DNA of 64,000 nucleotides, from the NCBI GenBank assembly GCA_021201135.1, contig JAJQGT010000025.1:1-64000 (forward strand), written 5' to 3'. Below the pieces are notes generated by a model. That model saw only the letters and a program-made list of their open reading frames with translations. It was not told the origin of the DNA and did not search any database. Positions 1 through 64,000 of the stretch are shown here, one piece after another. The DNA is from Oscillospiraceae bacterium. Lineage in GTDB: Bacteria > Bacillota > Clostridia > Oscillospirales > Ruminococcaceae. Position 1 is the first letter of the stretch, and the number at the start of each line of letters is the position of its first letter. Position numbers and translations under genes: made by a program.

Positions 1-109
1 CCCCTTTCAGGGGAGGCTTTTTGTATCCTTACAAAACTTTGATAAAGCACAATAAGGCTCCCCTGAAAGGGGAGCTGGATGCGCCGAAGGTGCAGACTGA
101 GGGGTTTCC
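1..109. repeat. Palindromic intergenic element, copy 1 (cut by window start)
   Basis: This is the right-hand part of the element family also found at 1251-1394, 11492-11546, 53627-53817 and 63672-63815. It holds both copies of the CCCCTTTCAGGGG-type palindrome (1-14 and 57-74), a small hairpin with a TTC-like loop and the terminal AGGGGTTT. The left end lies outside the window. The arm at 1-22 ends in a T run and could act as a terminator for the gene to the left. Confidence 0.8.
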
Positions 110-141
110 CGAAAAAACCTCTCAAATATTGCGATTACTAC

Positions 142-170
142 TTGACTTTTGCAATTTTAAATGTTATTAT
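142..170 (+). promoter_or_regulatory. Sigma-A type promoter of the SigH-like gene
   Basis: TTGACT at 142-147 and TATTAT at 165-170 are separated by 17 bases. The predicted transcript starts near 177, which places the true start codon at TTG 202 or ATG 226 and excludes upstream in-frame ATGs. Confidence 0.75.
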
Positions 171-201
171 ATTGAGTGAAATTAAGTGCGGGGTGGTTCG
201 G

Positions 202-756
202 TTGAAGCAGAACGAATATCAGGCTATGACCGAACGTGAGCTGTTTGAAGCCCTGAAGACGGACAAGCACGCTTATTCCGAGCTCGTTTCGAGGCACCTT
301 GAAACGGTCGGACAGCTTGCGGGAATCTATGCCGGCAGTGCGACAAACGGCGCCGATTTCGACGACCTCTATTCCGAGGGGCTGATGGGGCTCATGAACG
401 CCGTCAGGACCTATGACGAGTCGAAGGGTGCGAGCTTTGGGACCTATGCCCACACCTGCATCAACAACCGCATGATCAATTCTCTGCGCCGCTCCAACAG
501 GATTCGGGGCAGTGAAGAGCCGATTGAGGATCTGGAGGTTGCCGAGCTCAGCTCTCCCGAGAGCATCCTTCTTTCGAACGAGGGAATTTCGGAGGTCATG
601 AAGCTCGCCGAGAGCAGGCTTAGCCCGCTTGAGCGGGATGTCCTTCGGTGCTATCTCGAGGGGAAATCGCACGTCGAGACGGCAGAGGAGCTTGGAGTAA
701 ATCCAAAGGCGGTCGACAACGCTCTTCAGAGAGTCAGGCGGAAGTTCCGCAAATAA
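202..756 (+). CDS. Sigma-70 family RNA polymerase sigma factor, SigH-like
   Basis: The protein is about 184 residues and has the layout of a small group 3 sigma factor. Region 2 contains DFDDLYSEGLMGLMNA followed by FGTYAHTCINNRMINSLRR, the core-binding and -10 recognition segment. Region 4 near the C terminus reads LSPLERDVLRCYLEGKSHVE with a helix-turn-helix. The pattern is closest to the Spo0H/SigH group, where such factors control stress and early sporulation genes; the target set here is unknown. TTG 202 is preferred because GGGGTGG lies 6 bases upstream and the promoter at 142-170 excludes earlier starts; ATG 226 is the alternative. No anti-sigma gene is adjacent. Confidence 0.85.
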   Translation: MKQNEYQAMTERELFEALKTDKHAYSELVSRHLETVGQLAGIYAGSATNGADFDDLYSEGLMGLMNAVRTYDESKGASFGTYAHTCINNRMINSLRRSNRIRGSEEPIEDLEVAELSSPESILLSNEGISEVMKLAESRLSPLERDVLRCYLEGKSHVETAEELGVNPKAVDNALQRVRRKFRK

Positions 757-884
757 TTTTGGTAGAAACCCTTTCCCGGGTTCTATAATACACAAGCCAT
801 GTAGCTAATTCGCAAATATCGTTCAAAGCGCACTGATTGCAGGTTTAGTCCGCACGGCAAATACTAAAAAGTGAGGGAAATTAT

Positions 885-1151
885 ATGTACGAAGACAAAA
901 CGTTGGTATGCCGTAATTGCGGAAAAGAATTCGTTTTTACAGCCGGCGAGCAGGAATTCTATGCAGAAAAAGGCTTTGAGAACGAGCCCAAAATGTGCAA
1001 GGATTGCAGAAGAGCCAAGAAGGAAGAGGGCAAGCAGTATTACACCGCTGTTTGCGCATCTTGCGGCAAGGAAGCAAGAGTCCCCTTCAAGCCCCATGAT
1101 GACCGCCCTGTATATTGCAGCGATTGCTTTGCAAAACAAAGAAAGAACTAA
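885..1151 (+). CDS. Small double zinc-ribbon protein
   Basis: An 88-residue protein with two four-cysteine ribbons: C9, C12, C38, C41 and C57, C60, C78, C81, each pair spaced CxxC. The centre is rich in lysine and glutamate. It matches a common Clostridia family of probable zinc-ribbon proteins with no established biochemical role; nucleic-acid or protein binding is a guess. The gene is monocistronic, starts with ATG after a GAGGGA-like ribosome site and is closed by a strong terminator at 1181-1212. Confidence 0.85.
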   Translation: MYEDKTLVCRNCGKEFVFTAGEQEFYAEKGFENEPKMCKDCRRAKKEEGKQYYTAVCASCGKEARVPFKPHDDRPVYCSDCFAKQRKN

Positions 1152-1180
1152 AAAGACCGTGGCTTTAACCTGAGACTTTC

Positions 1181-1212
1181 ATCGGCGGATATATTCCGCC
1201 GATTTTTCTTTT
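1181..1212 (+). terminator. Rho-independent terminator after the zinc-ribbon gene
   Basis: ATCGGCGGA and TCCGCCGAT form a 9-bp stem with a TATAT loop, followed by TTTTTCTTTT. Confidence 0.9.
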
Positions 1213-1250
1213 GGGGTTGAAATGTTCGATAGAATGGCGTATAATAATGT

Positions 1251-1394
1251 AAACCCCTCCACCACCGGCTGATGCCGGCGGTCCCCCTCCCCTTTCAGGG
1301 GAGGCTTAACCAAGTTCTATCAGACATTTTAATGGAGCACAAACAGGCTCCCCTGAAAGGGGAGCTGGCACGCGAAGCGTGACTGAGGGGTTTC
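1251..1394. repeat. Palindromic intergenic element, copy 2 (complete, 144 bp)
   Basis: It runs from AAACCCCTCC to GAGGGGTTT with inner palindromes CTCCCCTTTCAGGGGAG at both ends and short variable hairpins (GCCGGC around GATG; CACGC around TTCG) between the terminal 9-mers and the inner palindromes. The right end abuts the AAGGAGG ribosome site of the DUF1858 gene. Confidence 0.88.
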
Positions 1395-1410
1395 CGAAGG
1401 AGGATTCAAA

Positions 1411-1641
1411 ATGGAAATCACAAAAGATACAATGATATATGACATCGTCGCCTATGACAGCGGGTGTGTCGATTTGTTTATGGAGATTGGCATGCACTGC
1501 TTCAGTTGTCCGGCGGCTCTTTTCGAGACGGTCGAGGAGGCTTGCTCGGTGCATGGCGTCGACGTCGACGACTTCCTCGAGGGACTGAACGCTTATTTTG
1601 CGGAGCATTCCCCGGAAGCGGAAGAGAACAATGCTGAGTAA
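1411..1641 (+). CDS. DUF1858 / hybrid-cluster-associated redox disulfide protein
   Basis: The 76-residue protein matches the DUF1858 family (TIGR03980 type): an N-terminal segment EITKDTMIYDIV, then a helical core holding C30-F-S-C33 and a further C19. Members are thought to be small thiol-redox proteins found near hybrid-cluster or iron-sulfur proteins; the function is not established. The start has an ideal AAGGAGG site. The 3' end overlaps trmK by 11 bases, implying coupled translation. Confidence 0.88.
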   Translation: MEITKDTMIYDIVAYDSGCVDLFMEIGMHCFSCPAALFETVEEACSVHGVDVDDFLEGLNAYFAEHSPEAEENNAE

Positions 1642-2311
1642 ACGGCTTCTTTGCTGTTCCGAAATGGTTCGGGGCGAAGTCCTCGCCGATATCGGAACCG
1701 ACCACGCTTGGCTGCCGATTTATCTTGTAGAGAATGGGAAGTGCGAGCGTGCTTATGCCTGCGACATCGCTGAGGGTCCGCTCTCTTTCGCGAAGAAGAA
1801 CATTGCGAGCGCCGGACTTGAGGATAAGATTGCGACTGTCCTCTCGGACGGGCTCACTATGCTCTCGGATGAGAGCATTTCCGACATCGTCATCGCCGGA
1901 ATGGGCGGGGAGATGATCCGGGACATACTTGCGAACGGGCTTGAAAAGGCGAAAACGGCGAACCTTATCCTCCAACCGAACACCCGGGCGTGGGAGCTCG
2001 TGGACTGGTTATGCCGGAATGGTTTTGAAGTAATCCGGCAGAAGGTCGTCGCCGACGGGAAGTTTGTTTATCCCGTGATAAATGCAAACTACATGGGCAC
2101 TGAGAAAATTCTCACTCAGGCGGAATGTCTGGCGGTGGGGCTCGACCTCGGCGAAGAAATTTCGAGAGAGTATCTCACGGCACAGGTGAAGCGCTTGAGA
2201 GGCGCCGCAAACGGAATGAAGAAGGCGTCGAATCCGAATAACGACGAGATGGCAGAGCTCGAACGGACAGCCGACGAAATAGAAAAGCTCTTGGGAGATG
2301 AAGCGAAATGA
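1631..2311 (+). CDS. trmK: tRNA (adenine(22)-N(1))-methyltransferase
   Basis: A 226-residue class I methyltransferase of the TrmK family, which methylates A22 in the D-loop region of tRNAs using S-adenosylmethionine. The SAM site is seen as VLADIGTDHAWLPI near residue 17 and the catalytic segment as IAGMGGEMI; a charged coiled coil forms the C terminus, as in YqfN. ATG 1631 (MLSKRLLC) is chosen because it aligns with the family N terminus; upstream in-frame codons lie within the DUF1858 gene. The gene overlaps the Nif3 gene by four bases (ATGA), the usual trmK-nif3 pairing in Firmicutes. Confidence 0.93.
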   Translation: MLSKRLLCCSEMVRGEVLADIGTDHAWLPIYLVENGKCERAYACDIAEGPLSFAKKNIASAGLEDKIATVLSDGLTMLSDESISDIVIAGMGGEMIRDILANGLEKAKTANLILQPNTRAWELVDWLCRNGFEVIRQKVVADGKFVYPVINANYMGTEKILTQAECLAVGLDLGEEISREYLTAQVKRLRGAANGMKKASNPNNDEMAELERTADEIEKLLGDEAK

Positions 2312-3093
2312 CAACAGTCAGAGATATTTATAATTACATCGACAGCTTTGCGCCGTACCGCACGCAGGACAGCTGGGACAACTCGGGACTACTGGTCGGG
2401 GACGGGGATGAGCCCGTCACGAAGGCTCTTTGCGCCCTCGATGCCTCGATTCCGGCGATACTTGAAGCCGAAAGACTCGGGTGCCAGTTGATTTTAACGC
2501 ATCACCCCGTCATTTTCGACCCTTTGAGGAGCCTCGACAGTACGGTTCCTGCGGCGTTACTGTTCAAAAAGGGCATTGCCTGCATTTCGTCGCACACGAA
2601 CCTTGACAGCGCCGAGTATGGCATCAGCGACATGATGGTGGATAAGCTTGGACTCAAGAACTTGCATAAAATAGTCGATATAAACAGGAGCGACCCCGTC
2701 ACCGGCAGAGTTGTCGGCTACGGAGCGGTCGGGGAGTGCGAAACTGAATTAACTCCCGAAGAGCTTGCGAAGCTCTGCAAAGAGAGATTCAACTGTATCG
2801 CCCTGAAATATGTGGCGGGCAACAGGAATATCAAAACCGTCGGCATGATTTCGGGAGCGGGAGGCTCATATGTCACGAACGCCTATGAACTCGGCTGTGA
2901 TGCCTATATTTCGGGCGACGTGAAGCAACAGGACTTCATCGAAGCCGAACGCCTCGGCATAACCCTCATAGATGCGGGGCACTTCGAGACGGAAACGATT
3001 GCGATGGAGTATTTCAAAGAGAAGCTCGGGGAGAAATTCCCGGAAGTAGAATTTGTGGTATCGGAAGAGAGCTTTTTGGCGAAGACGGTGTAA
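2308..3093 (+). CDS. Nif3-like dinuclear metal-centre protein (short form)
   Basis: A 261-residue protein of the Nif3/YqfO family. The metal ligands are visible in LILTHHPVIFD, ISSHTNLDSAEYGISD and, near the end, DAGHFETETIAMEYF. The length matches the short form without the inserted PII-like domain. The family has been described as a GTP cyclohydrolase type 1-like protein, but its true substrate is debated. It is translationally coupled to trmK by an ATGA overlap, and the GH5 gene follows after 12 bases, so the three may share a transcript. Confidence 0.9.
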   Translation: MTTVRDIYNYIDSFAPYRTQDSWDNSGLLVGDGDEPVTKALCALDASIPAILEAERLGCQLILTHHPVIFDPLRSLDSTVPAALLFKKGIACISSHTNLDSAEYGISDMMVDKLGLKNLHKIVDINRSDPVTGRVVGYGAVGECETELTPEELAKLCKERFNCIALKYVAGNRNIKTVGMISGAGGSYVTNAYELGCDAYISGDVKQQDFIEAERLGITLIDAGHFETETIAMEYFKEKLGEKFPEVEFVVSEESFLAKTV

Positions 3094-3105
3094 TCGGAGG
3101 CTAAT

Positions 3106-4230
3106 ATGAAGAGATTTCTGCCTGTTACAATCTGCATAGTTCTTGTTCTCAGTCTGCTCACCGCTTGTGGAGACGGGGATATTGCCATCAATTATACCGA
3201 CGAGATGAGAGACATTACTTCCATGGAGCTTGTCTCGGAGATGGGGATTGGGTATAATCTCGGGAACTCGCTTGATGTCTGCAATGCGGACAGGGACGGC
3301 GACGGGGTGATTGACGAAAACTCATCCGACGTCGACGAAACGCTCTGGGGCAATCCCGTCGTCACGAAAGAGCTTATCGAGTTCGTCAAAGAGTCGGGAT
3401 TCAATTCTATCAGAATTCCCATCACCTGGCGCGATCACATCGACGAGGACTATAATATTGACGAAGAGTGGATGGACAGGGTACAGGAGGTCGTCGACTA
3501 TGCCTATGACCTCGGGCTTTACGTCATCATAAACGTCCACCATGACGGCGGCGGAGACCCGGAGTTCGGGGCTTGGATTAGAAACGCCTCGACCGACTAT
3601 GACGGAGTGCTCGAAAAGTACCTCGCCATCTGGCAACAGATTTGCGACAGGTTTGAGGACTACGGCGACAGATTGATTTTCGAATCCATGAACGAGGTCG
3701 GCTTTGATGACCTCGACGAGTGGAAGGCTTATGAGACGCTTAATAGTCTCAATCAGGCGTTTGTCGACTTGGTTCGCTCGAGCGGCGGGAACAACCCCGA
3801 AAGACACCTTCTGATTGCGGGGTACTGGACGGACATCGCCGAGACCTGTGACAGTCAATTCGAAATGCCCGACGACCCGATGGACAGGTGCATACTCTCG
3901 GTGCACTATTACACCCCGTGGCAGTTCTGCACGACAAATCAGCAGTATGAATGGGGAACAGACGAAGAAATCGCCCTTATGGAGTCGAAAATCGAGCTCC
4001 TGAAGGGCTATTATGTGGACAAAGGCGTGCCGGTCATCATCGGCGAATACGGGACCTGCCTCGGAAACGACGAGGACTCGAGGGTGCTCTTCTGCAAGAC
4101 GCTCGTAAGCCTTTGCTCCGATGCGGGGATTCCCACATATATCTGGGACGACGGGACGCTACTTGACAGAGAAAATCTTGAGTGGCAGAATGAAAGCATG
4201 ATAAAAGCAATCAAAAAAGCAAGTAAGTAG
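3106..4230 (+). CDS. GH5 family glycoside hydrolase, lipoprotein
   Basis: A 374-residue secreted glucanase-type enzyme. A lipoprotein signal peptide ends at LLTAC (C21). The GH5 TIM barrel follows: GIGYNLGNSLD (48-57), SIRIPITWRDH, NVHHD (143-147), acid/base glutamate E197 in ESMNE, and nucleophile E314 in IIGEYG. Cellulase or xyloglucanase activity is the likeliest, from GH5_4-like motifs. Between NLGNSLD and WGNP is a calcium-loop-like insert DRDGDGVIDE (62-71), unusual for the family. It would be anchored on the outer face of the membrane. It is positioned behind nif3 and ahead of rqcH with short gaps. Confidence 0.9.
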   Translation: MKRFLPVTICIVLVLSLLTACGDGDIAINYTDEMRDITSMELVSEMGIGYNLGNSLDVCNADRDGDGVIDENSSDVDETLWGNPVVTKELIEFVKESGFNSIRIPITWRDHIDEDYNIDEEWMDRVQEVVDYAYDLGLYVIINVHHDGGGDPEFGAWIRNASTDYDGVLEKYLAIWQQICDRFEDYGDRLIFESMNEVGFDDLDEWKAYETLNSLNQAFVDLVRSSGGNNPERHLLIAGYWTDIAETCDSQFEMPDDPMDRCILSVHYYTPWQFCTTNQQYEWGTDEEIALMESKIELLKGYYVDKGVPVIIGEYGTCLGNDEDSRVLFCKTLVSLCSDAGIPTYIWDDGTLLDRENLEWQNESMIKAIKKASK

Positions 4231-4238
4231 GAGAAAGA

Positions 4239-6002
4239 ATGGCATTAGACGGAGTTTATTTAAGCTTACTTCGGCAGGAGATGGCGGGGCTCGTTGGGGC
4301 TCGGGTGGACAAGATTCATCAGCCGTCCCGCGACAATTTAATAATAAGTTTCCGGACGCTGTCGGAGGGCACGAAGAAGGTTCTGTTTTCGGCGAATGCC
4401 GGAACGGCGAGGGTGCACTTAAGCCGTAGCGAGCTCGAAAACCCGAAAACGCCGCCGATGTTCTGTATGCTCCTTCGGAAGCACCTGGGCTCTGCGAAGC
4501 TGATAGATATCAGGCAGGACGGGTTCGAGAGAATCCTCAATTTCGACTTCGAGGCGATCGACGAATTCGGCGACAGGGTCGTGCTGACTCTTGCGGCTGA
4601 AATCATGGGCAGATGCTCGAACGTCGTGCTTATAAATCAGGACGGGCGCGTCATCGACTCTATCAAGCGTGTCAGTGAAGACATGTCGAGCGTGCGGCTT
4701 GTGCTCCCGGGGATTACCTATTCTTTGCCGCCAAGGGATGAGAGAATCAGCCTTTTCGACATCGACAAAGAGGCTTTGGAGAACGGCATGCGGGGAAGCT
4801 CGCAGAAGGACCCGTCGAAAACACTCGTGAAGCTCATCGAGGGAATCTCGCCCGTTTTCGCACGGGAGGCGGTTTTCTATGCCCTTCGGGGTGACGAGAA
4901 GCCGGCAAGCGAGTTCTCGGACGACGAAATGTCGAGACTGCTCTTCTATTTAAATAACACCGCCGAAGACATCAAGTCCGGCAGGAATAAATATGTGATT
5001 CTCAAGGACAGAAGCGGCTTGATGAAGGATTTCTGCTTCGTGGACATCCACCAGTACGGTAATCTGATGATTTCAAAAGAATTTAACAGCCCGTCGGAGC
5101 TCCTTGACAGCTTCTATCGCGAGAGGGACACGGCTTTGCAGACCCGACAGCGTGCACAGGACCTCTTCAAGCTCGTTATGAGCTTGAGCGAGAGGACCGA
5201 GCGGCGAGTTGCGGCGCAGAAGCTCGAGCTCAAGGAGTGCGAAAACCGCGACGAGCTCAGAATCAAGGGCGACCTCATCATGGCGAACCTCTATAGAATC
5301 GAGAAGGGCGACGGGAGCGCGACGCTTGAGAACTTCTACGACGAGACCTGCCCCAAGGTGACGATTTCGCTCGACAGGCGGCTCACCCCTGCGCAGAACG
5401 CACAGCAGTACTATAAAGAATACCGCAAAGCCGACACCGCCGACAAAAAGCTCCGGGAGCTGATTGCGAGCGGCGAGGACGAGATAAAGTACTTGGAGTC
5501 TGTTTTCGATTCGCTCAGCCGTGCCTCCTCCGAAGGCGAGCTTGCCGAGATAAAGGCGGAGCTTGCGCAGGAGGGATATGCCCGACTTTCACGCTCGAAG
5601 GGGAAAGAGGCGAAGGCTCTCCCGCCGATTGAGTACCGCTCGTCGGACGGATTCAGGATTCAGGTCGGCAGGAACAACCGCCAGAACGACCAACTGACGC
5701 TCAAGACCGCCGAGAAGACGGACATCTGGCTCCACACGAAGGACTTCACAGGCTCGCACGTCATAATCTCGACGCACGGCGGGGACGTCCCCGAGAAGAC
5801 CATCGAGGAGGCGGCGCTGATTGCGGCTTACAACTCCTCGGCGAGGAATTCGTCGCTCGTCCCGGTTGACTATACGCTCGTCCGCTACGTCAAAAAGCCG
5901 TCCGGCGGAAAGCCCGGCATGGTCATCTTCACCAACCAGAAAACCCTCTACGTCACCCCCGACGAGGAGACGGTCGAGGCTCTCAAAACCGACAGAAAGT
6001 AG
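4239..6002 (+). CDS. rqcH: NFACT family ribosome quality-control protein RqcH
   Basis: A 587-residue homolog of RqcH/Rqc2 (formerly FbpA or fibronectin-binding protein). The NFACT-N domain starts MALDGVYLSLL, a central HhH and coiled-coil region follows, and the NFACT-R domain ends the protein with DIWLHTKDFTGSHVII. In Firmicutes RqcH binds stalled 50S-peptidyl-tRNA complexes and adds alanine tails to the stuck chain, marking it for ClpXP. It starts 8 bases after the GH5 gene with an AGGAGAAAG ribosome site. The last domain is especially GC-rich, as are its neighbours. Confidence 0.93.
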   Translation: MALDGVYLSLLRQEMAGLVGARVDKIHQPSRDNLIISFRTLSEGTKKVLFSANAGTARVHLSRSELENPKTPPMFCMLLRKHLGSAKLIDIRQDGFERILNFDFEAIDEFGDRVVLTLAAEIMGRCSNVVLINQDGRVIDSIKRVSEDMSSVRLVLPGITYSLPPRDERISLFDIDKEALENGMRGSSQKDPSKTLVKLIEGISPVFAREAVFYALRGDEKPASEFSDDEMSRLLFYLNNTAEDIKSGRNKYVILKDRSGLMKDFCFVDIHQYGNLMISKEFNSPSELLDSFYRERDTALQTRQRAQDLFKLVMSLSERTERRVAAQKLELKECENRDELRIKGDLIMANLYRIEKGDGSATLENFYDETCPKVTISLDRRLTPAQNAQQYYKEYRKADTADKKLRELIASGEDEIKYLESVFDSLSRASSEGELAEIKAELAQEGYARLSRSKGKEAKALPPIEYRSSDGFRIQVGRNNRQNDQLTLKTAEKTDIWLHTKDFTGSHVIISTHGGDVPEKTIEEAALIAAYNSSARNSSLVPVDYTLVRYVKKPSGGKPGMVIFTNQKTLYVTPDEETVEALKTDRK

Positions 6003-6011
6003 GCGCACCTG

Positions 6012-6374
6012 ATGGAAAGATTTGAAAGAACACTGCCGTATTTTATCACGATGATAGTATTTTTCTTTGCCCTGCCGATGATACTGGTAACGGTTGTGGG
6101 CAATGTCGGCGAGGAATACACCGCGGCGATAGGCTCAATCTATAACATGCTCCCGATGTTCGACCTCTGCTGTGGCTTGGTCGTCGGCTTCTTCTTCGGG
6201 AGAAGCAAGGGCAACGACTGGCTCGTGGCGCTCGAGGCGGGCGTTGCGTTCATCCCCTGCGTTTACTTGTTCTTCAACTCGACGGCGTGGATTTATGTTG
6301 TCCTGATTATCCTTGCGACCATGCTCGGGATTGTTCTCGGGAAAGTGTTTGGGGATAGGTTCGGGAGGAGATAG
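6012..6374 (+). CDS. Small polytopic membrane protein, unknown function
   Basis: A 120-residue hydrophobic protein with about four predicted membrane segments (near residues 10-30, 44-66, 71-88 and 91-113) and a basic C-terminal tail GDRFGRR. It follows rqcH by 9 bases and probably shares its transcript. I do not recognise a family. It could be a short accessory membrane protein; nothing in the sequence suggests transport or catalysis. Confidence 0.75.
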   Translation: MERFERTLPYFITMIVFFFALPMILVTVVGNVGEEYTAAIGSIYNMLPMFDLCCGLVVGFFFGRSKGNDWLVALEAGVAFIPCVYLFFNSTAWIYVVLIILATMLGIVLGKVFGDRFGRR

Positions 6375-6403
6375 CGGGAGTGCTATTTTGTCTTAAAAAA
6401 CGC

Positions 6404-6432
6404 TTGACAACCGTATTTTCTTGTGATATACT
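6404..6432 (+). promoter_or_regulatory. Promoter of tRNA-Leu
   Basis: TTGACA (6404-6409), a 17-base spacer and TATACT (6427-6432) place transcription initiation just ahead of the tRNA at 6446. Confidence 0.88.
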
Positions 6433-6445
6433 TTAATTCGTGCCT

Positions 6446-6532
6446 GCCGGTGTGATGGAATTGGCAGACGTGCTGGACTCAAAATCCAGTGGTAGAGATA
6501 CCGTACCGGTTCGACCCCGGTCACCGGCACCA
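6446..6532 (+). tRNA. tRNA-Leu (anticodon CAA)
   Basis: An 87-base class II tRNA with acceptor pair GCCGGTG/CACCGGC, anticodon stem CTGGA/TCCAG and loop CTCAAAA giving anticodon CAA at 6480-6482, a long variable arm, T-arm GGTTCGACCC and an encoded CCA end at 6530-6532. Confidence 0.97.
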
Positions 6533-6590
6533 GTAGCTCGCAAAGCGAGCTACCAAAGAAGCCCAGAACTTTGTTCTGGGCTTCTTCATT
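6533..6590 (+). terminator. Double hairpin terminator after tRNA-Leu
   Basis: A 9-bp hairpin GTAGCTCGC/GCGAGCTAC starts directly at the CCA end. It is followed by a 14-bp stem (6556-6569 with 6573-6586, TTT loop) and CATTTT. The first hairpin may serve 3' processing. Bases 6591-6680 hold nothing else recognisable. Confidence 0.85.
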
Positions 6591-6682
6591 TTGCCCCTCA
6601 TTCCGAAGCCATTTGCACGAAAATAACAGTTTTGATGGATTTGCATCCTGCAAATTCGTCATATTTCCCCGAAAAATTTTTC

Positions 6683-6711
6683 TTGACAAATTCTTAAGCA
6701 ACAAGTATAAT
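6683..6711 (+). promoter_or_regulatory. Consensus promoter of the str operon
   Basis: TTGACA (6683-6688), a 17-base spacer and TATAAT (6706-6711) form a full consensus sigma-A promoter 70 bases ahead of rpsL. Confidence 0.93.
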
Positions 6712-6780
6712 TAAATAGTCTGTGAGCGTATGCACACATGTGCGCTCACACAACTAAATTCTTACGAAAGGAGAGAAAAC

Positions 6781-7203
6781 ATGCCTACCTTTAACCAGTT
6801 GGTTCGCAAGGGAAGAGAAGTTTCTGTTTACAAGTCCACTGCTCCGGCTCTTCAGAAGATTTACAACTCCAAGAAGAAAGTCAGCGTTGATTTGTCCTGC
6901 CCTCAGAAGAGAGGCGTCTGCACCGCTGTTAAGACCCAGACTCCTAAGAAGCCTAACTCAGCTATGAGAAAGATCGCAAGAGTTCGTCTTACTAACGGCA
7001 CTGAAGTCACTGCTTACATCCCCGGAATCGGACACAACCTTCAGGAGCACAGCGTTGTTCTCATCAGAGGCGGAAGAGTCAAGGACCTCCCTGGTGTTCG
7101 TTACCACATCATCAGAGGAACACTCGATACTCAGGGCGTTGCCAAGAGAATGCAGGCTCGTTCCAAGTACGGTGCAAAGAGACCGAAGGCTACCAAGAAG
7201 TAA
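6781..7203 (+). CDS. rpsL: 30S ribosomal protein S12
   Basis: A 140-residue S12 protein starting [12 protein letters not shown], with the decoding-centre loops [23 protein letters not shown] broken as expected and the conserved [17 protein letters not shown] segment. S12 lies at the decoding centre of the small subunit; changes at the PKKPNS or GGRVKDLP loops give streptomycin resistance, and both loops are wild type here. The start at 6781 follows AGGAGAG. It is first in the rpsL-rpsG-fusA-tuf operon. Confidence 0.98.
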
Positions 7204-7432
7204 GCCACAGAACGCTGAAAAGCAAACAAACAAAGTAAAATCCACCACAGTCATGTGGGGTTGACATAGAAATATGCAAGAACGAAGTTCTTGTTGCGCA
7301 ACTTGTTGCGCGTAGCCTCATAACGGACTGACGGGGTCACTGCGGGAAGGCTTTGAAGACCTTATCCGACGGCTTTCTCGGGTGAAAACGAGTACCCATG
7401 ATAGCATTTTATTAATGAAGGAGGGAAGCGAA
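7204..7432 (+). other. rpsL-rpsG spacer with a hairpin
   Basis: This 229-base spacer has no gene. It holds a 7-bp hairpin CAAGAAC/GTTCTTG (7277-7293, GAA loop) without a T run and a GTTGCGC repeat next to it. It could be an RNA processing or regulatory element within the str transcript; no promoter is evident. Confidence 0.45.
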
Positions 7433-7903
7433 GTGCCAAGAAGAGGTAATATTGCAAAACGTGATGTTTTGGAAGATCCGGTGTATAATTCTAAGCTCGT
7501 CACTCGTCTTATAAACAACGTTATGGTTGACGGTAAGAAGGGCGTAGCTCAGAAGATTGTGTACGACGCATTCGAAATTGTAGAAACAAAGTCCGGCAAG
7601 CCCGCACTCGAAGCTTTCGAGCAGGCTATGGAAAACATAATGCCGAACCTTGAGGTTAAGGCTCGCCGTGTAGGCGGTGCTACCTATCAGGTTCCTATGG
7701 AAGTACGTCCGGCAAGAAGACAGACCTTGGGCTTGAGATGGCTCGTCAAGTATGCACGCGACAGACATGAAAAGACCATGAAGGAGAAGCTCGCTGGCGA
7801 AATCATGGACGCCATGAACGGAACCGGTGCGGCTGTCAAGAAGCGTGAGGACACTCACAAGATGGCAGAGGCAAACAAGGCGTTTGCTCATTTACGTTGG
7901 TAA
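7433..7903 (+). CDS. rpsG: 30S ribosomal protein S7
   Basis: A 156-residue S7 protein, exactly the usual bacterial length. It nucleates assembly of the 16S rRNA 3' domain and lies near the E site. Conserved segments include [16 protein letters not shown] and [11 protein letters not shown]. The start is GTG at 7433 ([11 protein letters not shown] follows), preceded by GAAGGAGGG; an in-frame ATG 51 bases upstream would give an N-terminal extension that S7 does not have. It is second in the str operon. Confidence 0.97.
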
Positions 7904-8020
7904 TTTCCGGCGTGAAGCCATTAAGAAAAGTATTTTCTTTCGGCAGTCTGCTTTTGGGTTGGGCAGACAGCACTAAAGTGCAGGTAAAAAAGCCCTCACA
8001 AAGGGGCATGGAGGATTTGT

Positions 8021-10105
8021 ATGGCAAGAGATGTATCTTTGTCGATGACCCGAAACATCGGAATTATGGCTCACATCGACGCCGGCAAGACGACCACCAC
8101 CGAGCGTATTCTCTACTACACGGGAATCAACCACAAGCTCGGTGAGGTTCACGACGGTGCGGCTACGATGGACTGGATGGAGCAGGAGCAGGAGAGAGGT
8201 ATCACAATCACCTCCGCCGCTACCACCACTTACTGGAAGGGTCATAGAATCAATATCATCGACACCCCCGGTCACGTTGACTTTACCGTTGAGGTTGAGA
8301 GATCGCTTAGAGTTCTCGACGGTGCGGTAACAGTTCTGTGTGCCAAGGGAGGCGTTGAGCCGCAGACCGAGACTGTTTGGAGACAGGCGGACAAGTATAA
8401 TGTTCCCCGTATGATTTACGTCAACAAGATGGACATCATGGGTGCGAACTTCTATCACGTCCTCGACATGATTCACCAGCGTCTCAAGGCAAACGCCGTT
8501 CCCATTCAGCTTCCTATCGGAAGCGAAACCTTCTTCAAGGGCATCATTGATCTCCTTGAGATGAAGGCTTATGTTTACTATAACGAACTCGGAACCGACA
8601 TCAGGGTTGAAGAAATCCCCGAGAACATGGTTGAAGAGGCTGAAAAGTATCGCTCTCAGCTTGTTGAATCGGTAGCCGAGCTTAACGACGACCTTATGGA
8701 GAAGTATCTCGACGGCGAGGAGCTCACCATTGAAGAGCTCAAAGCCGGCATAAGAGCGGCAACAATCGCAAACAAGATGGTTCCCGTTGTCTGCGGAACC
8801 TCCTATAAGAACAAGGGCGTTCAGAAGCTCCTTGACGCGATTGTCGATTATATGCCCGCTCCTACGGATATCGAAGACATCAAGGGCGTCAACCCCGAGA
8901 CAGGCGAGGAGGAGACAAGACCCTCCGACGACAACGCTCCGTTTGCGGCACTCGCATTCAAGATTGCCACTGACCCGTTCGTCGGAAAGCTCTGCTTCTT
9001 CAGAGTTTACTCGGGAACACTTAACGCAGGCGAAACCGTTCTGAACTGCACCAAGGACGTCAACGAAAGAATGGGACGTGTCCTTCAGATGCACTCGAAT
9101 CACCGTAAGGATATCGAGACTTGCTATGCGGGAGATATCTATGCGGTAGTCGGCGTCAAGAACACCACAACAGGTGACACACTTTGCGATGCAAAGCACC
9201 CGATCATTCTTGAATCAATGGAATTCCCCGATCCTGTTATTCAGCTCGCTATCGAGCCGAAGACCAAGGCAGGTCAGGAAAAGATGGCAATCGCTCTTAA
9301 CAAGCTTGCCGAGGAAGACCCGACATTCAAGACCTGGACGGATGAAGAAACCGGTCAGACCATCATCGCCGGAATGGGCGAGCTCCACCTCGAAATCATC
9401 GTTGACAGAATGCTCCGTGAATTCAAGGTTGAGGCTAACGTAGGTGCACCTCAGGTTGCCTACAAGGAAACTGTCAGAAAGCTTTCGGATGTCGAGTGCA
9501 AATACGCTCGTCAGTCCGGTGGTAAGGGACAGTATGGTCACGTCAAGATCAGACTTTCTCCGAACGAATCGGGCAAGGGCTACGAGTTCACCAACTCTAT
9601 CGTCGGCGGTGCTATTCCGAAGGAATTCATTCCGGCTGTAGACAAGGGTATTCAGGGAGCCATGAAGTCCGGCGTTCTGGCGGGATATCCCGTTGTTGAC
9701 GTCAAGGTTGAGCTTTATGACGGTTCTTACCACGAGGTTGACTCCTCCGAAACCGCATTCATGATTGCCGGTTCTATGGCATTCAAGGATGCAATGAAGA
9801 AGGCAGATCCGGTAATTCTCGAGCCTATCATGAAGGTTGCCTGCATTGTTCCGGAAGAGTATATGGGAACCGCTATCGGCGACCTTAACTCACGCCGTGG
9901 ACAGATTCTCGGTCAGGAAATCAACTCGGGCGTCGCTCAGATAGACGCACTTGTTCCGCTTTCCGAGATGTTCGGTTATTCGAACGACTTGAGATCCAAG
10001 ACTCAGGGCAGAGGACAGTACACGATGGAGCCGCACAGCTACACCGATGTTCCGAAGTCTGTTGCCGAGAGCATCATGTCGAGCCGCAAGCATTCGAACG
10101 ACTGA
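8021..10105 (+). CDS. fusA: Elongation factor G
   Basis: A 694-residue translocase GTPase. G1 is [10 protein letters not shown]2 includes [10 protein letters not shown]3 is DTPGHVDF and G4 is NKMD; domains II to V follow with family-typical spacing to the end. EF-G catalyses tRNA-mRNA translocation and, with RRF, ribosome recycling. The start follows GGAGGATTTGT. It is third in the str operon, 117 bases after rpsG. Confidence 0.98.
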
Positions 10106-10149
10106 TTTTAATTTTCACAAAACTTTTTCACTGTAAATGCAAATTTCTC

Positions 10150-10178
10150 TTGCATTTCGGTCGCTAATCTGTTAATAT
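10150..10178 (+). promoter_or_regulatory. Possible internal promoter for tuf
   Basis: TTGCAT (10150-10155), 17 bases and TAATAT (10173-10178) lie in the fusA-tuf gap. A separate promoter would explain extra EF-Tu synthesis; the match is moderate. Confidence 0.45.
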
Positions 10179-10214
10179 TAGAATACCAAACAAATTTCAA
10201 GGGAGGAAATTCCA

Positions 10215-11414
10215 ATGGCAAAGCAAAAATTTGAAAGAAACAAGCCCCACGTTAACGTCGGTACCATCGGACACGTTGACCACGGCAAGACCACCCTCAC
10301 CGCTGCAATCACCAAGGTTCTGGCTATGAAGGGTCAGGCAAAGTTTGAGGCTTACGATATGATCGATAAGGCTCCTGAGGAGAGAGAGCGTGGTATCACC
10401 ATCAACACCGCTCACGTTGAGTATGAGACTGACAACCGTCACTATGCTCACGTTGACTGCCCCGGTCACGCTGACTATGTAAAGAACATGATCACCGGTG
10501 CTGCTCAGATGGACGGCGCAATCCTCGTTGTTGCTGCTTCTGATGGACCTATGGCTCAGACCAGAGAGCACATCCTTCTCGCACGTCAGGTTGGCGTTCC
10601 TGCAATCGTTGTTTTCATGAACAAGGTTGACCAGGTTGACGACCCTGAGCTCCTTGAGCTCGTTGAGATGGACATCCGTGACCTTCTCTCGTCCTACGAC
10701 TTCCCCGGCGACGACATCCCGATCATCCAGGGTTCTGCACTCCAGGCTCTCGAGTCCACTTCCACCGATCCTAACGCTCCTGAGTATGCTTGCATCAAGG
10801 AACTCATGGACGCTGTAGACTCCTATATTCCTACTCCTGACCGTAAGGCTGATATGCCGTTCCTTATGCCTGTTGAGGACACCATGACCATCACCGGACG
10901 TGGTACCGTTGCAACCGGTAGAGTTGAGCGTGGACAGGTTAAGCTCGGCGACGAAGTTGAGATTATCGGTCTCACCGAAGAGAGAGCTAAGACCGTTGTT
11001 ACCGGTCTTGAAATGTTCAGAAAGACCCTCGACTATGCAGAGGCTGGCGACAACATCGGCGCACTCCTCAGAGGTGTTCAGAGAAAGGACATCGAAAGAG
11101 GACAGGTTCTCTGCAAGCCCGGATCCATCCATCCTTTGACCAAGTTCAAGGGACAGGTTTACGTTCTTAAGAAGGAAGAGGGCGGACGTCATACTCCGTT
11201 CTTCACCAACTACAGACCTCAGTTCTATTTCAGAACCACTGACGTTACCGGCACCATCACCCTTCCTGAAGGAAAGGAAATGTGCATGCCCGGCGACAAC
11301 GTTGAGATCAGCGTTGAGCTCATCACCCCGATTGCTATCGAGAACGGACTCCGCTTCGCTATCCGTGAAGGCGGCAGAACCGTAGGCTCAGGCGTTGTTA
11401 TCGCAACCGAATGA
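10215..11414 (+). CDS. tuf: Elongation factor Tu
   Basis: A 399-residue EF-Tu that delivers aminoacyl-tRNA to the ribosome as a GTP complex. Motifs: GHVDHGKTT (G1), RGITINTAH (switch 1), [12 protein letters not shown] (G3), NKVD (G4) and the domain II and III segments through [10 protein letters not shown]. Codon use is strongly optimised compared with neighbours. It ends the str operon, and the terminator at 11444-11489 follows. Confidence 0.98.
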
Positions 11415-11443
11415 TAAAGACATTTTCTTGACCCCTTTGTTGA

Positions 11444-11489
11444 CCGAAGGCGCAGATGTTCGCAAGAGCGTTTGCGCCTTCGGGTTTTA
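11444..11489 (+). terminator. Terminator of the str operon
   Basis: CCGAAGGCGCA (11444-11454) pairs with TGCGCCTTCGG (11473-11483), enclosing a smaller GTTCGCAAGAGCG segment, followed by GTTTTAT. Confidence 0.85.
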
Positions 11490-11491
11490 TG

Positions 11492-11546
11492 GGAAACCCC
11501 TCCACCGGCTTCGCCGGTCCCCCCCTCCCCTTTCAGGGGAGGCTTT
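11492..11546. repeat. Palindromic element, copy 3 (left half only)
   Basis: It has AAACCCCTCC, the CCGGC-TTC-GCCGG hairpin, a C run and CTCCCCTTTCAGGGGAGG, then diverges. Only the left arm of the family is present. Its arm ends in CTTT and could back up the str terminator. Confidence 0.8.
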
Positions 11547-11566
11547 AAATTTTCCCAAAAAAATAC

Positions 11567-11595
11567 TTGACAACCGCTACACTCTGTGATATGAT
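11567..11595 (+). promoter_or_regulatory. Promoter of the SPFH/ribbon-helix-helix pair
   Basis: TTGACA (11567-11572), a 17-base spacer and TATGAT (11590-11595). The -10 box overlaps the first of three operator boxes. Confidence 0.85.
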
Positions 11596-11616
11596 AGTGA
11601 TATCAAAATGATATCA
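11587..11616 (+). promoter_or_regulatory. Three-box operator, 11-bp period
   Basis: The 8-base palindrome TGATATCA occurs at 11598-11605 and 11609-11616, and a one-mismatch copy TGATATGA at 11587-11594. Centres are exactly 11 bp apart, one helical turn. The boxes cover the -10 element and start point, so bound protein would repress. Tandem boxes on one face of the helix suit ribbon-helix-helix dimers, and such a protein is encoded by the second gene of the unit. Confidence 0.7.
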
Positions 11617-11651
11617 CTTCGTGAGTGATGTTGCAGAAAGGCGGAATATAT

Positions 11652-12719
11652 ATGGCTAATATCAATGTTGGAATGACGGAGTTTCCGGTTAAGAAAGTGA
11701 AGAAGGGGATGCCGGTATTGCTCGGGACTATCTTCGGACTGGTTCTGGCAGTGCTTCTCATTATTGCGGGAGGCATAATGCTGGATGGCGAAAGCTTTGC
11801 TGAATTCGTTATCGGAGCTGTGCTTCTGGTTGTCGGGATTATCTGGTGCTGTGTCGGTTGGTTCCCGTTTCTCGGATTGAAGGTTCTTAAGCCTCAGGAG
11901 GCAAGAGTTCTCACACTCTTCGGAAAGTATGTCGGTACCCTCAAGGGCGACGGGTTCTATTATGTCAATCCGTTCTGCGTGTCCTTTAATCCGGCGTCTA
12001 AGACGAAGCTTAGCCAGTCAGGTGATGTAGCAGGGTCGCAGTCGCAAACTGTTTCACAGCTCTTCATGAACGCCACTTCCGGCATGATTCAGGTTAACTC
12101 CGCAGAGTCCAAAATCTCCCTCAAAATCATGACCCTCAACAACTCAAGGCAGAAGATTAACGACTGCCTCGGCAACCCGATTGAAATCGGAATTGCGGTT
12201 ATGTGGAGGGTCGTCGACACAGCGAAGGCGGTCTTCAACGTCGATAACTATAAAGAGTATCTGTCGCTTCAGTGCGACTCGGCTCTAAGAGAAATCGTCA
12301 AGATGTACCCCTACGATGTCGCTCCGAATGTTGATACAACCGGCGACGGAATCGCCGACGAGGGAAGCCTCAGAGGCTCGAGCGAGATTGTCGCCGCAAG
12401 AATCAAGGACAGAATCCAGCAGAGGGTCGACGATGCCGGGCTCGAAATCGTCGAGGCGAGAATCACTTATCTTGCTTATGCTCCCGAGATTGCGGCTGTC
12501 ATGCTCCAGCGCCAGCAGGCTTCGGCTATAATCGACGCAAGAAAGATGATTGTTGACGGCGCCGTCGGCATGGTCGAGATGGCTCTTGAGAGAATCAATG
12601 AAGGCGGGCTCGTGAACCTGGACGACGAGAGAAAGGCGGCAATGGTTTCGAATCTCTTGGTAGTTCTCTGCGGCAATCATGATGCACAGCCGGTTGTCAA
12701 CTCCGGCAGCTTGTATTAG
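11652..12719 (+). CDS. SPFH/band 7 domain membrane protein
   Basis: A 355-residue protein with two N-terminal membrane segments (about 21-43 and 52-74), then an SPFH (prohibitin-like) domain with VLKPQEARVLTLFGKYVGT and a C-terminal helical region RIQQRVDDAGLEIVEARITYL. Such proteins form oligomeric membrane scaffolds; this long, double-TM type is common in Clostridia and often paired with a small ribbon-helix-helix gene, as here. ATG 11652 is chosen over a start 27 bases upstream because AAAGGCGG sits just ahead of it. Transcription is probably repressed through the three-box operator at 11587-11616. Confidence 0.88.
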   Translation: MANINVGMTEFPVKKVKKGMPVLLGTIFGLVLAVLLIIAGGIMLDGESFAEFVIGAVLLVVGIIWCCVGWFPFLGLKVLKPQEARVLTLFGKYVGTLKGDGFYYVNPFCVSFNPASKTKLSQSGDVAGSQSQTVSQLFMNATSGMIQVNSAESKISLKIMTLNNSRQKINDCLGNPIEIGIAVMWRVVDTAKAVFNVDNYKEYLSLQCDSALREIVKMYPYDVAPNVDTTGDGIADEGSLRGSSEIVAARIKDRIQQRVDDAGLEIVEARITYLAYAPEIAAVMLQRQQASAIIDARKMIVDGAVGMVEMALERINEGGLVNLDDERKAAMVSNLLVVLCGNHDAQPVVNSGSLY

Positions 12720-12737
12720 AATCAGGATGATGGATAG

Positions 12738-12962
12738 ATGGCTGATAAAAAAGCAGTACCTTTAAGGATTTCGGAGAAGCTCTACAGCGACCTCGCCGCA
12801 TGGGCTGAAGACGATTTCCGCTCCCTCAACGGGCAGATTGAATATCTCCTCACGGAATGCGTCCGGCAAAGAAGGAAAACCGGCGGCTATGTCGGGAAGG
12901 AGATTGATAAGCCGCTTGAGGTGGATTTGAGTGATACAAAGAAAAAGACCGACCAAGGGTGA
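12738..12962 (+). CDS. Ribbon-helix-helix DNA-binding protein (Arc-like)
   Basis: A 74-residue protein. Residues 6-10 (VPLRI) form the probable beta strand, followed by helices SEKLYSDLAAWAEDD and SLNGQIEYLLTECVRQ, the Arc/MetJ fold; a charged tail follows. It lies 18 bases after the SPFH gene in the same transcript and is the best candidate to bind the 11-bp-spaced boxes in the promoter, giving autoregulation (inference). Its TGA stop lies in the loop of the terminator hairpin. Confidence 0.85.
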   Translation: MADKKAVPLRISEKLYSDLAAWAEDDFRSLNGQIEYLLTECVRQRRKTGGYVGKEIDKPLEVDLSDTKKKTDQG

Positions 12963-12982
12963 CCTTGGTCGGTCTTTCATTA
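12944..12982 (+). terminator. Terminator embracing the stop codon of the RHH gene
   Basis: A 15-bp stem (12944-12958 with 12963-12977) closes a four-base loop GTGA that contains most of the TGA stop, followed by TTTCATT. It is probably bidirectional and may also end the minus-strand DUF4143 gene. Confidence 0.88.
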
Positions 12983-13015
12983 CGGGAAATTGCTTTGAAA
13001 TGCAGTTTTCCAGAG

Positions 13016-14254
13016 TTAAATTTCCAGACTGTTCTGATTCAAGAGAAAATCAAAAATGTTCATGATAAGAATTCCGTCGTCCGAGTAGTGAGTGGAGGTA
13101 TTGTCACCGGTGATGATTACCTTCTTAAAGAAGTCGCCGGTATATTCGAGGGAACGTTGTTCCTGCATGAGCTTTTCTTGGTCGGGAATGGCATAGGCAG
13201 ATTGGATATAGTAACGTTTGGATGCCAAGTTGCAGACAAAGTCCACTTCAAGCTGCTTGCGTGTGCCATTTTCATTTATCGGAACTACTCCGACATCGAC
13301 GTTGAAGCCACGAATCAAAAGCTCATTATAGATAATGTTCTCCATTATGTGAGTCACTTCCTGTTGGCGAAAGTTAAGCTGGGCATTCCGAAGCCCGATA
13401 TCGGTGAAGTAGTATTTGAACGGTGAGGCAATGTATTTCTTACCCTTGATATCATATCGTTCGGCACGATTTATGAAGAACGCATCCATAAGATAACCGA
13501 TATAGCTTGAGACGGTTTTGTCGGTGGTGGAGATTCCGTTGCTCATGAAGGCGTTGGCAAGCTTTGAAGGATTGGTCAGCGAGCCGACTGATGAAGCGAG
13601 AATCTTCACGAGCGCCTCCATCACCTGATCGCCCTTTAGATTGTTTCTGTCTTCGATATCTTTGAAATAGAGCTCACGGCAAAGATTAGTCAGGTATTGG
13701 GACTTAAGCTCCGGCTTTTGCATGCTCAGGGTTCTCGGGAGACCGCCGTAGGCTGAGTAATCCCGCCAGGCGTCGTATCTGTCGCCCTGATAGGCGGACA
13801 AGTATTCGGAGAAAGACAGAGGATAAACCCTTACTTCGTCGCCACGACCGCGAAATTCGGTCAGGATGTCAGATGAGAGAAATTTCGAGTTACTGCCGGT
13901 GACGTATATATCGAGGTTATCCCGTCGGTTGAGCCCGTTCAGAACACCCTCGAAGCCCTGACAGAGCTGAACCTCGTCAAGAAACAGATACCACATTCCA
14001 TCGTCGGTCAGCTTTTCTTTTATATATGCGCTGAGGCTTTTACTTTCTCTAAGCTCCGAAAAATCATCGTCATCCAAAGGGATTCGGATAATTCTGTCAG
14101 CAGTAACACCTGAGCTTACGAGCCAGTTGTAGTAGAGATTGAACAAAAGATACGACTTTCCGCATCTGCGAATGCCGGTTATGACTTTTATAAGTCCGTT
14201 CTCACGGCGGTCGATGAGCCTATTAAGATACAAATCACGTTTAATTGGTTCCAC
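13016..14254 (-). CDS. AAA ATPase with DUF4143 domain
   Basis: A 412-residue AAA_14/DUF4143 protein. The Walker A motif GIRRCGKS is at about 27-34, Walker B in WYLFLDEVQ, a sensor in IYVTGSNS, and a C-terminal PD-(D/E)XK-like DUF4143 region holds LEVDFVCN. The family is abundant in gut anaerobes; biochemical function is unproven and a link to DNA or defence is speculative. The start is taken as GTG 14254 because AGGAGGG lies 6 bases ahead; a longer reading would cross its own promoter. It is monocistronic. Confidence 0.88.
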   Translation of the reverse strand: MEPIKRDLYLNRLIDRRENGLIKVITGIRRCGKSYLLFNLYYNWLVSSGVTADRIIRIPLDDDDFSELRESKSLSAYIKEKLTDDGMWYLFLDEVQLCQGFEGVLNGLNRRDNLDIYVTGSNSKFLSSDILTEFRGRGDEVRVYPLSFSEYLSAYQGDRYDAWRDYSAYGGLPRTLSMQKPELKSQYLTNLCRELYFKDIEDRNNLKGDQVMEALVKILASSVGSLTNPSKLANAFMSNGISTTDKTVSSYIGYLMDAFFINRAERYDIKGKKYIASPFKYYFTDIGLRNAQLNFRQQEVTHIMENIIYNELLIRGFNVDVGVVPINENGTRKQLEVDFVCNLASKRYYIQSAYAIPDQEKLMQEQRSLEYTGDFFKKVIITGDNTSTHYSDDGILIMNIFDFLLNQNSLEI

Positions 14255-14306
14255 GGTACCCTCCTGTTCCGAAAAACTGCATATAAATGCGTTTTTCCGT
14301 AACAAT

Positions 14307-14335
14307 AGTATACCCGATTTTACGCAAAATGTCAA
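14307..14335 (-). promoter_or_regulatory. Promoter of the DUF4143 ATPase gene
   Basis: On the minus strand TTGACA (14335-14330), 17 bases and TATACT (14312-14307). It overlaps the tail of the alcohol dehydrogenase terminator. Confidence 0.88.
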
Positions 14336-14395
14336 CATAAAAATAAATCCCACTCCGGGAAAATGCACTTTTATGCAAATTCTCGGAGTGGGATT
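14331..14395 (-). terminator. Terminator of the alcohol dehydrogenase gene
   Basis: Read on the minus strand, AATCCCACTCCG (14395-14384) pairs with CGGAGTGGGATT (14357-14346), followed by TATTTTTAT. Confidence 0.75.
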
Positions 14396-14414
14396 GCTCG
14401 TGGAAGAAACTGTC

Positions 14415-15587
14415 TTACAGGCACATTTCGTAAATCTTTTCGACGTCGGTGGGGGCGAGGTTCTTGAGACCTGTGATGACGCCGCCGGCGCAGGCGTGCT
14501 CTGCCATTGCCTTGAAGTGGGTGGTGTCTATGCCGAGGTCACCGAGATTCGGCTTAAGTCCCAAGGTCTCGAAGCAGAACTTCGAGCAGGCTTCGATTGC
14601 CTTCTTTGCGCCGTCCATCGGCTCGAGGGAGGGCTCCGTTCCGAAAACGGTTACGCCGAAGCGCTGGATTGCGGGAGCGGTTTCTTCATCAAGAATATAA
14701 CTGAGCCAGCGTGGAGTGAGGATTGCCAAGCCGTGACCGTGGGTGATGTCGTAGTAGGCGGAGAGCTCGTGCTCCATCATGTGGCAGGCACAGCCGTGGA
14801 CGGTTCCGCCGTCGAGAACGGTATTGAGCGCCATCGAGGACGCCCACATCAGGTTGGCTCTCGCCTCGTAGTTTGAGGGCTCCTTCATCGCAATCGGCGC
14901 CCACTTGACGACCGTGCGCATGACCGCTTCCTGCATCTCGAGGAGCAAATCGAAAGTGGCATCACCCGCGAGATAGTAGTTGTCCAAGACGTGGTTGAAG
15001 ATGTCGAAGGCTCCGCATGCGGTCTGGTAGGACGGCAGAGTGTAGCTGTACTCGGGGTTCTCGAAGGCGACCCTCGGGATGAGCGCCGAGCCACCGAGAC
15101 CGATTTTCTCATTCGTGTCCATGTTGGAGATGACCGCCCAAGCGTCCATTTCGGAGCCGGTTGCGGCATTCGTTAAAATCGCGACGACGGGGAGAGCGTC
15201 CGTGACCCAGACTCCGCCGGAAACGAGCTTCCAGACGTCGCCGCCCTCGGTCTTTGCCGCCGCCGCAACGCCCTTGGCGCAGTCGATGGTCGAGCCGCCG
15301 CCTGCCGCAAGCACAACGTTAATGCCTTCACGCTTGCATATCTCTGCACCCTTGTTGGCAGTCGAGTGCCTCGGGTTCGGCTCAACACCCGAAAGCTCGA
15401 AGAGCTCGATGCCGTTATCTTTGCAGAGAGTGACTATTTCGTCATAAAGTCCGTTGCGCTTGATAGAGCCCCCGCCGTAGACGAGGAGAACCTTGTTGCC
15501 GAAAGCCTTGAGCTCCGCCGGCAGATTCTTAAGATGGCTCTTGCCGAAATAAACCTTGTCGGGATTGTGGAAAATAAAGTCGTTCAT
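14415..15587 (-). CDS. Iron-containing alcohol dehydrogenase (butanol dehydrogenase type)
   Basis: A 390-residue type III alcohol dehydrogenase related to clostridial BdhA/BdhB and YqhD. The nucleotide-binding signature is AAGGGSTIDCAKG, and the metal ligands are expected in FDIFNHV and MMEHELSAYYDITHGHGLA. It probably reduces aldehydes with NADPH during fermentation or detoxification. The ATG follows GGAGGTACACAC. It is monocistronic, with its own terminator. Confidence 0.92.
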   Translation of the reverse strand: MNDFIFHNPDKVYFGKSHLKNLPAELKAFGNKVLLVYGGGSIKRNGLYDEIVTLCKDNGIELFELSGVEPNPRHSTANKGAEICKREGINVVLAAGGGSTIDCAKGVAAAAKTEGGDVWKLVSGGVWVTDALPVVAILTNAATGSEMDAWAVISNMDTNEKIGLGGSALIPRVAFENPEYSYTLPSYQTACGAFDIFNHVLDNYYLAGDATFDLLLEMQEAVMRTVVKWAPIAMKEPSNYEARANLMWASSMALNTVLDGGTVHGCACHMMEHELSAYYDITHGHGLAILTPRWLSYILDEETAPAIQRFGVTVFGTEPSLEPMDGAKKAIEACSKFCFETLGLKPNLGDLGIDTTHFKAMAEHACAGGVITGLKNLAPTDVEKIYEMCL

Positions 15588-15700
15588 GTGTGTACCTCCG
15601 TGTTATTTATTGTTGAGATTATTATAACACGAATCAGCAGGAAATAGCAACAGTCAAAACCCACTTTACGAAAGCTTGGAAATGTGCTAATATTATATTG

Positions 15701-15735
15701 AACTCAACACAAAAATAAATCTGTGTTGTTCAGTT
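15701..15735. repeat. 35-bp direct repeat, left copy
   Basis: This is identical over 35 bases to 17054-17088. The repeat starts AACTCAACAC and ends TTGTTCAGTT, and it holds the inverted pair AACACA/TGTGTT. The two copies bracket the BspA lipoprotein gene. Confidence 0.92.
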
Positions 15736-15790
15736 TAACAGAGACAAACAGCGACAGAATATTATGCCTTTGTTTCAATTTCAATTTGTC

Positions 15791-15819
15791 TTGACATGTG
15801 ATGTCAGCAGTGATATACT
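15791..15819 (+). promoter_or_regulatory. Promoter of the BspA-type lipoprotein gene
   Basis: TTGACA (15791-15796), 17 bases and TATACT (15814-15819). Confidence 0.88.
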
Positions 15820-15867
15820 TAATATATCAAAAGTACTCAGAAAGTACAGATTAAGAGGGAGTAAGAC

Positions 15868-16971
15868 ATGAAGACGAAAAGATTATTTGCAATGGTATTG
15901 GTTATAGGGCTTGTGACAACGCTATTTGTTGGTTGCGGAGGAACAACAAGAGAGCCTAAAGGTGGATATGTTGATAACGAGAAACTTAAATACAGCTTTT
16001 TATCGGCAACGGAGATTGATTTTCTTGATTCGCTTGAAGATGCGCCAGAAGATGCTGTAGATATATCTTTAAATGAAGATGGGAGTGTTCTCTACTGGAA
16101 AGAAGATCGTCATTTATTTGTTGCAGGTGATGGTGGGGTTATAGCCGGAGAAGATGCAAGTCAGTTGTTTATGCGCGCATCTTCAGCAACAGAAATAAAC
16201 TTTAATAACTGTTTCTATACTAATTATGTAACTGATATGTCTTGGATGTTTTATAATTGTGATGAGCTTACTTCTCTGGATATGAGTGATTTAAACACGT
16301 CCAATGTTACTAATATGAGCAGGATGTTTTGTTATTGCCAAGCACTTTCATCGTTAGGCCTTAGTGGCTTGGACACGTCATCAGTTACTGATATGAGTGA
16401 AATGTTCAGGGATTGTGAATCTCTTACCTCACTTGATGTCAGTAGCTTTGATGTATCGAATGTTACGAATATGGATGGCATGTTTGAGGATTGCGAGTTT
16501 CTTCGCTCGCTTGACTTGAGCAAATTTAAGACTTCAAGTGCTACTACTATGATTGGAATGTTTCATAATTGTGAATCACTTGAGTCGATTGATGTCAGTG
16601 GCTTTGATACGTCTAATGTAACGGCAATGGATTTTATGTTTGATGATTGTAGTTACTTAACATCTCTTGATTTGAGTAATTTTGATACTTCGAGTGTTAC
16701 GGGTATGTCGTATATGTTCTTCGGTTGCAAGTCGCTTGCTTCTCTTGATGTCAGCAACTTTGATACTACCAATGTTACCGACATGTGCGAAATGTTCGCA
16801 CATTGTGAGTCATTGGTTACACTTGATTTAAGCAGTTTTAACACCGCTAATGTTGAGGATATGCGACACATGTTTAGCGATTGTTATGCGCTAACTTCTA
16901 TTGGCGTTGCGAAGCTTAATACAAAGAACGCAAAGACGACCGGAATGTATGACGGAACTATCTGGGAATAA
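15868..16971 (+). CDS. BspA-type leucine-rich repeat lipoprotein (DUF285 repeats)
   Basis: A 367-residue surface protein. The N terminus has a lipoprotein-type signal ending LFVGC (phenylalanine at -3 is less usual). About eight tandem 26-residue repeats of the pattern LTSLDVSxFDTSNVTNMxxMF run from about residue 134 (base 16267) to the end, the DUF285/BspA family. Such proteins bind host or bacterial surfaces in some gut and oral species. The gene is visibly richer in A and T than its neighbours and is bracketed by 35-bp direct repeats, both signs of recent arrival or recombination. Confidence 0.92.
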   Translation: MKTKRLFAMVLVIGLVTTLFVGCGGTTREPKGGYVDNEKLKYSFLSATEIDFLDSLEDAPEDAVDISLNEDGSVLYWKEDRHLFVAGDGGVIAGEDASQLFMRASSATEINFNNCFYTNYVTDMSWMFYNCDELTSLDMSDLNTSNVTNMSRMFCYCQALSSLGLSGLDTSSVTDMSEMFRDCESLTSLDVSSFDVSNVTNMDGMFEDCEFLRSLDLSKFKTSSATTMIGMFHNCESLESIDVSGFDTSNVTAMDFMFDDCSYLTSLDLSNFDTSSVTGMSYMFFGCKSLASLDVSNFDTTNVTDMCEMFAHCESLVTLDLSSFNTANVEDMRHMFSDCYALTSIGVAKLNTKNAKTTGMYDGTIWE

Positions 16972-17001
16972 CGTTGAATTTTCATTATAACGAGAATCTA
17001 C

Positions 17002-17031
17002 AAAAGGCACTCTGGTGTGAGTGCCTTTTAC
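17002..17031 (+). terminator. Terminator of the BspA gene
   Basis: AAAAGGCACTC and GAGTGCCTTTT form an 11-bp stem with a six-base loop. Confidence 0.9.
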
Positions 17032-17053
17032 ATTAGTGTTGCATTAAATCCTC

Positions 17054-17088
17054 AACTCAACACAAAAATAAATCTGTGTTGTTCAGTT
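17054..17088. repeat. 35-bp direct repeat, right copy
   Basis: This is identical to 15701-15735. Its last bases overlap a weak -35 (TTCAGT, 17082-17087) that pairs with TATAAT at 17105-17110 to drive the next unit. Confidence 0.92.
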
Positions 17089-17154
17089 ATCCCCGAAAAT
17101 CTCCTATAATAAAATCATCAGCGGAGCTGAAATTAATGTTTAGGAGACTTTATT

Positions 17155-17514
17155 ATGAACACAGACAAAATTGTTGCGGAAGCGATTGCGAAGGAATATG
17201 CGCCGAAGGACACCAGTAAAATCGTCGCGCTCAAGAAGCTTGACCACAAGGCTCGGGCGAAGGCGAACGTTTTCGGGTACACCTTTGGGGTTATCATGAC
17301 CCTTGTTTTGGGCGTCGGCATGTGCCTTGCTATGGGAGTTATCGGCGGCGGAACAGTCGCTATGATGGCTTTGGGAATCGTCATCGGCGTTATCGGAATC
17401 ATCGGCGTGAGCGTCAACTATCCCATCTACAAGAGACTCTTAGAGAGCGGCAAGAAGCAGTATGCTTCGGACATCTTAAGGCTTGCAAAAGAGATAAGCG
17501 ACAAGGCGGAATAA
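17155..17514 (+). CDS. Small membrane protein, first gene of the TetR unit
   Basis: A 119-residue protein with a soluble charged N terminus (1-37), two strongly hydrophobic glycine-rich membrane segments (about 40-62 and 65-85) and a basic C-terminal helix. Similar proteins are common in Clostridia without known function. It begins after TTAGGAGAC. The TetR gene follows 26 bases later, so the two are probably cotranscribed. Confidence 0.75.
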   Translation: MNTDKIVAEAIAKEYAPKDTSKIVALKKLDHKARAKANVFGYTFGVIMTLVLGVGMCLAMGVIGGGTVAMMALGIVIGVIGIIGVSVNYPIYKRLLESGKKQYASDILRLAKEISDKAE

Positions 17515-17540
17515 AGCTTTTTAGAAAGGGCGGCGAGAGT

Positions 17541-18140
17541 ATGAACAAATCCGAAAGCAAATATTTCAATACCGCCCTTCTGATGGACGAGGCTTTGCTT
17601 CAACTCTTGGAGCGAAAAGATTTAGAATTTATTACGGTAAAAGAGATATGCGAGAGGGCAGGCGTCAATCGGTCGACATTCTATCTCCACTATGAGACTA
17701 TCGGGGATCTGGTCGATGAGACGGTCGAGACGATTGACAAGCGGTTTTCGCAGTATTTTGATGAGAGCGACGAAGACTTTGCTGAGAAGATTTCCGGCGT
17801 GGAGCTGAGCGAGTTGGTTCTGATTAACGAGAGACAACTACTGCCATATCTTCGGTTCATACAGGAAAACAAGGCTGTATATCGGGCGACTTTCCGAAAT
17901 CCTTATGCTGTCCGGGCTGACGAGAAATATGAGTACCTGAAAAATCGGGTTATCGAGCCTATTCTTATGAGGTTCGATATTCCAAAGGAACGTCACCGAT
18001 ACTATATCGACTATTATATAGAAGGCATCATGGCGATAGTAAAGCGTTGGTTGCTGAATGACTGCACCGATTCTGTCGAAGAGATAGCTGCCATAATTGA
18101 AGATTGCGTATTGTCGGAGGGCGGAAAGTATGAAAAATAG
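17541..18140 (+). CDS. TetR/AcrR family transcriptional regulator
   Basis: A 199-residue regulator. The N-terminal helix-turn-helix is seen in FITVKEICERAGVNRSTFYLHY, followed by an all-helical ligand domain of the type usual in Clostridia (TetR_C_33-like). ATG 17541 has GAAAGGGCGG upstream. It overlaps the next membrane-protein gene by 11 bases, so the regulator and its partner are translated together. Its ligand and target are unknown; the operon itself is the obvious candidate target. Confidence 0.9.
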   Translation: MNKSESKYFNTALLMDEALLQLLERKDLEFITVKEICERAGVNRSTFYLHYETIGDLVDETVETIDKRFSQYFDESDEDFAEKISGVELSELVLINERQLLPYLRFIQENKAVYRATFRNPYAVRADEKYEYLKNRVIEPILMRFDIPKERHRYYIDYYIEGIMAIVKRWLLNDCTDSVEEIAAIIEDCVLSEGGKYEK

Positions 18141-18774
18141 CTTCATCGAGAAATACCGCACCGACTATGAGTTCAGGACTTTCTCCTCGGCATGGCTGTC
18201 GCTCGGGATAACCGTGCTGTTCGCCGCATATAACGGCTATCTTGGGATAGCGCAGGGCTCGCTCTGGCACGGGAGCATTGCAGGGTACTACATAATCCTT
18301 GCAATTATCCGGGAGATAATTCTACTCTCCGACAGAAAAATCAGGCGTCAGGAGTCTGGTAAGAATGAAGCGAGAATGAAGACTTTTAGAATAAGCTCGG
18401 CGTTTCTCATGCTTCTCAATATCGCCCTCATATGCCCGATTGCGCTGATGGTGATGTTCGAGAAGCCGGTGGGCTACCCTCTTTACGTTGCCATAGCGAT
18501 GGCGGCATATACGACCTACAAGATAATCATGGCGTCGGTGAATTTCGGAAGCAAAAAGAAAAAGCTCTCGGGAAATATCTTAATCTCGGAGCTTCGGGCG
18601 ATAAACCTTATTGATGCGATTGTGTCGGTGATGTCGCTTCAGAACACGCTCATCATGGTGAACGGCGGCGCCGAGAGCATGCTGACGCTGTCCGCAATCA
18701 CAAGCGGCGCGATGTATGCCTTGGTCCTCGTGATTACAATCAGACTTCTTATGACAAAAACCCGTGCGGGATAG
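18130..18774 (+). CDS. Polytopic membrane protein coupled to TetR
   Basis: A 214-residue protein with about five to six membrane segments (near 20-38, 45-66, 90-110, 115-135, 160-178 and 185-208) and basic cytoplasmic loops such as SDRKIRRQE and GSKKKKL. I do not recognise its family. Overlap with the TetR gene suggests a regulator-effector pair. ATG 18130 is used because the TetR ORF and a GGAGGGCGGAAAG site precede it. The stop lies within the terminator. Confidence 0.72.
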   Translation: MKNSFIEKYRTDYEFRTFSSAWLSLGITVLFAAYNGYLGIAQGSLWHGSIAGYYIILAIIREIILLSDRKIRRQESGKNEARMKTFRISSAFLMLLNIALICPIALMVMFEKPVGYPLYVAIAMAAYTTYKIIMASVNFGSKKKKLSGNILISELRAINLIDAIVSVMSLQNTLIMVNGGAESMLTLSAITSGAMYALVLVITIRLLMTKTRAG

Positions 18775-18789
18775 TCCACACGGGTTTTT
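18756..18789. terminator. Bidirectional terminator
   Basis: AAAAACCCGTG (18756-18766) pairs with CACGGGTTTTT (18779-18789). With A and T runs on both sides it can serve the plus membrane-protein gene and the minus hydrolase gene. Confidence 0.9.
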
Positions 18790-18790
18790 C

Positions 18791-19303
18791 TTATGCGATT
18801 TTTATCTGGCAGACCGCCATTGCCTTGAGGGCGTTTTCGTGGCTTTCCGGAGTGACGCCGGCACAGCAGGAGCTGTCGACCGTTATCGGTACCTCGGGGA
18901 ATGCCGCCTTTAAAATCATTGCGTTCGAGATGACGCAGATGTCGGTGCAGAGCCCGATGAGCTCGATTGACTCAAGATTCGGGATTTCGGCGAGCACCTT
19001 CGGAAGCTCGGTCGAGCCGAAAGACGGCTTGTCGACAACCGTTGAGCCCTCGGCATAAATTCCGTTGGCGATTTCCCAGCCTTCGGTGCCCCTGACGCAG
19101 TGGACAACGGGCAGGTTTTTGCCCTCCTGAGTGGAGAGATAATCTTCGGTGTGGGTGTCGCGGGTGTAGATGACCGCCCCGCCGGAGCTGAGATACTCCG
19201 AAACTTTTTTCTTCACGTTCGGAACGATAGCGACCGCCTCGGCAGTCCCGAGCGCCCCGTCGATGAAGTCATTTTGCATGTCGATTACTATTAGTGATTT
19301 CAT
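18791..19303 (-). CDS. Isochorismatase-family cysteine hydrolase (nicotinamidase-like)
   Basis: A 170-residue protein with the catalytic triad D8 (VIDMQNDF), K92 (VDKPSF) and C123 (CTDICVISNA), and metal ligands likely D49, H51 and H68. This matches PncA-like nicotinamidases and related amidohydrolases. Deamidation of nicotinamide in NAD salvage is plausible but other amides are possible. It is monocistronic, converging with the TetR unit at a shared terminator. Confidence 0.88.
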   Translation of the reverse strand: MKSLIVIDMQNDFIDGALGTAEAVAIVPNVKKKVSEYLSSGGAVIYTRDTHTEDYLSTQEGKNLPVVHCVRGTEGWEIANGIYAEGSTVVDKPSFGSTELPKVLAEIPNLESIELIGLCTDICVISNAMILKAAFPEVPITVDSSCCAGVTPESHENALKAMAVCQIKIA

Positions 19304-19531
19304 GTTTAGCCTCCTTTTTTAGACTATTATAGCACTGACAGTCTGTGATGTCAAAATAAAAAAGCACTGAAGACCGGGGATTCTGAACCCACGCAACGCC
19401 TTCGGCGTTGCTTTGAAAATTGCCTTTGCGAGGATAGGTGTTGGATTCTGTTTTGCTTTCTGCAAGCGCGAAGTTGCTGTTCTTTGTGGGTGGCAATTTT
19501 CTCGACGCTTTTCACCCTCGCAACATCCATC

Positions 19532-19569
19532 AAAAATAACTACCCCCAGTTTTGGGGGTAGTTATTTTT
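19532..19569 (-). terminator. Terminator after tRNA-Ser
   Basis: A perfect 17-bp stem (19532-19548 with 19553-19569) with a GTTT loop; T runs on both strands. On the minus strand it begins right at the tRNA CCA end. Confidence 0.92.
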
Positions 19570-19661
19570 GGCGGAGAAGGAGGGATTCGAACCCTCGATG
19601 AGCTATCAACCCATACACGAGTTCCAGTCGTGCGCCATAAACCGGGCTAGGCGACTTCTCC
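19569..19661 (-). tRNA. tRNA-Ser (anticodon GGA)
   Basis: A 93-base class II tRNA: acceptor GGAGAAG/CTTCTCC, anticodon stem CACGA/TCGTG with loop CTGGAAC (GGA, complement of 19623-19625), a long variable arm, T-loop GGTTCGAATCC and encoded CCA (complement of 19569-19571). Confidence 0.97.
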
Positions 19662-19709
19662 ATTACTGGTTTACACGTTCGTGAGATACCTCTTCAATCG
19701 AACTACGAT

Positions 19710-19738
19710 ATTATACGCTATTTTTTGGGTGTTGTCAA
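19710..19738 (-). promoter_or_regulatory. Promoter of tRNA-Ser
   Basis: On the minus strand TTGACA (19738-19733), 17 bases and TATAAT (19715-19710). Confidence 0.92.
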
Positions 19739-19818
19739 GCCCTTTTTCACAAATTTATTCGGTTTTGCTCCCGAAGTCCCGAAAAGCGGACTGAGGGGGA
19801 TTTTTTTGAAATTTATGC

Positions 19819-19846
19819 TTGACAAATCGGATTTCCGGGGTATCAT
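19819..19846 (+). promoter_or_regulatory. SOS-type promoter ahead of the phage-derived cassette
   Basis: TTGACA (19819-19824), a 16-base spacer and TATCAT (19841-19846). The box pair, spacer length and following LexA-like box match the promoter at 55094-55121. Confidence 0.75.
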
Positions 19847-19854
19847 TAGATTCA

Positions 19855-19866
19855 GAACAAAAGTTC
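19855..19866 (+). promoter_or_regulatory. LexA-type operator
   Basis: GAACAAAAGTTC fits the Gram-positive LexA pattern GAAC-N4-GTTC. A degenerate second box GAACAAAGTTT follows at 19868-19878. It lies 8 bases after the -10, a position suited to repression. Confidence 0.72.
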
Positions 19867-19878
19867 AGAACAAAGTTT

Positions 19879-20060
19879 CCACGGTGGGATCCCGATATAT
19901 GGGAAACCGCCGTAAAGAACAAAGCCGCCCCTGAGGACGACTTTGTTTCAAAGATTGGAAAAGAAAAAAAGGAGAAATAAAAATATGAATGTTATCAAAA
20001 ACACACAACTGTATTATAGCAAGCTTTCTCCGATTTGTCAAGCACTTTTTTCAGGAAAAT
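19879..20060 (+). other. Leader of the phage-derived cassette
   Basis: A roughly 180-base untranslated leader between the LexA-type box and the first structural genes. It contains a hairpin whose arms are AACAAAG (19918-19924) and CTTTGTT (19941-19947) with extra pairs inside, followed by TTTC; it could attenuate transcription. A ribosome site AAAGGAG then precedes a 34-codon ORF at 19985. Confidence 0.4.
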
Positions 20061-20089
20061 ATGAAATTCGGAGGGATGAATTTGGATAG
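19985..20089 (+). CDS. Possible 34-residue leader ORF
   Basis: ATG 19985 follows AAAGGAGAAATAAAAAT and opens a 34-codon frame ending at TAG 20087. The peptide is polar with a basic end (KYEIRRDEFG) and matches nothing I recognise. It overlaps the start region of the TerS candidate in another frame, so translation of the two may be coupled. It may equally be a remnant with no function. Confidence 0.35.
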   Translation: MNVIKNTQLYYSKLSPICQALFSGKYEIRRDEFG

Positions 20090-20327
20090 GCGGGATATCA
20101 GCGATTCCAACAGGCTCATGGCGAGCGAAATTATAGAAAAGTGCCTCGAGATTCTGAACGATGAGGACAAGCTCCAGAGCGCAAGTGTCTCTCAGCTCAC
20201 CGGCGCGATATCGTCCCTCTCGGATAACTTTCTCGGAGAAAATGAAAGCGCCGCCTGGACGGACGACCCTCTGAGCAAGAGCATTTTTGAACTTGAGAAG
20301 GACCTCAGGAGCGACAAACCGCAGTAA
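20061..20327 (+). CDS. Phage cassette first gene, terminase small subunit candidate
   Basis: An 80-88 residue acidic protein directly ahead of the terminase large subunit, the usual place for TerS. It carries SNRLMASEIIEKCLEIL and a helical middle, but no clear helix-turn-helix, so the TerS role rests on position. Three starts are possible: ATG 20061 (AGGA site), ATG 20076 (too close to GGAGGG) and TTG 20082 (GGAGGG 6 bases upstream, the best spacing). Confidence 0.55.
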   Translation: MKFGGMNLDRRDISDSNRLMASEIIEKCLEILNDEDKLQSASVSQLTGAISSLSDNFLGENESAAWTDDPLSKSIFELEKDLRSDKPQ

Positions 20328-20340
20328 GGGGGGTGAGGGG

Positions 20341-21561
20341 ATGCTCAGTGAGAAGCAGAAAAAGATTTTTGCGTTTGCCGAATCGGACTATGACGCACTC
20401 ATCTGCGACGGCGCAATCCGTTCCGGAAAAACCTCGGTGATGACGGTTGCGTTCGTCGACTGGGCGATGGCGAACTTTTCGGGTCAGCGGTTCGGAATCT
20501 GCGGAAAGACAGCCGACGGTGCGGTGAAGAACATTATCCTGCCGTTCATGTCGATGAGCTATCCCGCAAAGAAGTACCGCATCAGGTGGAAGCCGTCTTC
20601 GAAGGTCATGGAGGTCTCAAACGGTAGCACAAGAAACCTTTTCGAAGTCTTCGGCGGCAAGGACGAGTCGAGCTTTATGCTGATTCAGGGAAGAACTTTT
20701 GCGGGTGCACTCATCGACGAAGTGGCGCTGATGCCGAAGTCGTTTGTTCAGCAGGCGATAGCGAGATGCTCGGTTGAAGGCTCGAAGCTGTGGTTCAGCT
20801 GTAACCCCGAGTCGCCCGAGCACTGGTTCTATCGGGAGTGGATTCTGAAAGCCGACGAGCGCAACGTCCTCTATCTGCACTTCAAGCTTGAGGACAACCC
20901 ATCCCTCTCGAAAAGAATCATAGAGCGCTACAAGAGCTACTACTCGGGAGCCTTCTATGAGAGATACATCGAGGGCAGATGGGTTCTGGCGGAGGGGTTG
21001 GTTTACGAGATGTGTGAAGAATACTTCACAGACGAGGTCCCGATGTGCGGAGAATATTACATTTCCTGCGACTATGGGACGATGAATCCCTGTTCGATGG
21101 GGCTGTGGTGCCTGAAGGACGGCGTTGCGACGAGGATTTCGGAATATTACTACGACGGCAGAGCCGAGAAGAAGCAACTGACGGATGAAGATTACTATCT
21201 GGCACTTGAGGCTCTGGCGGGGGATTTGCCAATCCGATACGTCATCGTCGACCCGTCGGCGTCGAGCTTTATAACCCTGATTCGCAAGCGTGGGCGGTTC
21301 AGGGTGAAGAAAGCGGACAACGACGTGATGAACGGCATCCGCCTGACTGCGGGGTTCCTGAAATCCGGCAAGCTGAAAATCCACAGAAGCTGTAAGAACG
21401 CCATCCGGGAGTTTTCGCTCTACCGTTGGGACGACAAGGCAGGGAACGACAGGGTAGTGAAAGAATTCGACCACGCGATGGACGAGATAAGATACTTTTC
21501 GTCGACGATAATGGCGAAGAAAAGAAACGAGCAGGAGCCGACACGGCTTGCACTGCTCTGA
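20341..21561 (+). CDS. Terminase large subunit (PBSX/Terminase_3 family)
   Basis: A 406-residue packaging motor. The ATPase has Walker A GAIRSGKT (about 22-29) and Walker B GALIDEVALM; the C-terminal RNase-H-like nuclease has YISCDYGTMNP and VIVDPSASSF with the expected aspartates. It pumps DNA into the procapsid through the portal. ATG 20341 is preceded by GGGGTGAGGGG. All catalytic motifs look intact. It is followed by the portal gene, 22 bases on. Confidence 0.93.
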   Translation: MLSEKQKKIFAFAESDYDALICDGAIRSGKTSVMTVAFVDWAMANFSGQRFGICGKTADGAVKNIILPFMSMSYPAKKYRIRWKPSSKVMEVSNGSTRNLFEVFGGKDESSFMLIQGRTFAGALIDEVALMPKSFVQQAIARCSVEGSKLWFSCNPESPEHWFYREWILKADERNVLYLHFKLEDNPSLSKRIIERYKSYYSGAFYERYIEGRWVLAEGLVYEMCEEYFTDEVPMCGEYYISCDYGTMNPCSMGLWCLKDGVATRISEYYYDGRAEKKQLTDEDYYLALEALAGDLPIRYVIVDPSASSFITLIRKRGRFRVKKADNDVMNGIRLTAGFLKSGKLKIHRSCKNAIREFSLYRWDDKAGNDRVVKEFDHAMDEIRYFSSTIMAKKRNEQEPTRLALL

Positions 21562-21583
21562 AAAGAAAGGGAGATTTATTTAA

Positions 21584-22873
21584 GTGTATACATATCAGGA
21601 CTTGGAGAAGGCAAAGAAGGGCGAAAAAGAGCTCAAGGAGTTTTTGCTTGGTGCGGTTGCGGACTATAAGCTTTCAAAAACCTACCGCGACACTCTCGAC
21701 GCTCTTGCCTATTGGCGGAACGAAAACCCGACCATCACGAAGTACCGGAAGCTACTCTATACCGTTTCGGGAAGAGCCGTGCCGGACAACTACTCGGCGA
21801 ACTACCGCCTTGCGTCGAACGTCTATTTCCGGTTCGTCACCCAGACGGTGCAGTATCTCTTGGGATACGGCGCCAGATTTGAGGACGAAGGGACAAAGAA
21901 GCTCCTCGGAGGCGACAGCTTCGACCATTCGCTTCAGGAGGCACTCACGGACGCCCTGAACGGCGGCGTTTCGTATGGATTTATGAACAACGACCGGGTC
22001 GAGGTTTTCGGAGCGCAGGAATTTGTGCCGCTGTATGACGAGGAGACAGGCGAGCTTAAAGCCGGAATCCGCTTCTGGCAACTTGATGTCGACAAGCCGC
22101 TCAGGATTACGCTCTACGAGCTTGACGGCTACACCGAGTACATCCGGCGCAGGGGCGAGGAGCTCGGCGAAATGAAGCCGAAGAGGGCTTACAAGCAGGT
22201 TGTCGTGAAGTCGGACTATTCGGACGAAGTCGTGACAGACGAGAACTACCCGAAGCTTCCGATAGCCCCGCTTTACTCCCCGAGAAAGCAGTCGGGGATT
22301 GTGGGACTGCGTCGGCAGATTGACTGCTACGACCTCATCGAATCGGGGTTTGCAAACGACATTGACGACGCCTCGATGATTTACTGGACGATTTCGAACG
22401 CCGGCGGCATGGACGACATCGACCTTGCACGCTTCGTCGAGCACATGAAGACGGTCAAGGCGGCGGTCATCGAGGACGACGGCGCACAAGCTGAATCCCA
22501 CACAACCGAGGTTCCCTATGCCAGCCGGGAGGCGATGCTCACGAGGCTCGAAAACGAGATGTATCGCGACTTCATGGTCTTGAACCTTGACATGGTCTCG
22601 GGCGGCGCTTCGACCGCAACGGCGATAAAGGCGGCATACGAGCCGATGAACCTCTATTCGAACATGCTCGAGTATTCGGTTCTCAAGTTTGTTCATGGGT
22701 TACTCGAGCTCATAGGCGTCGAGGACACCTGCACATTCAAGCGCGATACCATCGTCAACGAATACGAAAAGGCGCAGACGGAACGGGAAAGAGTCGAAAC
22801 GGCACTTCTTCTGAGAGGGCTTTTCGACGACGAAACAATCAAGGCACTATGTGCGGAAGCACTGGGCATATAA
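21584..22873 (+). CDS. Phage portal protein (SPP1 Gp6-like)
   Basis: A 429-residue portal protein of the SPP1 Gp6 type: an N-terminal helical region followed by TVSGRAVPDNYSANYRLASN and the stem/crown region with SGGASTATAIKAAYEP, a hallmark of this family. It forms the dodecameric channel for DNA entry. The start is GTG 21584 after AAAGAAAGGGAG. The length is near the family norm and there is no frameshift. Confidence 0.93.
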   Translation: MYTYQDLEKAKKGEKELKEFLLGAVADYKLSKTYRDTLDALAYWRNENPTITKYRKLLYTVSGRAVPDNYSANYRLASNVYFRFVTQTVQYLLGYGARFEDEGTKKLLGGDSFDHSLQEALTDALNGGVSYGFMNNDRVEVFGAQEFVPLYDEETGELKAGIRFWQLDVDKPLRITLYELDGYTEYIRRRGEELGEMKPKRAYKQVVVKSDYSDEVVTDENYPKLPIAPLYSPRKQSGIVGLRRQIDCYDLIESGFANDIDDASMIYWTISNAGGMDDIDLARFVEHMKTVKAAVIEDDGAQAESHTTEVPYASREAMLTRLENEMYRDFMVLNLDMVSGGASTATAIKAAYEPMNLYSNMLEYSVLKFVHGLLELIGVEDTCTFKRDTIVNEYEKAQTERERVETALLLRGLFDDETIKALCAEALGI

Positions 22874-22910
22874 ATTGTGTAGAAGAAGTTACACGAGAAA
22901 GGAAAGAAAA

Positions 22911-23495
22911 ATGGCATTGACAAGAAAGATGCTCAGAGAAATGGGCATTACGGATGAAAATGCGGACGCGATTTTCAAGGCTCACTGGGAGACGGTCGAG
23001 GCTCTTAAGGGCTACAAAGCCGAGGTTGAGAGGCTGACAGGTCTGACGGGCGAGCTTGATAACGCAAGGAGCAGTCTTGACGACTACCGGGAGAAATACG
23101 AGGCTCTTGAAAAAGAGTATCAAGCATTCAGGGAGGAGCTTTCGAAGGAGAAGGCAGTGCAGGCTAAGAAGCAGGCAGTGACGGAAATGTTAAGAGAACT
23201 TCACATCCCTGAGGAATGTGTGAACCCTATTTTACATGTTACGGATTTCGACCGCATCGAGCTTGACGAAAGCGGCGAGATTATCGACGAGGAAGCCGTC
23301 AAGGACTCGATACTCCGGCTCTGGTCGGGATTTATCCCGAAGAGATATCTCTTGGGAGCCGAAACGGCGACTCCGCCCCGCAATTCATCCGACAAAGGCT
23401 ACTCGAGGGACGACATAAGAAGGATGTCCCCGAGGGAAATCAACGAAAACTACCCGGCGATCAAGCAATCGCTGAGAGTAAACGATTACGACTAA
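22911..23495 (+). CDS. Phage scaffolding protein (GP20 family)
   Basis: A 194-residue protein whose residues 25-85 form a coiled coil (many E, K, L), typical of minor structural GP20/scaffold proteins. The C-terminal part (SRDDIRRMSPREINENY) is typical of the capsid-interacting region. ATG 22911 follows the leader GAAAGGAAAGAAAA, repeated before the capsid and connector genes. Confidence 0.85.
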   Translation: MALTRKMLREMGITDENADAIFKAHWETVEALKGYKAEVERLTGLTGELDNARSSLDDYREKYEALEKEYQAFREELSKEKAVQAKKQAVTEMLRELHIPEECVNPILHVTDFDRIELDESGEIIDEEAVKDSILRLWSGFIPKRYLLGAETATPPRNSSDKGYSRDDIRRMSPREINENYPAIKQSLRVNDYD

Positions 23496-23520
23496 CTAAA
23501 AGAAAGGAAAGAAAAAATTT

Positions 23521-24360
23521 ATGGCAATATCTACATTCATCCCCGAGCTCTGGAGCGCAAGACTCCTCAATGCTCTTGACAAGGTTCACGTCGCGGCTTC
23601 CCTCGTAAACAGAGATTACGAGGGCGAAATCAAGCAGTGCGGCTCTGCCGTCCACATCAACAGTATCGGAAACATCACCGTTTCCGACTACGAAGCCGAC
23701 TCCGAAATCGGCGACCCTGAAAGCCTTTCTGTCTCCGACAGCATGCTCGAAATCGACAATGCGAAGTACTTCAACTTCCAGATTGATGACGTTGAGCAGG
23801 CACAGGCGGCGGGAAACATTATGGACAAGGCTATGGAGAGAAGCGCCTATGCCCTGAACGACGCGGCGGATGCCTATATCCTCGAGACCTTGGTGAACGG
23901 CGCAGATGACGCAAACGTCATCGGCTCGGACACACCCATCGCTCTCACCGCCGACAACGTCTATGGCTACATTGTTCAGCTTCGACTAATACTCGACAAG
24001 AACAACGTTCCTCACGAGGGCAGAAGCATCGTTCTGCCACCCGACGTCTATGCACTTCTGTTGCAGGATTCGAGGTTCACCGGCTCCGGCAATATGGGCG
24101 AGGAGACCACAAGAAGCGGCTTCATCGGACGAATCGCAGGCTTTGACATCTATGAGTCGAACAACTGCTATTCCGACGGCGAGTGCTACAAGGTCACGGC
24201 ACAGGTTCCTTCGGCTTGCACCTATGCGGAGCAGGTCCTTGAGACCACCGCTTATCGCCCCGAAAAGCGCTTTGCCGACGCAGTCAAGGGTCTTCACGTC
24301 TACGGCGCAAAGGTCACCGACCCGACAGCTATCGCCGTGCTCGTCTGCACCGTAGCCTAA
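23521..24360 (+). CDS. Major capsid protein (P22 coat-like)
   Basis: A 279-residue capsid protein. MAISTFIPELWSARLLNAL and the segment VNRDYEGEIKQCGSAVHI are typical of the P22 gp5-like/HK97-fold group seen in Firmicutes prophages with separate scaffold genes. No protease gene is present, consistent with a scaffold-driven assembly. The start follows the same GAAAGGAAAGAAAA leader. A 12-bp hairpin without a T run follows the gene at 24373-24398. Confidence 0.88.
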   Translation: MAISTFIPELWSARLLNALDKVHVAASLVNRDYEGEIKQCGSAVHINSIGNITVSDYEADSEIGDPESLSVSDSMLEIDNAKYFNFQIDDVEQAQAAGNIMDKAMERSAYALNDAADAYILETLVNGADDANVIGSDTPIALTADNVYGYIVQLRLILDKNNVPHEGRSIVLPPDVYALLLQDSRFTGSGNMGEETTRSGFIGRIAGFDIYESNNCYSDGECYKVTAQVPSACTYAEQVLETTAYRPEKRFADAVKGLHVYGAKVTDPTAIAVLVCTVA

Positions 24361-24372
24361 AACCGGCAGAAT

Positions 24373-24398
24373 GGGATGGGGAGATTTCTCCCCATCCC
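24373..24398 (+). other. Hairpin behind the capsid gene
   Basis: GGGATGGGGAGA and TCTCCCCATCCC form a perfect 12-bp stem with a two-base loop and no T run. It could stabilise the capsid mRNA or mark a cleavage site, raising capsid output over downstream genes. Confidence 0.6.
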
Positions 24399-24429
24399 GA
24401 AAGGGAATTAAGAAAGGAAAGAAAAAAGA

Positions 24430-24828
24430 ATGATTGAAGCTGTTTGCAGGCACATAAGAAACTATTTTATATCCTCCGTTCATGCGGGGAAGTTCACAAT
24501 CTCGGGCGGTGCGCTTATGAACGCCGACTTTATGCGAGACGGCTACTATCTCATCTGGGGAAGCGAATATAGCGACGGCGTGCATCTCTATCCCGACGAC
24601 ACGCTCAAGGACGAGGAGTTTTCCGGGGACATCGCACTTATGAACCCTCCCGAAGAATTTTTAAGCATATGCTCGGAAATCGAAGAGTATATGGCTTCGG
24701 ATATGGCGTCCCCGTCGCCCTATAAAAAAGAGAGCTTCGGCGGCTATTCCTATGAGCTCGAGGGCGGCGATTCGGCTTCGTGGCAGAAGGTATTCGCTTC
24801 GAGGCTCAACCAATGGAGGAAGCTGTAA
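24430..24828 (+). CDS. Phage connector-type protein
   Basis: A 132-residue protein at the position of the head-tail connector or head-completion gene. The segment YKKESFGGYSYEL with a C-terminal WQKVFASRLNQWRKL is a pattern I associate with Firmicutes prophage connector proteins; the exact family is uncertain. Its ribosome leader is the GAAAGGAAAGAAAA repeat. The stop overlaps the next gene (TAATG). Confidence 0.65.
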   Translation: MIEAVCRHIRNYFISSVHAGKFTISGGALMNADFMRDGYYLIWGSEYSDGVHLYPDDTLKDEEFSGDIALMNPPEEFLSICSEIEEYMASDMASPSPYKKESFGGYSYELEGGDSASWQKVFASRLNQWRKL

Positions 24829-25511
24829 TGAGCCTTGTTGAAATCTTTTCGGAGGAATTTTCGAAGCTTACGGTGACCGGGGAGGGATTCACCGAGGGCG
24901 AGACGTTCACGGGCACCCTGATTCTTGACAGCTCCTCGGAGGAGGACTCGAAGCTCGTAAGAAAATACACCCTTACCGTTTCGCCGGATGTCGACCTGAG
25001 CTATGGTGACGTTTTCAAGAGGCTATCCGACGGCTCGGCGTTTCAGATTACAGGAGAAGACACCGGGGAATCGCCCGACATGGCGACCTTCTCCTTCCGG
25101 CAGTTTTCTGCCGAGGACTACGACGGCTCGACCACCGCTTCCGGCTCGCTTACAATCACCGACGGGACTTCTACTGTTATCCTGCCGCTCGGAACGGATT
25201 ACACTATCCAGAAAAAGCGAATCGGGAGCACCGCCACGGCTTCGGACGGCACGACGGTTCTTGACGTTATTGGAAGCAAAATCACTCTCAGCACAGGTGA
25301 AATCAAGCTCATAAAAGCAACGCTCGAAGTGCTTGTGTCCATGATTGAAGCTTCGCCGTTCTTAAGCGTGACATACCCCGACGCTTCAGGGAGCGTCACC
25401 GCAGATTTTCTCTTCGACATTCCGAAGATTAGGGCTTGTGAGTTCGACGACGAGGGCGTCAGCGAATGGTATGCCGTGGACATCACCGCGACGGGAAAGG
25501 AAGTGGAATAA
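24828..25511 (+). CDS. Two-part neck/tail protein of the cassette
   Basis: A 227-residue protein with two regions. Residues 1-98 (LVRKYTLTV, YGDVFKRLSDGSAFQITGE) resemble head-closure or adaptor proteins. Residues about 100-227 (DYTIQKKRIGSTATASDG, SVTADFLFDIPKIRACEFD) resemble a beta-rich tail protein that usually sits just ahead of the hub gene. It may be a natural fusion, or a family I cannot name. ATG 24828 overlaps the previous stop. Confidence 0.6.
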   Translation: MSLVEIFSEEFSKLTVTGEGFTEGETFTGTLILDSSSEEDSKLVRKYTLTVSPDVDLSYGDVFKRLSDGSAFQITGEDTGESPDMATFSFRQFSAEDYDGSTTASGSLTITDGTSTVILPLGTDYTIQKKRIGSTATASDGTTVLDVIGSKITLSTGEIKLIKATLEVLVSMIEASPFLSVTYPDASGSVTADFLFDIPKIRACEFDDEGVSEWYAVDITATGKEVE

Positions 25512-26555
25512 ATGCAGACCCACACGAGCGATTTTAACCCCGACAGCGAGCTAAGGAAAGTCGGGATAAAGATAGCATTCTTGGGCGACTATGAGGGGAT
25601 GGAGCTCGGCACAAAGGACGTTATCAGTCTCGAGCTCACCGAAGGGCTCGACATCACCGGCGATAGCTTCCCGTCGAGGTCGCTGAAGCTCACGGCGATT
25701 GACAGCCTCGGGCTCTCTTTCGCCTCGCAGGAAAAAGACTATGTCAGGGCACGCTTTGAAGTCTTGATTGGAATCAATGACGAATACGTCAGCGTCGGGA
25801 AATACTATATCGACAAGATTGACACGCCCGATTTGGGCTTGACGGTCAGCATCGAGGCTTCCGACAGGGTCGCAACCTATATGGAGAAGTACATGACGGG
25901 ACTTTATACGAGCTCGGCGGTCAGCATGGCGACGCTCATAAATGCTCCGACGGGAGCGCTTGCGGGGCTCGACCTTTACTGTGACGACGCCACGCTCGAG
26001 GCAACCGTCTATCCGAACATGCTCACAACTGTCGATTCGCAGAGAGACTGCCTTCTTAAGCTTGCGCAAGCCGCCGGGATGGCTTCCGTCTGGGTCGACA
26101 GAGCGGGGACGGTTCACTTCGAGAACCTTGCGGGAAGAAGCGGATATTCGGCGGAAATAGCTTCGGGGAGCATACTCGGGTATTCCGGTCTTAAGCTCGG
26201 AAGTCACACCGACTATGTCGAGGTCACCGGCGAGAACGAAGGAAGCTCGTTCGGAGCGTCGTGGGGAACCTATACGAGGGGATGCCTGGCGGAGTTTTTG
26301 GACAACGACTTTGTCGACAGCTCGTTTGCACTGATTGTCGCGTGGAGATACTATGAGGCGAAGAATCAGCGCTTTGAGCTCACTTTAAAGACAAGATGCA
26401 ACCCGGTCTTAGAGCCCGGGGACAGGGTGCTTGTTCGCAAACCCGACGGAAACGAGATAGGGGAGTTCACCCTTGCGTCGCAGAAGATATATTTTGATTC
26501 GGACGGGCTCTCAGCAAAGCTCACGCTTTATGCGGCAAGCCCTACGGACAGTTAA
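25512..26555 (+). CDS. Tail hub-like protein (DUF5048-type)
   Basis: A 347-residue protein resembling baseplate or tail-hub proteins of the gpD/gp27 type: N-terminal beta domains (ITGDSFPSRSLKLTAID, GKYYIDKIDTPDLG), a helical insert, and a C-terminal part LEPGDRVLVRKPDG. The assignment to DUF5048 is from memory of similar proteins. It starts directly at the stop of the preceding gene. It is the largest gene after the capsid module; no tape-measure gene is present. Confidence 0.65.
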   Translation: MQTHTSDFNPDSELRKVGIKIAFLGDYEGMELGTKDVISLELTEGLDITGDSFPSRSLKLTAIDSLGLSFASQEKDYVRARFEVLIGINDEYVSVGKYYIDKIDTPDLGLTVSIEASDRVATYMEKYMTGLYTSSAVSMATLINAPTGALAGLDLYCDDATLEATVYPNMLTTVDSQRDCLLKLAQAAGMASVWVDRAGTVHFENLAGRSGYSAEIASGSILGYSGLKLGSHTDYVEVTGENEGSSFGASWGTYTRGCLAEFLDNDFVDSSFALIVAWRYYEAKNQRFELTLKTRCNPVLEPGDRVLVRKPDGNEIGEFTLASQKIYFDSDGLSAKLTLYAASPTDS

Positions 26556-26565
26556 GGAGGCAGGA

Positions 26566-26826
26566 ATGGCTGACATGATAATCAAAACGGCATCGGTAAT
26601 CTCTGCGCTGACCGTGGCTTCGGGATTTGCCGTGTCGATAGTGAAGTGGTATTTGGGACAGAAGAAGCAGGCGGCGGAAATTCTCAGAATCAAGGAAGAA
26701 AATACGCTTATATGCTTCGCACTCTCGGCTTGCCTCGACGGTTTGGGACAGCTCGGCGCCAATCACGCCGTAACAACCGCCAAGGACAAGCTTGACAAGT
26801 ATTTAAACCAACAGGCTCACAGGTGA
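26566..26826 (+). CDS. Small one-TM phage protein
   Basis: An 86-residue protein with one N-terminal membrane segment (about 6-28), then a charged helix (LGQKKQAAEILRIKEEN). It sits in the lysis region right after the tail hub gene, where holin-accessory or XhlA-like proteins are found. AAGGAGGCAGGA precedes ATG 26566. It overlaps the next gene by one base. Confidence 0.65.
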   Translation: MADMIIKTASVISALTVASGFAVSIVKWYLGQKKQAAEILRIKEENTLICFALSACLDGLGQLGANHAVTTAKDKLDKYLNQQAHR

Positions 26827-27077
26827 TGAAAAAGACAGAAAGAAAGCCTCTCGGGACGATTGACAAAATCTTAATCATTCTCGGAGGCTTCATGGGACTA
26901 TTCACAATAGCGATGATTGTGACATTTTATATAAAAGACGCCGTGCCGGACACCCTCATCACCTGCGTTATGGGTTGCAGTGGAGTCGAGGGAGTCCTCA
27001 CGGCGGCGATAACTATTTCAAAGCAGATTACAAACGGCAAGAAAGATAATCCGGAAGAACAGGAGGAATATAAATGA
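26826..27077 (+). CDS. Holin-like small membrane protein
   Basis: An 83-residue protein with two probable membrane segments (about 11-36 and 43-65) and charged ends (MKKTERKP, KDNPEEQEEYK), the usual form of a class II holin. It lies immediately ahead of the lysozyme gene with a four-base ATGA overlap. GTG 26823 is an alternative start one codon earlier. Holin function is inferred from topology and context. Confidence 0.65.
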   Translation: MKKTERKPLGTIDKILIILGGFMGLFTIAMIVTFYIKDAVPDTLITCVMGCSGVEGVLTAAITISKQITNGKKDNPEEQEEYK

Positions 27078-27715
27078 GCGAATACAAAGGCATAGACGTT
27101 TCAAAATATCAGTCGCCGATGAGGATGGACTATGAGGAACTCAAGGACCTCGGCTACAGCTTCGTTATGGCGAAGGCGGGAAGCCTTAAAGGCAAGGATT
27201 CGGCGTTTGACAGCCACTATTCGAAGGCAAGAGCCGCGGGATTGTCCGTCGGGGCGTATCTCTACAGCTACGCCACAACCGAGGAGCAGGCTTCGACAGA
27301 GGCGAGAATGATGCTCTCGTGGATTAAGGGCAAGAAGCTCACCCATCCGATAGTATACGACATCGAGGACGGCACGCAGAAGGCGCTCGGGCGTGAAAAA
27401 TGCACCGACATAGCGCTTCGGTTCTTAACCGAAATTGAGGACGCCGGTTGCTATGCGATGCTCTATTCTTACGCGAACTTCATCAAGCACTATCTCGATA
27501 TGGATAGGCTCAGGCACTTCGACGTCTGGCTTGCATGCTACACGAGCGAAGAGCGCCGCAAAGCCCTCTACACCTACCCGATTTTGGGCATCTGGCAATA
27601 CTCCTCGTCCGAGGTCCTTCAGGGCGTCTATCCCTCCCGACTCGATCAGGATGTGGCGTATAAGGACTACAGGAGGATTATTGAAGCGAAGGGGTTGAAT
27701 GTTATCAGAAGCTAA
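27074..27715 (+). CDS. GH25 lysozyme, endolysin of the cassette
   Basis: A 213-residue glycoside hydrolase family 25 muramidase. The fold starts KGIDVSKYQ, and catalytic residues are expected in PIVYDIEDG. It ends soon after WQYSSSEVLQGVYPSRLDQDV and has no cell-wall-binding domain, so it is compact compared with most phage endolysins. It has no signal peptide, in keeping with holin-dependent release. It is followed by a strong terminator. Confidence 0.9.
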   Translation: MSEYKGIDVSKYQSPMRMDYEELKDLGYSFVMAKAGSLKGKDSAFDSHYSKARAAGLSVGAYLYSYATTEEQASTEARMMLSWIKGKKLTHPIVYDIEDGTQKALGREKCTDIALRFLTEIEDAGCYAMLYSYANFIKHYLDMDRLRHFDVWLACYTSEERRKALYTYPILGIWQYSSSEVLQGVYPSRLDQDVAYKDYRRIIEAKGLNVIRS

Positions 27716-27744
27716 AAAAAGCCGTCGCGCAGACGGCTTTTTAT
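27716..27744 (+). terminator. Terminator of the phage-derived cassette
   Basis: AAAAAGCCGTC and GACGGCTTTTT form an 11-bp stem with a five-base loop. Confidence 0.92.
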
Positions 27745-27765
27745 TTGTCGAAATTTAGAAATGTG

Positions 27766-27794
27766 TTGACAAAAAATACTTTATAGTGTACAAT
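27766..27794 (+). promoter_or_regulatory. Promoter of type I toxin locus 1
   Basis: TTGACA (27766-27771), 17 bases and TACAAT (27789-27794). The expected start is near G27801, the first base of GACAGAGAAG. Confidence 0.85.
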
Positions 27795-27852
27795 TATAGC
27801 GACAGAGAAGTGAGAGTCAAAAGTAGGTATACATGCTTGCGACTCAATATGG

Positions 27853-27929
27853 TCGACCTCTTCCTGCGGAGCAGTTACTGCTCCGGTAGTTTCTGCCCCG
27901 CAGAGATTACATAAAATAAGGGAGGTCGA
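27853..27929 (+). promoter_or_regulatory. Ribosome-site sequestering pair in the toxin leader
   Basis: TCGACCTC (27853-27860) is the exact complement of GAGGTCGA (27922-27929), which contains the toxin ribosome site. The intervening CGGAGCAG-TTA-CTGCTCCG hairpin brings the arms together. Occlusion of translation in the full-length mRNA is typical of type I toxins. Confidence 0.65.
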
Positions 27930-27934
27930 TAAGC

Positions 27935-28027
27935 ATGACAACTTCCGAAGTTTTATTGCTTCTGAGTTTAGTGTTTACAGTTGTTTTTAAGCTGTTCGAC
28001 GTTTGGTCAAACGGACGAAAAAAATAA
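27935..28027 (+). CDS. Type I toxin, small holin-like membrane peptide
   Basis: A 30-residue peptide: MTTSEVLLLL, a hydrophobic stretch to VVFKLFDVW and a basic end NGRKK. This is the size and layout of TxpA/BsrG-type holin-like toxins of Firmicutes. It is preceded by GGGAGGTCGATAAGC. Long structured mRNA flanks (27801-28185) and a convergent antisense promoter support a type I system. It lies just after the phage-derived cassette, as txpA and bsrG lie in B. subtilis prophages. Confidence 0.8.
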   Translation: MTTSEVLLLLSLVFTVVFKLFDVWSNGRKK

Positions 28028-28139
28028 CCGCCCTGTAACTTAAGCAAACGGTGACGGTCACTTTCCACCCCTATACGGATGTTAAATCCGTACTTGTGAG
28101 GTTGACTCGGAACTGTTCGCACCAGTTCCGCTTCTCTGT
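28015..28139 (-). ncRNA. Antitoxin antisense RNA of locus 1 (RatA-like)
   Basis: Predicted from the minus-strand consensus promoter at 28145-28173. It would run from about 28139 back across the 3' part of the toxin mRNA and stop at GGCGGTTATTTTTTT over the last toxin codons, about 125 bases. It is complementary to the toxin transcript over its full length. Confidence 0.7.
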
Positions 28140-28144
28140 CATCT

Positions 28145-28173
28145 ATTATAACTCATGAGTGCCGTTTTGTCAA
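28145..28173 (-). promoter_or_regulatory. Antitoxin RNA promoter, locus 1
   Basis: On the minus strand TTGACA (28173-28168), 17 bases, TATAAT (28150-28145), a full consensus and stronger than the toxin promoter. Confidence 0.9.
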
Positions 28174-28185
28174 CGGCTTTTTTTG
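28161..28185 (+). terminator. Toxin mRNA terminator, locus 1
   Basis: GCCGTT and AACGGC close a TTGTC loop, followed by seven T. The antisense -35 box lies in the loop and right arm. Confidence 0.85.
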
Positions 28186-28218
28186 TTTCTTTTAAAAAGC
28201 CCCGTTTCAAATTAACTA

Positions 28219-28248
28219 TTGACATTCCCCCGTTTGATGTATTATAAT
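28219..28248 (+). promoter_or_regulatory. Promoter of glgP
   Basis: TTGACA (28219-28224), 18 bases and TATAAT (28243-28248). A leader of about 90 bases precedes the gene. AAGCCCCGTT (28197-28206) and AACGGGGCTT (28284-28293) form an inverted pair around the promoter. Confidence 0.8.
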
Positions 28249-28345
28249 AAGCAAGGCAAAGTATACTTGAAATCAACAAGGGGAACGGGGCTTCGGGTCT
28301 CGTTTACCGTAAGCTATTAAAATCTATCTTTTGGAGGGATTTAAA

Positions 28346-30757
28346 ATGCCTAAGGCTATTAACAAGCGTTACACCAAGGAAGGACTCAAAGAAGAAATCG
28401 TCAACGTTCTTGACGTGAAGTACGGTATTTCTCCGGAGCTTGCTCCGGACAGGCAGTTTTATGAGGCTCTTGCTTACATCATCACAAGAGAGCTTTCCGA
28501 CAAGCGCCATAAGTACACCACCAAGGTTCATTCCGAGGGTAAGAAGCAGGTTTACTACATTTCAATGGAATTCCTAATGGGTCGGTCTTTGAAGACCAAC
28601 CTCTATAATCTCGGCATGGTCAAGGCGGCTCAGGGCGCTTTGAAGGATCTCGGAGCAAACCTTGAATCCATCTATGAGCAGGAGCCGGACGCAGGTCTCG
28701 GTAACGGAGGACTCGGAAGACTCGCCGCTTGCTACCTCGACGGTCTTGCAACCGACGGCTATCCGGCAACCGGCTATTCGATTCTTTATGAATACGGAAT
28801 CTTCCGCCAGAAGCTCGAAAACGGCTGGCAGGATGAGCTCCCCGACAACTGGCTCCCGGGCGGCAAGTGCTGGCTCGTCGAGCATTCCGAATCCCAGATT
28901 GAGATTCACTTCGACGGCGTCCTCAAGGAATACTGGGACAATCAGTATCACCATGTAAACCTTGAGAACTACACCACCGTTATCGCCGAGCCGTATGACA
29001 TGTATGTCTCCGGCTATGACAGCGACGCTGTTTCAAAGCTCCGTCTCTGGAAGGCTATCAGCCCGTCGTTCGATATGAACAAGTTCAACTCCGGCAACTA
29101 CGCCGCGGCACTCGGGCAGAATATCACCGCTCAGGCTATCTCGAAGGTTCTCTATCCTAACGATAACCATAACGACGGCAAGTCTCTGAGACTCCGTCAG
29201 CAGTACTTCATGTGCGCCGCATCGGTCGCCGATATCGTAAACCACCACATGGCTACTTACGGTACTCTTGACAATCTCGCCGATAAGGTCGCAATCCAGA
29301 TTAACGACACCCATCCGACCCTCGCAATCCCCGAGCTGATGAGAATTCTCCTCGACGACTGCGGCTATTCGTGGGACGATGCCTATAAGATTGTATCCGG
29401 CTGCTTCGCTTATACCAACCACACCGTCATGGCGGAAGCCCTCGAGAAGTGGGACAGCGACCTCCTCAAGACCGTTATTCCGAGAGTTTACTCCATCATC
29501 GTCGAGATAAACAACCGCTATTGCGCTGAGCTCTGGGAGAAGTATCACGATCACCAGAAGGTCACCTCGATGAGCATCATCCAGAACAACAAGGCTCACA
29601 TGGCTAAGCTCTGCGTTGCAGTCTGCCACCATGTCAACGGCGTTTCCCAGATTCACTCGGAAATCATCAAGCGCGACGTCTTCGCAAACGAGTACGAGAA
29701 CACCCCCGAGAAGTTCACCAACGTCACCAACGGTATCGCATACCGCAGATGGCTCTATCAGTCGAACCCCGAGCTCTGCAAGCTTCTTGACGACACCATC
29801 GGCAAGGGCTACTTGAAGGACGCAAACGAGCTCAAGAAGTTCGAGAAGTATGCGGATGACCCGGAGGTTCTCCAGAGACTTTCCGAGGTCAAGAAGAAGA
29901 ACAAGCAGGCATTCGCCAAGAAGATTAAGGCGGAGACCGGCGTCGTCATCAACCCCGACACCCTTTTCGATGTTCAGGTCAAGAGACTTCACGAGTACAA
30001 GAGACAGCACCTCAACGCTCTCAACATCGTTTCCGAGTATAACATGCTCCTTGAGAACCCCGACCTCGACGTTCAGCCGAAGACCTATATCTTCGCGGCA
30101 AAGGCGGCTCCGGGCTATTATCTCGCAAAGCAGATTATAAAGCTCATCTGGTCTCTCGGCGAAGAAATCAAGAAGAACCCGAAGATTAACGAGAAGCTTT
30201 CCGTTGTCTTCCTTGAGGACTATAACGTAACCCTCTCCGAGCTCCTTATGCCCGCATCCGAGGTTTCCGAGCAGATTTCCCTCGCCGGAACGGAAGCGAG
30301 CGGAACCGGCAACATGAAGTTCATGCTGAACGGCGCCGTAACCCTCGGCACCAAGGACGGAGCCAACATCGAAATCGGTGAGGCGGCAGGACAAGACAAT
30401 ATCATCAACTTCGGTATGACCGTTGAAGAGGTTGAGAACCTCAAGCGTCAGGGCTATCGTCCCGAACAGCTCTATAACTGCGACCCCGTTATCAAGGCGG
30501 CAGTCGACAAGATTGCGAACGGCGTCAACGGCAACAGATTTGACGATGTTGTATCCTCCTACAAGCACTCCGACCCCTATATGGTTCTTGCGGACTTCGA
30601 GTCCTATAGAAGCGCTCAGGCGGAGGTTTCGAAGATTTATCAGGATACTCTCAAGTGGCAGAGAATGTCTCTCATGAACATCGCGAACGCCGGCAGATTC
30701 TCAGCCGACCGCTCGGTTGATGAGTATGCAAAGAATATCTGGGGACTTTCGAAGTAA
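28346..30757 (+). CDS. glgP: Glycogen/alpha-glucan phosphorylase
   Basis: An 803-residue phosphorylase that releases glucose-1-phosphate from glycogen or maltodextrin. GLGNGGLGRLAACYLDG binds substrate and EASGTGNMKFMLNG carries the pyridoxal-phosphate lysine. The length is normal for the GT35 family. ATG 28346 (MPKAINKRY) is used because TTTTGGAGGG lies 9 bases ahead. It stands alone, with no other glycogen gene in the window. Confidence 0.97.
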   Translation: MPKAINKRYTKEGLKEEIVNVLDVKYGISPELAPDRQFYEALAYIITRELSDKRHKYTTKVHSEGKKQVYYISMEFLMGRSLKTNLYNLGMVKAAQGALKDLGANLESIYEQEPDAGLGNGGLGRLAACYLDGLATDGYPATGYSILYEYGIFRQKLENGWQDELPDNWLPGGKCWLVEHSESQIEIHFDGVLKEYWDNQYHHVNLENYTTVIAEPYDMYVSGYDSDAVSKLRLWKAISPSFDMNKFNSGNYAAALGQNITAQAISKVLYPNDNHNDGKSLRLRQQYFMCAASVADIVNHHMATYGTLDNLADKVAIQINDTHPTLAIPELMRILLDDCGYSWDDAYKIVSGCFAYTNHTVMAEALEKWDSDLLKTVIPRVYSIIVEINNRYCAELWEKYHDHQKVTSMSIIQNNKAHMAKLCVAVCHHVNGVSQIHSEIIKRDVFANEYENTPEKFTNVTNGIAYRRWLYQSNPELCKLLDDTIGKGYLKDANELKKFEKYADDPEVLQRLSEVKKKNKQAFAKKIKAETGVVINPDTLFDVQVKRLHEYKRQHLNALNIVSEYNMLLENPDLDVQPKTYIFAAKAAPGYYLAKQIIKLIWSLGEEIKKNPKINEKLSVVFLEDYNVTLSELLMPASEVSEQISLAGTEASGTGNMKFMLNGAVTLGTKDGANIEIGEAAGQDNIINFGMTVEEVENLKRQGYRPEQLYNCDPVIKAAVDKIANGVNGNRFDDVVSSYKHSDPYMVLADFESYRSAQAEVSKIYQDTLKWQRMSLMNIANAGRFSADRSVDEYAKNIWGLSK

Positions 30758-30781
30758 AGCGAAATTTTCACCTTTTCACTA

Positions 30782-30810
30782 TTGCATTTTATCTTGAGAC
30801 ATGTTATAAT
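30782..30810 (+). promoter_or_regulatory. Promoter of secG
   Basis: TTGCAT (30782-30787), 17 bases, TATAAT (30805-30810). Confidence 0.8.
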
Positions 30811-30849
30811 CTTTTAGAATGCTATTTCTATCGGATTGGAGGGCAAAAG

Positions 30850-31101
30850 ATGACTGTTGTCAATATAATCAGCGGAATCGTACTGCTTCTTTGCAGTATT
30901 GCTATAGTTCTTATCATTATGTTTACAGACACCGACAGTGCGAGAATGAGCTCTGCCATCAGCGGAGGAAGCGATTCCTTCTACGGCAGAAACATGAAGA
31001 ACACTCGTGAGGCAAGACTTAATCTCGTCACCAAGATTGTCGTCGGACTTCTTTATGTGGTCTGCATCGTTGTAAATATTATAGCGCGCTTCGCAGGTTG
31101 A
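30850..31101 (+). CDS. secG: Preprotein translocase subunit SecG
   Basis: An 83-residue protein with two membrane segments (about 4-25 and 61-80) separated by a polar loop containing the SecG-like SGGSDSFYGRN. SecG binds SecY and aids protein export. GGAGGGC precedes ATG 30850. A hairpin with a T-rich tail at 31131-31170 follows. Confidence 0.9.
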   Translation: MTVVNIISGIVLLLCSIAIVLIIMFTDTDSARMSSAISGGSDSFYGRNMKNTREARLNLVTKIVVGLLYVVCIVVNIIARFAG

Positions 31102-31130
31102 GTCGAATTCGACCGAAATTGATTTGACGT

Positions 31131-31170
31131 TGCCGCTCGACCGGTTTTTCTGCGTCGGGCGGCAGTTTGT
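31131..31170 (+). terminator. Terminator or attenuator after secG
   Basis: TGCCGCTCGAC (31131-31141) pairs with GTCGGGCGGCA (31154-31164), then GTTTGTTT. No promoter is visible between it and the next two genes, so partial read-through is likely. Confidence 0.7.
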
Positions 31171-31183
31171 TTAGGAGGCTCTT

Positions 31184-31285
31184 ATGAAGAAGAAACCCAT
31201 TATCGCAAGAATATTCGTAATCCTGATAGTCGTGTTCCTGTTGGCGGCGATTGTTTATTCGTCGCTCTACACCCTGTTTATCTGA
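31184..31285 (+). CDS. 33-residue single-TM peptide ahead of ung
   Basis: ATG 31184 follows TTAGGAGGCTCTT and encodes MKKKPIIAR followed by a membrane helix to about residue 28 and a short tail. Its TGA (31283-31285) lies one base ahead of the ung ATG (TGATATG), so ung translation probably depends on it. The peptide has the form of many Firmicutes small membrane proteins; its own role is unknown. Confidence 0.7.
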
Positions 31286-31286
31286 T

Positions 31287-31967
31287 ATGGTCGTCATCGG
31301 TAACGACTGGGATGAGGTAATCGGCGGCGAGTTCGAGAAGGATTACTACCTCGAGCTCCGCGATTTTCTCAAGACGGAGTATTCAACTAACACTGTCTAC
31401 CCCGATATGTATCACATATACACGGCGCTCAAGCTGACGCCCTATAGCTCTGTCAAGGTGGTAATTTTCGGGCAGGATCCATATCACGAGCCCGGGCAGG
31501 CGCATGGGCTCTGCTTTTCCGTGCAGGACGGGACAGCCCTGCCGCCGTCCCTGAAGAACATCTATAAAGAGCTCGAGGCGGATCTCGGCATCCCTCCGGC
31601 AAAGACGGGTGATCTGACATCGTGGGCGAAGCAGGGCGTGCTCCTTTTGAACACGGTGCTCACCGTCCGCCGCGGGCAGGCTAATTCCCACAAGGGCAAG
31701 GGCTGGGAGATTCTCACGGACGAGATTATAAGAAAGCTCAACGACCGCGAAAGTCCGATAGTTTTCATCCTCTGGGGCGCGAACGCAAGGAGCAAGAAGG
31801 CTCTCATCACGAATCCCCAGCACCTGATTATAGAATCCGCCCACCCAAGCCCGCTTTCAGCGTTCAACGGCTTCTTCGGCTCAAGACCCTTTTCGAGGAC
31901 GAATCAGTTCCTTGCCGAGAACGGCGAGGCGCCGATTAATTGGCAGGTGGGAGAAACGCATAGTTGA
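31287..31967 (+). CDS. ung: Uracil-DNA glycosylase
   Basis: A 226-residue family 1 UDG that removes uracil from DNA. Catalytic [14 protein letters not shown] (water-activating aspartate) and the HPSPLSA loop are present and the length is normal. ATG 31287 aligns with the family N terminus and has no ribosome site of its own; translation appears coupled to the small upstream ORF. Confidence 0.96.
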
Positions 31968-31987
31968 TATGAGATAAGGAGGTCCCA

Positions 31988-32905
31988 ATGTCTCAACAGA
32001 ACGAAAACGAAAAAGACAAGATTTTAAGTGAGGATGGCGAGCAGGTCGAGACGGTTCCGGAGGGCGAGGTTCACCCTTCCGAGATGCCGGACAAGCCCAA
32101 GACCGACGTGATGCTCTATCTTGACGAGGAGGTCAAGGCTCGCGAGGAGGCTCTGAAGGACGACAGGGCGGCTCGAGCTCAGCACGAGAAGGAGCTTCAG
32201 GAGAAGAAAATCGAGCTCACCAAGCTCAAGATGGGCGTTATCGAGGAGTCGGACACCATAAAGGAGGTCCACGAAGAGGCTCCGAAGCTCACACTCGGCG
32301 AAAAGCTTGACAACATCTGGTACCGCTCGAAGTGGATAATTATTTTCGTCGTTTTCTGCGTGGTCGCAGGCGGATATATCATCTATTCTCAGGTGACGAG
32401 CGAGAAGGCGGACATGACCGTCCTCGTCGTCATGGAAAACAACTCCCTCTATGCGAGAACCGAGGAGGTTGAGGAATTCCTCGAGCAGTATTGCGACGAC
32501 CTCGACGGCAACGGCTATGTCCACGTTCTGGTCTATAATATCGTTCTCAGCGACCTTGAGGACGCCACTTCCTCCACCTCGGCGCAGGCGCAGATAATGA
32601 CCCAGCTTATGACCGGCGACAATATCATGATTATTTCCGACGGCACCACGGAGTTTGAGGTTCACGACTTCACCCAGGACGAGGGCTACGATGACGACTG
32701 CATGACCGAATACGGAATTAGGCTCAGCTGTGCCCTGACCCGCGAAGAGCTCAGGTGGGAAGCAATGCCGGACGAGCTTTATATCGGCATGCGTCAGCCG
32801 CAGGAGCTCAGCGGCACAAAATTGGAGAAAATGCAGGAGAATTTCGACGAATTACTTCCGATGTTTGATCGGCTTTATGAGGCAATTTGTGAGAGCGAGC
32901 CCTGA
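31988..32905 (+). CDS. Single-TM membrane protein, unknown
   Basis: A 305-residue protein: residues 1-110 are charged and include a coiled coil (about 45-80), residues 115-137 form one membrane helix (WIIIFVVFCVVAGGYIIY), and 138-305 form an external acidic domain. It follows ung by 20 bases with GGAGGTCCC upstream. I know no function; similar proteins appear in Clostridia of this group. Confidence 0.75.
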   Translation: MSQQNENEKDKILSEDGEQVETVPEGEVHPSEMPDKPKTDVMLYLDEEVKAREEALKDDRAARAQHEKELQEKKIELTKLKMGVIEESDTIKEVHEEAPKLTLGEKLDNIWYRSKWIIIFVVFCVVAGGYIIYSQVTSEKADMTVLVVMENNSLYARTEEVEEFLEQYCDDLDGNGYVHVLVYNIVLSDLEDATSSTSAQAQIMTQLMTGDNIMIISDGTTEFEVHDFTQDEGYDDDCMTEYGIRLSCALTREELRWEAMPDELYIGMRQPQELSGTKLEKMQENFDELLPMFDRLYEAICESEP

Positions 32906-32939
32906 TTTCAAAATCCGAAAAATTTTTTGAAAAAAGGGC

Positions 32940-32968
32940 TTGACAAATCGCCCAAGCCGATATATAAT
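32940..32968 (+). promoter_or_regulatory. Promoter of the tRNA cluster
   Basis: TTGACA (32940-32945), 17 bases, TATAAT (32963-32968), perfect consensus. Confidence 0.93.
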
Positions 32969-33018
32969 ATACAAGTCGCTTCGAGATAGGATTCGCTTCT
33001 ACAGAAGCGAGAACGGAT

Positions 33019-33094
33019 GGGAGCATAGCTCAGCTGGGAGAGCATCTGCCCTACAAGCAGGGGGTCATAGGTTCGAGCCCTATTGTTCCCACCA
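33019..33094 (+). tRNA. tRNA-Val (anticodon TAC)
   Basis: 76 bases, acceptor GGGAGCA/TGTTCCC, anticodon loop CCTACAA (TAC), T-loop GGTTCGAGCCC, encoded CCA. It is first of four tRNAs on one transcript. Confidence 0.97.
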
Positions 33095-33099
33095 TCTGT

Positions 33100-33176
33100 G
33101 GCCCGGTAGTTCAGTTGGTTAGAACGCTAGCCTGTCACGCTAGAGGTCACCGGTTCGAGCCCGGTTCGGGTCGCCA
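33100..33176 (+). tRNA. tRNA-Asp (anticodon GTC)
   Basis: 77 bases, acceptor GGCCCGG/TCGGGTC, anticodon stem CTAGC/GCTAG with loop CTGTCAC (GTC), encoded CCA. Confidence 0.97.
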
Positions 33177-33199
33177 TTCCCTTTTTTCGGGGAAGCGAT

Positions 33200-33275
33200 G
33201 CCTCTGTAGCTCAGTTGGTAGAGCAGGGGACTGAAAATCCCCGTGTCATTGGTTCAATTCCGATCGGAGGCACCA
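33200..33275 (+). tRNA. tRNA-Phe (anticodon GAA)
   Basis: 76 bases, acceptor GCCTCTG/CGGAGGC, anticodon stem GGGGA/TCCCC with loop CTGAAAA (GAA), encoded CCA. Confidence 0.97.
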
Positions 33276-33281
33276 AATATT

Positions 33282-33357
33282 GCGGATTTAGCTCATCTGG
33301 TAGAGCGCCACCTTGCCAAGGTGGAGGTAGCGAGTTCGAGCCTCGTAATCCGCTCCA
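33282..33357 (+). tRNA. tRNA-Gly (anticodon GCC)
   Basis: 76 bases, acceptor GCGGATT/AATCCGC, anticodon stem CCACC/GGTGG with loop TTGCCAA (GCC), encoded CCA. Confidence 0.97.
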
Positions 33358-33363
33358 TTAATT

Positions 33364-33399
33364 CGCGTTGTGGGAATACTCACAGCGCGTTTTATTTTT
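33364..33399 (+). terminator. Terminator of the tRNA cluster
   Basis: CGCGTTGTG (33364-33372) pairs with CACAGCGCG (33381-33389), followed by TTTTATTTTT. Confidence 0.88.
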
Positions 33400-33453
33400 G
33401 TTGAATTTTTATTGTAAATAAACCCGATTTCCCCGCCATTCCGAAAAAAATCG

Positions 33454-33482
33454 TTGCAACGGATGAAAATGTGGTGTATAAT
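33454..33482 (+). promoter_or_regulatory. Promoter of the small membrane protein gene
   Basis: TTGCAA (33454-33459), 17 bases, TATAAT (33477-33482). Confidence 0.8.
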
Positions 33483-33519
33483 GGTTTTATAATTACAATG
33501 GGGAAAGTGGGGAGCTTTT

Positions 33520-33798
33520 ATGACAAGTCTGACATTCGTAATACTGATGCTTATCGCAATAGTTCCCGTGGTTCTGATTATTGCGGGGCTGATTCTCTGC
33601 CTGGGATATCTTTTCAAGCTGTTCATAAAATTTGTGCCTGCCGGTGTTGTGACCGCAGTTGCGATTATTTCTCTTCTGTGCGGGGTGTCCTGCATGATAT
33701 ACATAGTGGCAAGCGGCACCGCCGCAATACTTCTTGCCTGCGTCGCAATGGCGCTCGTTATCTGGGGTGTTTATGCACTTCTGAACAGGACAAAATAA
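33520..33798 (+). CDS. Three-TM small membrane protein
   Basis: A 92-residue protein made almost entirely of three membrane helices (about 4-28, 38-61 and 66-87) with a short basic tail. GGGGAGC precedes ATG 33520. The YwaF-like gene follows after 10 bases. I do not recognise a family. Confidence 0.7.
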   Translation: MTSLTFVILMLIAIVPVVLIIAGLILCLGYLFKLFIKFVPAGVVTAVAIISLLCGVSCMIYIVASGTAAILLACVAMALVIWGVYALLNRTK

Positions 33799-33808
33799 AG
33801 GAGTCATC

Positions 33809-34577
33809 ATGTCCGAGTTATCCGAATTCTGGTACACCGAGTACACCATGAGCAAGACCTATGGGTACGACTACACGGTGTTCAACCTGTTTGACAGGAC
33901 GCATATCACCTGGCTTGTTTTATGCCTCGTCTTTACCGTGGGGATTTCCGTCCTCTACCGGAAATCGGGCGCAAGGCTGAGAAGAAGGCTCGAGATTTCC
34001 GTTGCGATGCTCGCACTTTTCCTGGAAGTCTCACGAATTATCGAAGAGATTCTGACCGACCAGTGGCGTGTGGGCTCGTTGCCGCTACAGCTTTGCAGTA
34101 TAAGCGCGTTCATCTGCGCGTGGTACGGAATCCACCCGAACAAGCTTGCGGCGAATATCCTGTATGCTCTGTGCCTGCCCGGTGCGGCTGTGGCGCTTCT
34201 GAGCCCGACGTGGTGCGCTCTTCCGATAGCGAACTTCTTCCACATAGATTCCGAAATGCTCCATATACTTCTTGTGTGCTATCCCGTCATGCTCCTTGCG
34301 GGCGGCTTCAAGCCGGAGATAAAGATGCTCCCGAAGGTTCTGGCGGTGCTTGCGGGAATGCTCGTTGTGATTTATTCCGTCAACAAAATCCTCGGGACCA
34401 ACTTCTTCTTCATCAACGACCCCCTACGGCAACGTCATCACGTCCCTCTGCACAAGTATCTTCGGCGAGAATCTGTTCCTCATCGGGTACATAATAATCC
34501 TGCTTCTGCTCTTCGTCCTGATGTATACGCCGTTTACGGTTATTGAAATCAGGGATAAGCATAAGAGCAGGGCATAA
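33809..34577 (+). pseudogene. TIGR02206/YwaF-like membrane protein, frameshifted
   Basis: A membrane protein of about 255 residues with six TM helices, resembling YwaF (DRTHITWL, LPLQLCSISAF). As written, the reading frame leaves the family pattern at a run of five C (34420-34424); with four C, the frame continues NDPYGNVITS into a last TM helix and stops at TAA 34575. The uncorrected frame ends instead at 34546 with an arginine- and histidine-rich tail. Either a one-base insertion has broken the gene or the base count in this C run is wrong. Confidence 0.8.
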
Positions 34578-34584
34578 TATACCC

Positions 34585-34613
34585 TTGACAACCGCAAAAT
34601 AATATTGTAAAAT
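34585..34613 (+). promoter_or_regulatory. Promoter of the 34660 gene and GH3 gene
   Basis: TTGACA (34585-34590), 17 bases, TAAAAT (34608-34613). Confidence 0.85.
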
Positions 34614-34659
34614 AAACGTGGGATATTATTCCCGAAATAATGCAAAGGAGAAATATGTT

Positions 34660-35085
34660 ATGTCCAGAAAAAAGAAAATCGCAATAGCGGCTCGGATTGT
34701 TTTCGGAATCCTGGCGCTCGCGTCCCTTGTCACATGTATCTACTACATCGTCGAGGGCTCGCTTTCGGAGGTTCTGTCTTCGATGACCCTGCTTCTTCTC
34801 TCAATCTCGCTCGGCTATATCTATGGCAGAGTTGAGGAGAAGCCTGAGGGGGTTCTTTCCACTGAAGAGAAGGAAGCCGTCAAGAGCCACATCGGCACCG
34901 ATGCTGTTATCTTTGATGACGGCGAATGGTATTTTGAGGGAGCCGTTGACCACTCGTTCACCGTCAGAAATGGCGAAATCGTCCTGAACACCGGCGACAA
35001 CAAGTATATCATCTCCAACATCACCCCGGATTCGTTCACCCTGCGCGATTACACCGGTCGCGAGTTTCACGCAAGAAAAAAATAA
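34660..35085 (+). CDS. Two-TM membrane protein
   Basis: A 141-residue protein with two N-terminal membrane helices (about 8-27 and 33-55) and a cytoplasmic or external beta-rich domain (WYFEGAVDHSFTVRNGEIVL). It is cotranscribed with the GH3 gene and overlaps it by one base (TAATG). AAAGGAG precedes ATG 34660. Function unknown. Confidence 0.72.
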   Translation: MSRKKKIAIAARIVFGILALASLVTCIYYIVEGSLSEVLSSMTLLLLSISLGYIYGRVEEKPEGVLSTEEKEAVKSHIGTDAVIFDDGEWYFEGAVDHSFTVRNGEIVLNTGDNKYIISNITPDSFTLRDYTGREFHARKK

Positions 35086-36377
35086 TGAAAAAATCCCGCA
35101 AAATTAAACTGACGAACATTGCCGCATTAGTCCTGACTATTGCGGCAGTTCTGTTGCTTGTATATATCGCAAGCGGTCTCGTACCGACCGAGATTGACGA
35201 CACCGTCGAGACCGAAAGCACCACCGCCGCTACAGAAGCTACTACAGAGCTCACCACTGCGGCAACAACCACCACTACCGAAGCAACTACAGAAGCAACA
35301 ACCCAAGCCGAAGAACCGGCAGAACCGACTGTTGAAGAGCAGGCTCTCGAAATTCTTTCAGGGATGTCTCTTAAAGAGCAGGTTTATCAGCTCTTCATAG
35401 TCCGCCCCGAGCAGATTACAGGCAGTTCTGAAAAGCTCACCGAAGCCGGGAGCGATTTTGAAGCAGGTCTCGAAGAGTACCCTGTCGGCGGGATTGCAAT
35501 GTTTTCGGAGAACATCATCGACCGTGAGCAAACGATAGAAATGATTTCGGACATGCAGTCCTACTCAACGCTCGGGCTCTTCATCGCCGTCGACGAAGAG
35601 GGCGGGACGGTCTCGCGAATCGGGAATAACTCAGCAATGGGCACGACGTCCTTCCCGAGCATGAAGACTATCGGCAACACCGGCGACACAGACAACGCCT
35701 ATAATGTCGGCTACACCATCGGCACCGAAATCCTGGAGCTCGGCTTCAACCTTGATTTTGCGCCGGTTGCGGACGTCGACTCGAACCCAAACAACACTGT
35801 CATCGGCAATCGCGCCTTCTCGACGGTCGCCGACGTTGCCGCAGAAATGGTCGCCGCGGCGGTCAGAGGCTTCGAGGACAGCGGAATCCTCTGTACCCTC
35901 AAGCACTTCCCCGGGCACGGCGACACCGGAACGGACAGCCACCTCGGTTATACCGAGCTCGACAAGTCTCTCGAAGAGCTTTGGGAGACCGAATTCGTTC
36001 CGTTCGTCTCGGGCATCGAAGCGGGCGCCGACCTTGTTATGGTCGGGCACATCTCCGTCCCACAGGTCACCGGCGACGACACCCCGGCTTCGCTCTCAAG
36101 CACGATGATTGATATTCTCAGAAACGACCTCGGCTTTGATGGTCTTATAATCACCGATTCGATGCAGATGGAAGCCATCACCGACCGCTACACTTCCGCA
36201 GAAGCCGCCGTAATGGCGATTCAGGCGGGCGTCGACATCATCCTCATGCCCGACAATCTCGAAAGCGCCGCAAACGGCATAATCGAGGCTGTCGAGAACG
36301 GCGAGATTTCGGAAGAGAGAATTGCGGAGAGCGTGCTGAAGATTCTTGAAGTGAAGATTGAGACGGGGATACTGTAG
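35085..36377 (+). CDS. GH3 family glycosidase, NagZ-like beta-N-acetylhexosaminidase
   Basis: A 430-residue exported enzyme. One membrane anchor (about 11-29) is followed by a threonine/glutamate-rich linker (43-78), then the GH3 domain. The NagZ dyad is visible in KHFPGHGDTGTDSH (catalytic histidine) and the nucleophile aspartate in IITDSMQME. Such enzymes trim N-acetylglucosamine from muropeptides or chitooligomers. The linker suggests it spans the cell wall, unlike cytosolic Gram-negative NagZ. Confidence 0.92.
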   Translation: MKKSRKIKLTNIAALVLTIAAVLLLVYIASGLVPTEIDDTVETESTTAATEATTELTTAATTTTTEATTEATTQAEEPAEPTVEEQALEILSGMSLKEQVYQLFIVRPEQITGSSEKLTEAGSDFEAGLEEYPVGGIAMFSENIIDREQTIEMISDMQSYSTLGLFIAVDEEGGTVSRIGNNSAMGTTSFPSMKTIGNTGDTDNAYNVGYTIGTEILELGFNLDFAPVADVDSNPNNTVIGNRAFSTVADVAAEMVAAAVRGFEDSGILCTLKHFPGHGDTGTDSHLGYTELDKSLEELWETEFVPFVSGIEAGADLVMVGHISVPQVTGDDTPASLSSTMIDILRNDLGFDGLIITDSMQMEAITDRYTSAEAAVMAIQAGVDIILMPDNLESAANGIIEAVENGEISEERIAESVLKILEVKIETGIL

Positions 36378-36432
36378 GGGCTTCACACAAAAAGTCCTTT
36401 CTGAATATAATATTCCGAAAGGACTAATACCT

Positions 36433-37236
36433 ATGATCAATTACATTTTCGCGGCGCTCTTAGCCACCCTCGGGACGTGGTTTGTGACTGCGCTCGGGGC
36501 GGCGACGGTGCTGTTTTTCAAAAAGACAAATCAAAAGGCGATGAACCTTATGCTCGGGTTCGCGGCGGGAGTGATGATTGCGGCGAGCTTCTGGTCGCTC
36601 CTTGAGCCCGCAATAGAAAAAGCCGAGGCGTATCTCGACACCCCGGCGTGGATAGTCGCAACGTCGGGATTTCTTCTGGGAGCCGTCTTCATGTGGGCTT
36701 CCGACAGGATTGTCTCGCACGAGCGGCTTCAGTTCTCGAAGACCCGGGAGGAGCAGAGGAGCGCCACAAACCGCATAATCATGCTCGTCCTGTCGATAAC
36801 TCTTCACAACATCCCCGAGGGCTTGGCGGTCGGCGTAGCTTTCGGAGCGCTTGCGGGCGGAGAAGGCAATGCGGAATCGCTTGCAAGTGCGATAATCCTC
36901 GCCGTCGGAATCGGGCTCCAGAACTTCCCCGAGGGAGCGGCGGTCTCTTTGCCACTTCGGCGGGAGGGATACTCCCGCAAAAAGGCGTTTTTAATCGGGC
37001 AGGCTTCGGGAATTGTCGAGCCGATAGCCGCCGTTGTCGGAGCCGCCATGGCGGTGAAAATTCAGCTGATACTTCCGTTTGCGCTCGCCTTTGCCGCAGG
37101 AGCGATGATACTTGTCGCCGTCCACGAGCTCATCCCCGAATGCCAGAAAAACCAGTCGGCGCACCCCTACTTCGCAACAACAGGAATTCTCTCCGGATTT
37201 GCAGTGATGATGCTTCTTGACGTCGCACTCGGATAA
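36433..37236 (+). CDS. ZIP family metal transporter
   Basis: A 267-residue ZIP transporter with about eight membrane helices. The metal-binding motifs of TM4 and TM5 are HNIPEGLAVGVAFG and QNFPEGAAV (glutamine replacing the second histidine), and a further HELIPE lies near the end. It probably takes up zinc or other divalent cations, as in ZupT. Upstream in-frame codons extend back into the GH3 gene; ATG 36433 follows AAAGGAC. Confidence 0.9.
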   Translation: MINYIFAALLATLGTWFVTALGAATVLFFKKTNQKAMNLMLGFAAGVMIAASFWSLLEPAIEKAEAYLDTPAWIVATSGFLLGAVFMWASDRIVSHERLQFSKTREEQRSATNRIIMLVLSITLHNIPEGLAVGVAFGALAGGEGNAESLASAIILAVGIGLQNFPEGAAVSLPLRREGYSRKKAFLIGQASGIVEPIAAVVGAAMAVKIQLILPFALAFAAGAMILVAVHELIPECQKNQSAHPYFATTGILSGFAVMMLLDVALG

Positions 37237-37271
37237 AAAGTCCCGTCCTCAGATATAAGGGCGGGATTTTT
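37237..37271. terminator. Bidirectional terminator
   Basis: AAAAAGTCCCGTCC and GGGCGGGATTTTT pair with one bulged G. It lies between the plus ZIP gene and the minus hydrolase gene. Confidence 0.85.
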
Positions 37272-37275
37272 GCTT

Positions 37276-38148
37276 TTACTTAACGTCGCAGACAGACTCA
37301 AGAAACTCTCTTGTTTCCCGTACATATTCATCAACCTTATAAAGTGTGGCGGTATGTCCGCCTTCTACTTTGACAACCCTTGCTCTCGGCATAGAAAGAA
37401 GCAAATCCGCCTGCGCCGCCTCCGAAAAAGCCTTGTCTGCTTTCGGGAGAACCAAAAGCGTTTTATCATCAAACCTTTCGTAATCCGAAGGCTCAAAAGG
37501 CTTTATGTCTGCCACATCCATAATCAAGCCTGTCATATGCAGGTCAAACTCCTTGGTGTATTGCCCATAAATCCAGGCGAAGAAATCCTCCATATACGCT
37601 CTGTTAGTGGGATCCTCATTTTCCATGCCGACCTGCTTTTTTGACGCCGCAAACAGTATTTTCTTTATCCATGAATAAGGAACAACCTTCATAAGCCCCA
37701 ACATCATACCGTATGATTTATACTGCTTTTTCAAGTCCGCAATGCTCGCCTGTGACAGACTGCATGTGGAATATAGAGCCACAGCGGACACCATATCCGA
37801 ATATTGCCTTGCAATGAGCTGAGCCATAAAGCCGCCCAGTGAAGCACCGATTAACACAGGGTTCTTAATATCCAGCTTTTTTATAAGCTTCATGATATGG
37901 TCGGCAAGCTGTTCGAGATTGCCTATTTCCATAGGATAATCAAAGGTAAGAACTTGGTAATCCTCTTCCATCTGAATAATATGGTTGAACCAAACATCCG
38001 AAATTCCCGTGCCGCCTACAAGATACACCAGCGTATATCTGGCGTCAGCTTTACCGCACAAAAGATAGCGTGTGTTGATTCCGTCTATTTTTTCTTCCGC
38101 AAATGGGTGCGTTTCGCTGAAGCTTTGTATTTCGTCTGCAAATGTCAT
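37276..38148 (-). CDS. Alpha/beta hydrolase, last gene of the methyltransferase operon
   Basis: A 290-residue alpha/beta-fold hydrolase with nucleophile motif IGASLGGFMA, oxyanion YLVGGTG and C-terminal catalytic histidine in EGGHTATLY. Substrate unknown; the neighbours (two methyltransferases, an ATC hydrolase and an MBL-fold enzyme) suggest small-molecule modification. ATG 38148 follows AGGAGAAG and lies one base from the upstream stop; longer in-frame readings overlap the MBL gene. Confidence 0.85.
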   Translation of the reverse strand: MTFADEIQSFSETHPFAEEKIDGINTRYLLCGKADARYTLVYLVGGTGISDVWFNHIIQMEEDYQVLTFDYPMEIGNLEQLADHIMKLIKKLDIKNPVLIGASLGGFMAQLIARQYSDMVSAVALYSTCSLSQASIADLKKQYKSYGMMLGLMKVVPYSWIKKILFAASKKQVGMENEDPTNRAYMEDFFAWIYGQYTKEFDLHMTGLIMDVADIKPFEPSDYERFDDKTLLVLPKADKAFSEAAQADLLLSMPRARVVKVEGGHTATLYKVDEYVRETREFLESVCDVK

Positions 38149-38149
38149 T

Positions 38150-39013
38150 TTAACTTCTCCTGTCTGCATCAGTTCTTTTCGCCCTCTCCTCAGTATCATC
38201 CGACTCGTCATAGGCATCATACGGTGCCGAGGGGTCGTGGGGCTTTTGCTTGCGCCATGCGTTACAGGATTTGTCGATATTCGCAAAGGCAAAATCCATA
38301 TCATCCGTCCAGCCGGTGTGACCGGTTATAATCTTTGGACTTATGCTCCGGGCTCTGAGTTTCTGTTCCAATCTCTCAAGAGATTCTGTCTGTAGCTTGT
38401 TGTCCTCGGCAAGCGTGTTGATAAAGCGCCGACCGCCGTCATAGCCGAACCAGATGGTGTCGCCGGTGAAAAGATATTTGTCATCGATGAGATACACCAT
38501 GTGTCCCCATGTGTGCCCCGGGACAAGGATGCACTCGATTCGGATGTCGTTGATATAGAACACCTGACCGTCGTTCAAAAGCACCTTCTTGTTGTCGATA
38601 TGTACCTGCGGGAGCTTATAGAGCCCATAGTAGACCCTGCGGCGCTTTTCGCCGGTGAGATATCGGTTTTCGATTTCACCGATATAGAGCATGGCGTCGC
38701 GGAAGAGCCCGGGGCTATCAGTCTCAACTGCGCCCACATGGTCGGTGTCCTGATGGGTGATGAGGATATGCTTGATAGAGCCGGGGTCAATGCCGAGCCA
38801 GCCCATCTTTTCCTCGAGCCTGTCATAGTTGTATCCGGCATCAATCATAATTGTGGTGCCGTTCTTTGTGTAGAAGAAGATATTCGCAACGAACTCCCGG
38901 ACGCAGGCGACATTCTCATCAATCCATCCGGTATTAAGCGGCTTGAAAATCTCCTTGCCGCGATAGAGGATAGCCATAGCCTTTTCCTGAAACTGTGATG
39001 CTGATTTTGACAT
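38150..39013 (-). CDS. MBL-fold metallo-hydrolase
   Basis: A 287-residue metallo-beta-lactamase fold hydrolase. Zinc ligands are seen in THQDTDHVG, HTWGH, FTGDTIW and TGHTGWTD. The long charged tail after about residue 255 is unusual. Glyoxalase II or lactonase-type chemistry is possible. It follows the duplicated gene tail at 39017-39118 and overlaps nothing; the next gene starts almost at its stop. Confidence 0.87.
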   Translation of the reverse strand: MSKSASQFQEKAMAILYRGKEIFKPLNTGWIDENVACVREFVANIFFYTKNGTTIMIDAGYNYDRLEEKMGWLGIDPGSIKHILITHQDTDHVGAVETDSPGLFRDAMLYIGEIENRYLTGEKRRRVYYGLYKLPQVHIDNKKVLLNDGQVFYINDIRIECILVPGHTWGHMVYLIDDKYLFTGDTIWFGYDGGRRFINTLAEDNKLQTESLERLEQKLRARSISPKIITGHTGWTDDMDFAFANIDKSCNAWRKQKPHDPSAPYDAYDESDDTEERAKRTDADRRS

Positions 39014-39016
39014 ATT

Positions 39017-39118
39017 TCATACTCCCTTTTTCTTTTTATATCCACAATCGCAGTAAGGACCGCCGGAGGCTAAAGTGTATTCCCTCACAAAGTCCGAAAC
39101 TCCGCTTGCTTCGCTCAT
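39017..39118 (-). pseudogene. Duplicated 3' end of the ATC hydrolase gene
   Basis: A 33-codon frame whose first 28 residues (SEASGVSDFVREYTLASG and on to YCDCGYKK) repeat the C terminus of the ATC hydrolase encoded at 39807-40454. The DNA (39033-39118) matches 39835-39920 at about 80 of 86 positions. It lies between the second methyltransferase and the MBL gene. It is probably a non-functional footprint of insertion or unequal recombination. Confidence 0.85.
39033..39118. repeat. 86-bp direct repeat flanking the methyltransferase gene, copy A
   Basis: About 93 percent identical by eye to copy B at 39835-39920, same orientation. Confidence 0.88.
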
Positions 39119-39810
39119 TGGTTATACGTCCCTTTTCGGCAAGTGAAACAAGCTATGGATTTCACAGTGCTAAACTCTACTGTCTCATACTGCTTCTCCA
39201 GCCGCTGTTTCAGACTGTCCGCTGTTTCATAGGGTGAAGTAAAGTACCCCTTCGGTTCATAGAGATGACTGATGAACCAATCTGTCCGGGCAGTTTCTCC
39301 GGCAACATAAAAACAACCGCAGAAACAGCCACCGGGCTTTAAGGTCCGGAACACTTCCCGGTAAGCCGCTTCTTTGTCTGGAAAAGCATGAAATCCATTG
39401 AGGGAGAGTACAATGTCAAAGCTGTTGTCCGTGAAGGGCAAATTCCCTACATCTCCCTGTTGAAAGCGGACATTCGTCAATTCGTCCCGTTTCGCCCTTC
39501 TTTGCGCACGGGACATCATGTCCTCGGAATAATCCAGACAAGTGACGCTTGCATTCGGCAGCCCTTGATAGACCGGCATGGTCAGCACGCCGGTACCCAC
39601 AGGAACCTCCAACAGCGAGCCGGAGAAATCCTCCGGAACACCGGAAAGCGCACGGGACAGGTATTCAACGGTTTCCGTCTGTTCCATATCCCACACCAGT
39701 TTACACACGGCTTTTCCCAACAGGGTAGAGCAGGTAATCATGCCATCATAAAAAGTCGCTTCACCACCCGATACTCGGTATGCTGATTTGATTTCCTCAC
39801 GTCTGTTCAT
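39115..39810 (-). CDS. Class I SAM-dependent methyltransferase (small-molecule type)
   Basis: A 231-residue methyltransferase. SAM site LLEVPVGTGVL (proline in place of the usual glycine in ExGxG), acidic loop CLDYSED, and FDIVLSLNGFHAFPD. Substrate unknown. The stop overlaps the remnant at 39017-39118 and the start lies in the ATC hydrolase tail. Codons look like its neighbours, but it is bracketed by an 86-bp direct repeat, so it may have been inserted. Confidence 0.88.
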   Translation of the reverse strand: MNRREEIKSAYRVSGGEATFYDGMITCSTLLGKAVCKLVWDMEQTETVEYLSRALSGVPEDFSGSLLEVPVGTGVLTMPVYQGLPNASVTCLDYSEDMMSRAQRRAKRDELTNVRFQQGDVGNLPFTDNSFDIVLSLNGFHAFPDKEAAYREVFRTLKPGGCFCGCFYVAGETARTDWFISHLYEPKGYFTSPYETADSLKQRLEKQYETVEFSTVKSIACFTCRKGTYNQ

Positions 39811-40454
39811 ATAAATCGCTCCTCTTGTTTTAATTTTTTATATCCGCAGTCGCAGTATGGACCGCCGGAGGCTAAAGTGTATTCCCTCACGAAGTCCGAC
39901 ACTCCGCTTGCTTCGGTCATGGTGTAGTCAAGTCTGCACATGGCAGGAACCAAATCATAGAGCCCGAGCTCACGCATCAGCGTGCAGATTCCGCACTTTG
40001 TGAACCTTGCTTCGTAGCCGGAGCCGTCTTCGTAGGGATAAAACTCCATGTTCCACGAGTAAGGGTTTCTGTCGGCGGCTCGAAGCTTTTCCGTAGCTCT
40101 GAGAGATGCCAAGTCTTTGTCGGTGAACTTGTTCCTGCCGCTCATTCTGCAAAACCAGTTCATTGGGCTCGTCATCATTGAGTCTTTATAGTATTCCGTC
40201 AGCCGCCCGACATCCGGACGCTCGGGCATATTCAGCACGAATGCGCAGAGCAGAGCGCAGTTCACGAGATTCATCTTGAACCTGTCGGCTCTCTCAAACT
40301 CCGGCACTCCTGTGATAATCTCTTTATAACGGTATTTTGCCTTTTTTCTTATCATCTTTGCCGTATCTTCGTCAATTCCGAAAATGGCTAAGTTTCGCTC
40401 AAAAGACTTCCCGAACAAGACCCACATTCCCATGGGCATACCGAAGTATTTCAT
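39807..40454 (-). CDS. L-2-amino-thiazoline-4-carboxylic acid hydrolase family protein
   Basis: A 215-residue protein of the ATC hydrolase family (PF14196 type). Cysteine-rich elements include TKCGICTLMRELG, MCRLDYTM and, at the C terminus, GPYCDCGY. Pseudomonas ATC hydrolases open a thiazoline ring in cysteine formation; in Clostridia the substrate is unknown. Its 3' end is duplicated at 39033-39118. It overlaps the next methyltransferase by four bases. Confidence 0.82.
   Translation of the reverse strand: MKYFGMPMGMWVLFGKSFERNLAIFGIDEDTAKMIRKKAKYRYKEIITGVPEFERADRFKMNLVNCALLCAFVLNMPERPDVGRLTEYYKDSMMTSPMNWFCRMSGRNKFTDKDLASLRATEKLRAADRNPYSWNMEFYPYEDGSGYEARFTKCGICTLMRELGLYDLVPAMCRLDYTMTEASGVSDFVREYTLASGGPYCDCGYKKLKQEERFI
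39835..39920. repeat. 86-bp direct repeat, copy B (within ATC hydrolase)
   Basis: The parent sequence of the repeat at 39033-39118. Confidence 0.88.
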
Positions 40455-40469
40455 ACTATCGCTCCTTTT

Positions 40470-40985
40470 TTATGAAAACAGCACCCCAAGCACGAGTGCC
40501 AATGCGGCACAGACGGGGATATAAATTATGAAGTGCGTGATGTGAGATTTCTTGTTGTAACCGAAGAAGTGGCTTCTGTCGACACTTTTCAGCTCCGGAT
40601 AAAAATGAATGAAGAAGTTAGAACGGCAGAGGAGATACCAATCAAAGAAGATAATGTCGTAAATCTCCATTGCATAGAGCATAGTGATGAATCGGGCGAA
40701 GAATCTGAGAGCACCGAAGCCGTTTCTTGCACCGTCCCAGATGGCAATGGCGAACGCTCCTACAAACAGGCAAATAGCGACTATCAATATAATCCAGCCG
40801 ACTATATGCGCTCCCTTGAACCGCTCTTTTTTGTCAGGGATCACGGCTAAGTTTTCTTTCGGAGCAGAGGAGAAAAGCCGCTTGTCCTGAATAAAGCCGA
40901 CTGCGCCGTAGAGCATGAGAAAGTAGCCGAGCATTAGCATGAGGGTGGAAACTATAGTTACTGCCACAAAATCACTTTCTCCCAA
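40470..40985 (-). CDS. Four-TM membrane protein of the operon
   Basis: A 171-residue protein with four likely membrane helices (about 8-30, 60-83, 92-112 and 148-170). It overlaps the upstream methyltransferase by 14 bases. The start shown is TTG; a GTG 18 bases downstream (with GGGAG upstream) is an alternative. Family not recognised; it could be a membrane partner for export or for the methyltransferase, which is itself membrane-anchored. Confidence 0.7.
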   Translation of the reverse strand: MGESDFVAVTIVSTLMLMLGYFLMLYGAVGFIQDKRLFSSAPKENLAVIPDKKERFKGAHIVGWIILIVAICLFVGAFAIAIWDGARNGFGALRFFARFITMLYAMEIYDIIFFDWYLLCRSNFFIHFYPELKSVDRSHFFGYNKKSHITHFIIYIPVCAALALVLGVLFS

Positions 40986-41790
40986 TCAACATCCTTGAAT
41001 TTCCGAGCATCATCATGTTGGCACGGCTTTCTGAACCGAATACCAATTCAGACATATTCACAAGCTTCACTTCCTGATAGCCCATGTCCCGAAGCTTCTG
41101 AGCAAAAGCCTCCATATCGCCATACATTTTTGGCTTCATGCAATCGTTAATGGCGAATACGCCGCCTTTTTTCAGAACACGCAGGGTTTCCATAATCAGT
41201 TCATGAACATCTGAGCCCATGATGTTGTGATAGACGTAGTTGCTGATGACGGCGTCGAAGGTCTCGTCGGCAAAGTCAAGCTTGTTTGCGTCGCCTTTCT
41301 GGAAGGTGCATTGCGAAGCAACGCCCTCAGAAGCGGCATTCTTTTCGCAAAGAGCTTTGCTGTAGTCCCACATTGCACCCCAGTAATCAATTCCGACTAC
41401 TTTCGCCTGAGACCAAGTGAGTGCCGCACGAATGCTTAGCGGACCGGAACCGCAACCGACTTCAAGAAGTGTGCCGTTTCCGTCATAATCAAGAAGTGAG
41501 AGCATGGTTTCGTGCCCTTTCTCCATCATTCCTCCACCGCCAAAAGCATATTGCCTGCGTATCCATTCCATCCAGCCGATAATGGCTATCAGGACTATCA
41601 GGGCAATAATAAATACGACGCCGAGCGCAGTAATATGGAAAACTGCAAATGACAGAACGGCAAGAATCAACGCCGCAAGCGCAAAACCACCCATCATGTA
41701 GAACACAGGATGCGACATCCACGTGCCATAGTTTTCTCCGTGAGTACCGAGCCGGATAGAAGACTGCGAAGTTTTGATTTGATCAGTCAT
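40972..41790 (-). CDS. Membrane-anchored class I SAM methyltransferase
   Basis: A 272-residue protein with two N-terminal membrane helices (about 28-50 and 53-76) and a cytoplasmic class I methyltransferase (LLEVGCGSGPLSIRA, GIDYWGAMWD, FDAVISNYVYHNI). It is the first gene of the operon. ATG 41790 is chosen since GGAGG lies between it and the in-frame ATG at 41805. Confidence 0.88.
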   Translation of the reverse strand: MTDQIKTSQSSIRLGTHGENYGTWMSHPVFYMMGGFALAALILAVLSFAVFHITALGVVFIIALIVLIAIIGWMEWIRRQYAFGGGGMMEKGHETMLSLLDYDGNGTLLEVGCGSGPLSIRAALTWSQAKVVGIDYWGAMWDYSKALCEKNAASEGVASQCTFQKGDANKLDFADETFDAVISNYVYHNIMGSDVHELIMETLRVLKKGGVFAINDCMKPKMYGDMEAFAQKLRDMGYQEVKLVNMSELVFGSESRANMMMLGNSRMLIGRK

Positions 41791-41817
41791 AAGAAATACC
41801 TCCATAATAATTTGAGA

Positions 41818-41849
41818 TAGTTTAAGCTAACCATAGTTAGCTTAAACTA
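41818..41849. promoter_or_regulatory. 32-bp palindromic operator
   Basis: TAGTTTAAGCTAAC and GTTAGCTTAAACTA are perfect 14-base complements around CATA. It begins at about +1 of the minus-strand transcript, so a repressor here would block the operon. A separate palindrome TAGCATATGCTA (41862-41873) lies in the promoter spacer. No regulator gene is adjacent. Confidence 0.8.
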
Positions 41850-41857
41850 ACAGTGAT

Positions 41858-41886
41858 AGTATAGCATATGCTAACCGAGATTGCAA
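41858..41886 (-). promoter_or_regulatory. Promoter of the methyltransferase operon
   Basis: On the minus strand TTGCAA (41886-41881), 17 bases, TATACT (41863-41858). It is divergent from greA. Confidence 0.85.
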
Positions 41887-41951
41887 GAGGGATTTGAAAA
41901 TTATTATTGAAAGCGAATTATTTTTGCAGTCTTCTTCACATTTTTTCTCCC

Positions 41952-41980
41952 TTGACAACCACCCGAAATAGTCTTATAAT
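41952..41980 (+). promoter_or_regulatory. Promoter of greA-lysS
   Basis: TTGACA (41952-41957), 17 bases, TATAAT (41975-41980). Confidence 0.92.
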
Positions 41981-42034
41981 ATAAAAAATGGCGCAGTGTG
42001 CGCTGCCGTATAAAACACTTTGGAGGTAATTACA

Positions 42035-42508
42035 ATGGCGAGAGCTACTACAATATCAAGAGACGGCTTCAACAAGCTTCAGGAAGAGCTTGAATATCTT
42101 GTAACCGTTCGGCGTAAAGAGGTTGCGGAAAGACTCAAGGAAGCCCGTTCCTACGGCGACTTGTCCGAAAACGCCGAGTATGATGAGGCGAAGAACGAGC
42201 AGGGCATGCTCGAAGCGCAGATTGCCGACCTCGAGGTCGTAATCGCAAACGCTATCATCGTTGACGACGACAGCCTTTCCCTTGACGAAGTCGGCGTCGG
42301 TTCCATCGTCAAGCTCAAGGACTTCGACATGGACGAAATCTTGGAATATCAGATTGTCGGCTCGACCGAGTCTGACCCGGACAACAACAAGATTTCCGAC
42401 GAATCTCCCATCGGCAAGGCTTGCCTGAAGAAGAAAATCGGCGACGTTTTCGAGGTTGAGGTTCCTTCGGAAACGCTTAAGTTCGAGATTCTCGGCATTG
42501 ACAGATAA
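42035..42508 (+). CDS. greA: Transcription elongation factor GreA
   Basis: A 157-residue GreA. The N-terminal coiled coil carries the tip motif SYGDLSENAEYDEAK that enters the RNA polymerase secondary channel and stimulates transcript cleavage; the C-terminal FKBP-like domain holds SPIGKACLKKKIGD. Length is normal. ATG 42035 follows TTTGGAGG. lysS follows in the same operon. Confidence 0.96.
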   Translation: MARATTISRDGFNKLQEELEYLVTVRRKEVAERLKEARSYGDLSENAEYDEAKNEQGMLEAQIADLEVVIANAIIVDDDSLSLDEVGVGSIVKLKDFDMDEILEYQIVGSTESDPDNNKISDESPIGKACLKKKIGDVFEVEVPSETLKFEILGIDR

Positions 42509-42529
42509 ATTCCCGTAAGGAGAGATATA

Positions 42530-44107
42530 ATGACGGAAGAGATTTTGGAAAATTCCGGTGAGGAGATGACCGCGGAGGAAGTGAATTCGCTCCGCAAAAT
42601 CCGCCTTGACAAGCTTGAGGCTCTGAAAGCCGCCGGAAAGAATCCCTTTGAGATAACCAAGTTTGATTTCAACACCAACACCTCTGAGCTCAAGGCTCAC
42701 TATGAGGAAGAAGAGGCAAAGGCGAAAGAGCTTGCCGGAGATTCGGAGGAAGCTCTGAACGCCGAGCTTGAGAAGATTCACGCTGAGACATGGAGAATTG
42801 CAGGCAGAATGATGAGCCGCCGCGACATGGGCAAGGCGAACTTCTGCGACATCCAGGACAGCACCGGCAGAATGCAGTGCTATATCCGCATGAACGACGT
42901 CGGCGAGGAGACCTTCGCGGACTTCAAGAAGTGGGACATCGGCGACATCGTCGGCATCGAAGGCTTCGTCTTCAGAACCCGCAGGGGTGAGATTTCCCTT
43001 CATGCGAAAAAGATTACGCTTCTCACGAAGTCCCTCGTACCGCTTCCCGAGAAGTGGCACGGTTTGAAGGACAGAGACACGAGATACCGCCAGAGATATA
43101 CAGATCTCATCGTAAATCCGGACGTCAAGAAGACGTTTATCTTGCGCTCGAAGATTATCAGCGAGATTCGCAGATGGCTCGATTCGCAGGGCTTTGTCGA
43201 GGTTGAGACCCCGATGCTCGTCCAGAACGCTGGCGGCGCGAACGCCCGACCGTTCGTCACCCACTATAATTCCCTAGGCGAGGACGTAAAGCTGAGAATT
43301 TCCCTCGAGCTCTACCTCAAGAGGCTGATTGTTGGCGGAATCGACAGGGTTTATGAAATCGGCAGAGTCTTCCGCAACGAAGGCGTCGACACTCACCACA
43401 ACCCCGAGTTCACCCTTATGGAGCTCTATCAGGCTTACACCGACTACCACGGAATGATGGATCTGGCGGAGAACCTCTACAGACACATCGCCGAGACCGT
43501 TGTCGGCACCACGCAGATTGAGTACGACGGCGAGGTTATCGACCTCGGCAAGCCGTTCGAGAGGATGACCATGGTCGAAGCCGTCAAGAAGTATTCCGGC
43601 GTCGATTACACCAATATCAAGACCGACGCTGAGGCTTTCGAAATTGCGAAGGAGCACCACCTCGAATTTGACGAAAAGCGCCACCACAAGGGCGACATCC
43701 TGAACCTTCTGTTTGAAAAGTATGTCGAGGAGAACCTCGTCCAGCCGACCTTCATCATGGATCACCCGGTCGAGATTTCGCCGCTGACGAAGCGCAAGCC
43801 GGACAACCCCGACTATGTCGAGCGCTTCGAGATGTACATCTGCCGCGCCGAAATGTGCAACGCCTACAGTGAGCTCAACGACCCCGTCGACCAGCGCCAG
43901 CGCTTCGAAGCTCAGGAGGAGCTCATCCGCCTCGGCGACGACGAAGCGAACTCCATCGACGAGGACTTCATGAACGCTTTGGAGATAGGCATGCCCCCGA
44001 CCGGCGGCATCGGCTTCGGCATCGACCGCATGGTGCAGTTCATGACCGGCTCGCCGGCGATTAGGGATGTGCTTCTGTTCCCGACGATGAAGAGCTTGGA
44101 TAAATAA
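42530..44107 (+). CDS. lysS: Lysyl-tRNA synthetase, class II
   Basis: A 525-residue class II enzyme with an N-terminal OB-fold anticodon domain and catalytic motifs: motif 1 near FVEVETPMLV, motif 2 in FRNEGVDTHHNPEF and motif 3 in GIGFGIDRMVQF. It charges tRNA-Lys. It lies 21 bases after greA. Confidence 0.97.
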   Translation: MTEEILENSGEEMTAEEVNSLRKIRLDKLEALKAAGKNPFEITKFDFNTNTSELKAHYEEEEAKAKELAGDSEEALNAELEKIHAETWRIAGRMMSRRDMGKANFCDIQDSTGRMQCYIRMNDVGEETFADFKKWDIGDIVGIEGFVFRTRRGEISLHAKKITLLTKSLVPLPEKWHGLKDRDTRYRQRYTDLIVNPDVKKTFILRSKIISEIRRWLDSQGFVEVETPMLVQNAGGANARPFVTHYNSLGEDVKLRISLELYLKRLIVGGIDRVYEIGRVFRNEGVDTHHNPEFTLMELYQAYTDYHGMMDLAENLYRHIAETVVGTTQIEYDGEVIDLGKPFERMTMVEAVKKYSGVDYTNIKTDAEAFEIAKEHHLEFDEKRHHKGDILNLLFEKYVEENLVQPTFIMDHPVEISPLTKRKPDNPDYVERFEMYICRAEMCNAYSELNDPVDQRQRFEAQEELIRLGDDEANSIDEDFMNALEIGMPPTGGIGFGIDRMVQFMTGSPAIRDVLLFPTMKSLDK

Positions 44108-44113
44108 AAAATC

Positions 44114-44147
44114 ATGGGCAGTTCCCTCACCGGACCTGCCCATTTTC
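44114..44147 (+). terminator. Terminator of greA-lysS
   Basis: ATGGGCAG (44114-44121) pairs with CTGCCCAT (44136-44143), then TTTTC. Confidence 0.82.
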
Positions 44148-44167
44148 ACAGACTTTTGCGATTACTA

Positions 44168-44207
44168 ACCGCAAAACTTTTCTTTTTCGGAAACTTTTGC
44201 GGTTTTT
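44168..44207 (+). terminator. Second hairpin with T run
   Basis: ACCGCAAAA (44168-44176) pairs with TTTTGCGGT (44195-44203), then TTTTATCC. CCGCAAAACT recurs at 44211-44220. Confidence 0.65.
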
Positions 44208-44220
44208 ATCCGCAAAACTA

Positions 44221-44249
44221 TTGACTATTATGTCAGAATGGGTTATAAT
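44221..44249 (+). promoter_or_regulatory. Promoter of the pilin gene
   Basis: TTGACT (44221-44226), 17 bases, TATAAT (44244-44249). The leader of about 130 bases has a hairpin GGTAACGCC-TTC-GGCGTTGCC and a second T-tailed hairpin (about 44330-44365), a possible attenuator. Confidence 0.78.
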
Positions 44250-44384
44250 AACTTCATAAAATCATATGAAACCCTATGGATTTTTCTGTGTGGGGGGGTA
44301 ACGCCTTCGGCGTTGCCCGATATCAGACCTCCGAACACAAGTGTGTTTTGGGGGCTTTTGTTTTATCATGGAGGAGGTGTGTTG

Positions 44385-46034
44385 ATGAAAAAGTTCAAAA
44401 GCTTTTTGGCAATCGTATTGGCGATTGCTATGTTGCTGAGCCTTGCAACAGGTGTGTCGGCGGATGAAACGACATATACGATTACAATCACCAACACCCA
44501 GAAGAATGTCGCATACTCAGCCTACAAAATTTTCGATGCCGTTTATGATTCAACAGCCGATGGCTATACATATTCCATTGCCGCAGACAATCAGTTTCTG
44601 AATTTTGTCAAGCAATACTCAAACTTGCAGGACGGCACATCCTACACCATGTATTTCACTCTCCATGCAAAGAGCGACGGCGGCTATTACGTCGTTCCGA
44701 CGGATGATTTTGAAATCTATATATCGGATTTTGCAGCTGATTTGAAGACCGAAATTGAAGATGATAGTAGTTCATATACCGCCGACGCCACCGACACTGT
44801 AGGGGCAAGCGGAAAACAAATCACCCTTGATGTCACTTCATCCGGCGCGGGCTATTATTTTGTAAATACGTCGCTTGGTTCTCTTGCCTTCCTCGATACC
44901 GTTCCCGATGGTGAAAACTCAACCATTACAATCGAAGAGAAAAACGGCATCCCTTCGGTCAAAAAGCAGGTTTCAGATGACGGAGAGGATTATGTCACCT
45001 ATAACGATGCCGCTATCGGTGACACGCTGTACTACAAGACGGTTGTTTCCAATGTTTACAGCGTATCGAATCTTGTCATTCACGACTGCATGGAAACAAG
45101 CATCACATGGAACGAGAACTCTTTGCAGGTTTATCTTTTGCCTAGTGCCGACACCGAACTCAGTGATACCTATTTGCTTACAAGCGGAACAGATTATAGT
45201 GTGAGCACCGGAGGCGAACATACCGACGAGAATTTCGGCGGTTGGAGCGGTTATGCAAAATATGATTGTACTTTCGAGGTCACTATTTTGAAGGACTTGA
45301 CCAAAGTAGAAAAAGACGCTGTCATTGTATTAACCTATACCGCAACAGTTCCTACCGGAACTGTGTTTTATGATGCCTCAAAAGGAACTAATGTAAATGA
45401 CAACTTTACATGCGTGTCTTATGGCAATGACTTGTACACATCAACATCTGGTGCACACACTTATGTGTATTCGATGGCTATTTACAAGTATACCACAGAA
45501 GACAATGGCACTGCCAAGACTGCCCTTTCCGGCGTTGAGTTCAAGCTTAAAAATGCAGATGGTAAATATGCTGTTGTAAATGGCTCTAACGGAACATACA
45601 CTATAAAAGAGTGGACAGATGACTCTTCCGCTACCGGCACAACATTAACAACTGCGTCCGGTGGCACTATCATAATAAATGGTTTGGATGGAGACACTGT
45701 GTACTATCTCACAGAAACCAAGACTCTTGATGGCTACAATATGCTGACCGGTGACATCATGTTCAAAATTGTAGGTTGCGATTCTACAACGGGTAAGACA
45801 ACGGAGCAAGAAAAAGTATACACCTCGACTGATGGCACCACATGGACATCTACAAATGCAACGCAGACGATAAACTCAGTCACCTATAACAGCTTAGAGA
45901 TTGAGAACAATGCGGGCGCAGAGCTTCCCGAAACGGGTGGGGTCGGATTGTTGGTCGTTTATGCTGTGGGTGGTATGCTTGTTGCAGTTGCAATCATGGC
46001 GGGACTGATTCTAAAGAAAAGAAGAAAGATCTAA
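44385..46034 (+). CDS. SpaH/EbpB-type LPXTG pilin or surface protein
   Basis: A 549-residue surface protein. A signal peptide ends near VSADE, and the protein then has pilin-type immunoglobulin-like domains (YSAYKIFDAV, TVVSNVYSVSNLVIHD, LSGVEFKLKNADG, YYLTETKTLDGYN) in which lysine-glutamate/asparagine isopeptide bonds are expected. The end is LPETGG, a membrane helix and KKRRKI, a class A/C sortase signal. No sortase is in the window. The gene is more AT-rich than its neighbours. Confidence 0.9.
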   Translation: MKKFKSFLAIVLAIAMLLSLATGVSADETTYTITITNTQKNVAYSAYKIFDAVYDSTADGYTYSIAADNQFLNFVKQYSNLQDGTSYTMYFTLHAKSDGGYYVVPTDDFEIYISDFAADLKTEIEDDSSSYTADATDTVGASGKQITLDVTSSGAGYYFVNTSLGSLAFLDTVPDGENSTITIEEKNGIPSVKKQVSDDGEDYVTYNDAAIGDTLYYKTVVSNVYSVSNLVIHDCMETSITWNENSLQVYLLPSADTELSDTYLLTSGTDYSVSTGGEHTDENFGGWSGYAKYDCTFEVTILKDLTKVEKDAVIVLTYTATVPTGTVFYDASKGTNVNDNFTCVSYGNDLYTSTSGAHTYVYSMAIYKYTTEDNGTAKTALSGVEFKLKNADGKYAVVNGSNGTYTIKEWTDDSSATGTTLTTASGGTIIINGLDGDTVYYLTETKTLDGYNMLTGDIMFKIVGCDSTTGKTTEQEKVYTSTDGTTWTSTNATQTINSVTYNSLEIENNAGAELPETGGVGLLVVYAVGGMLVAVAIMAGLILKKRRKI

Positions 46035-46041
46035 TATTTGA

Positions 46042-46070
46042 TTGCACTTTTCTCTGACTCGTGCTATAAT
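46042..46070 (+). promoter_or_regulatory. Promoter of the aminotransferase gene
   Basis: TTGCAC (46042-46047), 17 bases, TATAAT (46065-46070). Confidence 0.8.
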
Positions 46071-46113
46071 ATTCTCAACCAATTAAATTCCACATCAAAG
46101 GACGGTAATTATT

Positions 46114-47319
46114 ATGAGCACACAGTCACAGACTAATTACAGAATTTCCGACAAATTCGTTGACATGAAGCCCTCGGCAATCAGGGAGATTTTCAAGAGC
46201 TTGGGGACTCCCGGCTCAATCAGCTTCGCGGCGGGAAATCCGAGCCCCGACTCCTTCCCGGTCGCCGAAATCAAGAAGATTGCGGACGACATCTTCACAA
46301 ACGAGCCGATTATGGCGCTCCAGTACGGTATCACAGAGGGATATGCTCCTTTGCGTGAGCTCGTAAAAGCCCGCCTTGCGAGAGTTTACGGCATCGACAA
46401 CCCCGACGACGACACCATCATCGTCAGCGGCGGTCAGCAGGGAATCGAGCTTACATGCAAGGTCATGTGCAACCCGGGCGACGTCGTCATCTGCGAGGAA
46501 CCGAGCTTCATTGGAGCCCTGAACGCTTTCCGCTCAAACGGCGCGAAGCTCGTCGGAATCCCACTTAAGTCGGACGGCATCGACGTAGAGCTCCTCGAAA
46601 AGGCTCTCAAGGAGAACCCGAACACCAAGCTCATGTATCTCATCCCGTCCTTCCAGAACCCGGCGGGAATCACCTCGACCCTCAAGAACCGCAAGGCGGT
46701 CTATGAGCTCGCCCGCAAGTACGACGTCCTGATTATTGAGGATAACCCTTACGGCGATCTGAGATTCAAGGACGAGGACGTGCCGACCTACAAGAGCTTC
46801 GATGTCGACGACAGAGTCATCTATTGCGGCTCCTTCTCGAAAATTTTAGCCGCCGGAATCCGTGTCGGAACCCTGACGGCAAACAAGGAAATTGTCTCGA
46901 AAATCGTCGTTGGCAAGCAGGTTGAGGACGTCCACACAAACGTCTTCTTCCAGATGGTCTGCGCGAAATACATGACCGAATACGACCTCGAACAGCACAT
47001 CGTCGAGACGAGGGAGCTCTACCGCCACAAGGCCGAGCTGATGATTTCGTGCTTAGAGAAGTACATGCCCCAGGATGCCGAATTCACCCGTCCCGAAGGC
47101 GGAATCTTCCTCTGGGGCACCCTCCCCGAAGGGGTAGATCTTGGCAAGTTCGTTGAGAAGTGCGGCGAAAAGAACGTCTTCGTCGTCCCCGGCACGGCGT
47201 TCCTCTGCGACGAATCGAAGCCGACGCGGTCCTTCCGAATGAACTACTCCATGCCGACAGATGAAGAAATCGAAAAAGGCGTGAAGATTCTGGCGGAGGT
47301 TATTGAAAAGTTGAGATAA
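46114..47319 (+). CDS. PLP-dependent aminotransferase (2-aminoadipate/MocR-like class I)
   Basis: A 401-residue fold type I aminotransferase. Signatures: SFAAGNPSPDSFPV at the N terminus, IIEDNPYGDLRF for the PLP-binding aspartate, and YCGSFSKILAAGIRVG with the Schiff-base lysine. Nearest groups are LysN-type 2-aminoadipate and aromatic aminotransferases; substrate is not fixed. ATG 46114 follows AAAGGACGG. A strong terminator closes the gene. Confidence 0.9.
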   Translation: MSTQSQTNYRISDKFVDMKPSAIREIFKSLGTPGSISFAAGNPSPDSFPVAEIKKIADDIFTNEPIMALQYGITEGYAPLRELVKARLARVYGIDNPDDDTIIVSGGQQGIELTCKVMCNPGDVVICEEPSFIGALNAFRSNGAKLVGIPLKSDGIDVELLEKALKENPNTKLMYLIPSFQNPAGITSTLKNRKAVYELARKYDVLIIEDNPYGDLRFKDEDVPTYKSFDVDDRVIYCGSFSKILAAGIRVGTLTANKEIVSKIVVGKQVEDVHTNVFFQMVCAKYMTEYDLEQHIVETRELYRHKAELMISCLEKYMPQDAEFTRPEGGIFLWGTLPEGVDLGKFVEKCGEKNVFVVPGTAFLCDESKPTRSFRMNYSMPTDEEIEKGVKILAEVIEKLR

Positions 47320-47323
47320 CAGT

Positions 47324-47350
47324 AAAGGCTCCCGAAAGGGAGCCTTTTTT
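47324..47350 (+). terminator. Terminator of the aminotransferase gene
   Basis: AAAGGCTCCC, loop GAAA and GGGAGCCTTTTTT; it overlaps the last codon of the converging hydrolase gene. Confidence 0.93.
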
Positions 47351-48263
47351 ATGCTAAGAATTTCAAAATATCGTTCGTAACCTCTTCCCTTGAAGTATCG
47401 TTCAGAATCTCATGCCTGCACCCCTGATAGAGCTTCAGCGCGGCGCTTTTGCCGTTTTGCCGGAGCAGGTCGTAGACCTTTCGGACACCTTTGCCGTAGT
47501 TTCCGACGGGGTCGTCGGTGCCTGATACCAAGAGTATCGGGAGCTCTGAGGGAAGTGCCGAGAACCACGCTTTTCTGTTGACGAAGCGTTGGAGCCTGAG
47601 GAGGTCCTCCATGCCGCCGATGGTGAACTTGATGCGGCAGAACTCGTCCTCGCGGTTGCGGTCGCGTTCCTCTTTGATAGAAGAGAGCCAACTGCGGGAG
47701 TCGTTCTCCAACTTGAAGTGGCTGTTATACGAGCCGAAGACAGTCACATAGACGAACTTCGAGCAGTGCTTGCCGCCATAGATTGCCTTGTTGAGCTTGA
47801 CGAGCCCCAAGCCGAAGCCTGACAGCGCCATCGGTCCGCCGGTGCCCATGATTATGAGCTTGTCGGGCTTGACGTACATCTCGCTCGCCGCCCTGACGAT
47901 GAACGAGCCCATGCTGTGCCCCATCAGGTAATAGGGGAGACCACCGCCGTACTCCGCTATAACTGCGCTCGAGAAGAACTCGACGTCCTGACAGAGCCGA
48001 AGCCAGCCATCTTTATCCGCAATATACCCAAAATCATTGGTGGGTTGGGCAGTGAGCCCATGCCCGAGGTGGTCATATCCGAAGCAGATATACCCGTTCT
48101 CGGCGGCAACCCGCATAAACCGGTCGTACCGTCCGATGTGCTCCTCCATGCCGTGGACAACGTGGAGATACGCCTTCGGCGTGCCTTCCGGCAGATATAC
48201 TTTTCCGACCAATGTATGTATGCCGTCGGATGATTTGACTTTCTTTTCGATTATATTTATCAT
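47349..48263 (-). CDS. Alpha/beta hydrolase, monoacylglycerol lipase-like
   Basis: A 304-residue serine hydrolase of the S33/MGL group: VVHGMEEHIGRYDRF (oxyanion region), nucleophile MGHSMGSFIV, acid near SGTDDPVG and histidine in GCRHEILND. It sits 12 bases behind glpK, which fits a pathway in which glycerol freed from monoacylglycerol is phosphorylated, though this is inference. It is the last gene of the operon. Confidence 0.88.
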   Translation of the reverse strand: MINIIEKKVKSSDGIHTLVGKVYLPEGTPKAYLHVVHGMEEHIGRYDRFMRVAAENGYICFGYDHLGHGLTAQPTNDFGYIADKDGWLRLCQDVEFFSSAVIAEYGGGLPYYLMGHSMGSFIVRAASEMYVKPDKLIIMGTGGPMALSGFGLGLVKLNKAIYGGKHCSKFVYVTVFGSYNSHFKLENDSRSWLSSIKEERDRNREDEFCRIKFTIGGMEDLLRLQRFVNRKAWFSALPSELPILLVSGTDDPVGNYGKGVRKVYDLLRQNGKSAALKLYQGCRHEILNDTSREEVTNDILKFLA

Positions 48264-48275
48264 AATATCACTCCA

Positions 48276-49757
48276 TTAGACCAATGCGGCTTTGACGGCT
48301 TTGTGCCACCCCGCCAGCAATTCTTTTCTCTTATCTTCGTCCATCTTGGGCTCAAAGGTCTTCCCCTGCGAAGTGAGAGCCTTGAGCTCTTCTCGGCTTT
48401 CATAGAACCCGACCGCAAGACCCGCCAGGAACGCCGCTCCGAGAGCGGTTGCCTCGGTGGTGCCGGCACGGGTGACGGTGATGTTTGAAATATCCGATTG
48501 GAACTGCATCAGGAAGTTGTTCGCCGAAGCGCCGCCGTCCACCTTGAGGCTCGAAATGTCGCCCATGTCGCTTTTCATCGCCTCGAGAAGGTCGTTCGAC
48601 TGGTACGCAATCGACTCAAGAGCCGCACGGATTATGTGATTCGTGTTTGCGCCCCTCGTGAGCCCCGTTATGACTCCACGGGCGTTCATGTCCCAATATG
48701 GAGCGCCGAGCCCCGAGAACGCCGGAACGAGATAGACCCCGGCACAATCGGAAACCTTCTCGGCGAAATACTCCGAGTCCTTTGCTTCTGCAATCAGCCT
48801 CATTTCGTCCCGAAGCCACTGGATAACAGCTCCGCCGACGAAAACGCTCCCCTCAAGGGCAAATTCCCTCGGCTTGCCTTTTTCCGAAGCCGCCGCAGTG
48901 GTTACCAAGCCGTGTGAGCTTGCGACCCTGCGGTTTCCGGTATGGGATAGGAGGAAGCACCCGGTGCCGTAGGTGTTCTTGGCGTCGCCCTCCTCGAAAC
49001 AGCACTGCCCGAAGAGTGCCGCCTGCTGGTCGCCGGCAATTCCGCAGATGGGAATCCGTTCTCCCATAATCTCGGTGTAGCCGTAAATCTCGCTTGACGA
49101 GCGGATTTCGGGGAGCATCGAGTGGGAAATCCCGAAGAGATGAAGTAGATGATCGTCCCAGTCGTCTTTGTCTATGTTATATAGCATCGTGCGGGAGGCG
49201 TTGGTGCGATCGGTGACGTAAACTTTCCCGCCCGTCAGCTTCCAGACGAGCCATGTGTCGACCGTCCCGAATCGGAGCTCACCTCTGTCGGCTTTCTCAC
49301 GGGCGCCCTCGACATTGTCAAGAATCCACTTGATTTTCGTGGCGCTGAAATAGGCATCGACCCGAAGCCCTGTCGTTTCGGCTATGTAATCTCCCTCGCC
49401 GCTCGCAAGAATCTCCTCGCAGATATCCGAAGTACGTCTGCACTGCCAGACGATGGCGTTGAAAACCGGTTTTGAAGTGGCGGCGTCCCAGACAATCGTC
49501 GTTTCGCGCTGATTGGTTATGCCGATTCCGGCGATTTCCGACGGCGAAATGCCGCTTTTCAGGACGCACTCGGTCATGGCGGCGTATTGGCTGGCATAGA
49601 TGCTCATCGGGTTCTGCTCGACCCATGCGGGATGCGGGAAAATCTGCGGAATCTCCTGCTGAGAAATCCCGATTATCTTCGCGCTCTTATCGAAGAGAAT
49701 CGCTCTTGCGCTCGTTGTGCCCTCATCGAGAGCCAGGATGTACTTTTTGTCTGCCAT
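48276..49757 (-). CDS. glpK: Glycerol kinase
   Basis: A 493-residue FGGY kinase. The phosphate loop is [13 protein letters not shown], the glycerol-binding segment includes NQRETTIVW and WQCRRT, and the second FGGY signature is in the C-terminal third. It makes glycerol-3-phosphate from glycerol. ATG 49757 follows GGAGGCGGCAGTT. A weak -35/-10 pair (TTGTGT, TAAAAT) lies upstream. Confidence 0.96.
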
Positions 49758-49858
49758 AACTGCCGCCTCCAAGCTTTTATTAACCTTATTTTAGCATAAA
49801 ATTCACCCGAACACAACTTGAAAAGAGCACAGTTTTGAGAAAATATCGGGGAATTTTA

Positions 49859-49887
49859 TTGAAAGCCGCCCCGGAATCTGTTATACT
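49859..49887 (+). promoter_or_regulatory. Promoter of trmO
   Basis: TTGAAA (49859-49864), 17 bases, TATACT (49882-49887). Confidence 0.78.
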
Positions 49888-49917
49888 GTTAAAAAAGAGC
49901 CGAAAAGAGGGACTGAC

Positions 49918-50610
49918 ATGTCCAAAACCTTTGAAATAAAGCAAATCGCGCACATCGAGAACGACTTCACCTCGAAATTCGGAATCCCGAGGCAGAGCGG
50001 ACTTCTTGAGAATATGCGCTCAACTATAGTATTCGAGCCGGAATTCCGGGACGAGCAGGCGCTTCGGGAGATTGACGGCTTCTCGCACCTATGGCTTATC
50101 TGGCAGTTCTCGGAGTCGGTGCGGGACGGCTTCTCCCCGACGGTGCGCCCGCCGAGGCTCGGCGGCAACAGGCGAGTGGGAGTGTTCGCGACCCGTTCGC
50201 CCTTCCGCCCGAATTCCCTCGGGCTTTCGTCCGTGAAGCTGATAACAGTGAAGAAGACCGTAGACCGCGGCACAGTATTGGAAGTTTCAGGCGCAGACCT
50301 GATGAACGGCACTCCTATCTTCGACATCAAGCCCTACATCGCCTATTCCGACAGCCACCCCGACGCCGTCTGCGGTTTCTCAGACCAAGCCGACGCCGAG
50401 CATCATGTGCTACAAGTCACAATCCCTCCCGAAATCGAGCAAGAAATCCCCGAAGATAAGCTCGAGAATCTGAAAACCCTTCTCAGCCTCGACCCGAGAC
50501 CGGCTTATCAGGACGACCACGAAAGAATGTATATGTTTGAGTTTGGAGGCGTGAAAATTGGGTTCAGGGTTAATGGAGACAGCTTGACTGTGGAGGAAGT
50601 GACGAAATGA
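49918..50610 (+). CDS. trmO: tRNA (N6-threonylcarbamoyladenosine37)-methyltransferase TrmO
   Basis: A 230-residue protein of the TsaA/TrmO family, which methylates t6A37 in tRNAs using SAM. Signatures are GIPRQSGL, HLWLIWQF, GVFATRSPFRPNSLGLS and DIKPYIAYSD. The length is that of the single-domain form. It overlaps the GNAT gene by four bases (ATGA). Confidence 0.93.
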   Translation: MSKTFEIKQIAHIENDFTSKFGIPRQSGLLENMRSTIVFEPEFRDEQALREIDGFSHLWLIWQFSESVRDGFSPTVRPPRLGGNRRVGVFATRSPFRPNSLGLSSVKLITVKKTVDRGTVLEVSGADLMNGTPIFDIKPYIAYSDSHPDAVCGFSDQADAEHHVLQVTIPPEIEQEIPEDKLENLKTLLSLDPRPAYQDDHERMYMFEFGGVKIGFRVNGDSLTVEEVTK

Positions 50611-51131
50611 TTGAAATCCGCAAAATAGCCGCCGAAAACAAATCCGACATCAATCTCAAAAACGACCCGTTCAGGCTGATTGGTCGTCTCGTTGTCGAAC
50701 GCCGTGACGGCGAATGGAGCTATCGGGAGGAGATGCTCCCCGAGGCGGAGGTCTCCGAAATGGTCTTCCCTGATGAGAACTATGTTTACGAGGATATGCC
50801 AGATTACGTCTTTCTCGGTGCTTATGAGAATGATGTTTGCGTCGGCGTGGCGATTCTTTGCCCGCATTTCACCGGGCGGCTCTATCTCGAGGACCTGAAG
50901 GTCTCCCGTAAAGCCCGGGGCAAGGGCGTGGGCAAGCTTCTTGTCGAGGCTTGCAAGGCTTATGCCGCCGAACATGGCTTCAAGGGCATCTGCACCGTCG
51001 GTCAGGACAACAACCTCATCGCCTGCCGCCTCTACCTCTCCACCGGCTTCCACATCGGCGGTCTCGACACCGAAATCTATGAAGGCACGAAGCAAGCGGG
51101 GAAGGCGGATGTGTGGTTTTATTGGGGATAG
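50607..51131 (+). CDS. GNAT family N-acetyltransferase
   Basis: A 174-residue acetyltransferase. Acetyl-CoA binding is seen in LEDLKVSRKARGKGVGKLLVE and the C-terminal LYLSTGFHIGG. It resembles streptothricin-acetyltransferase-like GNATs, but the substrate is unknown. It overlaps the trmO stop. Confidence 0.88.
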   Translation: MIEIRKIAAENKSDINLKNDPFRLIGRLVVERRDGEWSYREEMLPEAEVSEMVFPDENYVYEDMPDYVFLGAYENDVCVGVAILCPHFTGRLYLEDLKVSRKARGKGVGKLLVEACKAYAAEHGFKGICTVGQDNNLIACRLYLSTGFHIGGLDTEIYEGTKQAGKADVWFYWG

Positions 51132-51266
51132 GTCGGCGTAACCGACCATGTAGGGGCTGGATATACAGTTAGCTTCGCTAACTGCCCGCCCGTTTTTTAT
51201 GGGATTTGTAGTTTTTCGCCACAAAACCGTAGTATACAGTTGAAGCCCCAAAAAGGAGGAGAAAAT

Positions 51267-51824
51267 ATGGAAGACAGCATGATTATCGACCTGTTTTTTG
51301 ACCGGTCGGAGACGGCGATTAGGGAGCTTGATCTGAAGTACGGCGAGATTTGCCGGGGATTTTCCCGGAACATCCTCGGGAGCAGGCAGGATGCGGAGGA
51401 GTGCGTCAACGACGCTTACTTAGGCGTGTGGAACTCCATCCCACCGGCGAGACCCGAGCCGCTTCTGTCGTTCGTCATCAAAATCGTCCGCAACATCTCA
51501 ATCAACGCCTACCGCAAAAAGGAAGCCGCCAAGCGGCGGAGCTCCTACACGGTTGCGATGGAGGAGATTGAGGGTTGCCTTGCGAGCGGCGGCAGTGTTG
51601 AGGGCGACCTCGAAGCAAAGGAGCTGGCAAAAATTATCGAGGGCTTCCTCGATACGCTCTCAGCCGAGAACCGAGCCATCTTTATGCGGCGGTATTGGTT
51701 ATCCGAGAGCTACGACGAAATCGCCGAAGCGGTCGGGCTCTCCAAGAAAAACGTCTCGGTTCGGCTCGTCAGAATCCGCAAGAGCCTTAAGGAGTACCTG
51801 AAAGAAAGGGGTGTGATGGAATGA
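51267..51824 (+). CDS. ECF-type RNA polymerase sigma factor
   Basis: A 185-residue sigma factor: region 2 at about 12-75 (DAEECVNDAYLGVWN, FVIKIVRNISINAYRK) and region 4 at about 125-175 (RRYWLSESYDEIAEAVGLSKKNVSVRLVRIRK). GGAGGAG precedes ATG 51267. It overlaps the next gene by four bases. A cognate anti-sigma function for that gene is likely. Confidence 0.9.
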   Translation: MEDSMIIDLFFDRSETAIRELDLKYGEICRGFSRNILGSRQDAEECVNDAYLGVWNSIPPARPEPLLSFVIKIVRNISINAYRKKEAAKRRSSYTVAMEEIEGCLASGGSVEGDLEAKELAKIIEGFLDTLSAENRAIFMRRYWLSESYDEIAEAVGLSKKNVSVRLVRIRKSLKEYLKERGVME

Positions 51825-53071
51825 TTACGAGTGAGCTTTTTTCCGAAGCGATGGGTGAGCTTGACCCGAAGTATGTGACCGAGATGCTCGGCTATAAGCC
51901 GGAAACGGCGCCGAAAAATAAGCCGGTTTATGTGAGATATCTCGCCCTAGCGGCGGTGCTGTGCCTTGTTGTTGCGGCGGCGGTCTGGGCAAATTGGGAT
52001 GATAGCAGGTTTGAAGTTATTGATTATGGCGGCGATACGGTCAATTCTGTCGACTTGCCGATGCTGACGATTTCGCTTGGCGACAGTGGAATGGGGTTTG
52101 AAGGCTATTGGGTTTACGACATCTCCGACCTCGTGAGCGGCAATCCGTGGAACGAGGACATGGAGCTTTCAACTCTGCCGGTTTATCAGAATGTCATTTC
52201 ATATGACGACTATCATACGCCTTTAAGCGGCGTTGATTACGACAGAATGTCTGAGCTTCTCTATGACGTCGCCGGACGTCTCGGACTTGACACGGAAACT
52301 ATTGAAATAACCGACGATGCCTACAGCGAAGAGCGCAAGCAGAGCGTTCTCAAGAGCTACGAAGGCTCTGGCTATGACATCCCCGACAGCTACTTCGATG
52401 CCACTCGTTATATGTGTGAAACGGACGACTATGACATAGAAGTCAACACCTATCTGACTGTGATGGTTACATTCAAAAACCCTGTTTCGCTTCCCGATGA
52501 GATTGAGGATGACCCCTATGCACTCGCAGAGTATTTCCTTGAAGAATATTCGGAGCTTATCTGCATGGAGAATCCGACTGTCAGCATTGATGGCGGCGAC
52601 CGTTTCATAGATGGTGAGCAGTCGTTCAGCATCTCATTCTATGAGACTTCGGGCGATGACACCGAGAACATTCTCAGTTATAACTTTAAAAAAATCCGCT
52701 TCAGCTGCGACAGTGACGGCTATTTGTGGAAGATTAGCTTCTTTAATGTTGACCTGTCGGACAAAATCGGCGACTATCCCATCATCACTGCGGATGAGGC
52801 GATCGAAATGCTGGCAGAGGGTGAGTATCTCACATCGGCGCCGGTTGAGTTCCCGGGAGTTGAGTATATAGGCAAGGTCGAGCTCATCTATCGCGCCGGA
52901 GCCTATGAGGAGAACTTTATCCCGTATTACCGCTTCTATGTCGAAATCGACCCCGGCTATGGCGACAGCTTCTACACTAGCGGCTTGACCACCTACGCCG
53001 CCTACTACGTCCCCGCAATCTCGGAGGAGTACATCTCGGATTTGACCGTCTGGGACGGGAGCTTTAACTGA
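51821..53071 (+). CDS. Membrane-bound anti-sigma-like sensor protein
   Basis: A 416-residue single-TM protein. Residues 1-38 (SEAMGELDPKYVTEML) look like the short cytoplasmic segment used by Clostridia anti-sigma factors, residues 40-57 form a membrane helix, and the rest is a large acidic external domain. The ATGA overlap with the ECF gene supports a sigma/anti-sigma pair. No protease-site or ligand motif is obvious. Confidence 0.75.
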   Translation: MITSELFSEAMGELDPKYVTEMLGYKPETAPKNKPVYVRYLALAAVLCLVVAAAVWANWDDSRFEVIDYGGDTVNSVDLPMLTISLGDSGMGFEGYWVYDISDLVSGNPWNEDMELSTLPVYQNVISYDDYHTPLSGVDYDRMSELLYDVAGRLGLDTETIEITDDAYSEERKQSVLKSYEGSGYDIPDSYFDATRYMCETDDYDIEVNTYLTVMVTFKNPVSLPDEIEDDPYALAEYFLEEYSELICMENPTVSIDGGDRFIDGEQSFSISFYETSGDDTENILSYNFKKIRFSCDSDGYLWKISFFNVDLSDKIGDYPIITADEAIEMLAEGEYLTSAPVEFPGVEYIGKVELIYRAGAYEENFIPYYRFYVEIDPGYGDSFYTSGLTTYAAYYVPAISEEYISDLTVWDGSFN

Positions 53072-53093
53072 TTGGAAAAGAAAAAAGCATAAA

Positions 53094-53134
53094 AATTCAG
53101 CCCTGCCGGGATTCGGTGGGGCTGAATTGTTTGT
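53094..53134. terminator. Terminator hairpin
   Basis: AATTCAGCCC (53094-53103) pairs with GGGCTGAATT (53119-53128), then GTTTG. It probably serves both converging genes. Confidence 0.7.
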
Positions 53135-53136
53135 GT

Positions 53137-53616
53137 TCAGAATATCGCCTTGACTCCATACGACACCAGCAGCATAATCACGCCTGCCGTGATGACGCCG
53201 GCAAAGATGATGGGGAAGGCTTTCTTCTTGCCGATGCCGAGGACGACGGCGACGAGCGAGCCGGTCCAGGCGCCGGTGCCGGGGAGGGGGATGGCGACGA
53301 GGATGAAGAGCCCGAGGGCTTTGAAGCGCTCGATTGTCGACTGCTTGCTGTAGGCTTTCTTCTCAAGCCAGTTGGCGGCTTTGCCTAAGAAGTTCTCCTG
53401 CTTCTTCATCCATTTGAGGACTTTTTCAAGAAGTAGCAGGATAAACGGCACAGGAAGCATATTCCCAAGAACCGCGACGATAAAAGCCTCATAGGGCTTA
53501 AGCCCGAACCCGACGCCATAGGGGATGCCGCCCCTAAGCTCGATAATCGGGAGCATGGAGATTAAAAACGTGGCAATCAGCTTGCCGATGTGTGTTGATG
53601 TTAGCCAAGTGAACAT
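53137..53616 (-). CDS. Small multidrug export protein, COG2426 family
   Basis: A 159-residue membrane protein with about four helices. LISMLPIIELRGGIPYGVGFG and AIPLPGTGAWTGSLVAVVLG are hallmarks of the Sm_multidrug_ex (PF06695) family, whose efflux role is weakly supported. Its ribosome site CGGAGG lies right at the edge of the palindromic element (copy 4). Confidence 0.88.
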   Translation of the reverse strand: MFTWLTSTHIGKLIATFLISMLPIIELRGGIPYGVGFGLKPYEAFIVAVLGNMLPVPFILLLLEKVLKWMKKQENFLGKAANWLEKKAYSKQSTIERFKALGLFILVAIPLPGTGAWTGSLVAVVLGIGKKKAFPIIFAGVITAGVIMLLVSYGVKAIF

Positions 53617-53626
53617 AGATCCTCCG

Positions 53627-53817
53627 GAAACCCCTCCGGCGGCTACGCCGCCACCTCCCCTTTCAGGGGAGGCTATTTTCAGTTTAAGGAAAGCTTGTGA
53701 GAGAGGAAGGGTTGTAAAATTAAAGTTATGTAGAAGTTGAAAATTGTAAAGAGGCAGTCAGAGCCTCCCCTGAAAGGGGAGGGGGACCGCCGACGAAGTC
53801 GGTGGTGGAGGGGTTAT
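53627..53817. repeat. Palindromic intergenic element, copy 4 (191 bp)
   Basis: AAACCCCTCC at the left, GGAGGGGTT at the right, GGCGGC-TAC-GCCGCC and CGACGAAGTCG hairpins, CCTCCCCTTTCAGGGGAGG on both arms, and a longer AT-rich centre than the others. Its left edge abuts the ribosome site of the COG2426 gene and its right edge supplies the stop codon of the WYL gene. Confidence 0.88.
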
Positions 53818-54806
53818 CCCTTATACACCGCCGCCATCTTCTCCAACTGCTCTTTCGCCTCATTGCGAACCCATTCCGGTTCCATAACCTCTGCGTCTTC
53901 TCCGAACGAGAAGAGCCAGGCGTAGAAGGCAGGGCTTATCTGGGCTTCGAGGCGGACGGTGAATTTGTCCTCGGAAATGCGGGTCGGGTGGAGATTCGAG
54001 CCGTATTTGTCGACGAGAACGCCGATGACATAGGTCTTGTTGGTCATCCGAAGGGTGACGGTTGAGGTCTCACGGACGAACGCACCGAAGGTGGTGCGAT
54101 ATTCCTTCGCCCTTTCCTGAAGCTCGGGCGAAATCTCGCTTCTCGGCTCGTCGGAGATTGCGACGTCCGCCATGCGGTCGATTCTGAAGTTTGAGATGTC
54201 GTCGTGACCGGGGCTGTAGGCGGTGAGATAGTAATAGTCGCTGTCGGAAATCAGATAAATCGGCGAGACGGTATAGAGCTGTCCGCCACGGCGATACTTC
54301 TTCTTGAGGCTCAGGTCGTACTCGGTGTAGTGGAAGGTAATCTGCCGGTTCGTGACAATAGCCTCGTGAATCGCGTTTATAGAGTAGTATATACGCTCGT
54401 TATTCGACTTAGACCGTCCGTCGACATAGATTGTTCTCGAGAGCGATTGCGCCTGATACTTGCTCGTAAGCGTCTTGAGCTTCTGGATGAGCTCGTCCGA
54501 CTTCTTTTTCGTCAGGAATTTCGACGAAGCGACGGTGTTGACTAAGATCATCAGCTCCTCGTCCTGGAAGGTGCGGGAACCGACATAGTAGTAGTTTGCA
54601 TGCCCCCTCCGCTCGGTAACGATGTCCATTCCCGACTGGATAAGGGTGCCGATGTCGTCATAGACGGATTTTCTCTCGACGTTGATGCCGTATTCCCCGA
54701 GGAGGCGGATAATATCGTTTCCGGATATCGGGTGTTCGGGGTCGGTGTTTTCAAAAAGAATCTTCTGGAGCACCAGAAGCTTGATTTTCGGTCTCGGTTC
54801 AAACAT
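53814..54806 (-). CDS. WYL-domain transcriptional regulator
   Basis: A 330-residue regulator with an N-terminal HTH (IIRLLGEYGINVERKSVYDDI, about 30-52), a helical linker and the WYL domain (YTVSPIYLISDSDYYYLTAYSPG), then a C-terminal WCX-like extension. It probably senses a small ligand. The TAA stop (complement of 53814-53816) lies in the junction with copy 4. It is preceded by DUF896 in an operon, with a four-base gap. Confidence 0.9.
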   Translation of the reverse strand: MFEPRPKIKLLVLQKILFENTDPEHPISGNDIIRLLGEYGINVERKSVYDDIGTLIQSGMDIVTERRGHANYYYVGSRTFQDEELMILVNTVASSKFLTKKKSDELIQKLKTLTSKYQAQSLSRTIYVDGRSKSNNERIYYSINAIHEAIVTNRQITFHYTEYDLSLKKKYRRGGQLYTVSPIYLISDSDYYYLTAYSPGHDDISNFRIDRMADVAISDEPRSEISPELQERAKEYRTTFGAFVRETSTVTLRMTNKTYVIGVLVDKYGSNLHPTRISEDKFTVRLEAQISPAFYAWLFSFGEDAEVMEPEWVRNEAKEQLEKMAAVYKG

Positions 54807-54810
54807 AATG

Positions 54811-54981
54811 TCAGCCTTCTTTGATTTCTATATTGTCAAGCGTCGCCTTGAGACTGGTTCTCATTGCCGCTCTGTATTCGTCACGAAGAGCCTGTTGCTC
54901 CTCTTTTTCTTCGTCCGAAAGCCCCTCTGTGCGGGATTTCTTTGCAAGTGCGTTGATTCTGTCTATCTTTTTCTGTTCCAT
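54811..54981 (-). CDS. DUF896 (YnzC/UPF0291-type) protein
   Basis: A 56-residue helical-hairpin protein beginning MEQKKIDRINALAKKSR with LSDEEKEEQ and LRDEYRAA, matching the YnzC family of small Firmicutes proteins. In B. subtilis YnzC is an SOS-operon protein of unclear function. It has GGAG ahead of ATG 54981 and lies four bases upstream of the WYL gene. Confidence 0.9.
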   Translation of the reverse strand: MEQKKIDRINALAKKSRTEGLSDEEKEEQQALRDEYRAAMRTSLKATLDNIEIKEG

Positions 54982-55011
54982 AATTTCAGCTCCGTTATCA
55001 GCAATAGAAAA

Positions 55012-55040
55012 AGTATATCACGCCTTGAAGCTAATTTCAA
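55012..55040 (-). promoter_or_regulatory. Promoter of DUF896-WYL
   Basis: On the minus strand TTGAAA (55040-55035), 17 bases, TATACT (55017-55012). It is divergent from the SOS-type promoter. Confidence 0.78.
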
Positions 55041-55093
55041 TCCCAACTTGAAAAAATTTTTGCAATCAGTCCGAAGATTTACCCTAACTTCGT

Positions 55094-55121
55094 TTGACAA
55101 AAACAAATTTTCTGCTATCAT
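55094..55121 (+). promoter_or_regulatory. SOS-type promoter of the 63-aa coiled-coil gene
   Basis: TTGACA (55094-55099), 16 bases, TATCAT (55116-55121). The boxes and spacing are the same as at 19819-19846. Confidence 0.8.
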
Positions 55122-55131
55122 TGAAATTGAA

Positions 55132-55155
55132 GAACAAAAGTTCGAACAGAAGTTC
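55132..55155 (+). promoter_or_regulatory. Tandem LexA-type operators
   Basis: GAACAAAAGTTC (55132-55143) and GAACAGAAGTTC (55144-55155) are two abutting GAAC-N4-GTTC boxes, 12 bp apart. The first is identical to the box at 19855-19866. Confidence 0.82.
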
Positions 55156-55178
55156 TAAGATTAACGGAGGTAGAATAT

Positions 55179-55370
55179 TTGAAAGATTTGATTGAGAACT
55201 ACGAAAAAGAAGCGGTAAGACTTGCGGAGCATCTTGAGAAGCTCAAGGCTCAGCTCGAGATTGAAAGAGACGTGAACGAGCGGAAATCCTTGCAAAGGCG
55301 AATCTACGCCGCGGATGTCGAAAGGTTCGAGATTTTGGAGGATATCATCGCCATGCGGAAATATCTTTGA
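55179..55370 (+). CDS. 63-residue coiled-coil protein under SOS-type control
   Basis: Starts with TTG 55179 after AACGGAGGTAG. The protein is an almost continuous coiled coil (YEKEAVRLAEHLEKLKAQLE, then RRIYAADVERFEILEDII), charged and soluble. It resembles small proteins I associate with Firmicutes mobile elements, though the identity is unsure. The tandem LexA-type boxes predict induction by DNA damage. Confidence 0.78.
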   Translation: MKDLIENYEKEAVRLAEHLEKLKAQLEIERDVNERKSLQRRIYAADVERFEILEDIIAMRKYL

Positions 55371-55465
55371 GCGTGATATTTTAAAAACCCGGGCGAATCG
55401 TTGCATTTTTTCAAGCGCTGTGTTATAATAGAACTATTAATAGTTATCCTAAGGAGCCTGATTAC

Positions 55466-55783
55466 ATGAAGCTGATTTTTGCTGTTATAAACGATGACGA
55501 TTTCAGAGGCGTTTCGGATGCCTTGAACACTGCCGGATTTCAGTCGACAAGGCTCTCATCCACCGGCGGCTTTCTCCGCTCGGGGAACTCGACGCTATTA
55601 ATCTGCGTCGACGATGAAAAGCTTGAGGACTGCATCGAAATCATCAAGCACAACTGCCGCAAGCGCAAGCAGAGCGTCCCGATGACGGCTGTCAGGGGCA
55701 ACTTCGCCGCCAAGCCGCTTGAGGTCACAATCGGCGGCGCGACAATCTTCGTCACCGACGTCGACCGGTTCGAGAAGTTCTGA
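55466..55783 (+). CDS. darA: Cyclic-di-AMP receptor protein
   Basis: A 105-residue PII-like protein of the DarA/PstA/YaaQ family. MKLIFAVINDDDFRGV opens the beta sheet, STGGFLRSGNSTLLI holds the ligand loop and GGATIFVTDVDRFEKF closes it. DarA binds c-di-AMP as a trimer; its output is unknown. AAGGAGCC precedes ATG 55466. It overlaps holB by one base. Confidence 0.93.
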   Translation: MKLIFAVINDDDFRGVSDALNTAGFQSTRLSSTGGFLRSGNSTLLICVDDEKLEDCIEIIKHNCRKRKQSVPMTAVRGNFAAKPLEVTIGGATIFVTDVDRFEKF

Positions 55784-56742
55784 TGCTTAAGCTCTATTCA
55801 AAAGACAACATCTCGGGGCTCGTCCTCTCTATGAGACAGCGCGATCGCCTCTGCCATTCGTTTTTATTGGTCGGAGACAAGGGCGTCGGCAAGAAGACGG
55901 CGGCGAAATATATGGCGCTCGAGATTCTTTGCAGAAGTCAGGGAGAAGTCCCTTGCGGAATCTGCAAGGACTGCCGGATGATTCTGAACGACGCACACCC
56001 GGACGTCATAACCGTTTCGGCGAGTGGAAAGTCGGGCAACTATCGCGCCGACGACCTCAGACCTCTCATCAGCGACGCATATATTGCCTCGAACGAGGGC
56101 GGTTACAAGATTTATATCCTGCCTGACATCGACAAGGCTCTCCCAGCGGCGCAGAATACTCTTCTCAAAATTTTCGAGGAGCCGCCCGACCACGTCATCA
56201 TCATTATGACCGCCGAAAAGCGGGAGAACGTCCTGCCGACGGTTCGCTCGAGGGCGATTGTGATAAATGTGCCGGAAGCTTCTAGAGAAGACACGATTGC
56301 GGCTCTTTCGGAGAGAAGAATTTCGGAAGAAGACGCAGAGCGGGCTTACGGGGTCCTTGGCGGCAATATCGGAGCGTGCATTGAATATTTGAACGGCGGA
56401 AGCGACGAGCTCTATTTAAGAGTAAAATCGGCGTCGGAGGCGTTAGCCAAATCCGACGAGTACGCACTCCTGAAAATCCTGAACGAAGCCGACCGTGCAA
56501 CCGCAACGGAACTCACAACCGAGCTCTCGGAGGTCCTCTCCGAAGCAATAAAGCGCAAACAGGGCTACGAAGACGCAAGCTTCTATTCAAACGAAGCCCG
56601 GAAGCTGAGCGAAACGATAAGCGGCAAAGCACTCATGACTATGTACGAGCGAACCCTCGAGGCTTCGCAGAAGCTTAAGGGCAATGCTGGAGTTCCACTC
56701 ACCATGGCGGATTTGTGCGGGAAGTTGGTTGGGAGAATATAG
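55783..56742 (+). CDS. holB: DNA polymerase III subunit delta prime
   Basis: A 319-residue clamp-loader subunit. Walker A-like GDKGVGKKTA (31-40), zinc cysteines C50, C58, C61 and C64, and LLKIFEEPP are typical of HolB. It is part of the complex that loads the beta clamp. The gene order darA-holB-ricT matches B. subtilis yaaQ-holB-yaaT (without yaaR). Confidence 0.92.
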   Translation: MLKLYSKDNISGLVLSMRQRDRLCHSFLLVGDKGVGKKTAAKYMALEILCRSQGEVPCGICKDCRMILNDAHPDVITVSASGKSGNYRADDLRPLISDAYIASNEGGYKIYILPDIDKALPAAQNTLLKIFEEPPDHVIIIMTAEKRENVLPTVRSRAIVINVPEASREDTIAALSERRISEEDAERAYGVLGGNIGACIEYLNGGSDELYLRVKSASEALAKSDEYALLKILNEADRATATELTTELSEVLSEAIKRKQGYEDASFYSNEARKLSETISGKALMTMYERTLEASQKLKGNAGVPLTMADLCGKLVGRI

Positions 56743-56788
56743 ACTTATATATAAGAAAGGACCCCGCCAAGTGACGGGGAGAACGGAA

Positions 56789-57649
56789 ATGACTGAAATA
56801 ATCGGAGTAAGATTTAAGAGCGTCGGGAAGGTCTATTACTTCTCGCCGGACGGGGTTGAGATTCCTGTCGGGACGAAGGTAATTGTCGAGACCGCCCGGG
56901 GCGTTGAGTGCGGGAGCGTTGTGCTCGCCAACAAGATGGTCGAGGACAGTGAGATTGTTCCGCCTCTCAAAACTATCATAAGAATCGCCACAGAGGACGA
57001 TTTCAAGCAGATTGAACGGAACAAGATAAAAGAGGTCGACGCCGCCGACATCTGCGAGAGAAAGATTGCCCACTATGGGCTCAAGATGAACCTTGTCGAC
57101 GTTGAGTGCACCTTCGACAACTCGAAGCTCCTCTTCTACTTCACTGCGGAGAACCGCGTTGACTTCCGCGAGCTCGTAAAGGACTTAGCGTCCGTCTTCC
57201 ACACGAGAATAGAGCTTCGGCAGATTGGCGTCAGAGACGAAGCCAAGATGATGGGAGGTCTCGGAGTTTGCGGCAGGCAGTTCTGCTGTGCGAGCTTCCT
57301 CGGCGAATTCCAGCCGGTATCAATCCTCATGGCGAAGGAGCAGGGCTTGTCCCTCAACCCGACAAAGATTTCGGGAGCCTGCGGAAGGCTCATGTGTTGC
57401 CTCAAGTACGAGCAGGACGGCTATGAGGAGCTCCTCAAGATTACCCCCAAGGTCGGTGCACTTGTCAACACTCCCTCCGGCAGGGGAACCGTCACAGATG
57501 CAAACCTGATTTCCGGGAAGATTACCGTCAAGCTTGACGGCGCCGAGGGCACAACCGTCTTCGAGCGGGACAAGCTGACCGTCATCAAGGATGCGGTTAT
57601 AAAGGTCTCCCGTGAAGAGCTCAAGGCTCTCAAGGATTTAGAGAAATAA
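56789..57649 (+). CDS. ricT: RicT/YaaT, PSP1-domain iron-sulfur regulator of RNA maturation
   Basis: A 286-residue PSP1-domain protein. The conserved cysteines GVCGRQFCCASFL and GACGRLMCCLKYEQ match the Ric complex subunit RicT, which in B. subtilis binds iron-sulfur clusters and steers RNase Y and sporulation phosphorelay output. ATG 56789 follows GGGGAGAACGG; an in-frame reading from inside holB is not used. Genes for RicA and RicF are not in the window. Confidence 0.92.
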   Translation: MTEIIGVRFKSVGKVYYFSPDGVEIPVGTKVIVETARGVECGSVVLANKMVEDSEIVPPLKTIIRIATEDDFKQIERNKIKEVDAADICERKIAHYGLKMNLVDVECTFDNSKLLFYFTAENRVDFRELVKDLASVFHTRIELRQIGVRDEAKMMGGLGVCGRQFCCASFLGEFQPVSILMAKEQGLSLNPTKISGACGRLMCCLKYEQDGYEELLKITPKVGALVNTPSGRGTVTDANLISGKITVKLDGAEGTTVFERDKLTVIKDAVIKVSREELKALKDLEK

Positions 57650-57692
57650 GCCGTTCGGGCACACACTTTGCTTCGCTATGCTCCGCAAAGTG

Positions 57693-58046
57693 CTACATTC
57701 CTAAACTCACGGCGAGTGCTTGATTTATTTTGTCCATAGAGGTCGAATCGAGGACTCCCATCCGCTCTTTCAAGCGCTTCTTGTCTATCGTGCGAATCTG
57801 CTCCAGAAGAACAATGCTGTCCTTCGCAAGCCCGCAGGACGAGGACTCAATTTCGATATGCGTCGGCAGGTGGGTCTTTTCCCGTTGACTTGTGATAGCG
57901 GCGGCGATGACCGTCGGCGAATGACGGTTTCCCACATCATTCTGAACTATAAGTACGGGACGGATTCCGCCTTGTTCCGACCCGACCACAGGGCTCAGGT
58001 CAGCATAATAAATCTCTCCTCTGTATACCGGCACCGGCATTGACAT
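57693..58046 (-). CDS. MazF/PemK-family mRNA interferase toxin
   Basis: A 117-residue MazF (EndoA/NdoA type) with YRGEIYYADLSPVVGSEQGG and RPVLIVQND, and ITSQREKTHLPTHI; it would cut mRNA at specific triplets. No antitoxin ORF is seen ahead of it: the 200 bases upstream have no MazE or CopG-like frame. GAAAGGAATGG precedes ATG 58046. The toxin alone is a known arrangement in some Clostridia, with the antitoxin elsewhere. Confidence 0.9.
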   Translation of the reverse strand: MSMPVPVYRGEIYYADLSPVVGSEQGGIRPVLIVQNDVGNRHSPTVIAAAITSQREKTHLPTHIEIESSSCGLAKDSIVLLEQIRTIDKKRLKERMGVLDSTSMDKINQALAVSLGM

Positions 58047-58183
58047 AAAATCACCATTCCTTTCGATGAATAAACGCTTTTGTACTCATATTGTTGACGA
58101 CATCAAAGCCGTTTATTCAGCCCCGTCGGGGAGAAAACGGAAGCTTGGTTCATTTTATGCGGGGAAGGGATTGGGGGTTAAAA

Positions 58184-58207
58184 TAAAAAAGCCTCTTGAC
58201 AAAGAGG
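58184..58207 (-). terminator. Sense terminator of type I locus 2
   Basis: Read on the minus strand, CCTCTT (58207-58202) and AAGAGG (58197-58192) close a TGTC loop, then CTTTTTT. The antisense -35 box TTGACA (58196-58201) lies in its loop and arm. Confidence 0.8.
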
Positions 58208-58224
58208 GATGGCTGACGTATAAT
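58196..58224 (+). promoter_or_regulatory. Antitoxin RNA promoter, locus 2
   Basis: TTGACA (58196-58201), 17 bases, TATAAT (58219-58224). Start near 58228-58231. Confidence 0.88.
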
Positions 58225-58229
58225 AATGA

Positions 58230-58333
58230 CATGAGGAGACAAAACTGTTCCAGCAGTTTGGAGTACAACCTCTAAAATTCAAGAACTTGAAGATTGACCG
58301 CCAACCGCTATACTATGTTGCGGTTATTTCTTT
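58230..58333 (+). ncRNA. Antitoxin antisense RNA, locus 2
   Basis: Predicted from the promoter at 58196-58224 to a terminator AACCGC/GCGGTT (58303-58325) followed by ATTTCTTTG. It covers the 3' part of the broken toxin mRNA. Confidence 0.65.
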
Positions 58334-58433
58334 GCCTGGAAAACTCCGATGACTCCGAATGATAACACAAGTCACTGTGCCATTGACTTGAGGCGAGCAG
58401 ATTCAGCAGTGCAATGACTTCTAAAACCGACAC
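58324..58433 (-). pseudogene. Frameshifted type I toxin, locus 2
   Basis: GTG 58433 after GAGGGAGGTGATAAC opens MSVLEVIALLNLLAS, then the frame slips. Another frame holds SFGVIGVFQAKK and a stop at 58324, the expected hydrophobic-basic end of a holin-like toxin. The 110-base distance is not a multiple of three. Uncorrected, the reading goes to 58308. The toxin has probably lost function; its RNA elements are intact. Confidence 0.72.
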
Positions 58434-58490
58434 GTTATCACCTCCCTCTGAAAAGATAAGAGGTTTACCGTCACTCCTCATGTCATAAAC

Positions 58491-58519
58491 ATTATATCAC
58501 AAACTAAAAATATTGCCAA
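58491..58519 (-). promoter_or_regulatory. Toxin promoter, locus 2
   Basis: On the minus strand TTGGCA (58519-58514), 17 bases, TATAAT (58496-58491). Confidence 0.8.
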
Positions 58520-58525
58520 TAAAAA

Positions 58526-58561
58526 TAGCCCAGATGGTCAAGTAGCCATTGGGCTGTTTTA
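58526..58561 (-). terminator. Terminator of the 58620 gene
   Basis: AGCCCAATGGC and CCATCTGGGCT on the minus strand, followed by ATTTTTATT, which is shared with the -35 region of toxin locus 2. Confidence 0.78.
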
Positions 58562-58619
58562 TAGAAGTCGTGATAAAGGACTATTTTGAAATTATCTTTA
58601 GAATCAGAATATGTAATAA

Positions 58620-59225
58620 TTAATCTTTCCTTGGCAACTTGAGGTCAAATTTACCGCCGAGTAATCCTGCACTGATTCCTACAAAGGTAACTAACGCAAA
58701 ACTTATACCACCTACAAGCCGCCAATTAAATGCTCTTTTCTCTGAGTCTTTTTTGGAAGCTTCATCTACTAATTCTTTTTCGCTAGTACGGATTTTTTCA
58801 TCATTTTCGTATGCCATTTTTATGAGTTCGTTTTCCCTGCTGAGTATTTCAAGCATTACATCTGGTGATAAATTTGGATTTTCAAGGCACATGCTATAAT
58901 CTGCTTGCACCGCTTTAAGAAGATTATTAAATTGTTTTCCACCATCTGAGGCAACGTCCATCCCTTTGTTTATTATACCATAGACTTCGTTACTACTTGT
59001 AGTGTCGCTCTCGATTAAAGAATCGATTATACTTTTGTACTCTTTAAATGTAGAGTTCATTAGTTGGGCAAATTCTGGGTATTGTGCTATGATATTTTTA
59101 GAAACGTCTGAGGGGAGTTGGCTTAGTTCTGATGCAAAACTTAGTACGTCGTTTTTCGATAAATTTTTAAAATCTGTTCGTTGCATGCGAGCAAGTATTT
59201 CTTTTTCAGTATTTGTGTATTCCAT
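58620..59225 (-). CDS. C-terminally anchored protein, unknown
   Basis: A 201-residue protein: soluble helical residues 1-165 with charged segment EKELVDEASKKDSEKR, then one membrane helix (about 168-190) and a basic tail. AT-rich compared with neighbours. GGAGGGTC precedes ATG 59225. Not a recognised family; the position among toxin loci suggests an accessory gene acquired recently. Confidence 0.65.
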   Translation of the reverse strand: MEYTNTEKEILARMQRTDFKNLSKNDVLSFASELSQLPSDVSKNIIAQYPEFAQLMNSTFKEYKSIIDSLIESDTTSSNEVYGIINKGMDVASDGGKQFNNLLKAVQADYSMCLENPNLSPDVMLEILSRENELIKMAYENDEKIRTSEKELVDEASKKDSEKRAFNWRLVGGISFALVTFVGISAGLLGGKFDLKLPRKD

Positions 59226-59292
59226 ATTTGACCCTCCATAATTTTTTATAGTTTATAGACGTGCAATTGTTTCTATAACGGGCACAGGCACT

Positions 59293-59505
59293 TTATTTCT
59301 TTTTTATTGTTTGTTTCATCCACGCCTTACAAAAGGTTTCTTTGCAATTAGGGTAATCAGGATACCCACACGCGTTGCAAAACATTTCTTCTCGTCCAAG
59401 GTCTGGTATATCTTCCTCGAACTCTTTAACAACGGTTGTCCATTTGCCGTCTTTCTCGACAGGGCAGACCATTTTGGATTTTACTTTCGTAGCGCACACT
59501 CCCAT
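59293..59505 (-). CDS. Small cysteine-rich protein
   Basis: A 70-residue protein with cysteines at C4, C14, C42, C45, C53 and C58 in the pattern CNACGYPDYPNCKETFC, suggesting a bound metal or disulfides. It has no signal peptide and a lysine-rich end. Family unknown. It lies 67 bases ahead of the 58620 gene on the same strand. Confidence 0.6.
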   Translation of the reverse strand: MGVCATKVKSKMVCPVEKDGKWTTVVKEFEEDIPDLGREEMFCNACGYPDYPNCKETFCKAWMKQTIKKK

Positions 59506-59629
59506 CTAAACGTTGATAATGAAGAATCCCTCAATCGCTAATACGTCACAACATCATTATACCTTGAATTGCGGCTGATTTCAACCTTTTCTAACAATTT
59601 TCTTACATTTACGAAGCAAAAAATCCCTC

Positions 59630-59658
59630 TTGACAAAAAGGCAGAAGTGTCATATAAT
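59630..59658 (+). promoter_or_regulatory. Antitoxin RNA promoter, locus 3
   Basis: TTGACA (59630-59635), 17 bases, TATAAT (59653-59658), full consensus. It is set in a hairpin-like context CCTCTTGACAAAAAGG resembling the terminator overlaps of loci 1 and 2. Confidence 0.85.
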
Positions 59659-59686
59659 AATACTAAACCATTAACTGAGGTTACTG

Positions 59687-59761
59687 CTATTTCTTTAAAC
59701 TATTGCCGATGGTAATACTCAAATTGATAGCCGAAATCAGCAAACCTAGAAGTAGAATCAC
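59687..59761 (-). pseudogene. Truncated type I toxin, locus 3
   Basis: A 24-codon frame VILLLGLLISAINLSITIG ending in NSLKK and a stop, the membrane and basic part of a holin-like toxin. The start region is replaced by the terminator hairpin; the GTG at 59761 has no ribosome site. Confidence 0.65.
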
Positions 59762-59764
59762 TAC

Positions 59765-59796
59765 AAAAGCGCACCATGTCGATTGGTGCGCTTTTG
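59765..59796. terminator. Bidirectional terminator
   Basis: A 12-bp stem with a seven-base loop and T runs on both sides; it ends the antisense RNA of locus 3 and the minus-strand kinase gene. Confidence 0.88.
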
Positions 59797-59802
59797 TAAT
59801 TA

Positions 59803-60690
59803 TTACGCCTTTGAAGCCTTATCAAGATACCCAAGAATCTCCCCAAGCATGCGATAATCTTCGGATTCCAGTACTTTTTCCTCGTCTTTGAAATATACAA
59901 ACATCGAGTACTGGCAGAAGGCGGAGATGGCGACGTCGCGGGAGAATTCCTGCTTGTCGACCGTGAACCGGGGATTCCGGTGCATTTCTTCGTAATAAGC
60001 CTCAAGAAAAGCCTTTGCGGAATCGGCGGAGATGTACGGCTTGCCATCTTCGTACCCGACAAAGGCGAAGCGCCCCAAATCCAGAAAGTAGGGGAGAATG
60101 TCGGCATACGTCCAGTCGATGAGCCAGGCGTTTTCGCCGTCCAGGAGGGCGTTTATCGGGAGAAAATCGTCGTGAACCAGTGTCCTCGGAGCCGAAAAGA
60201 AACGGGCTTCGATTGCTCCGAAAACATCGCTGTATCCGGGGAAATACTTGCGGCTCTTCTCCCAGAACCGAAGAACCTTGCGGTCAAAGTAGCTTTTGCA
60301 CCCGTCGGGATTGGTACCGGTGCCGAGATAGTAGCTCTGAATTTTCGCGAGCTCCTTGCCGACTTTCCCTGCATCCTCGGGCGAGCAATCTCTTGCGTCC
60401 GTGCCGTCTATATACGGCATAGTCACCCAGCAGTCGTCGCCAATCTGAAAGCTTGAGACAACAGGCGGGACCGAGAAGTCGTGACCGGCAAAGTACTGCT
60501 CAAACTTCTCCTTGTCGCGGTCGGACTTCTTCAAAACAAGCTTGCCGTCCAGTAAGAAAACATCGTAGATTTTATTGAGGCGGGTGTCAACGAATCTCCG
60601 CACCGAATCGAGGCTGTAAACCCCGGCTCTCTCAAATACCCCTGCAAATTCCGCCCATTCCTCGGCGGTAAGATTTCTGGTTTCGGTCAT
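59803..60690 (-). CDS. Aminoglycoside phosphotransferase (APH)-like kinase
   Basis: A 295-residue protein-kinase-like phosphotransferase: phosphate-handling lysine in LVLKKSD, catalytic loop LVHDDFLPINALL and metal site WLIDWTYADI. The family contains antibiotic kinases but also many metabolic kinases, so resistance cannot be assumed. ATG 60690 is preferred since GGAG lies 10 bases upstream; ATG 60705 is the alternative. Confidence 0.82.
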   Translation of the reverse strand: MTETRNLTAEEWAEFAGVFERAGVYSLDSVRRFVDTRLNKIYDVFLLDGKLVLKKSDRDKEKFEQYFAGHDFSVPPVVSSFQIGDDCWVTMPYIDGTDARDCSPEDAGKVGKELAKIQSYYLGTGTNPDGCKSYFDRKVLRFWEKSRKYFPGYSDVFGAIEARFFSAPRTLVHDDFLPINALLDGENAWLIDWTYADILPYFLDLGRFAFVGYEDGKPYISADSAKAFLEAYYEEMHRNPRFTVDKQEFSRDVAISAFCQYSMFVYFKDEEKVLESEDYRMLGEILGYLDKASKA

Positions 60691-60848
60691 AATGAATTTC
60701 TCCATGTCTGCGTTGTGATAAGTACAGTATACATCAAAAGATGCTGAGAAGCAATATTTTGTCGCTTTTCTTTATCCCTGCTCTCCCACTTGTGCAAAAT
60801 CCACAACTTAACATGCCACAAAACGACGAAATTTGTCGCGTTAAAGCC

Positions 60849-60877
60849 TTGTATATCGAAAGAAAATGTGATAAAAT
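60849..60877 (+). promoter_or_regulatory. Promoter of the 60911 gene
   Basis: TTGTAT (60849-60854), 17 bases, TAAAAT (60872-60877). Confidence 0.72.
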
Positions 60878-60910
60878 ATGTTCATATTATTACTGAGAAA
60901 GGTGATTTAT

Positions 60911-61195
60911 ATGAACGAAAATACTAATGTTCCCGGCAAGGGCGCGGCGACCGGCAGTTTGGTTGTCGGAATTATCGGCGTTGTTCTTTGGTTCTTTGGC
61001 TATTCCTCGATTCTTTCCGTAATCCTCGGCGTTGTTGGTCTGGTTCTCGCTTCAAGCTCCAAGAAGAGCGGCTTTGATGGCGGGATGAGAACTGCCGGAT
61101 TCGTACTTTCTCTCATCAGCCTTATCGGCGGTGCGCTTGTATTCGTTGCTTGCGTTGCTTGTGCCGGTATCATCGGCACTTTGGGAATGTATTGA
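60911..61195 (+). CDS. Small DUF4190-like membrane protein
   Basis: A 94-residue protein with an N-terminal GKGAATGSLVVGIIG motif and three glycine-rich membrane helices (about 12-30, 32-50 and 63-90), like DUF4190 proteins. GAAAGGTG precedes ATG 60911. Function unknown. Confidence 0.72.
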   Translation: MNENTNVPGKGAATGSLVVGIIGVVLWFFGYSSILSVILGVVGLVLASSSKKSGFDGGMRTAGFVLSLISLIGGALVFVACVACAGIIGTLGMY

Positions 61196-61221
61196 TAAGT
61201 CGTTTGGCTGAATGAATGTTG

Positions 61222-61251
61222 ATCCGGCAGGTACGTTGGTGCCTGCCGGAT
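61222..61251 (+). terminator. Hairpin between the 60911 gene and lgt
   Basis: ATCCGGCAGG pairs with CCTGCCGGAT over 10 bp. The T tail is short (TTTC), so it may only partly terminate. It ends just ahead of the lgt ribosome site. Confidence 0.6.
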
Positions 61252-61267
61252 TTCGTGGAGGGGTATT

Positions 61268-62047
61268 ATGTGTCCTGAGATTGTTTTGTTCGGGCGTGAG
61301 ATTCCGACCTACGGACTGCTCGGGGTGACCGGCGTGTTGCTCGGGCTTCTGTTCGTCATCCTTCGTTCAAAGAGATTCGGGCTCAGTGCGGACGACAGCG
61401 TCTATATCTACACCTTGGGCTGCGTGGGCGCGCTGATTGGGGCAAAGCTTCTTTATCTTGTAATCTCTTTTGATGAGATAATCGCGAATATCGACCTCCT
61501 GTTTACTGACACGGAGCTGTTCGTCGCAGACTATCTTTCTGCGGGAATGGTCTTCTATGGCGGAGCAATCGGCGGGGTTCTCGGAGCGCTGGCGGCTTCG
61601 CACTATTTCGGCAAGCGGCTTCGGAATTTCTTTCCGGTTCTTGCCCCTGCGCTCTGCCTTGCCCATGCCGTCGGGAGAGTCGGGTGCTTCTGCGCCGGCT
61701 GTTGCTACGGCTGTGAGACGGACAGCATTTTCGGCGTGACCTACACTGTCTCCCAAAACGCCCCGAACGGTGTGCCACTTCTGCCGATTCAGCTTTTCGA
61801 GGCGGCAACCGAGCTCGTCATCTTCGCAGTGCTGATTCTCCTTTCCGAAAAGCTCGCGAGAAAAGAGCTCCTTCTGCCGGCATACGTCCTCATGTACGCT
61901 CCGGCGCGGTTCATCCTCGAGTTCTGGCGGGGAGACGAAGTGCGGGGCATCCTCTTTGGGCTGTCCACCTCCCAGTGGATAAGCCTTGCGGTCTTCATAG
62001 CGGCGATAATCTGGATTGCCCTTAAATACAAAAAATCGCCTCGATAG
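61268..62047 (+). CDS. lgt: Prolipoprotein diacylglyceryl transferase
   Basis: A 259-residue polytopic enzyme that attaches diacylglycerol to the lipobox cysteine of prelipoproteins such as the GH5 and BspA proteins in this window. The Lgt signature is HAVGRVGCFCAGCCYG. GGAGGGG precedes ATG 61268. The stop codon lies in the stem of the following terminator. Confidence 0.95.
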   Translation: MCPEIVLFGREIPTYGLLGVTGVLLGLLFVILRSKRFGLSADDSVYIYTLGCVGALIGAKLLYLVISFDEIIANIDLLFTDTELFVADYLSAGMVFYGGAIGGVLGALAASHYFGKRLRNFFPVLAPALCLAHAVGRVGCFCAGCCYGCETDSIFGVTYTVSQNAPNGVPLLPIQLFEAATELVIFAVLILLSEKLARKELLLPAYVLMYAPARFILEFWRGDEVRGILFGLSTSQWISLAVFIAAIIWIALKYKKSPR

Positions 62048-62072
62048 CTTTTGACTATCGGGGCGATATTTT
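62035..62072. terminator. Terminator of lgt
   Basis: ATCGCCTCGATAG (62035-62047) pairs with CTATCGGGGCGAT (62055-62067), then ATTTTAT. It may also serve xylB from the other side. Confidence 0.85.
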
Positions 62073-62101
62073 ATGCTTATGCTTATGCCCATGCGCTCAA
62101 A

Positions 62102-63625
62102 TCACAGTTCTGCGAGCTTCTTGAACTCCGCCTTGAGTGCGGGGTAAATCTCGGTGTAGAGCTGATAGAACTCCTCATACTTCGGGACGTCCTCTGCAAT
62201 CGGCTCCTGAACCTTGTCGGTCTTGATGATTGCGTGGCAGGCTTCGGGAACGCTTGAGTAGAGTCCTGCGCCGACACCGGCGAGGATTGCAACGCCGAGA
62301 GCGGGACCTTCCTTCGAGGAAGCGGTCTTAACGGGGCAGTTATAGAGGTCTGCGAGCATCTGTCTCCAGATGGGGCTGGTGCCGCCGCCTCCGCAAGCCA
62401 TCATGTCGGAAACGTTGATATTCATCTGTCTGAAGACTTCGACGCAGTCACGGAGCGAGTAGGAAACGCCCTCCATAACGGCACGGAGCATATCCTTCTT
62501 GGTGTGCATAGCGGACAGTCCGAAGAACACGCCTCTTGCGTCCGGGTCAAGGTGCGGGGTTCTCTCGCCCATGAGATAAGGGAGATAAAGAAGCCTGTTC
62601 GCACCGATGGGGACGGTTGCGGTCTCCTTGTCCATGAGGTAATATGTGTCGACGTCCATCATCTTTGCGGTTTCCTTCTCGGCGTTGCAGAAGTTGTCTC
62701 TGAACCACTTGAGCGACAAGCCTGCGCCCTGTGTAACGCCCATGACGTGCCAGCTGTTCGGGACAGCCGCACAGCAGGTGTGGACTCTGCCGAGCTTATC
62801 TATAGAAATGTTAGAGGTGTGGGCGAATACGACGCCGGAGGTTCCGATTGTCGTGAACGCCTTGCCGTCCTCGACTACGCCGGTTCCGACTGCCGCCGCG
62901 GCATTGTCTCCGGCACCGCCGACAACCGGTGTGCCCTCGCAAAGTCCGACAGTCTCGGCAATCTCTTTAGTAAGACCACCTGTGACTTCGCAGGATTCAT
63001 AGACGTTTGCGAACATCGAGCGGTCGAACCCGAGAGCGTCGATGACCTCGTTGGACCAGTTTCTCTTAGGAACGTCAAGAAGCTGCATGCCGGAAGCGTC
63101 CGAAACCTCGGTTGCATATTCATGAGTGAGAACGAATCTTATATAGTCCTTAGGGAGAAGGATGTGGCGGCAACGCTCATAGTTCTCGGGCTCGTTGTTC
63201 TTGACCCAGAGAATCTTTGCGGCGGTCCAGCCGGTGAGTGCCGGGTTAGCGGTGATTTCGATGAGCTTGTCTCTGCCGAGGATGCGGTTCATCTCGTCAA
63301 TCTCGTTAGCGGTTCTCTGGTCGCACCAGATGATTGAGCGGCGGATAACCTCGTTGTCCTTGTCGAGCATGACAAGACCGTGCATCTGTCCCGAAAGACC
63401 GATGCCCTTGACATCCTCCTTCTTGACTCCGCTTTCCGCAACGACTGCCTTGATAGTGCCGATTGCGGCATTAGCCCAGTCAGCGGGGTCCTGCTCCGCA
63501 TAGCCGTTCTTCGGCTGATACATCGGGTATTCTATCGTCTTTGAAGCGACAACCGTACCCATTTCGTCAAACAGAACCGTCTTGGTTCCGCTTGTGCCAA
63601 TGTCTACACCTATAATGTAAGCCAT
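62102..63625 (-). CDS. xylB: Xylulokinase
   Basis: A 507-residue FGGY kinase: phosphate loop DIGTSGTKTVLFD, the sugar-binding segment GLSGQMHGLVML and catalytic-base region WCDQRT, then GGAGDNAAAAVGTG. It phosphorylates D-xylulose for the pentose phosphate pathway. ATG 63625 follows GGAGGAATC; in-frame codons upstream reach back into the palindromic element. No xylose isomerase is in the window. Confidence 0.95.
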   Translation of the reverse strand: MAYIIGVDIGTSGTKTVLFDEMGTVVASKTIEYPMYQPKNGYAEQDPADWANAAIGTIKAVVAESGVKKEDVKGIGLSGQMHGLVMLDKDNEVIRRSIIWCDQRTANEIDEMNRILGRDKLIEITANPALTGWTAAKILWVKNNEPENYERCRHILLPKDYIRFVLTHEYATEVSDASGMQLLDVPKRNWSNEVIDALGFDRSMFANVYESCEVTGGLTKEIAETVGLCEGTPVVGGAGDNAAAAVGTGVVEDGKAFTTIGTSGVVFAHTSNISIDKLGRVHTCCAAVPNSWHVMGVTQGAGLSLKWFRDNFCNAEKETAKMMDVDTYYLMDKETATVPIGANRLLYLPYLMGERTPHLDPDARGVFFGLSAMHTKKDMLRAVMEGVSYSLRDCVEVFRQMNINVSDMMACGGGGTSPIWRQMLADLYNCPVKTASSKEGPALGVAILAGVGAGLYSSVPEACHAIIKTDKVQEPIAEDVPKYEEFYQLYTEIYPALKAEFKKLAEL

Positions 63626-63671
63626 AAATGATTCCTCCAATATGTTTCCGGCAAGCCGGTAGTGTACTTGT

Positions 63672-63815
63672 GGAAACCCCTCCACCACCGGCTTCGCCGG
63701 CGGTCCCCCTCCCCTTTCAGGGGAGGCTTTTTGTGCTTCTATCAGAAGCCTGTGAAGAGGCAGTTATAGGCTCCCCTGAAAGGGGAGCTGTCAGCGAAGC
63801 TGACTGAGGGGTTTA
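63672..63815. repeat. Palindromic intergenic element, copy 5 (144 bp)
   Basis: Same layout and length as copy 2: AAACCCCTCC and CCGGC-TTC-GCCGG hairpin, CTCCCCTTTCAGGGGAGG, a short centre, CTCCCCTGAAAGGGGAG, TCAGCGAAGCTGA hairpin and AGGGGTTT. The right end runs into the stop codon of the next minus-strand gene. Confidence 0.9.
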
Positions 63816-64000
63816 CCCCTGATAGAGTCCTACTTCCGTAAGATTCTCAATTATATCCTCAAAGCTCTCGTCGTCGACCTCGACACATTCCCTCATTCCG
63901 GGGTTGTCGTCGCTCAGGACGTCCCATATAGTAGTCGCTTCGGGATTATTTTTGTAGCCGAGGGACTTTACAATCGGCTCGAATTTTGATAAACTGGTAG
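63813..64000 (-). CDS. Partial gene, C-terminal end only
   Basis: A minus-strand frame open across the window edge and ending at TAA (complement of 63813-63815). The last 62 residues include FEPIVKSLGYKNNPE, RECVEVDDESFEDI and end EVGLYQG. No family is recognisable from this fragment. Its TAA stop is formed at the edge of the palindromic element. Confidence 0.6.
   Translation of the reverse strand, partial: TSLSKFEPIVKSLGYKNNPEATTIWDVLSDDNPGMRECVEVDDESFEDIIENLTEVGLYQG

What the first reader, a model, noticed from the sequence alone, without database searches (positions are those of the whole stretch)
19819..27744. Compact LexA-linked capsid/packaging cassette without integrase, repressor or tape measure
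Seen: about ten intact, tightly packed genes for TerS candidate, TerL, portal, scaffold, capsid, connector, two tail-type proteins, holin-like proteins and GH25 lysozyme in 7.6 kb, with host-like base composition and one terminator. No integrase, replication, repressor, tape-measure, tube or prohead protease gene is seen. A LexA-type promoter precedes it. Inference: a domesticated phage, minimal particle or gene-transfer-agent-like unit induced by DNA damage. Alternatively a decayed prophage that lost its other modules.
Basis: partly seen in the sequence, partly recalled or inferred. Interest (0 to 1): 0.82.

Follow-up and report, generated by a model that had tools for sequence, protein, structure and literature searches.

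The report
Domesticated phage capsid and packaging cassette
A bacterium related to gut species keeps a small, working-looking set of virus genes for building DNA-filled shells, much like a gene transfer agent; every genome examined in its genus has this set or a very different counterpart, and a virus in the same genome carries copies of the shell gene that may sabotage it.

Summary
Window 19.8-27.7 kb is one compact cassette: LexA-like operator, leader, TerS, TerL, portal, scaffold, coat, connector, two neck/tail-tip proteins, two small membrane proteins, GH25 lysozyme, terminator-like hairpin. It is not decaying. A TerL relative is in 31 of 31 genomes of the genus (one a contig-end fragment). 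The window's type sits at one chromosomal place in 11 genomes, is under purifying selection (median dN/dS 0.05-0.23), and its divergence tracks the host. It derives from siphophages by loss of tape measure and tail tube; its T1 gene is an in-frame fusion left by that loss. In 10 of 11 relatives, the window included, TerS lacks its DNA-binding region.
The genus holds two very different cassettes, mutually exclusive (16 against 15 genomes), with one switch on the host tree. And a prophage in this genome, and its sister in another species, carry an insert of two coat copies and a scaffold without its coiled coil; the coat copies descend from the host cassette lineage.
Best reading: a gene-transfer-agent-like particle, comparable to FpGTA of Faecalibacterium (2026). 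Particle, DNA content, transfer and regulation are untested.

The parts
19819..19846 (+). sigma-70-type promoter TTGACA-16-TATCAT
   Evidence: the same hexamers and spacing recur at 55094-55121 before the other perfect boxes of the window; visible in 10 of 11 group A genomes aligned (the G308 stretch was cut short)
19855..19879 (+). operator: perfect GAACAAAAGTTC (19855-19866) and a one-mismatch copy (19868-19879); LexA/DinR-type consensus (recalled)
   Evidence: a perfect GAACNNNNGTTC within up to 1.5 kb upstream of TerL in 11 of 11 group A, 3 of 3 group B loci with at least 1 kb of sequence (G322 had 72 nt, G298 was not scanned), 0 of 14 group C loci
19917..20060 (+). highly constrained leader (about 143 nt) with a hairpin, upstream of TerS
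   Evidence: median pairwise identity 93% in 10 of 11 group A genomes (G309 not matched by the search expression) against 56% at fourfold sites of TerL; fold z=-2.45; no Rfam match
20061..20327 (+). TerS-like small terminase subunit without the DNA-binding region (start may be 20076; the longest frame opens at 19989 inside the leader)
   Evidence: C-terminal part matches group B TerS (tblastn E to 2e-17); a helix-turn-helix-like stretch is aligned in 4 of 4 group B TerS seen and in G308, absent in 10 of 11 group A
20341..21561 (+). TerL large terminase, ATPase and nuclease motif residues intact
   Evidence: R27-T31, D126-E127, D244, D304 and D381 invariant in 14 aligned rows (motif names recalled)
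21584..22873 (+). portal protein, SPP1 gp6-like
22911..23495 (+). capsid scaffolding protein, coiled-coil-like N half and conserved C half
23521..24360 (+). major capsid protein
   Evidence: phrog_267; Pfam Phage_capsid_4 and P22_CoatProtein; 48% to phage D6E
24430..24828 (+). head-tail connector
   Evidence: phrog_1236; homolog in Dulem virus 33 (E 8e-29)
24828..25511 (+). T1: fusion of head-closure protein p1 and p3, a protein that follows the tape measure in related phages; the genes between are gone
   Evidence: p1 profile E=2e-10, p3 profile E=2e-31; p3 part matches phrog_1194, as does the gene after the tape measure in L497 (E=6e-4)
25512..26555 (+). T2: tail tip/hub-like protein
   Evidence: phrog_13879, phrog_1887, phrog_6616 (E=0.0015); L497 tail-tip gene also matches phrog_6616; direct comparison weak (12% probability)
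26566..26826 (+). h1: small membrane protein, holin-like by position
   Evidence: 52% over 29 residues to a gene in the lysis region of the resident prophage
26826..27077 (+). h2: small membrane protein, holin-like
   Evidence: phrog_38777 E=6e-10, phrog_526 (holin) E=0.07
27074..27715 (+). GH25 lysozyme (endolysin)
27717..27744 (+). terminator-like hairpin with T run
   Evidence: read from the sequence

Best explanation
A domesticated, vertically inherited, gene-transfer-agent-like cassette. A relative of Dulem virus 33/L497-type siphophages was captured in one clade of the genus, where it stands in for a different, probably older cassette. It lost integration and replication genes, minor head protein, tape measure, tail completion and tail tube, and kept packaging, head, neck, tip and lysis genes. 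When the operon is derepressed (probably by DNA damage), some cells would build small, tailless or very short-tailed capsids. TerL, with a TerS that lacks the DNA-binding region, would fill them with unselected cell DNA, and holin plus GH25 lysozyme would release them. Shown: gene content, vertical inheritance, purifying selection, stepwise tail loss, absence of the TerS DNA-binding region, operator consensus. Inferred: particle production, DNA content, induction, lysis, transfer.
For: TerL in 31 of 31 genus genomes at 50-100% identity, one of them a contig-end fragment; 11 group A genomes share the upstream flank (11 of 11) and glgP downstream (9 of 11, the other two at contig ends); median dN/dS TerL 0.047, portal 0.069, coat 0.132, GH25 0.070 against host isochorismatase 0.090 and glgP 0.042; cassette-host distance correlation r=0.90, 0 of 2000 permutations as high, 7 of 12 splits shared against at most 3 in shuffles; TerS DNA-binding region absent in 10 of 11; two separate tail-tube losses by different fusions; related phages with tape measure; comparable particles in Faecalibacterium, about 40 nm, no identifiable tail, about 9 kb of DNA (PMC12946183, section 9 read).
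Against: No experiment shows a particle, its DNA or transfer. No receptor-binding protein was seen in the group A cassettes; none was sought elsewhere in the genome. lexA and recA of this genome lack the box. G308 keeps the TerS DNA-binding region. 5 of 12 host splits are not shared, and the cassette pairs G271 with G302 where RpoB pairs it with the window genome, so some recombination occurs. The host tree rests on one gene.
Confidence: 0.76

Rival explanations
1. A domesticated particle that does not transfer genes: a PBSX-like altruistic or DNA-disposal device, in which damaged cells package or cut their DNA and lyse.
For: No receptor-binding or tail-tube gene in the group A cassettes; GH25 conserved.
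Against: No killing tail is encoded; portal, coat and TerL are conserved about as strictly as GH25, which a pure lysis device would not need.
Confidence: 0.14
2. A capsid-forming satellite that borrows tails from a resident prophage.
For: It encodes a head and neck without a tail; at least one tailed prophage lies in the same genome.
Against: No integrase among the genes scanned, no att repeats, fixed position in the group A genomes, divergence tracking the host.
Confidence: 0.06
3. A decayed prophage that lost its other modules and is drifting.
For: Related phages with the missing modules exist.
Against: Genus-wide presence, no stops in the listed TerL or coat matches, median dN/dS 0.05-0.23, leader constrained more than fourfold sites.
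Confidence: 0.02

Closest known systems
FpGTA of Faecalibacterium (PMC12946183; abstract, sections 9 and 26 and search passages read)
   Same: Compact TerS (no obvious DNA-binding domain), TerL, portal, scaffold, coat operon; in all twelve Faecalibacterium genomes the authors examined; no replication genes; lysis genes; an Oscillospiraceae/Ruminococcaceae host
   Different: FpGTA has a second operon with baseplate, tail fibre and lysis genes in some strains; here lysis is in the one cassette and no tail-fibre gene was seen in group A. Sequence homology could not be tested: its sequences are not in the collections at hand
Alphaproteobacterial GTAs (RcGTA, CcGTA; recalled and as cited in PMC12946183)
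   Same: Domesticated head and packaging cluster; TerS without specific DNA binding (recalled)
   Different: Those have siphophage tails (recalled); this cassette has no tube or tape measure
PBSX of Bacillus subtilis (recalled; mentioned in PMC12946183)
   Same: GTA-like element of a Gram-positive that packages host DNA
   Different: PBSX has a contractile tail and kills (recalled); no sheath, tube or tape measure here
Dulem virus 33 (PP511792, complete genome) and IMG/VR contig L497 (19 of 28 kb seen)
   Same: TerL 59% in Dulem 33; portal, scaffold, connector and head-closure homologs in both; coat homolog in L497; same order
   Different: Siphophage-type with tail tube and tape measure, minor head protein, and an integrase in Dulem 33; the Dulem 33 coat is not matched by the cassette coat profile
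PLE satellite of Vibrio cholerae remodelling phage coat (PMC10945586, listing and start of abstract only)
   Same: A precedent for one element interfering with another's capsid assembly, relevant to the prophage coat copies
   Different: There a satellite acts on a phage; here a phage carries parts of a host cassette, effect unknown

Membership tests
gene transfer agent | phage-derived head and packaging genes, no replication or integration genes | tested here: met
   (cassette and nearest flank genes)
gene transfer agent | vertical inheritance with purifying selection | tested here: met
gene transfer agent | non-specific packaging (TerS without DNA-binding domain) | tested here: inconclusive
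   region absent in 10 of 11 group A, present in G308 and 4 of 4 group B seen; Pfam gives only sub-cut-off helix-turn-helix matches for 2 of 3 group B TerS scanned, none for G217; packaging itself not measured
gene transfer agent | particles carry random host DNA | not testable with these tools
   needs lysates and sequencing
gene transfer agent | delivers DNA to recipient cells | not testable with these tools
   a ComEC-type uptake gene is present, which is only permissive
FpGTA | sequence homology to FpGTA operon I | not tested
FpGTA | second operon with baseplate, fibre and lysis genes | not tested
   lysis is in the cassette; no search for a separate fibre operon was made
phage satellite / capsid-forming PICI | integrase and att sites, mobility | tested here: not met
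PBSX-like tailocin/defective phage | complete contractile tail | tested here: not met
LexA regulon | operator shared with known SOS genes of the same genome | tested here: not met
   no box upstream of lexA or recA, the two genes looked at; a second promoter of the same layout at 55094-55155 precedes a small open frame

The most novel reading that the evidence does not exclude
A phage carries a weapon against a gene transfer agent. The prophages at G000:C26 and G309:C32 hold an insert of two coat-protein copies and a scaffold reduced to its C-terminal (presumably coat-binding) half, descended from the host's own domesticated cassette lineage. During induction they would poison cassette capsid assembly, or redirect it, protecting the phage genome from being cut up and packaged. 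This would make the cassette an active rival of phages and give a natural anti-GTA system.
Probability: 0.45. Interest if true: 0.92.

Novelty: new variant of a known kind. Interest (0 to 1): 0.82.

Why it matters
It shows a gene-transfer-agent-like cassette that is kept in every genome held of its genus (as one of two very different versions), has shed its tail by traceable gene fusions, and was exchanged once while the slot stayed filled. That suggests that the function, not the particular genes, is what selection keeps. The coat and scaffold copies in a resident prophage hint at conflict between a phage and a gene transfer agent, for which two full-text searches gave no earlier report, and make it testable at the bench. 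A compact cassette of the other type also turned up in 13 of 19 hand-picked loci of the same family. The 2026 paper identified a locus only in Faecalibacterium while seeing GTA-like packaging in several families; such cassettes could be the missing loci.

Tried and rejected
Common recent ancestry of the whole cassette between groups A/B and C: not supported. Direct profile comparison gave at most 1.1% probability for portal, scaffold, coat, connector, T1 and T2, and 27% for TerS; TerL is about 50% identical, but so are TerLs of unlike phages. Against calling them unrelated: both coats match the same Pfam family, Phage_capsid_4 (E=2.9e-11 and 3.7e-13), and share weak hits to phrog_1650 and phrog_544, so the coats are distant relatives; the portals match different Pfam families. 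I had first written 'unrelated' and changed it to 'very different'.

Integration at tRNA-Ser: the cassette lies on the 5' side of tRNA-Ser(GGA), not the usual 3' side, and no att repeat holds.

Origin of the prophage coat copies from another phage: not supported. The tree places them with group A cassettes (100/100) and an AU test rejects a cassette-only clade without them (p=0.0016); being merely sister to group A is not rejected (p=0.10). The scaffold tree is too short to decide and does not place the prophage scaffolds inside group A. With one prophage coat as query, IMG/VR gave at most 41% over full length (one 33-residue match at 53%) (pattern-limited).

Solved-structure search with the T2 profile gave nothing. 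Pfam on group B T2, c47 and the G217 extra genes gave nothing firm. The leader has no Rfam match at gathering scores. One ComEC-type gene is common and not diagnostic.

Not done: structure prediction of T1 and T2; comparison with FpGTA sequences (not held); a multi-gene host tree; a survey of C-type cassettes beyond hand-picked loci.
Full report
WHAT IS THERE. The cassette runs from a promoter at 19819 to a hairpin at about 27744, all on the + strand: TerS 20061-20327, TerL 20341-21561, portal 21584-22873, scaffold 22911-23495, coat 23521-24360, connector 24430-24828, T1 24828-25511, T2 25512-26555, two small membrane proteins, GH25 lysozyme 27074-27715. ATPase and nuclease motif residues of TerL are invariant in 14 aligned relatives chosen from the 31 (motif names recalled). 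Base composition is that of the window.

THE HOST. The window is contig C4 of a 2.33 Mb, 32-contig assembly. A genome that the tool calls same-genus, G299, appears to be Candidatus Faeciplasma pullistercoris: its cassette contig and the named record DVLL01000023.1 are both 90,384 bases long and hold the same 70% TerL match. NCBI files that genus under Oscillospiraceae. The genus name for the window is therefore an inference.

GENUS-WIDE PRESENCE. TerL is found in 31 of 31 genomes of the genus, one good match each at 50-100% identity (50-99% outside the window genome); in G320 it is a contig-end fragment, and G000 and G314 have a second, weak hit at 27%. The window's coat type occurs in 16 of 31, the other coat type in the other 15, with no overlap (G320's other-type coat is split over two contigs). 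I call the groups A (11, the window's), B (5) and C (15). In group A the isochorismatase flank lies upstream in 11 of 11 and glgP downstream in 9 of 11; in the other two (G304, whose cassette is split over two contigs, and G309) the contig ends first.

TWO CASSETTES, ONE SLOT. Six direct profile comparisons of A/B with C structural proteins give at most 1.1% probability, TerS 27%; TerL is about 50% identical. They are not wholly unrelated: both coats match Pfam Phage_capsid_4, while the portals match different Pfam families. The window's TerL is nearer to some phage TerLs (Dulem 33 59%, IMG/VR contigs up to 63%) than to C TerLs (50-54%). On an RpoB tree of 28 of 31 genomes (quick search, SH-aLRT support only, midpoint root) A is one side of a branch (100), the 4 B genomes held are (93), A+B are (98), with the C-type G300 next to them; A/B versus C needs one change of state. 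So the A/B type most likely arrived once and the C type was lost in that line; the direction is inferred.

VERTICAL INHERITANCE AND SELECTION. Distances in concatenated cassette proteins follow RpoB distances: r=0.90 for 15 of 16 A/B genomes, 0.77 for 13 of 15 C genomes, none of 2000 permutations as high. 7 of 12 splits are shared for A/B and 5 of 10 for C (shuffles at most 3 each). Against this, the cassette joins G271 to G302 where RpoB joins it to the window genome. Median dN/dS in group A: TerS 0.154, TerL 0.047, portal 0.069, scaffold 0.218 (maximum over pairs 0.73), coat 0.132, connector 0.095, T1 0.147, T2 0.130, h2 0.228, GH25 0.070; flanking host genes 0.090 and 0.042 (only pairs with dS between 0.05 and 1.5 were kept, from 16 of 55 for T1 to 55 of 55 for TerL; glgP from 8 genomes).

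WHERE IT CAME FROM. Dulem virus 33, a 40 kb phage annotated with integrase and tape measure, has homologs of TerL (59%), portal, scaffold, connector and, weakly, head closure, and its major tail protein matches gene c47 of group B; its coat is not matched by the cassette coat profile. IMG/VR contig L497 adds a coat homolog, in the same order, with a minor head gene between portal and scaffold and an 857-aa tape measure. Phage D6E shares TerL 49% and coat 48%.

HOW THE TAIL WAS LOST. Group B genomes G217, G299 and G322 read connector, p1, p2, tube (c47), p3, T2, with no tape measure (G298 was not mapped here). The window's T1 is p1 fused to p3 with p2 and tube gone; G297 has p2 fused to p3 with the tube gone. 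These are two separate tube losses that left in-frame fusions. The p3 part and the gene directly after the L497 tape measure both match phrog_1194 (E 5e-5 and 6e-4), and T2 and the L497 tail-tip gene both match phrog_6616 (E 0.0015 and 2e-11), so T1 joins a neck protein to a distal-tail protein. Direct T2 comparison is weak.

SMALL TERMINASE. A helix-turn-helix-like stretch is aligned in 4 of 4 group B TerS proteins seen (G322's contig ends before it); among group A only G308 keeps it, and 10 of 11, the window's included, lack it while keeping the C-terminal part. Pfam helix-turn-helix matches are below cut-off for G299 and G297 and absent for G217; G308 was not scanned. The FpGTA report describes its TerS as lacking an obvious DNA-binding domain (PMC12946183, section 9).

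CONTROL REGION. The box GAACAAAAGTTC sits just after the promoter. A perfect GAACNNNNGTTC lies within up to 1.5 kb upstream of TerL in 11 of 11 A, 3 of 3 B loci with at least 1 kb of sequence, and 0 of 14 C loci. A second promoter of the same layout stands at 55094-55155 before a short open frame. But lexA and recA of this genome carry no such box upstream, so LexA as the binder is unproven. About 143 nt of leader are 93% identical (median) in 10 of 11 group A genomes, against 56% at fourfold sites of TerL.

A PROPHAGE WITH CASSETTE COAT GENES. At G000:C26 a prophage has its own TerL, portal, ClpP-type protease, HK97-type capsid (Pfam Phage_capsid E=8e-71), head completion, major tail protein (phrog_88) and tape measure (phrog_1272). 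Between its last neck gene and its tail tube it carries a 104-aa relative of the scaffold C-terminal half, without the coiled-coil half, and two coat copies about 57% identical to the cassette coat. G309:C32 has the same prophage, though there tube and tape measure run together in one 647-aa frame, so that copy may be defective. Of 16 backbone genes compared, identity is 88-99%; the short scaffold is 84%, coat copy 1 84%, coat copy 2 62%, with dS of copy 1 (0.91) and copy 2 (saturated) above the backbone's 0.25-0.69: these genes turned over or were exchanged faster. Coat copy 1 has omega 0.10. Three backbone relatives (G309:C16, G304:C58, G305:C4; TerL 57-83%) lack the insert and have the neck and tube genes side by side (DNA joints against G304). 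A fourth TerL fragment (G316:C33) ended at a contig edge and weaker hits were left out. The coat copies fall with group A cassettes (AU p=0.0016 against a cassette-only clade). So a phage acquired genes of the cassette lineage and kept them open. Sabotage or hijacking of cassette assembly is the natural reading but only a reading: the insert is in 2 of 5 related prophages, all five in group A hosts; its G+C is 0.42 against 0.53 in the cassette; and the branch is long.

WIDER VIEW. A TerL profile match (E at most 1e-30) is in 216 of 396 genomes drawn from the family; some are ordinary prophages. Of 20 stretches chosen by hand from these matches, 19 held TerL and 13 show a compact C-type order TerL-portal-coat-T2 without a long gene between; one (L592) is phage-like with a 1499-aa gene, five are unclear or longer. 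This is a lead, not a survey.

WHAT IT IS. It works like a gene transfer agent with little or no tail, as FpGTA appears to. Membership is not claimed: random host DNA and transfer were not testable, and homology to FpGTA was not tested. Full-text searches gave only the FpGTA paper as directly relevant; of it I read the abstract, sections 9 and 26 and search passages; other papers were seen as listings only.

Noticed in passing
G000:C26:155012-157046 (L033:15013-17047) and G309:C32:54574-56604 (L385): Prophage insert of a scaffold C-terminal half and two coat copies descended from the cassette lineage; empty site in three related prophages.
   Followed up: yes
window 19917-20060: A leader of about 143 nt conserved far beyond synonymous sites, with a hairpin and two overlapping start codons; no match in Rfam at gathering scores.
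   Followed up: partly
window 55094-55370: A second promoter with the same hexamers, spacing and two perfect boxes, followed by a small open frame starting TTG at about 55181 (about 63 residues); possibly a damage-induced small protein.
   Followed up: partly
L572 (G002:C2) and L578 (G199:C27): Another genus of the family has a coat relative in a compact head cluster, in L572 ending in an amidase-like gene (by eye); a possible further GTA-like cassette.
   Followed up: partly
L579, L580 (genomes G068, G280 of 0.7-0.8 Mb): Very small genomes keep the TerL family; whether with a full compact cassette is unclear.
   Followed up: partly
L156, L170, L173, L174 (Ruminococcus albus and other Ruminococcus records): Compact C-type cassette in Ruminococcus; a candidate source for the 4.6 kb packaged fragments reported for R. 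callidus in PMC12946183.
   Followed up: no
L036:15788-17776 (G217): Group B cassette with extra genes after T2, one 385-aa protein resembling a tail-fibre or receptor-binding protein by repeat style only; no Pfam family.
   Followed up: partly
G309:C32:56625-58568: Tube and tape measure run together in one 647-aa frame, a sign of an internal deletion in this prophage.
   Followed up: no
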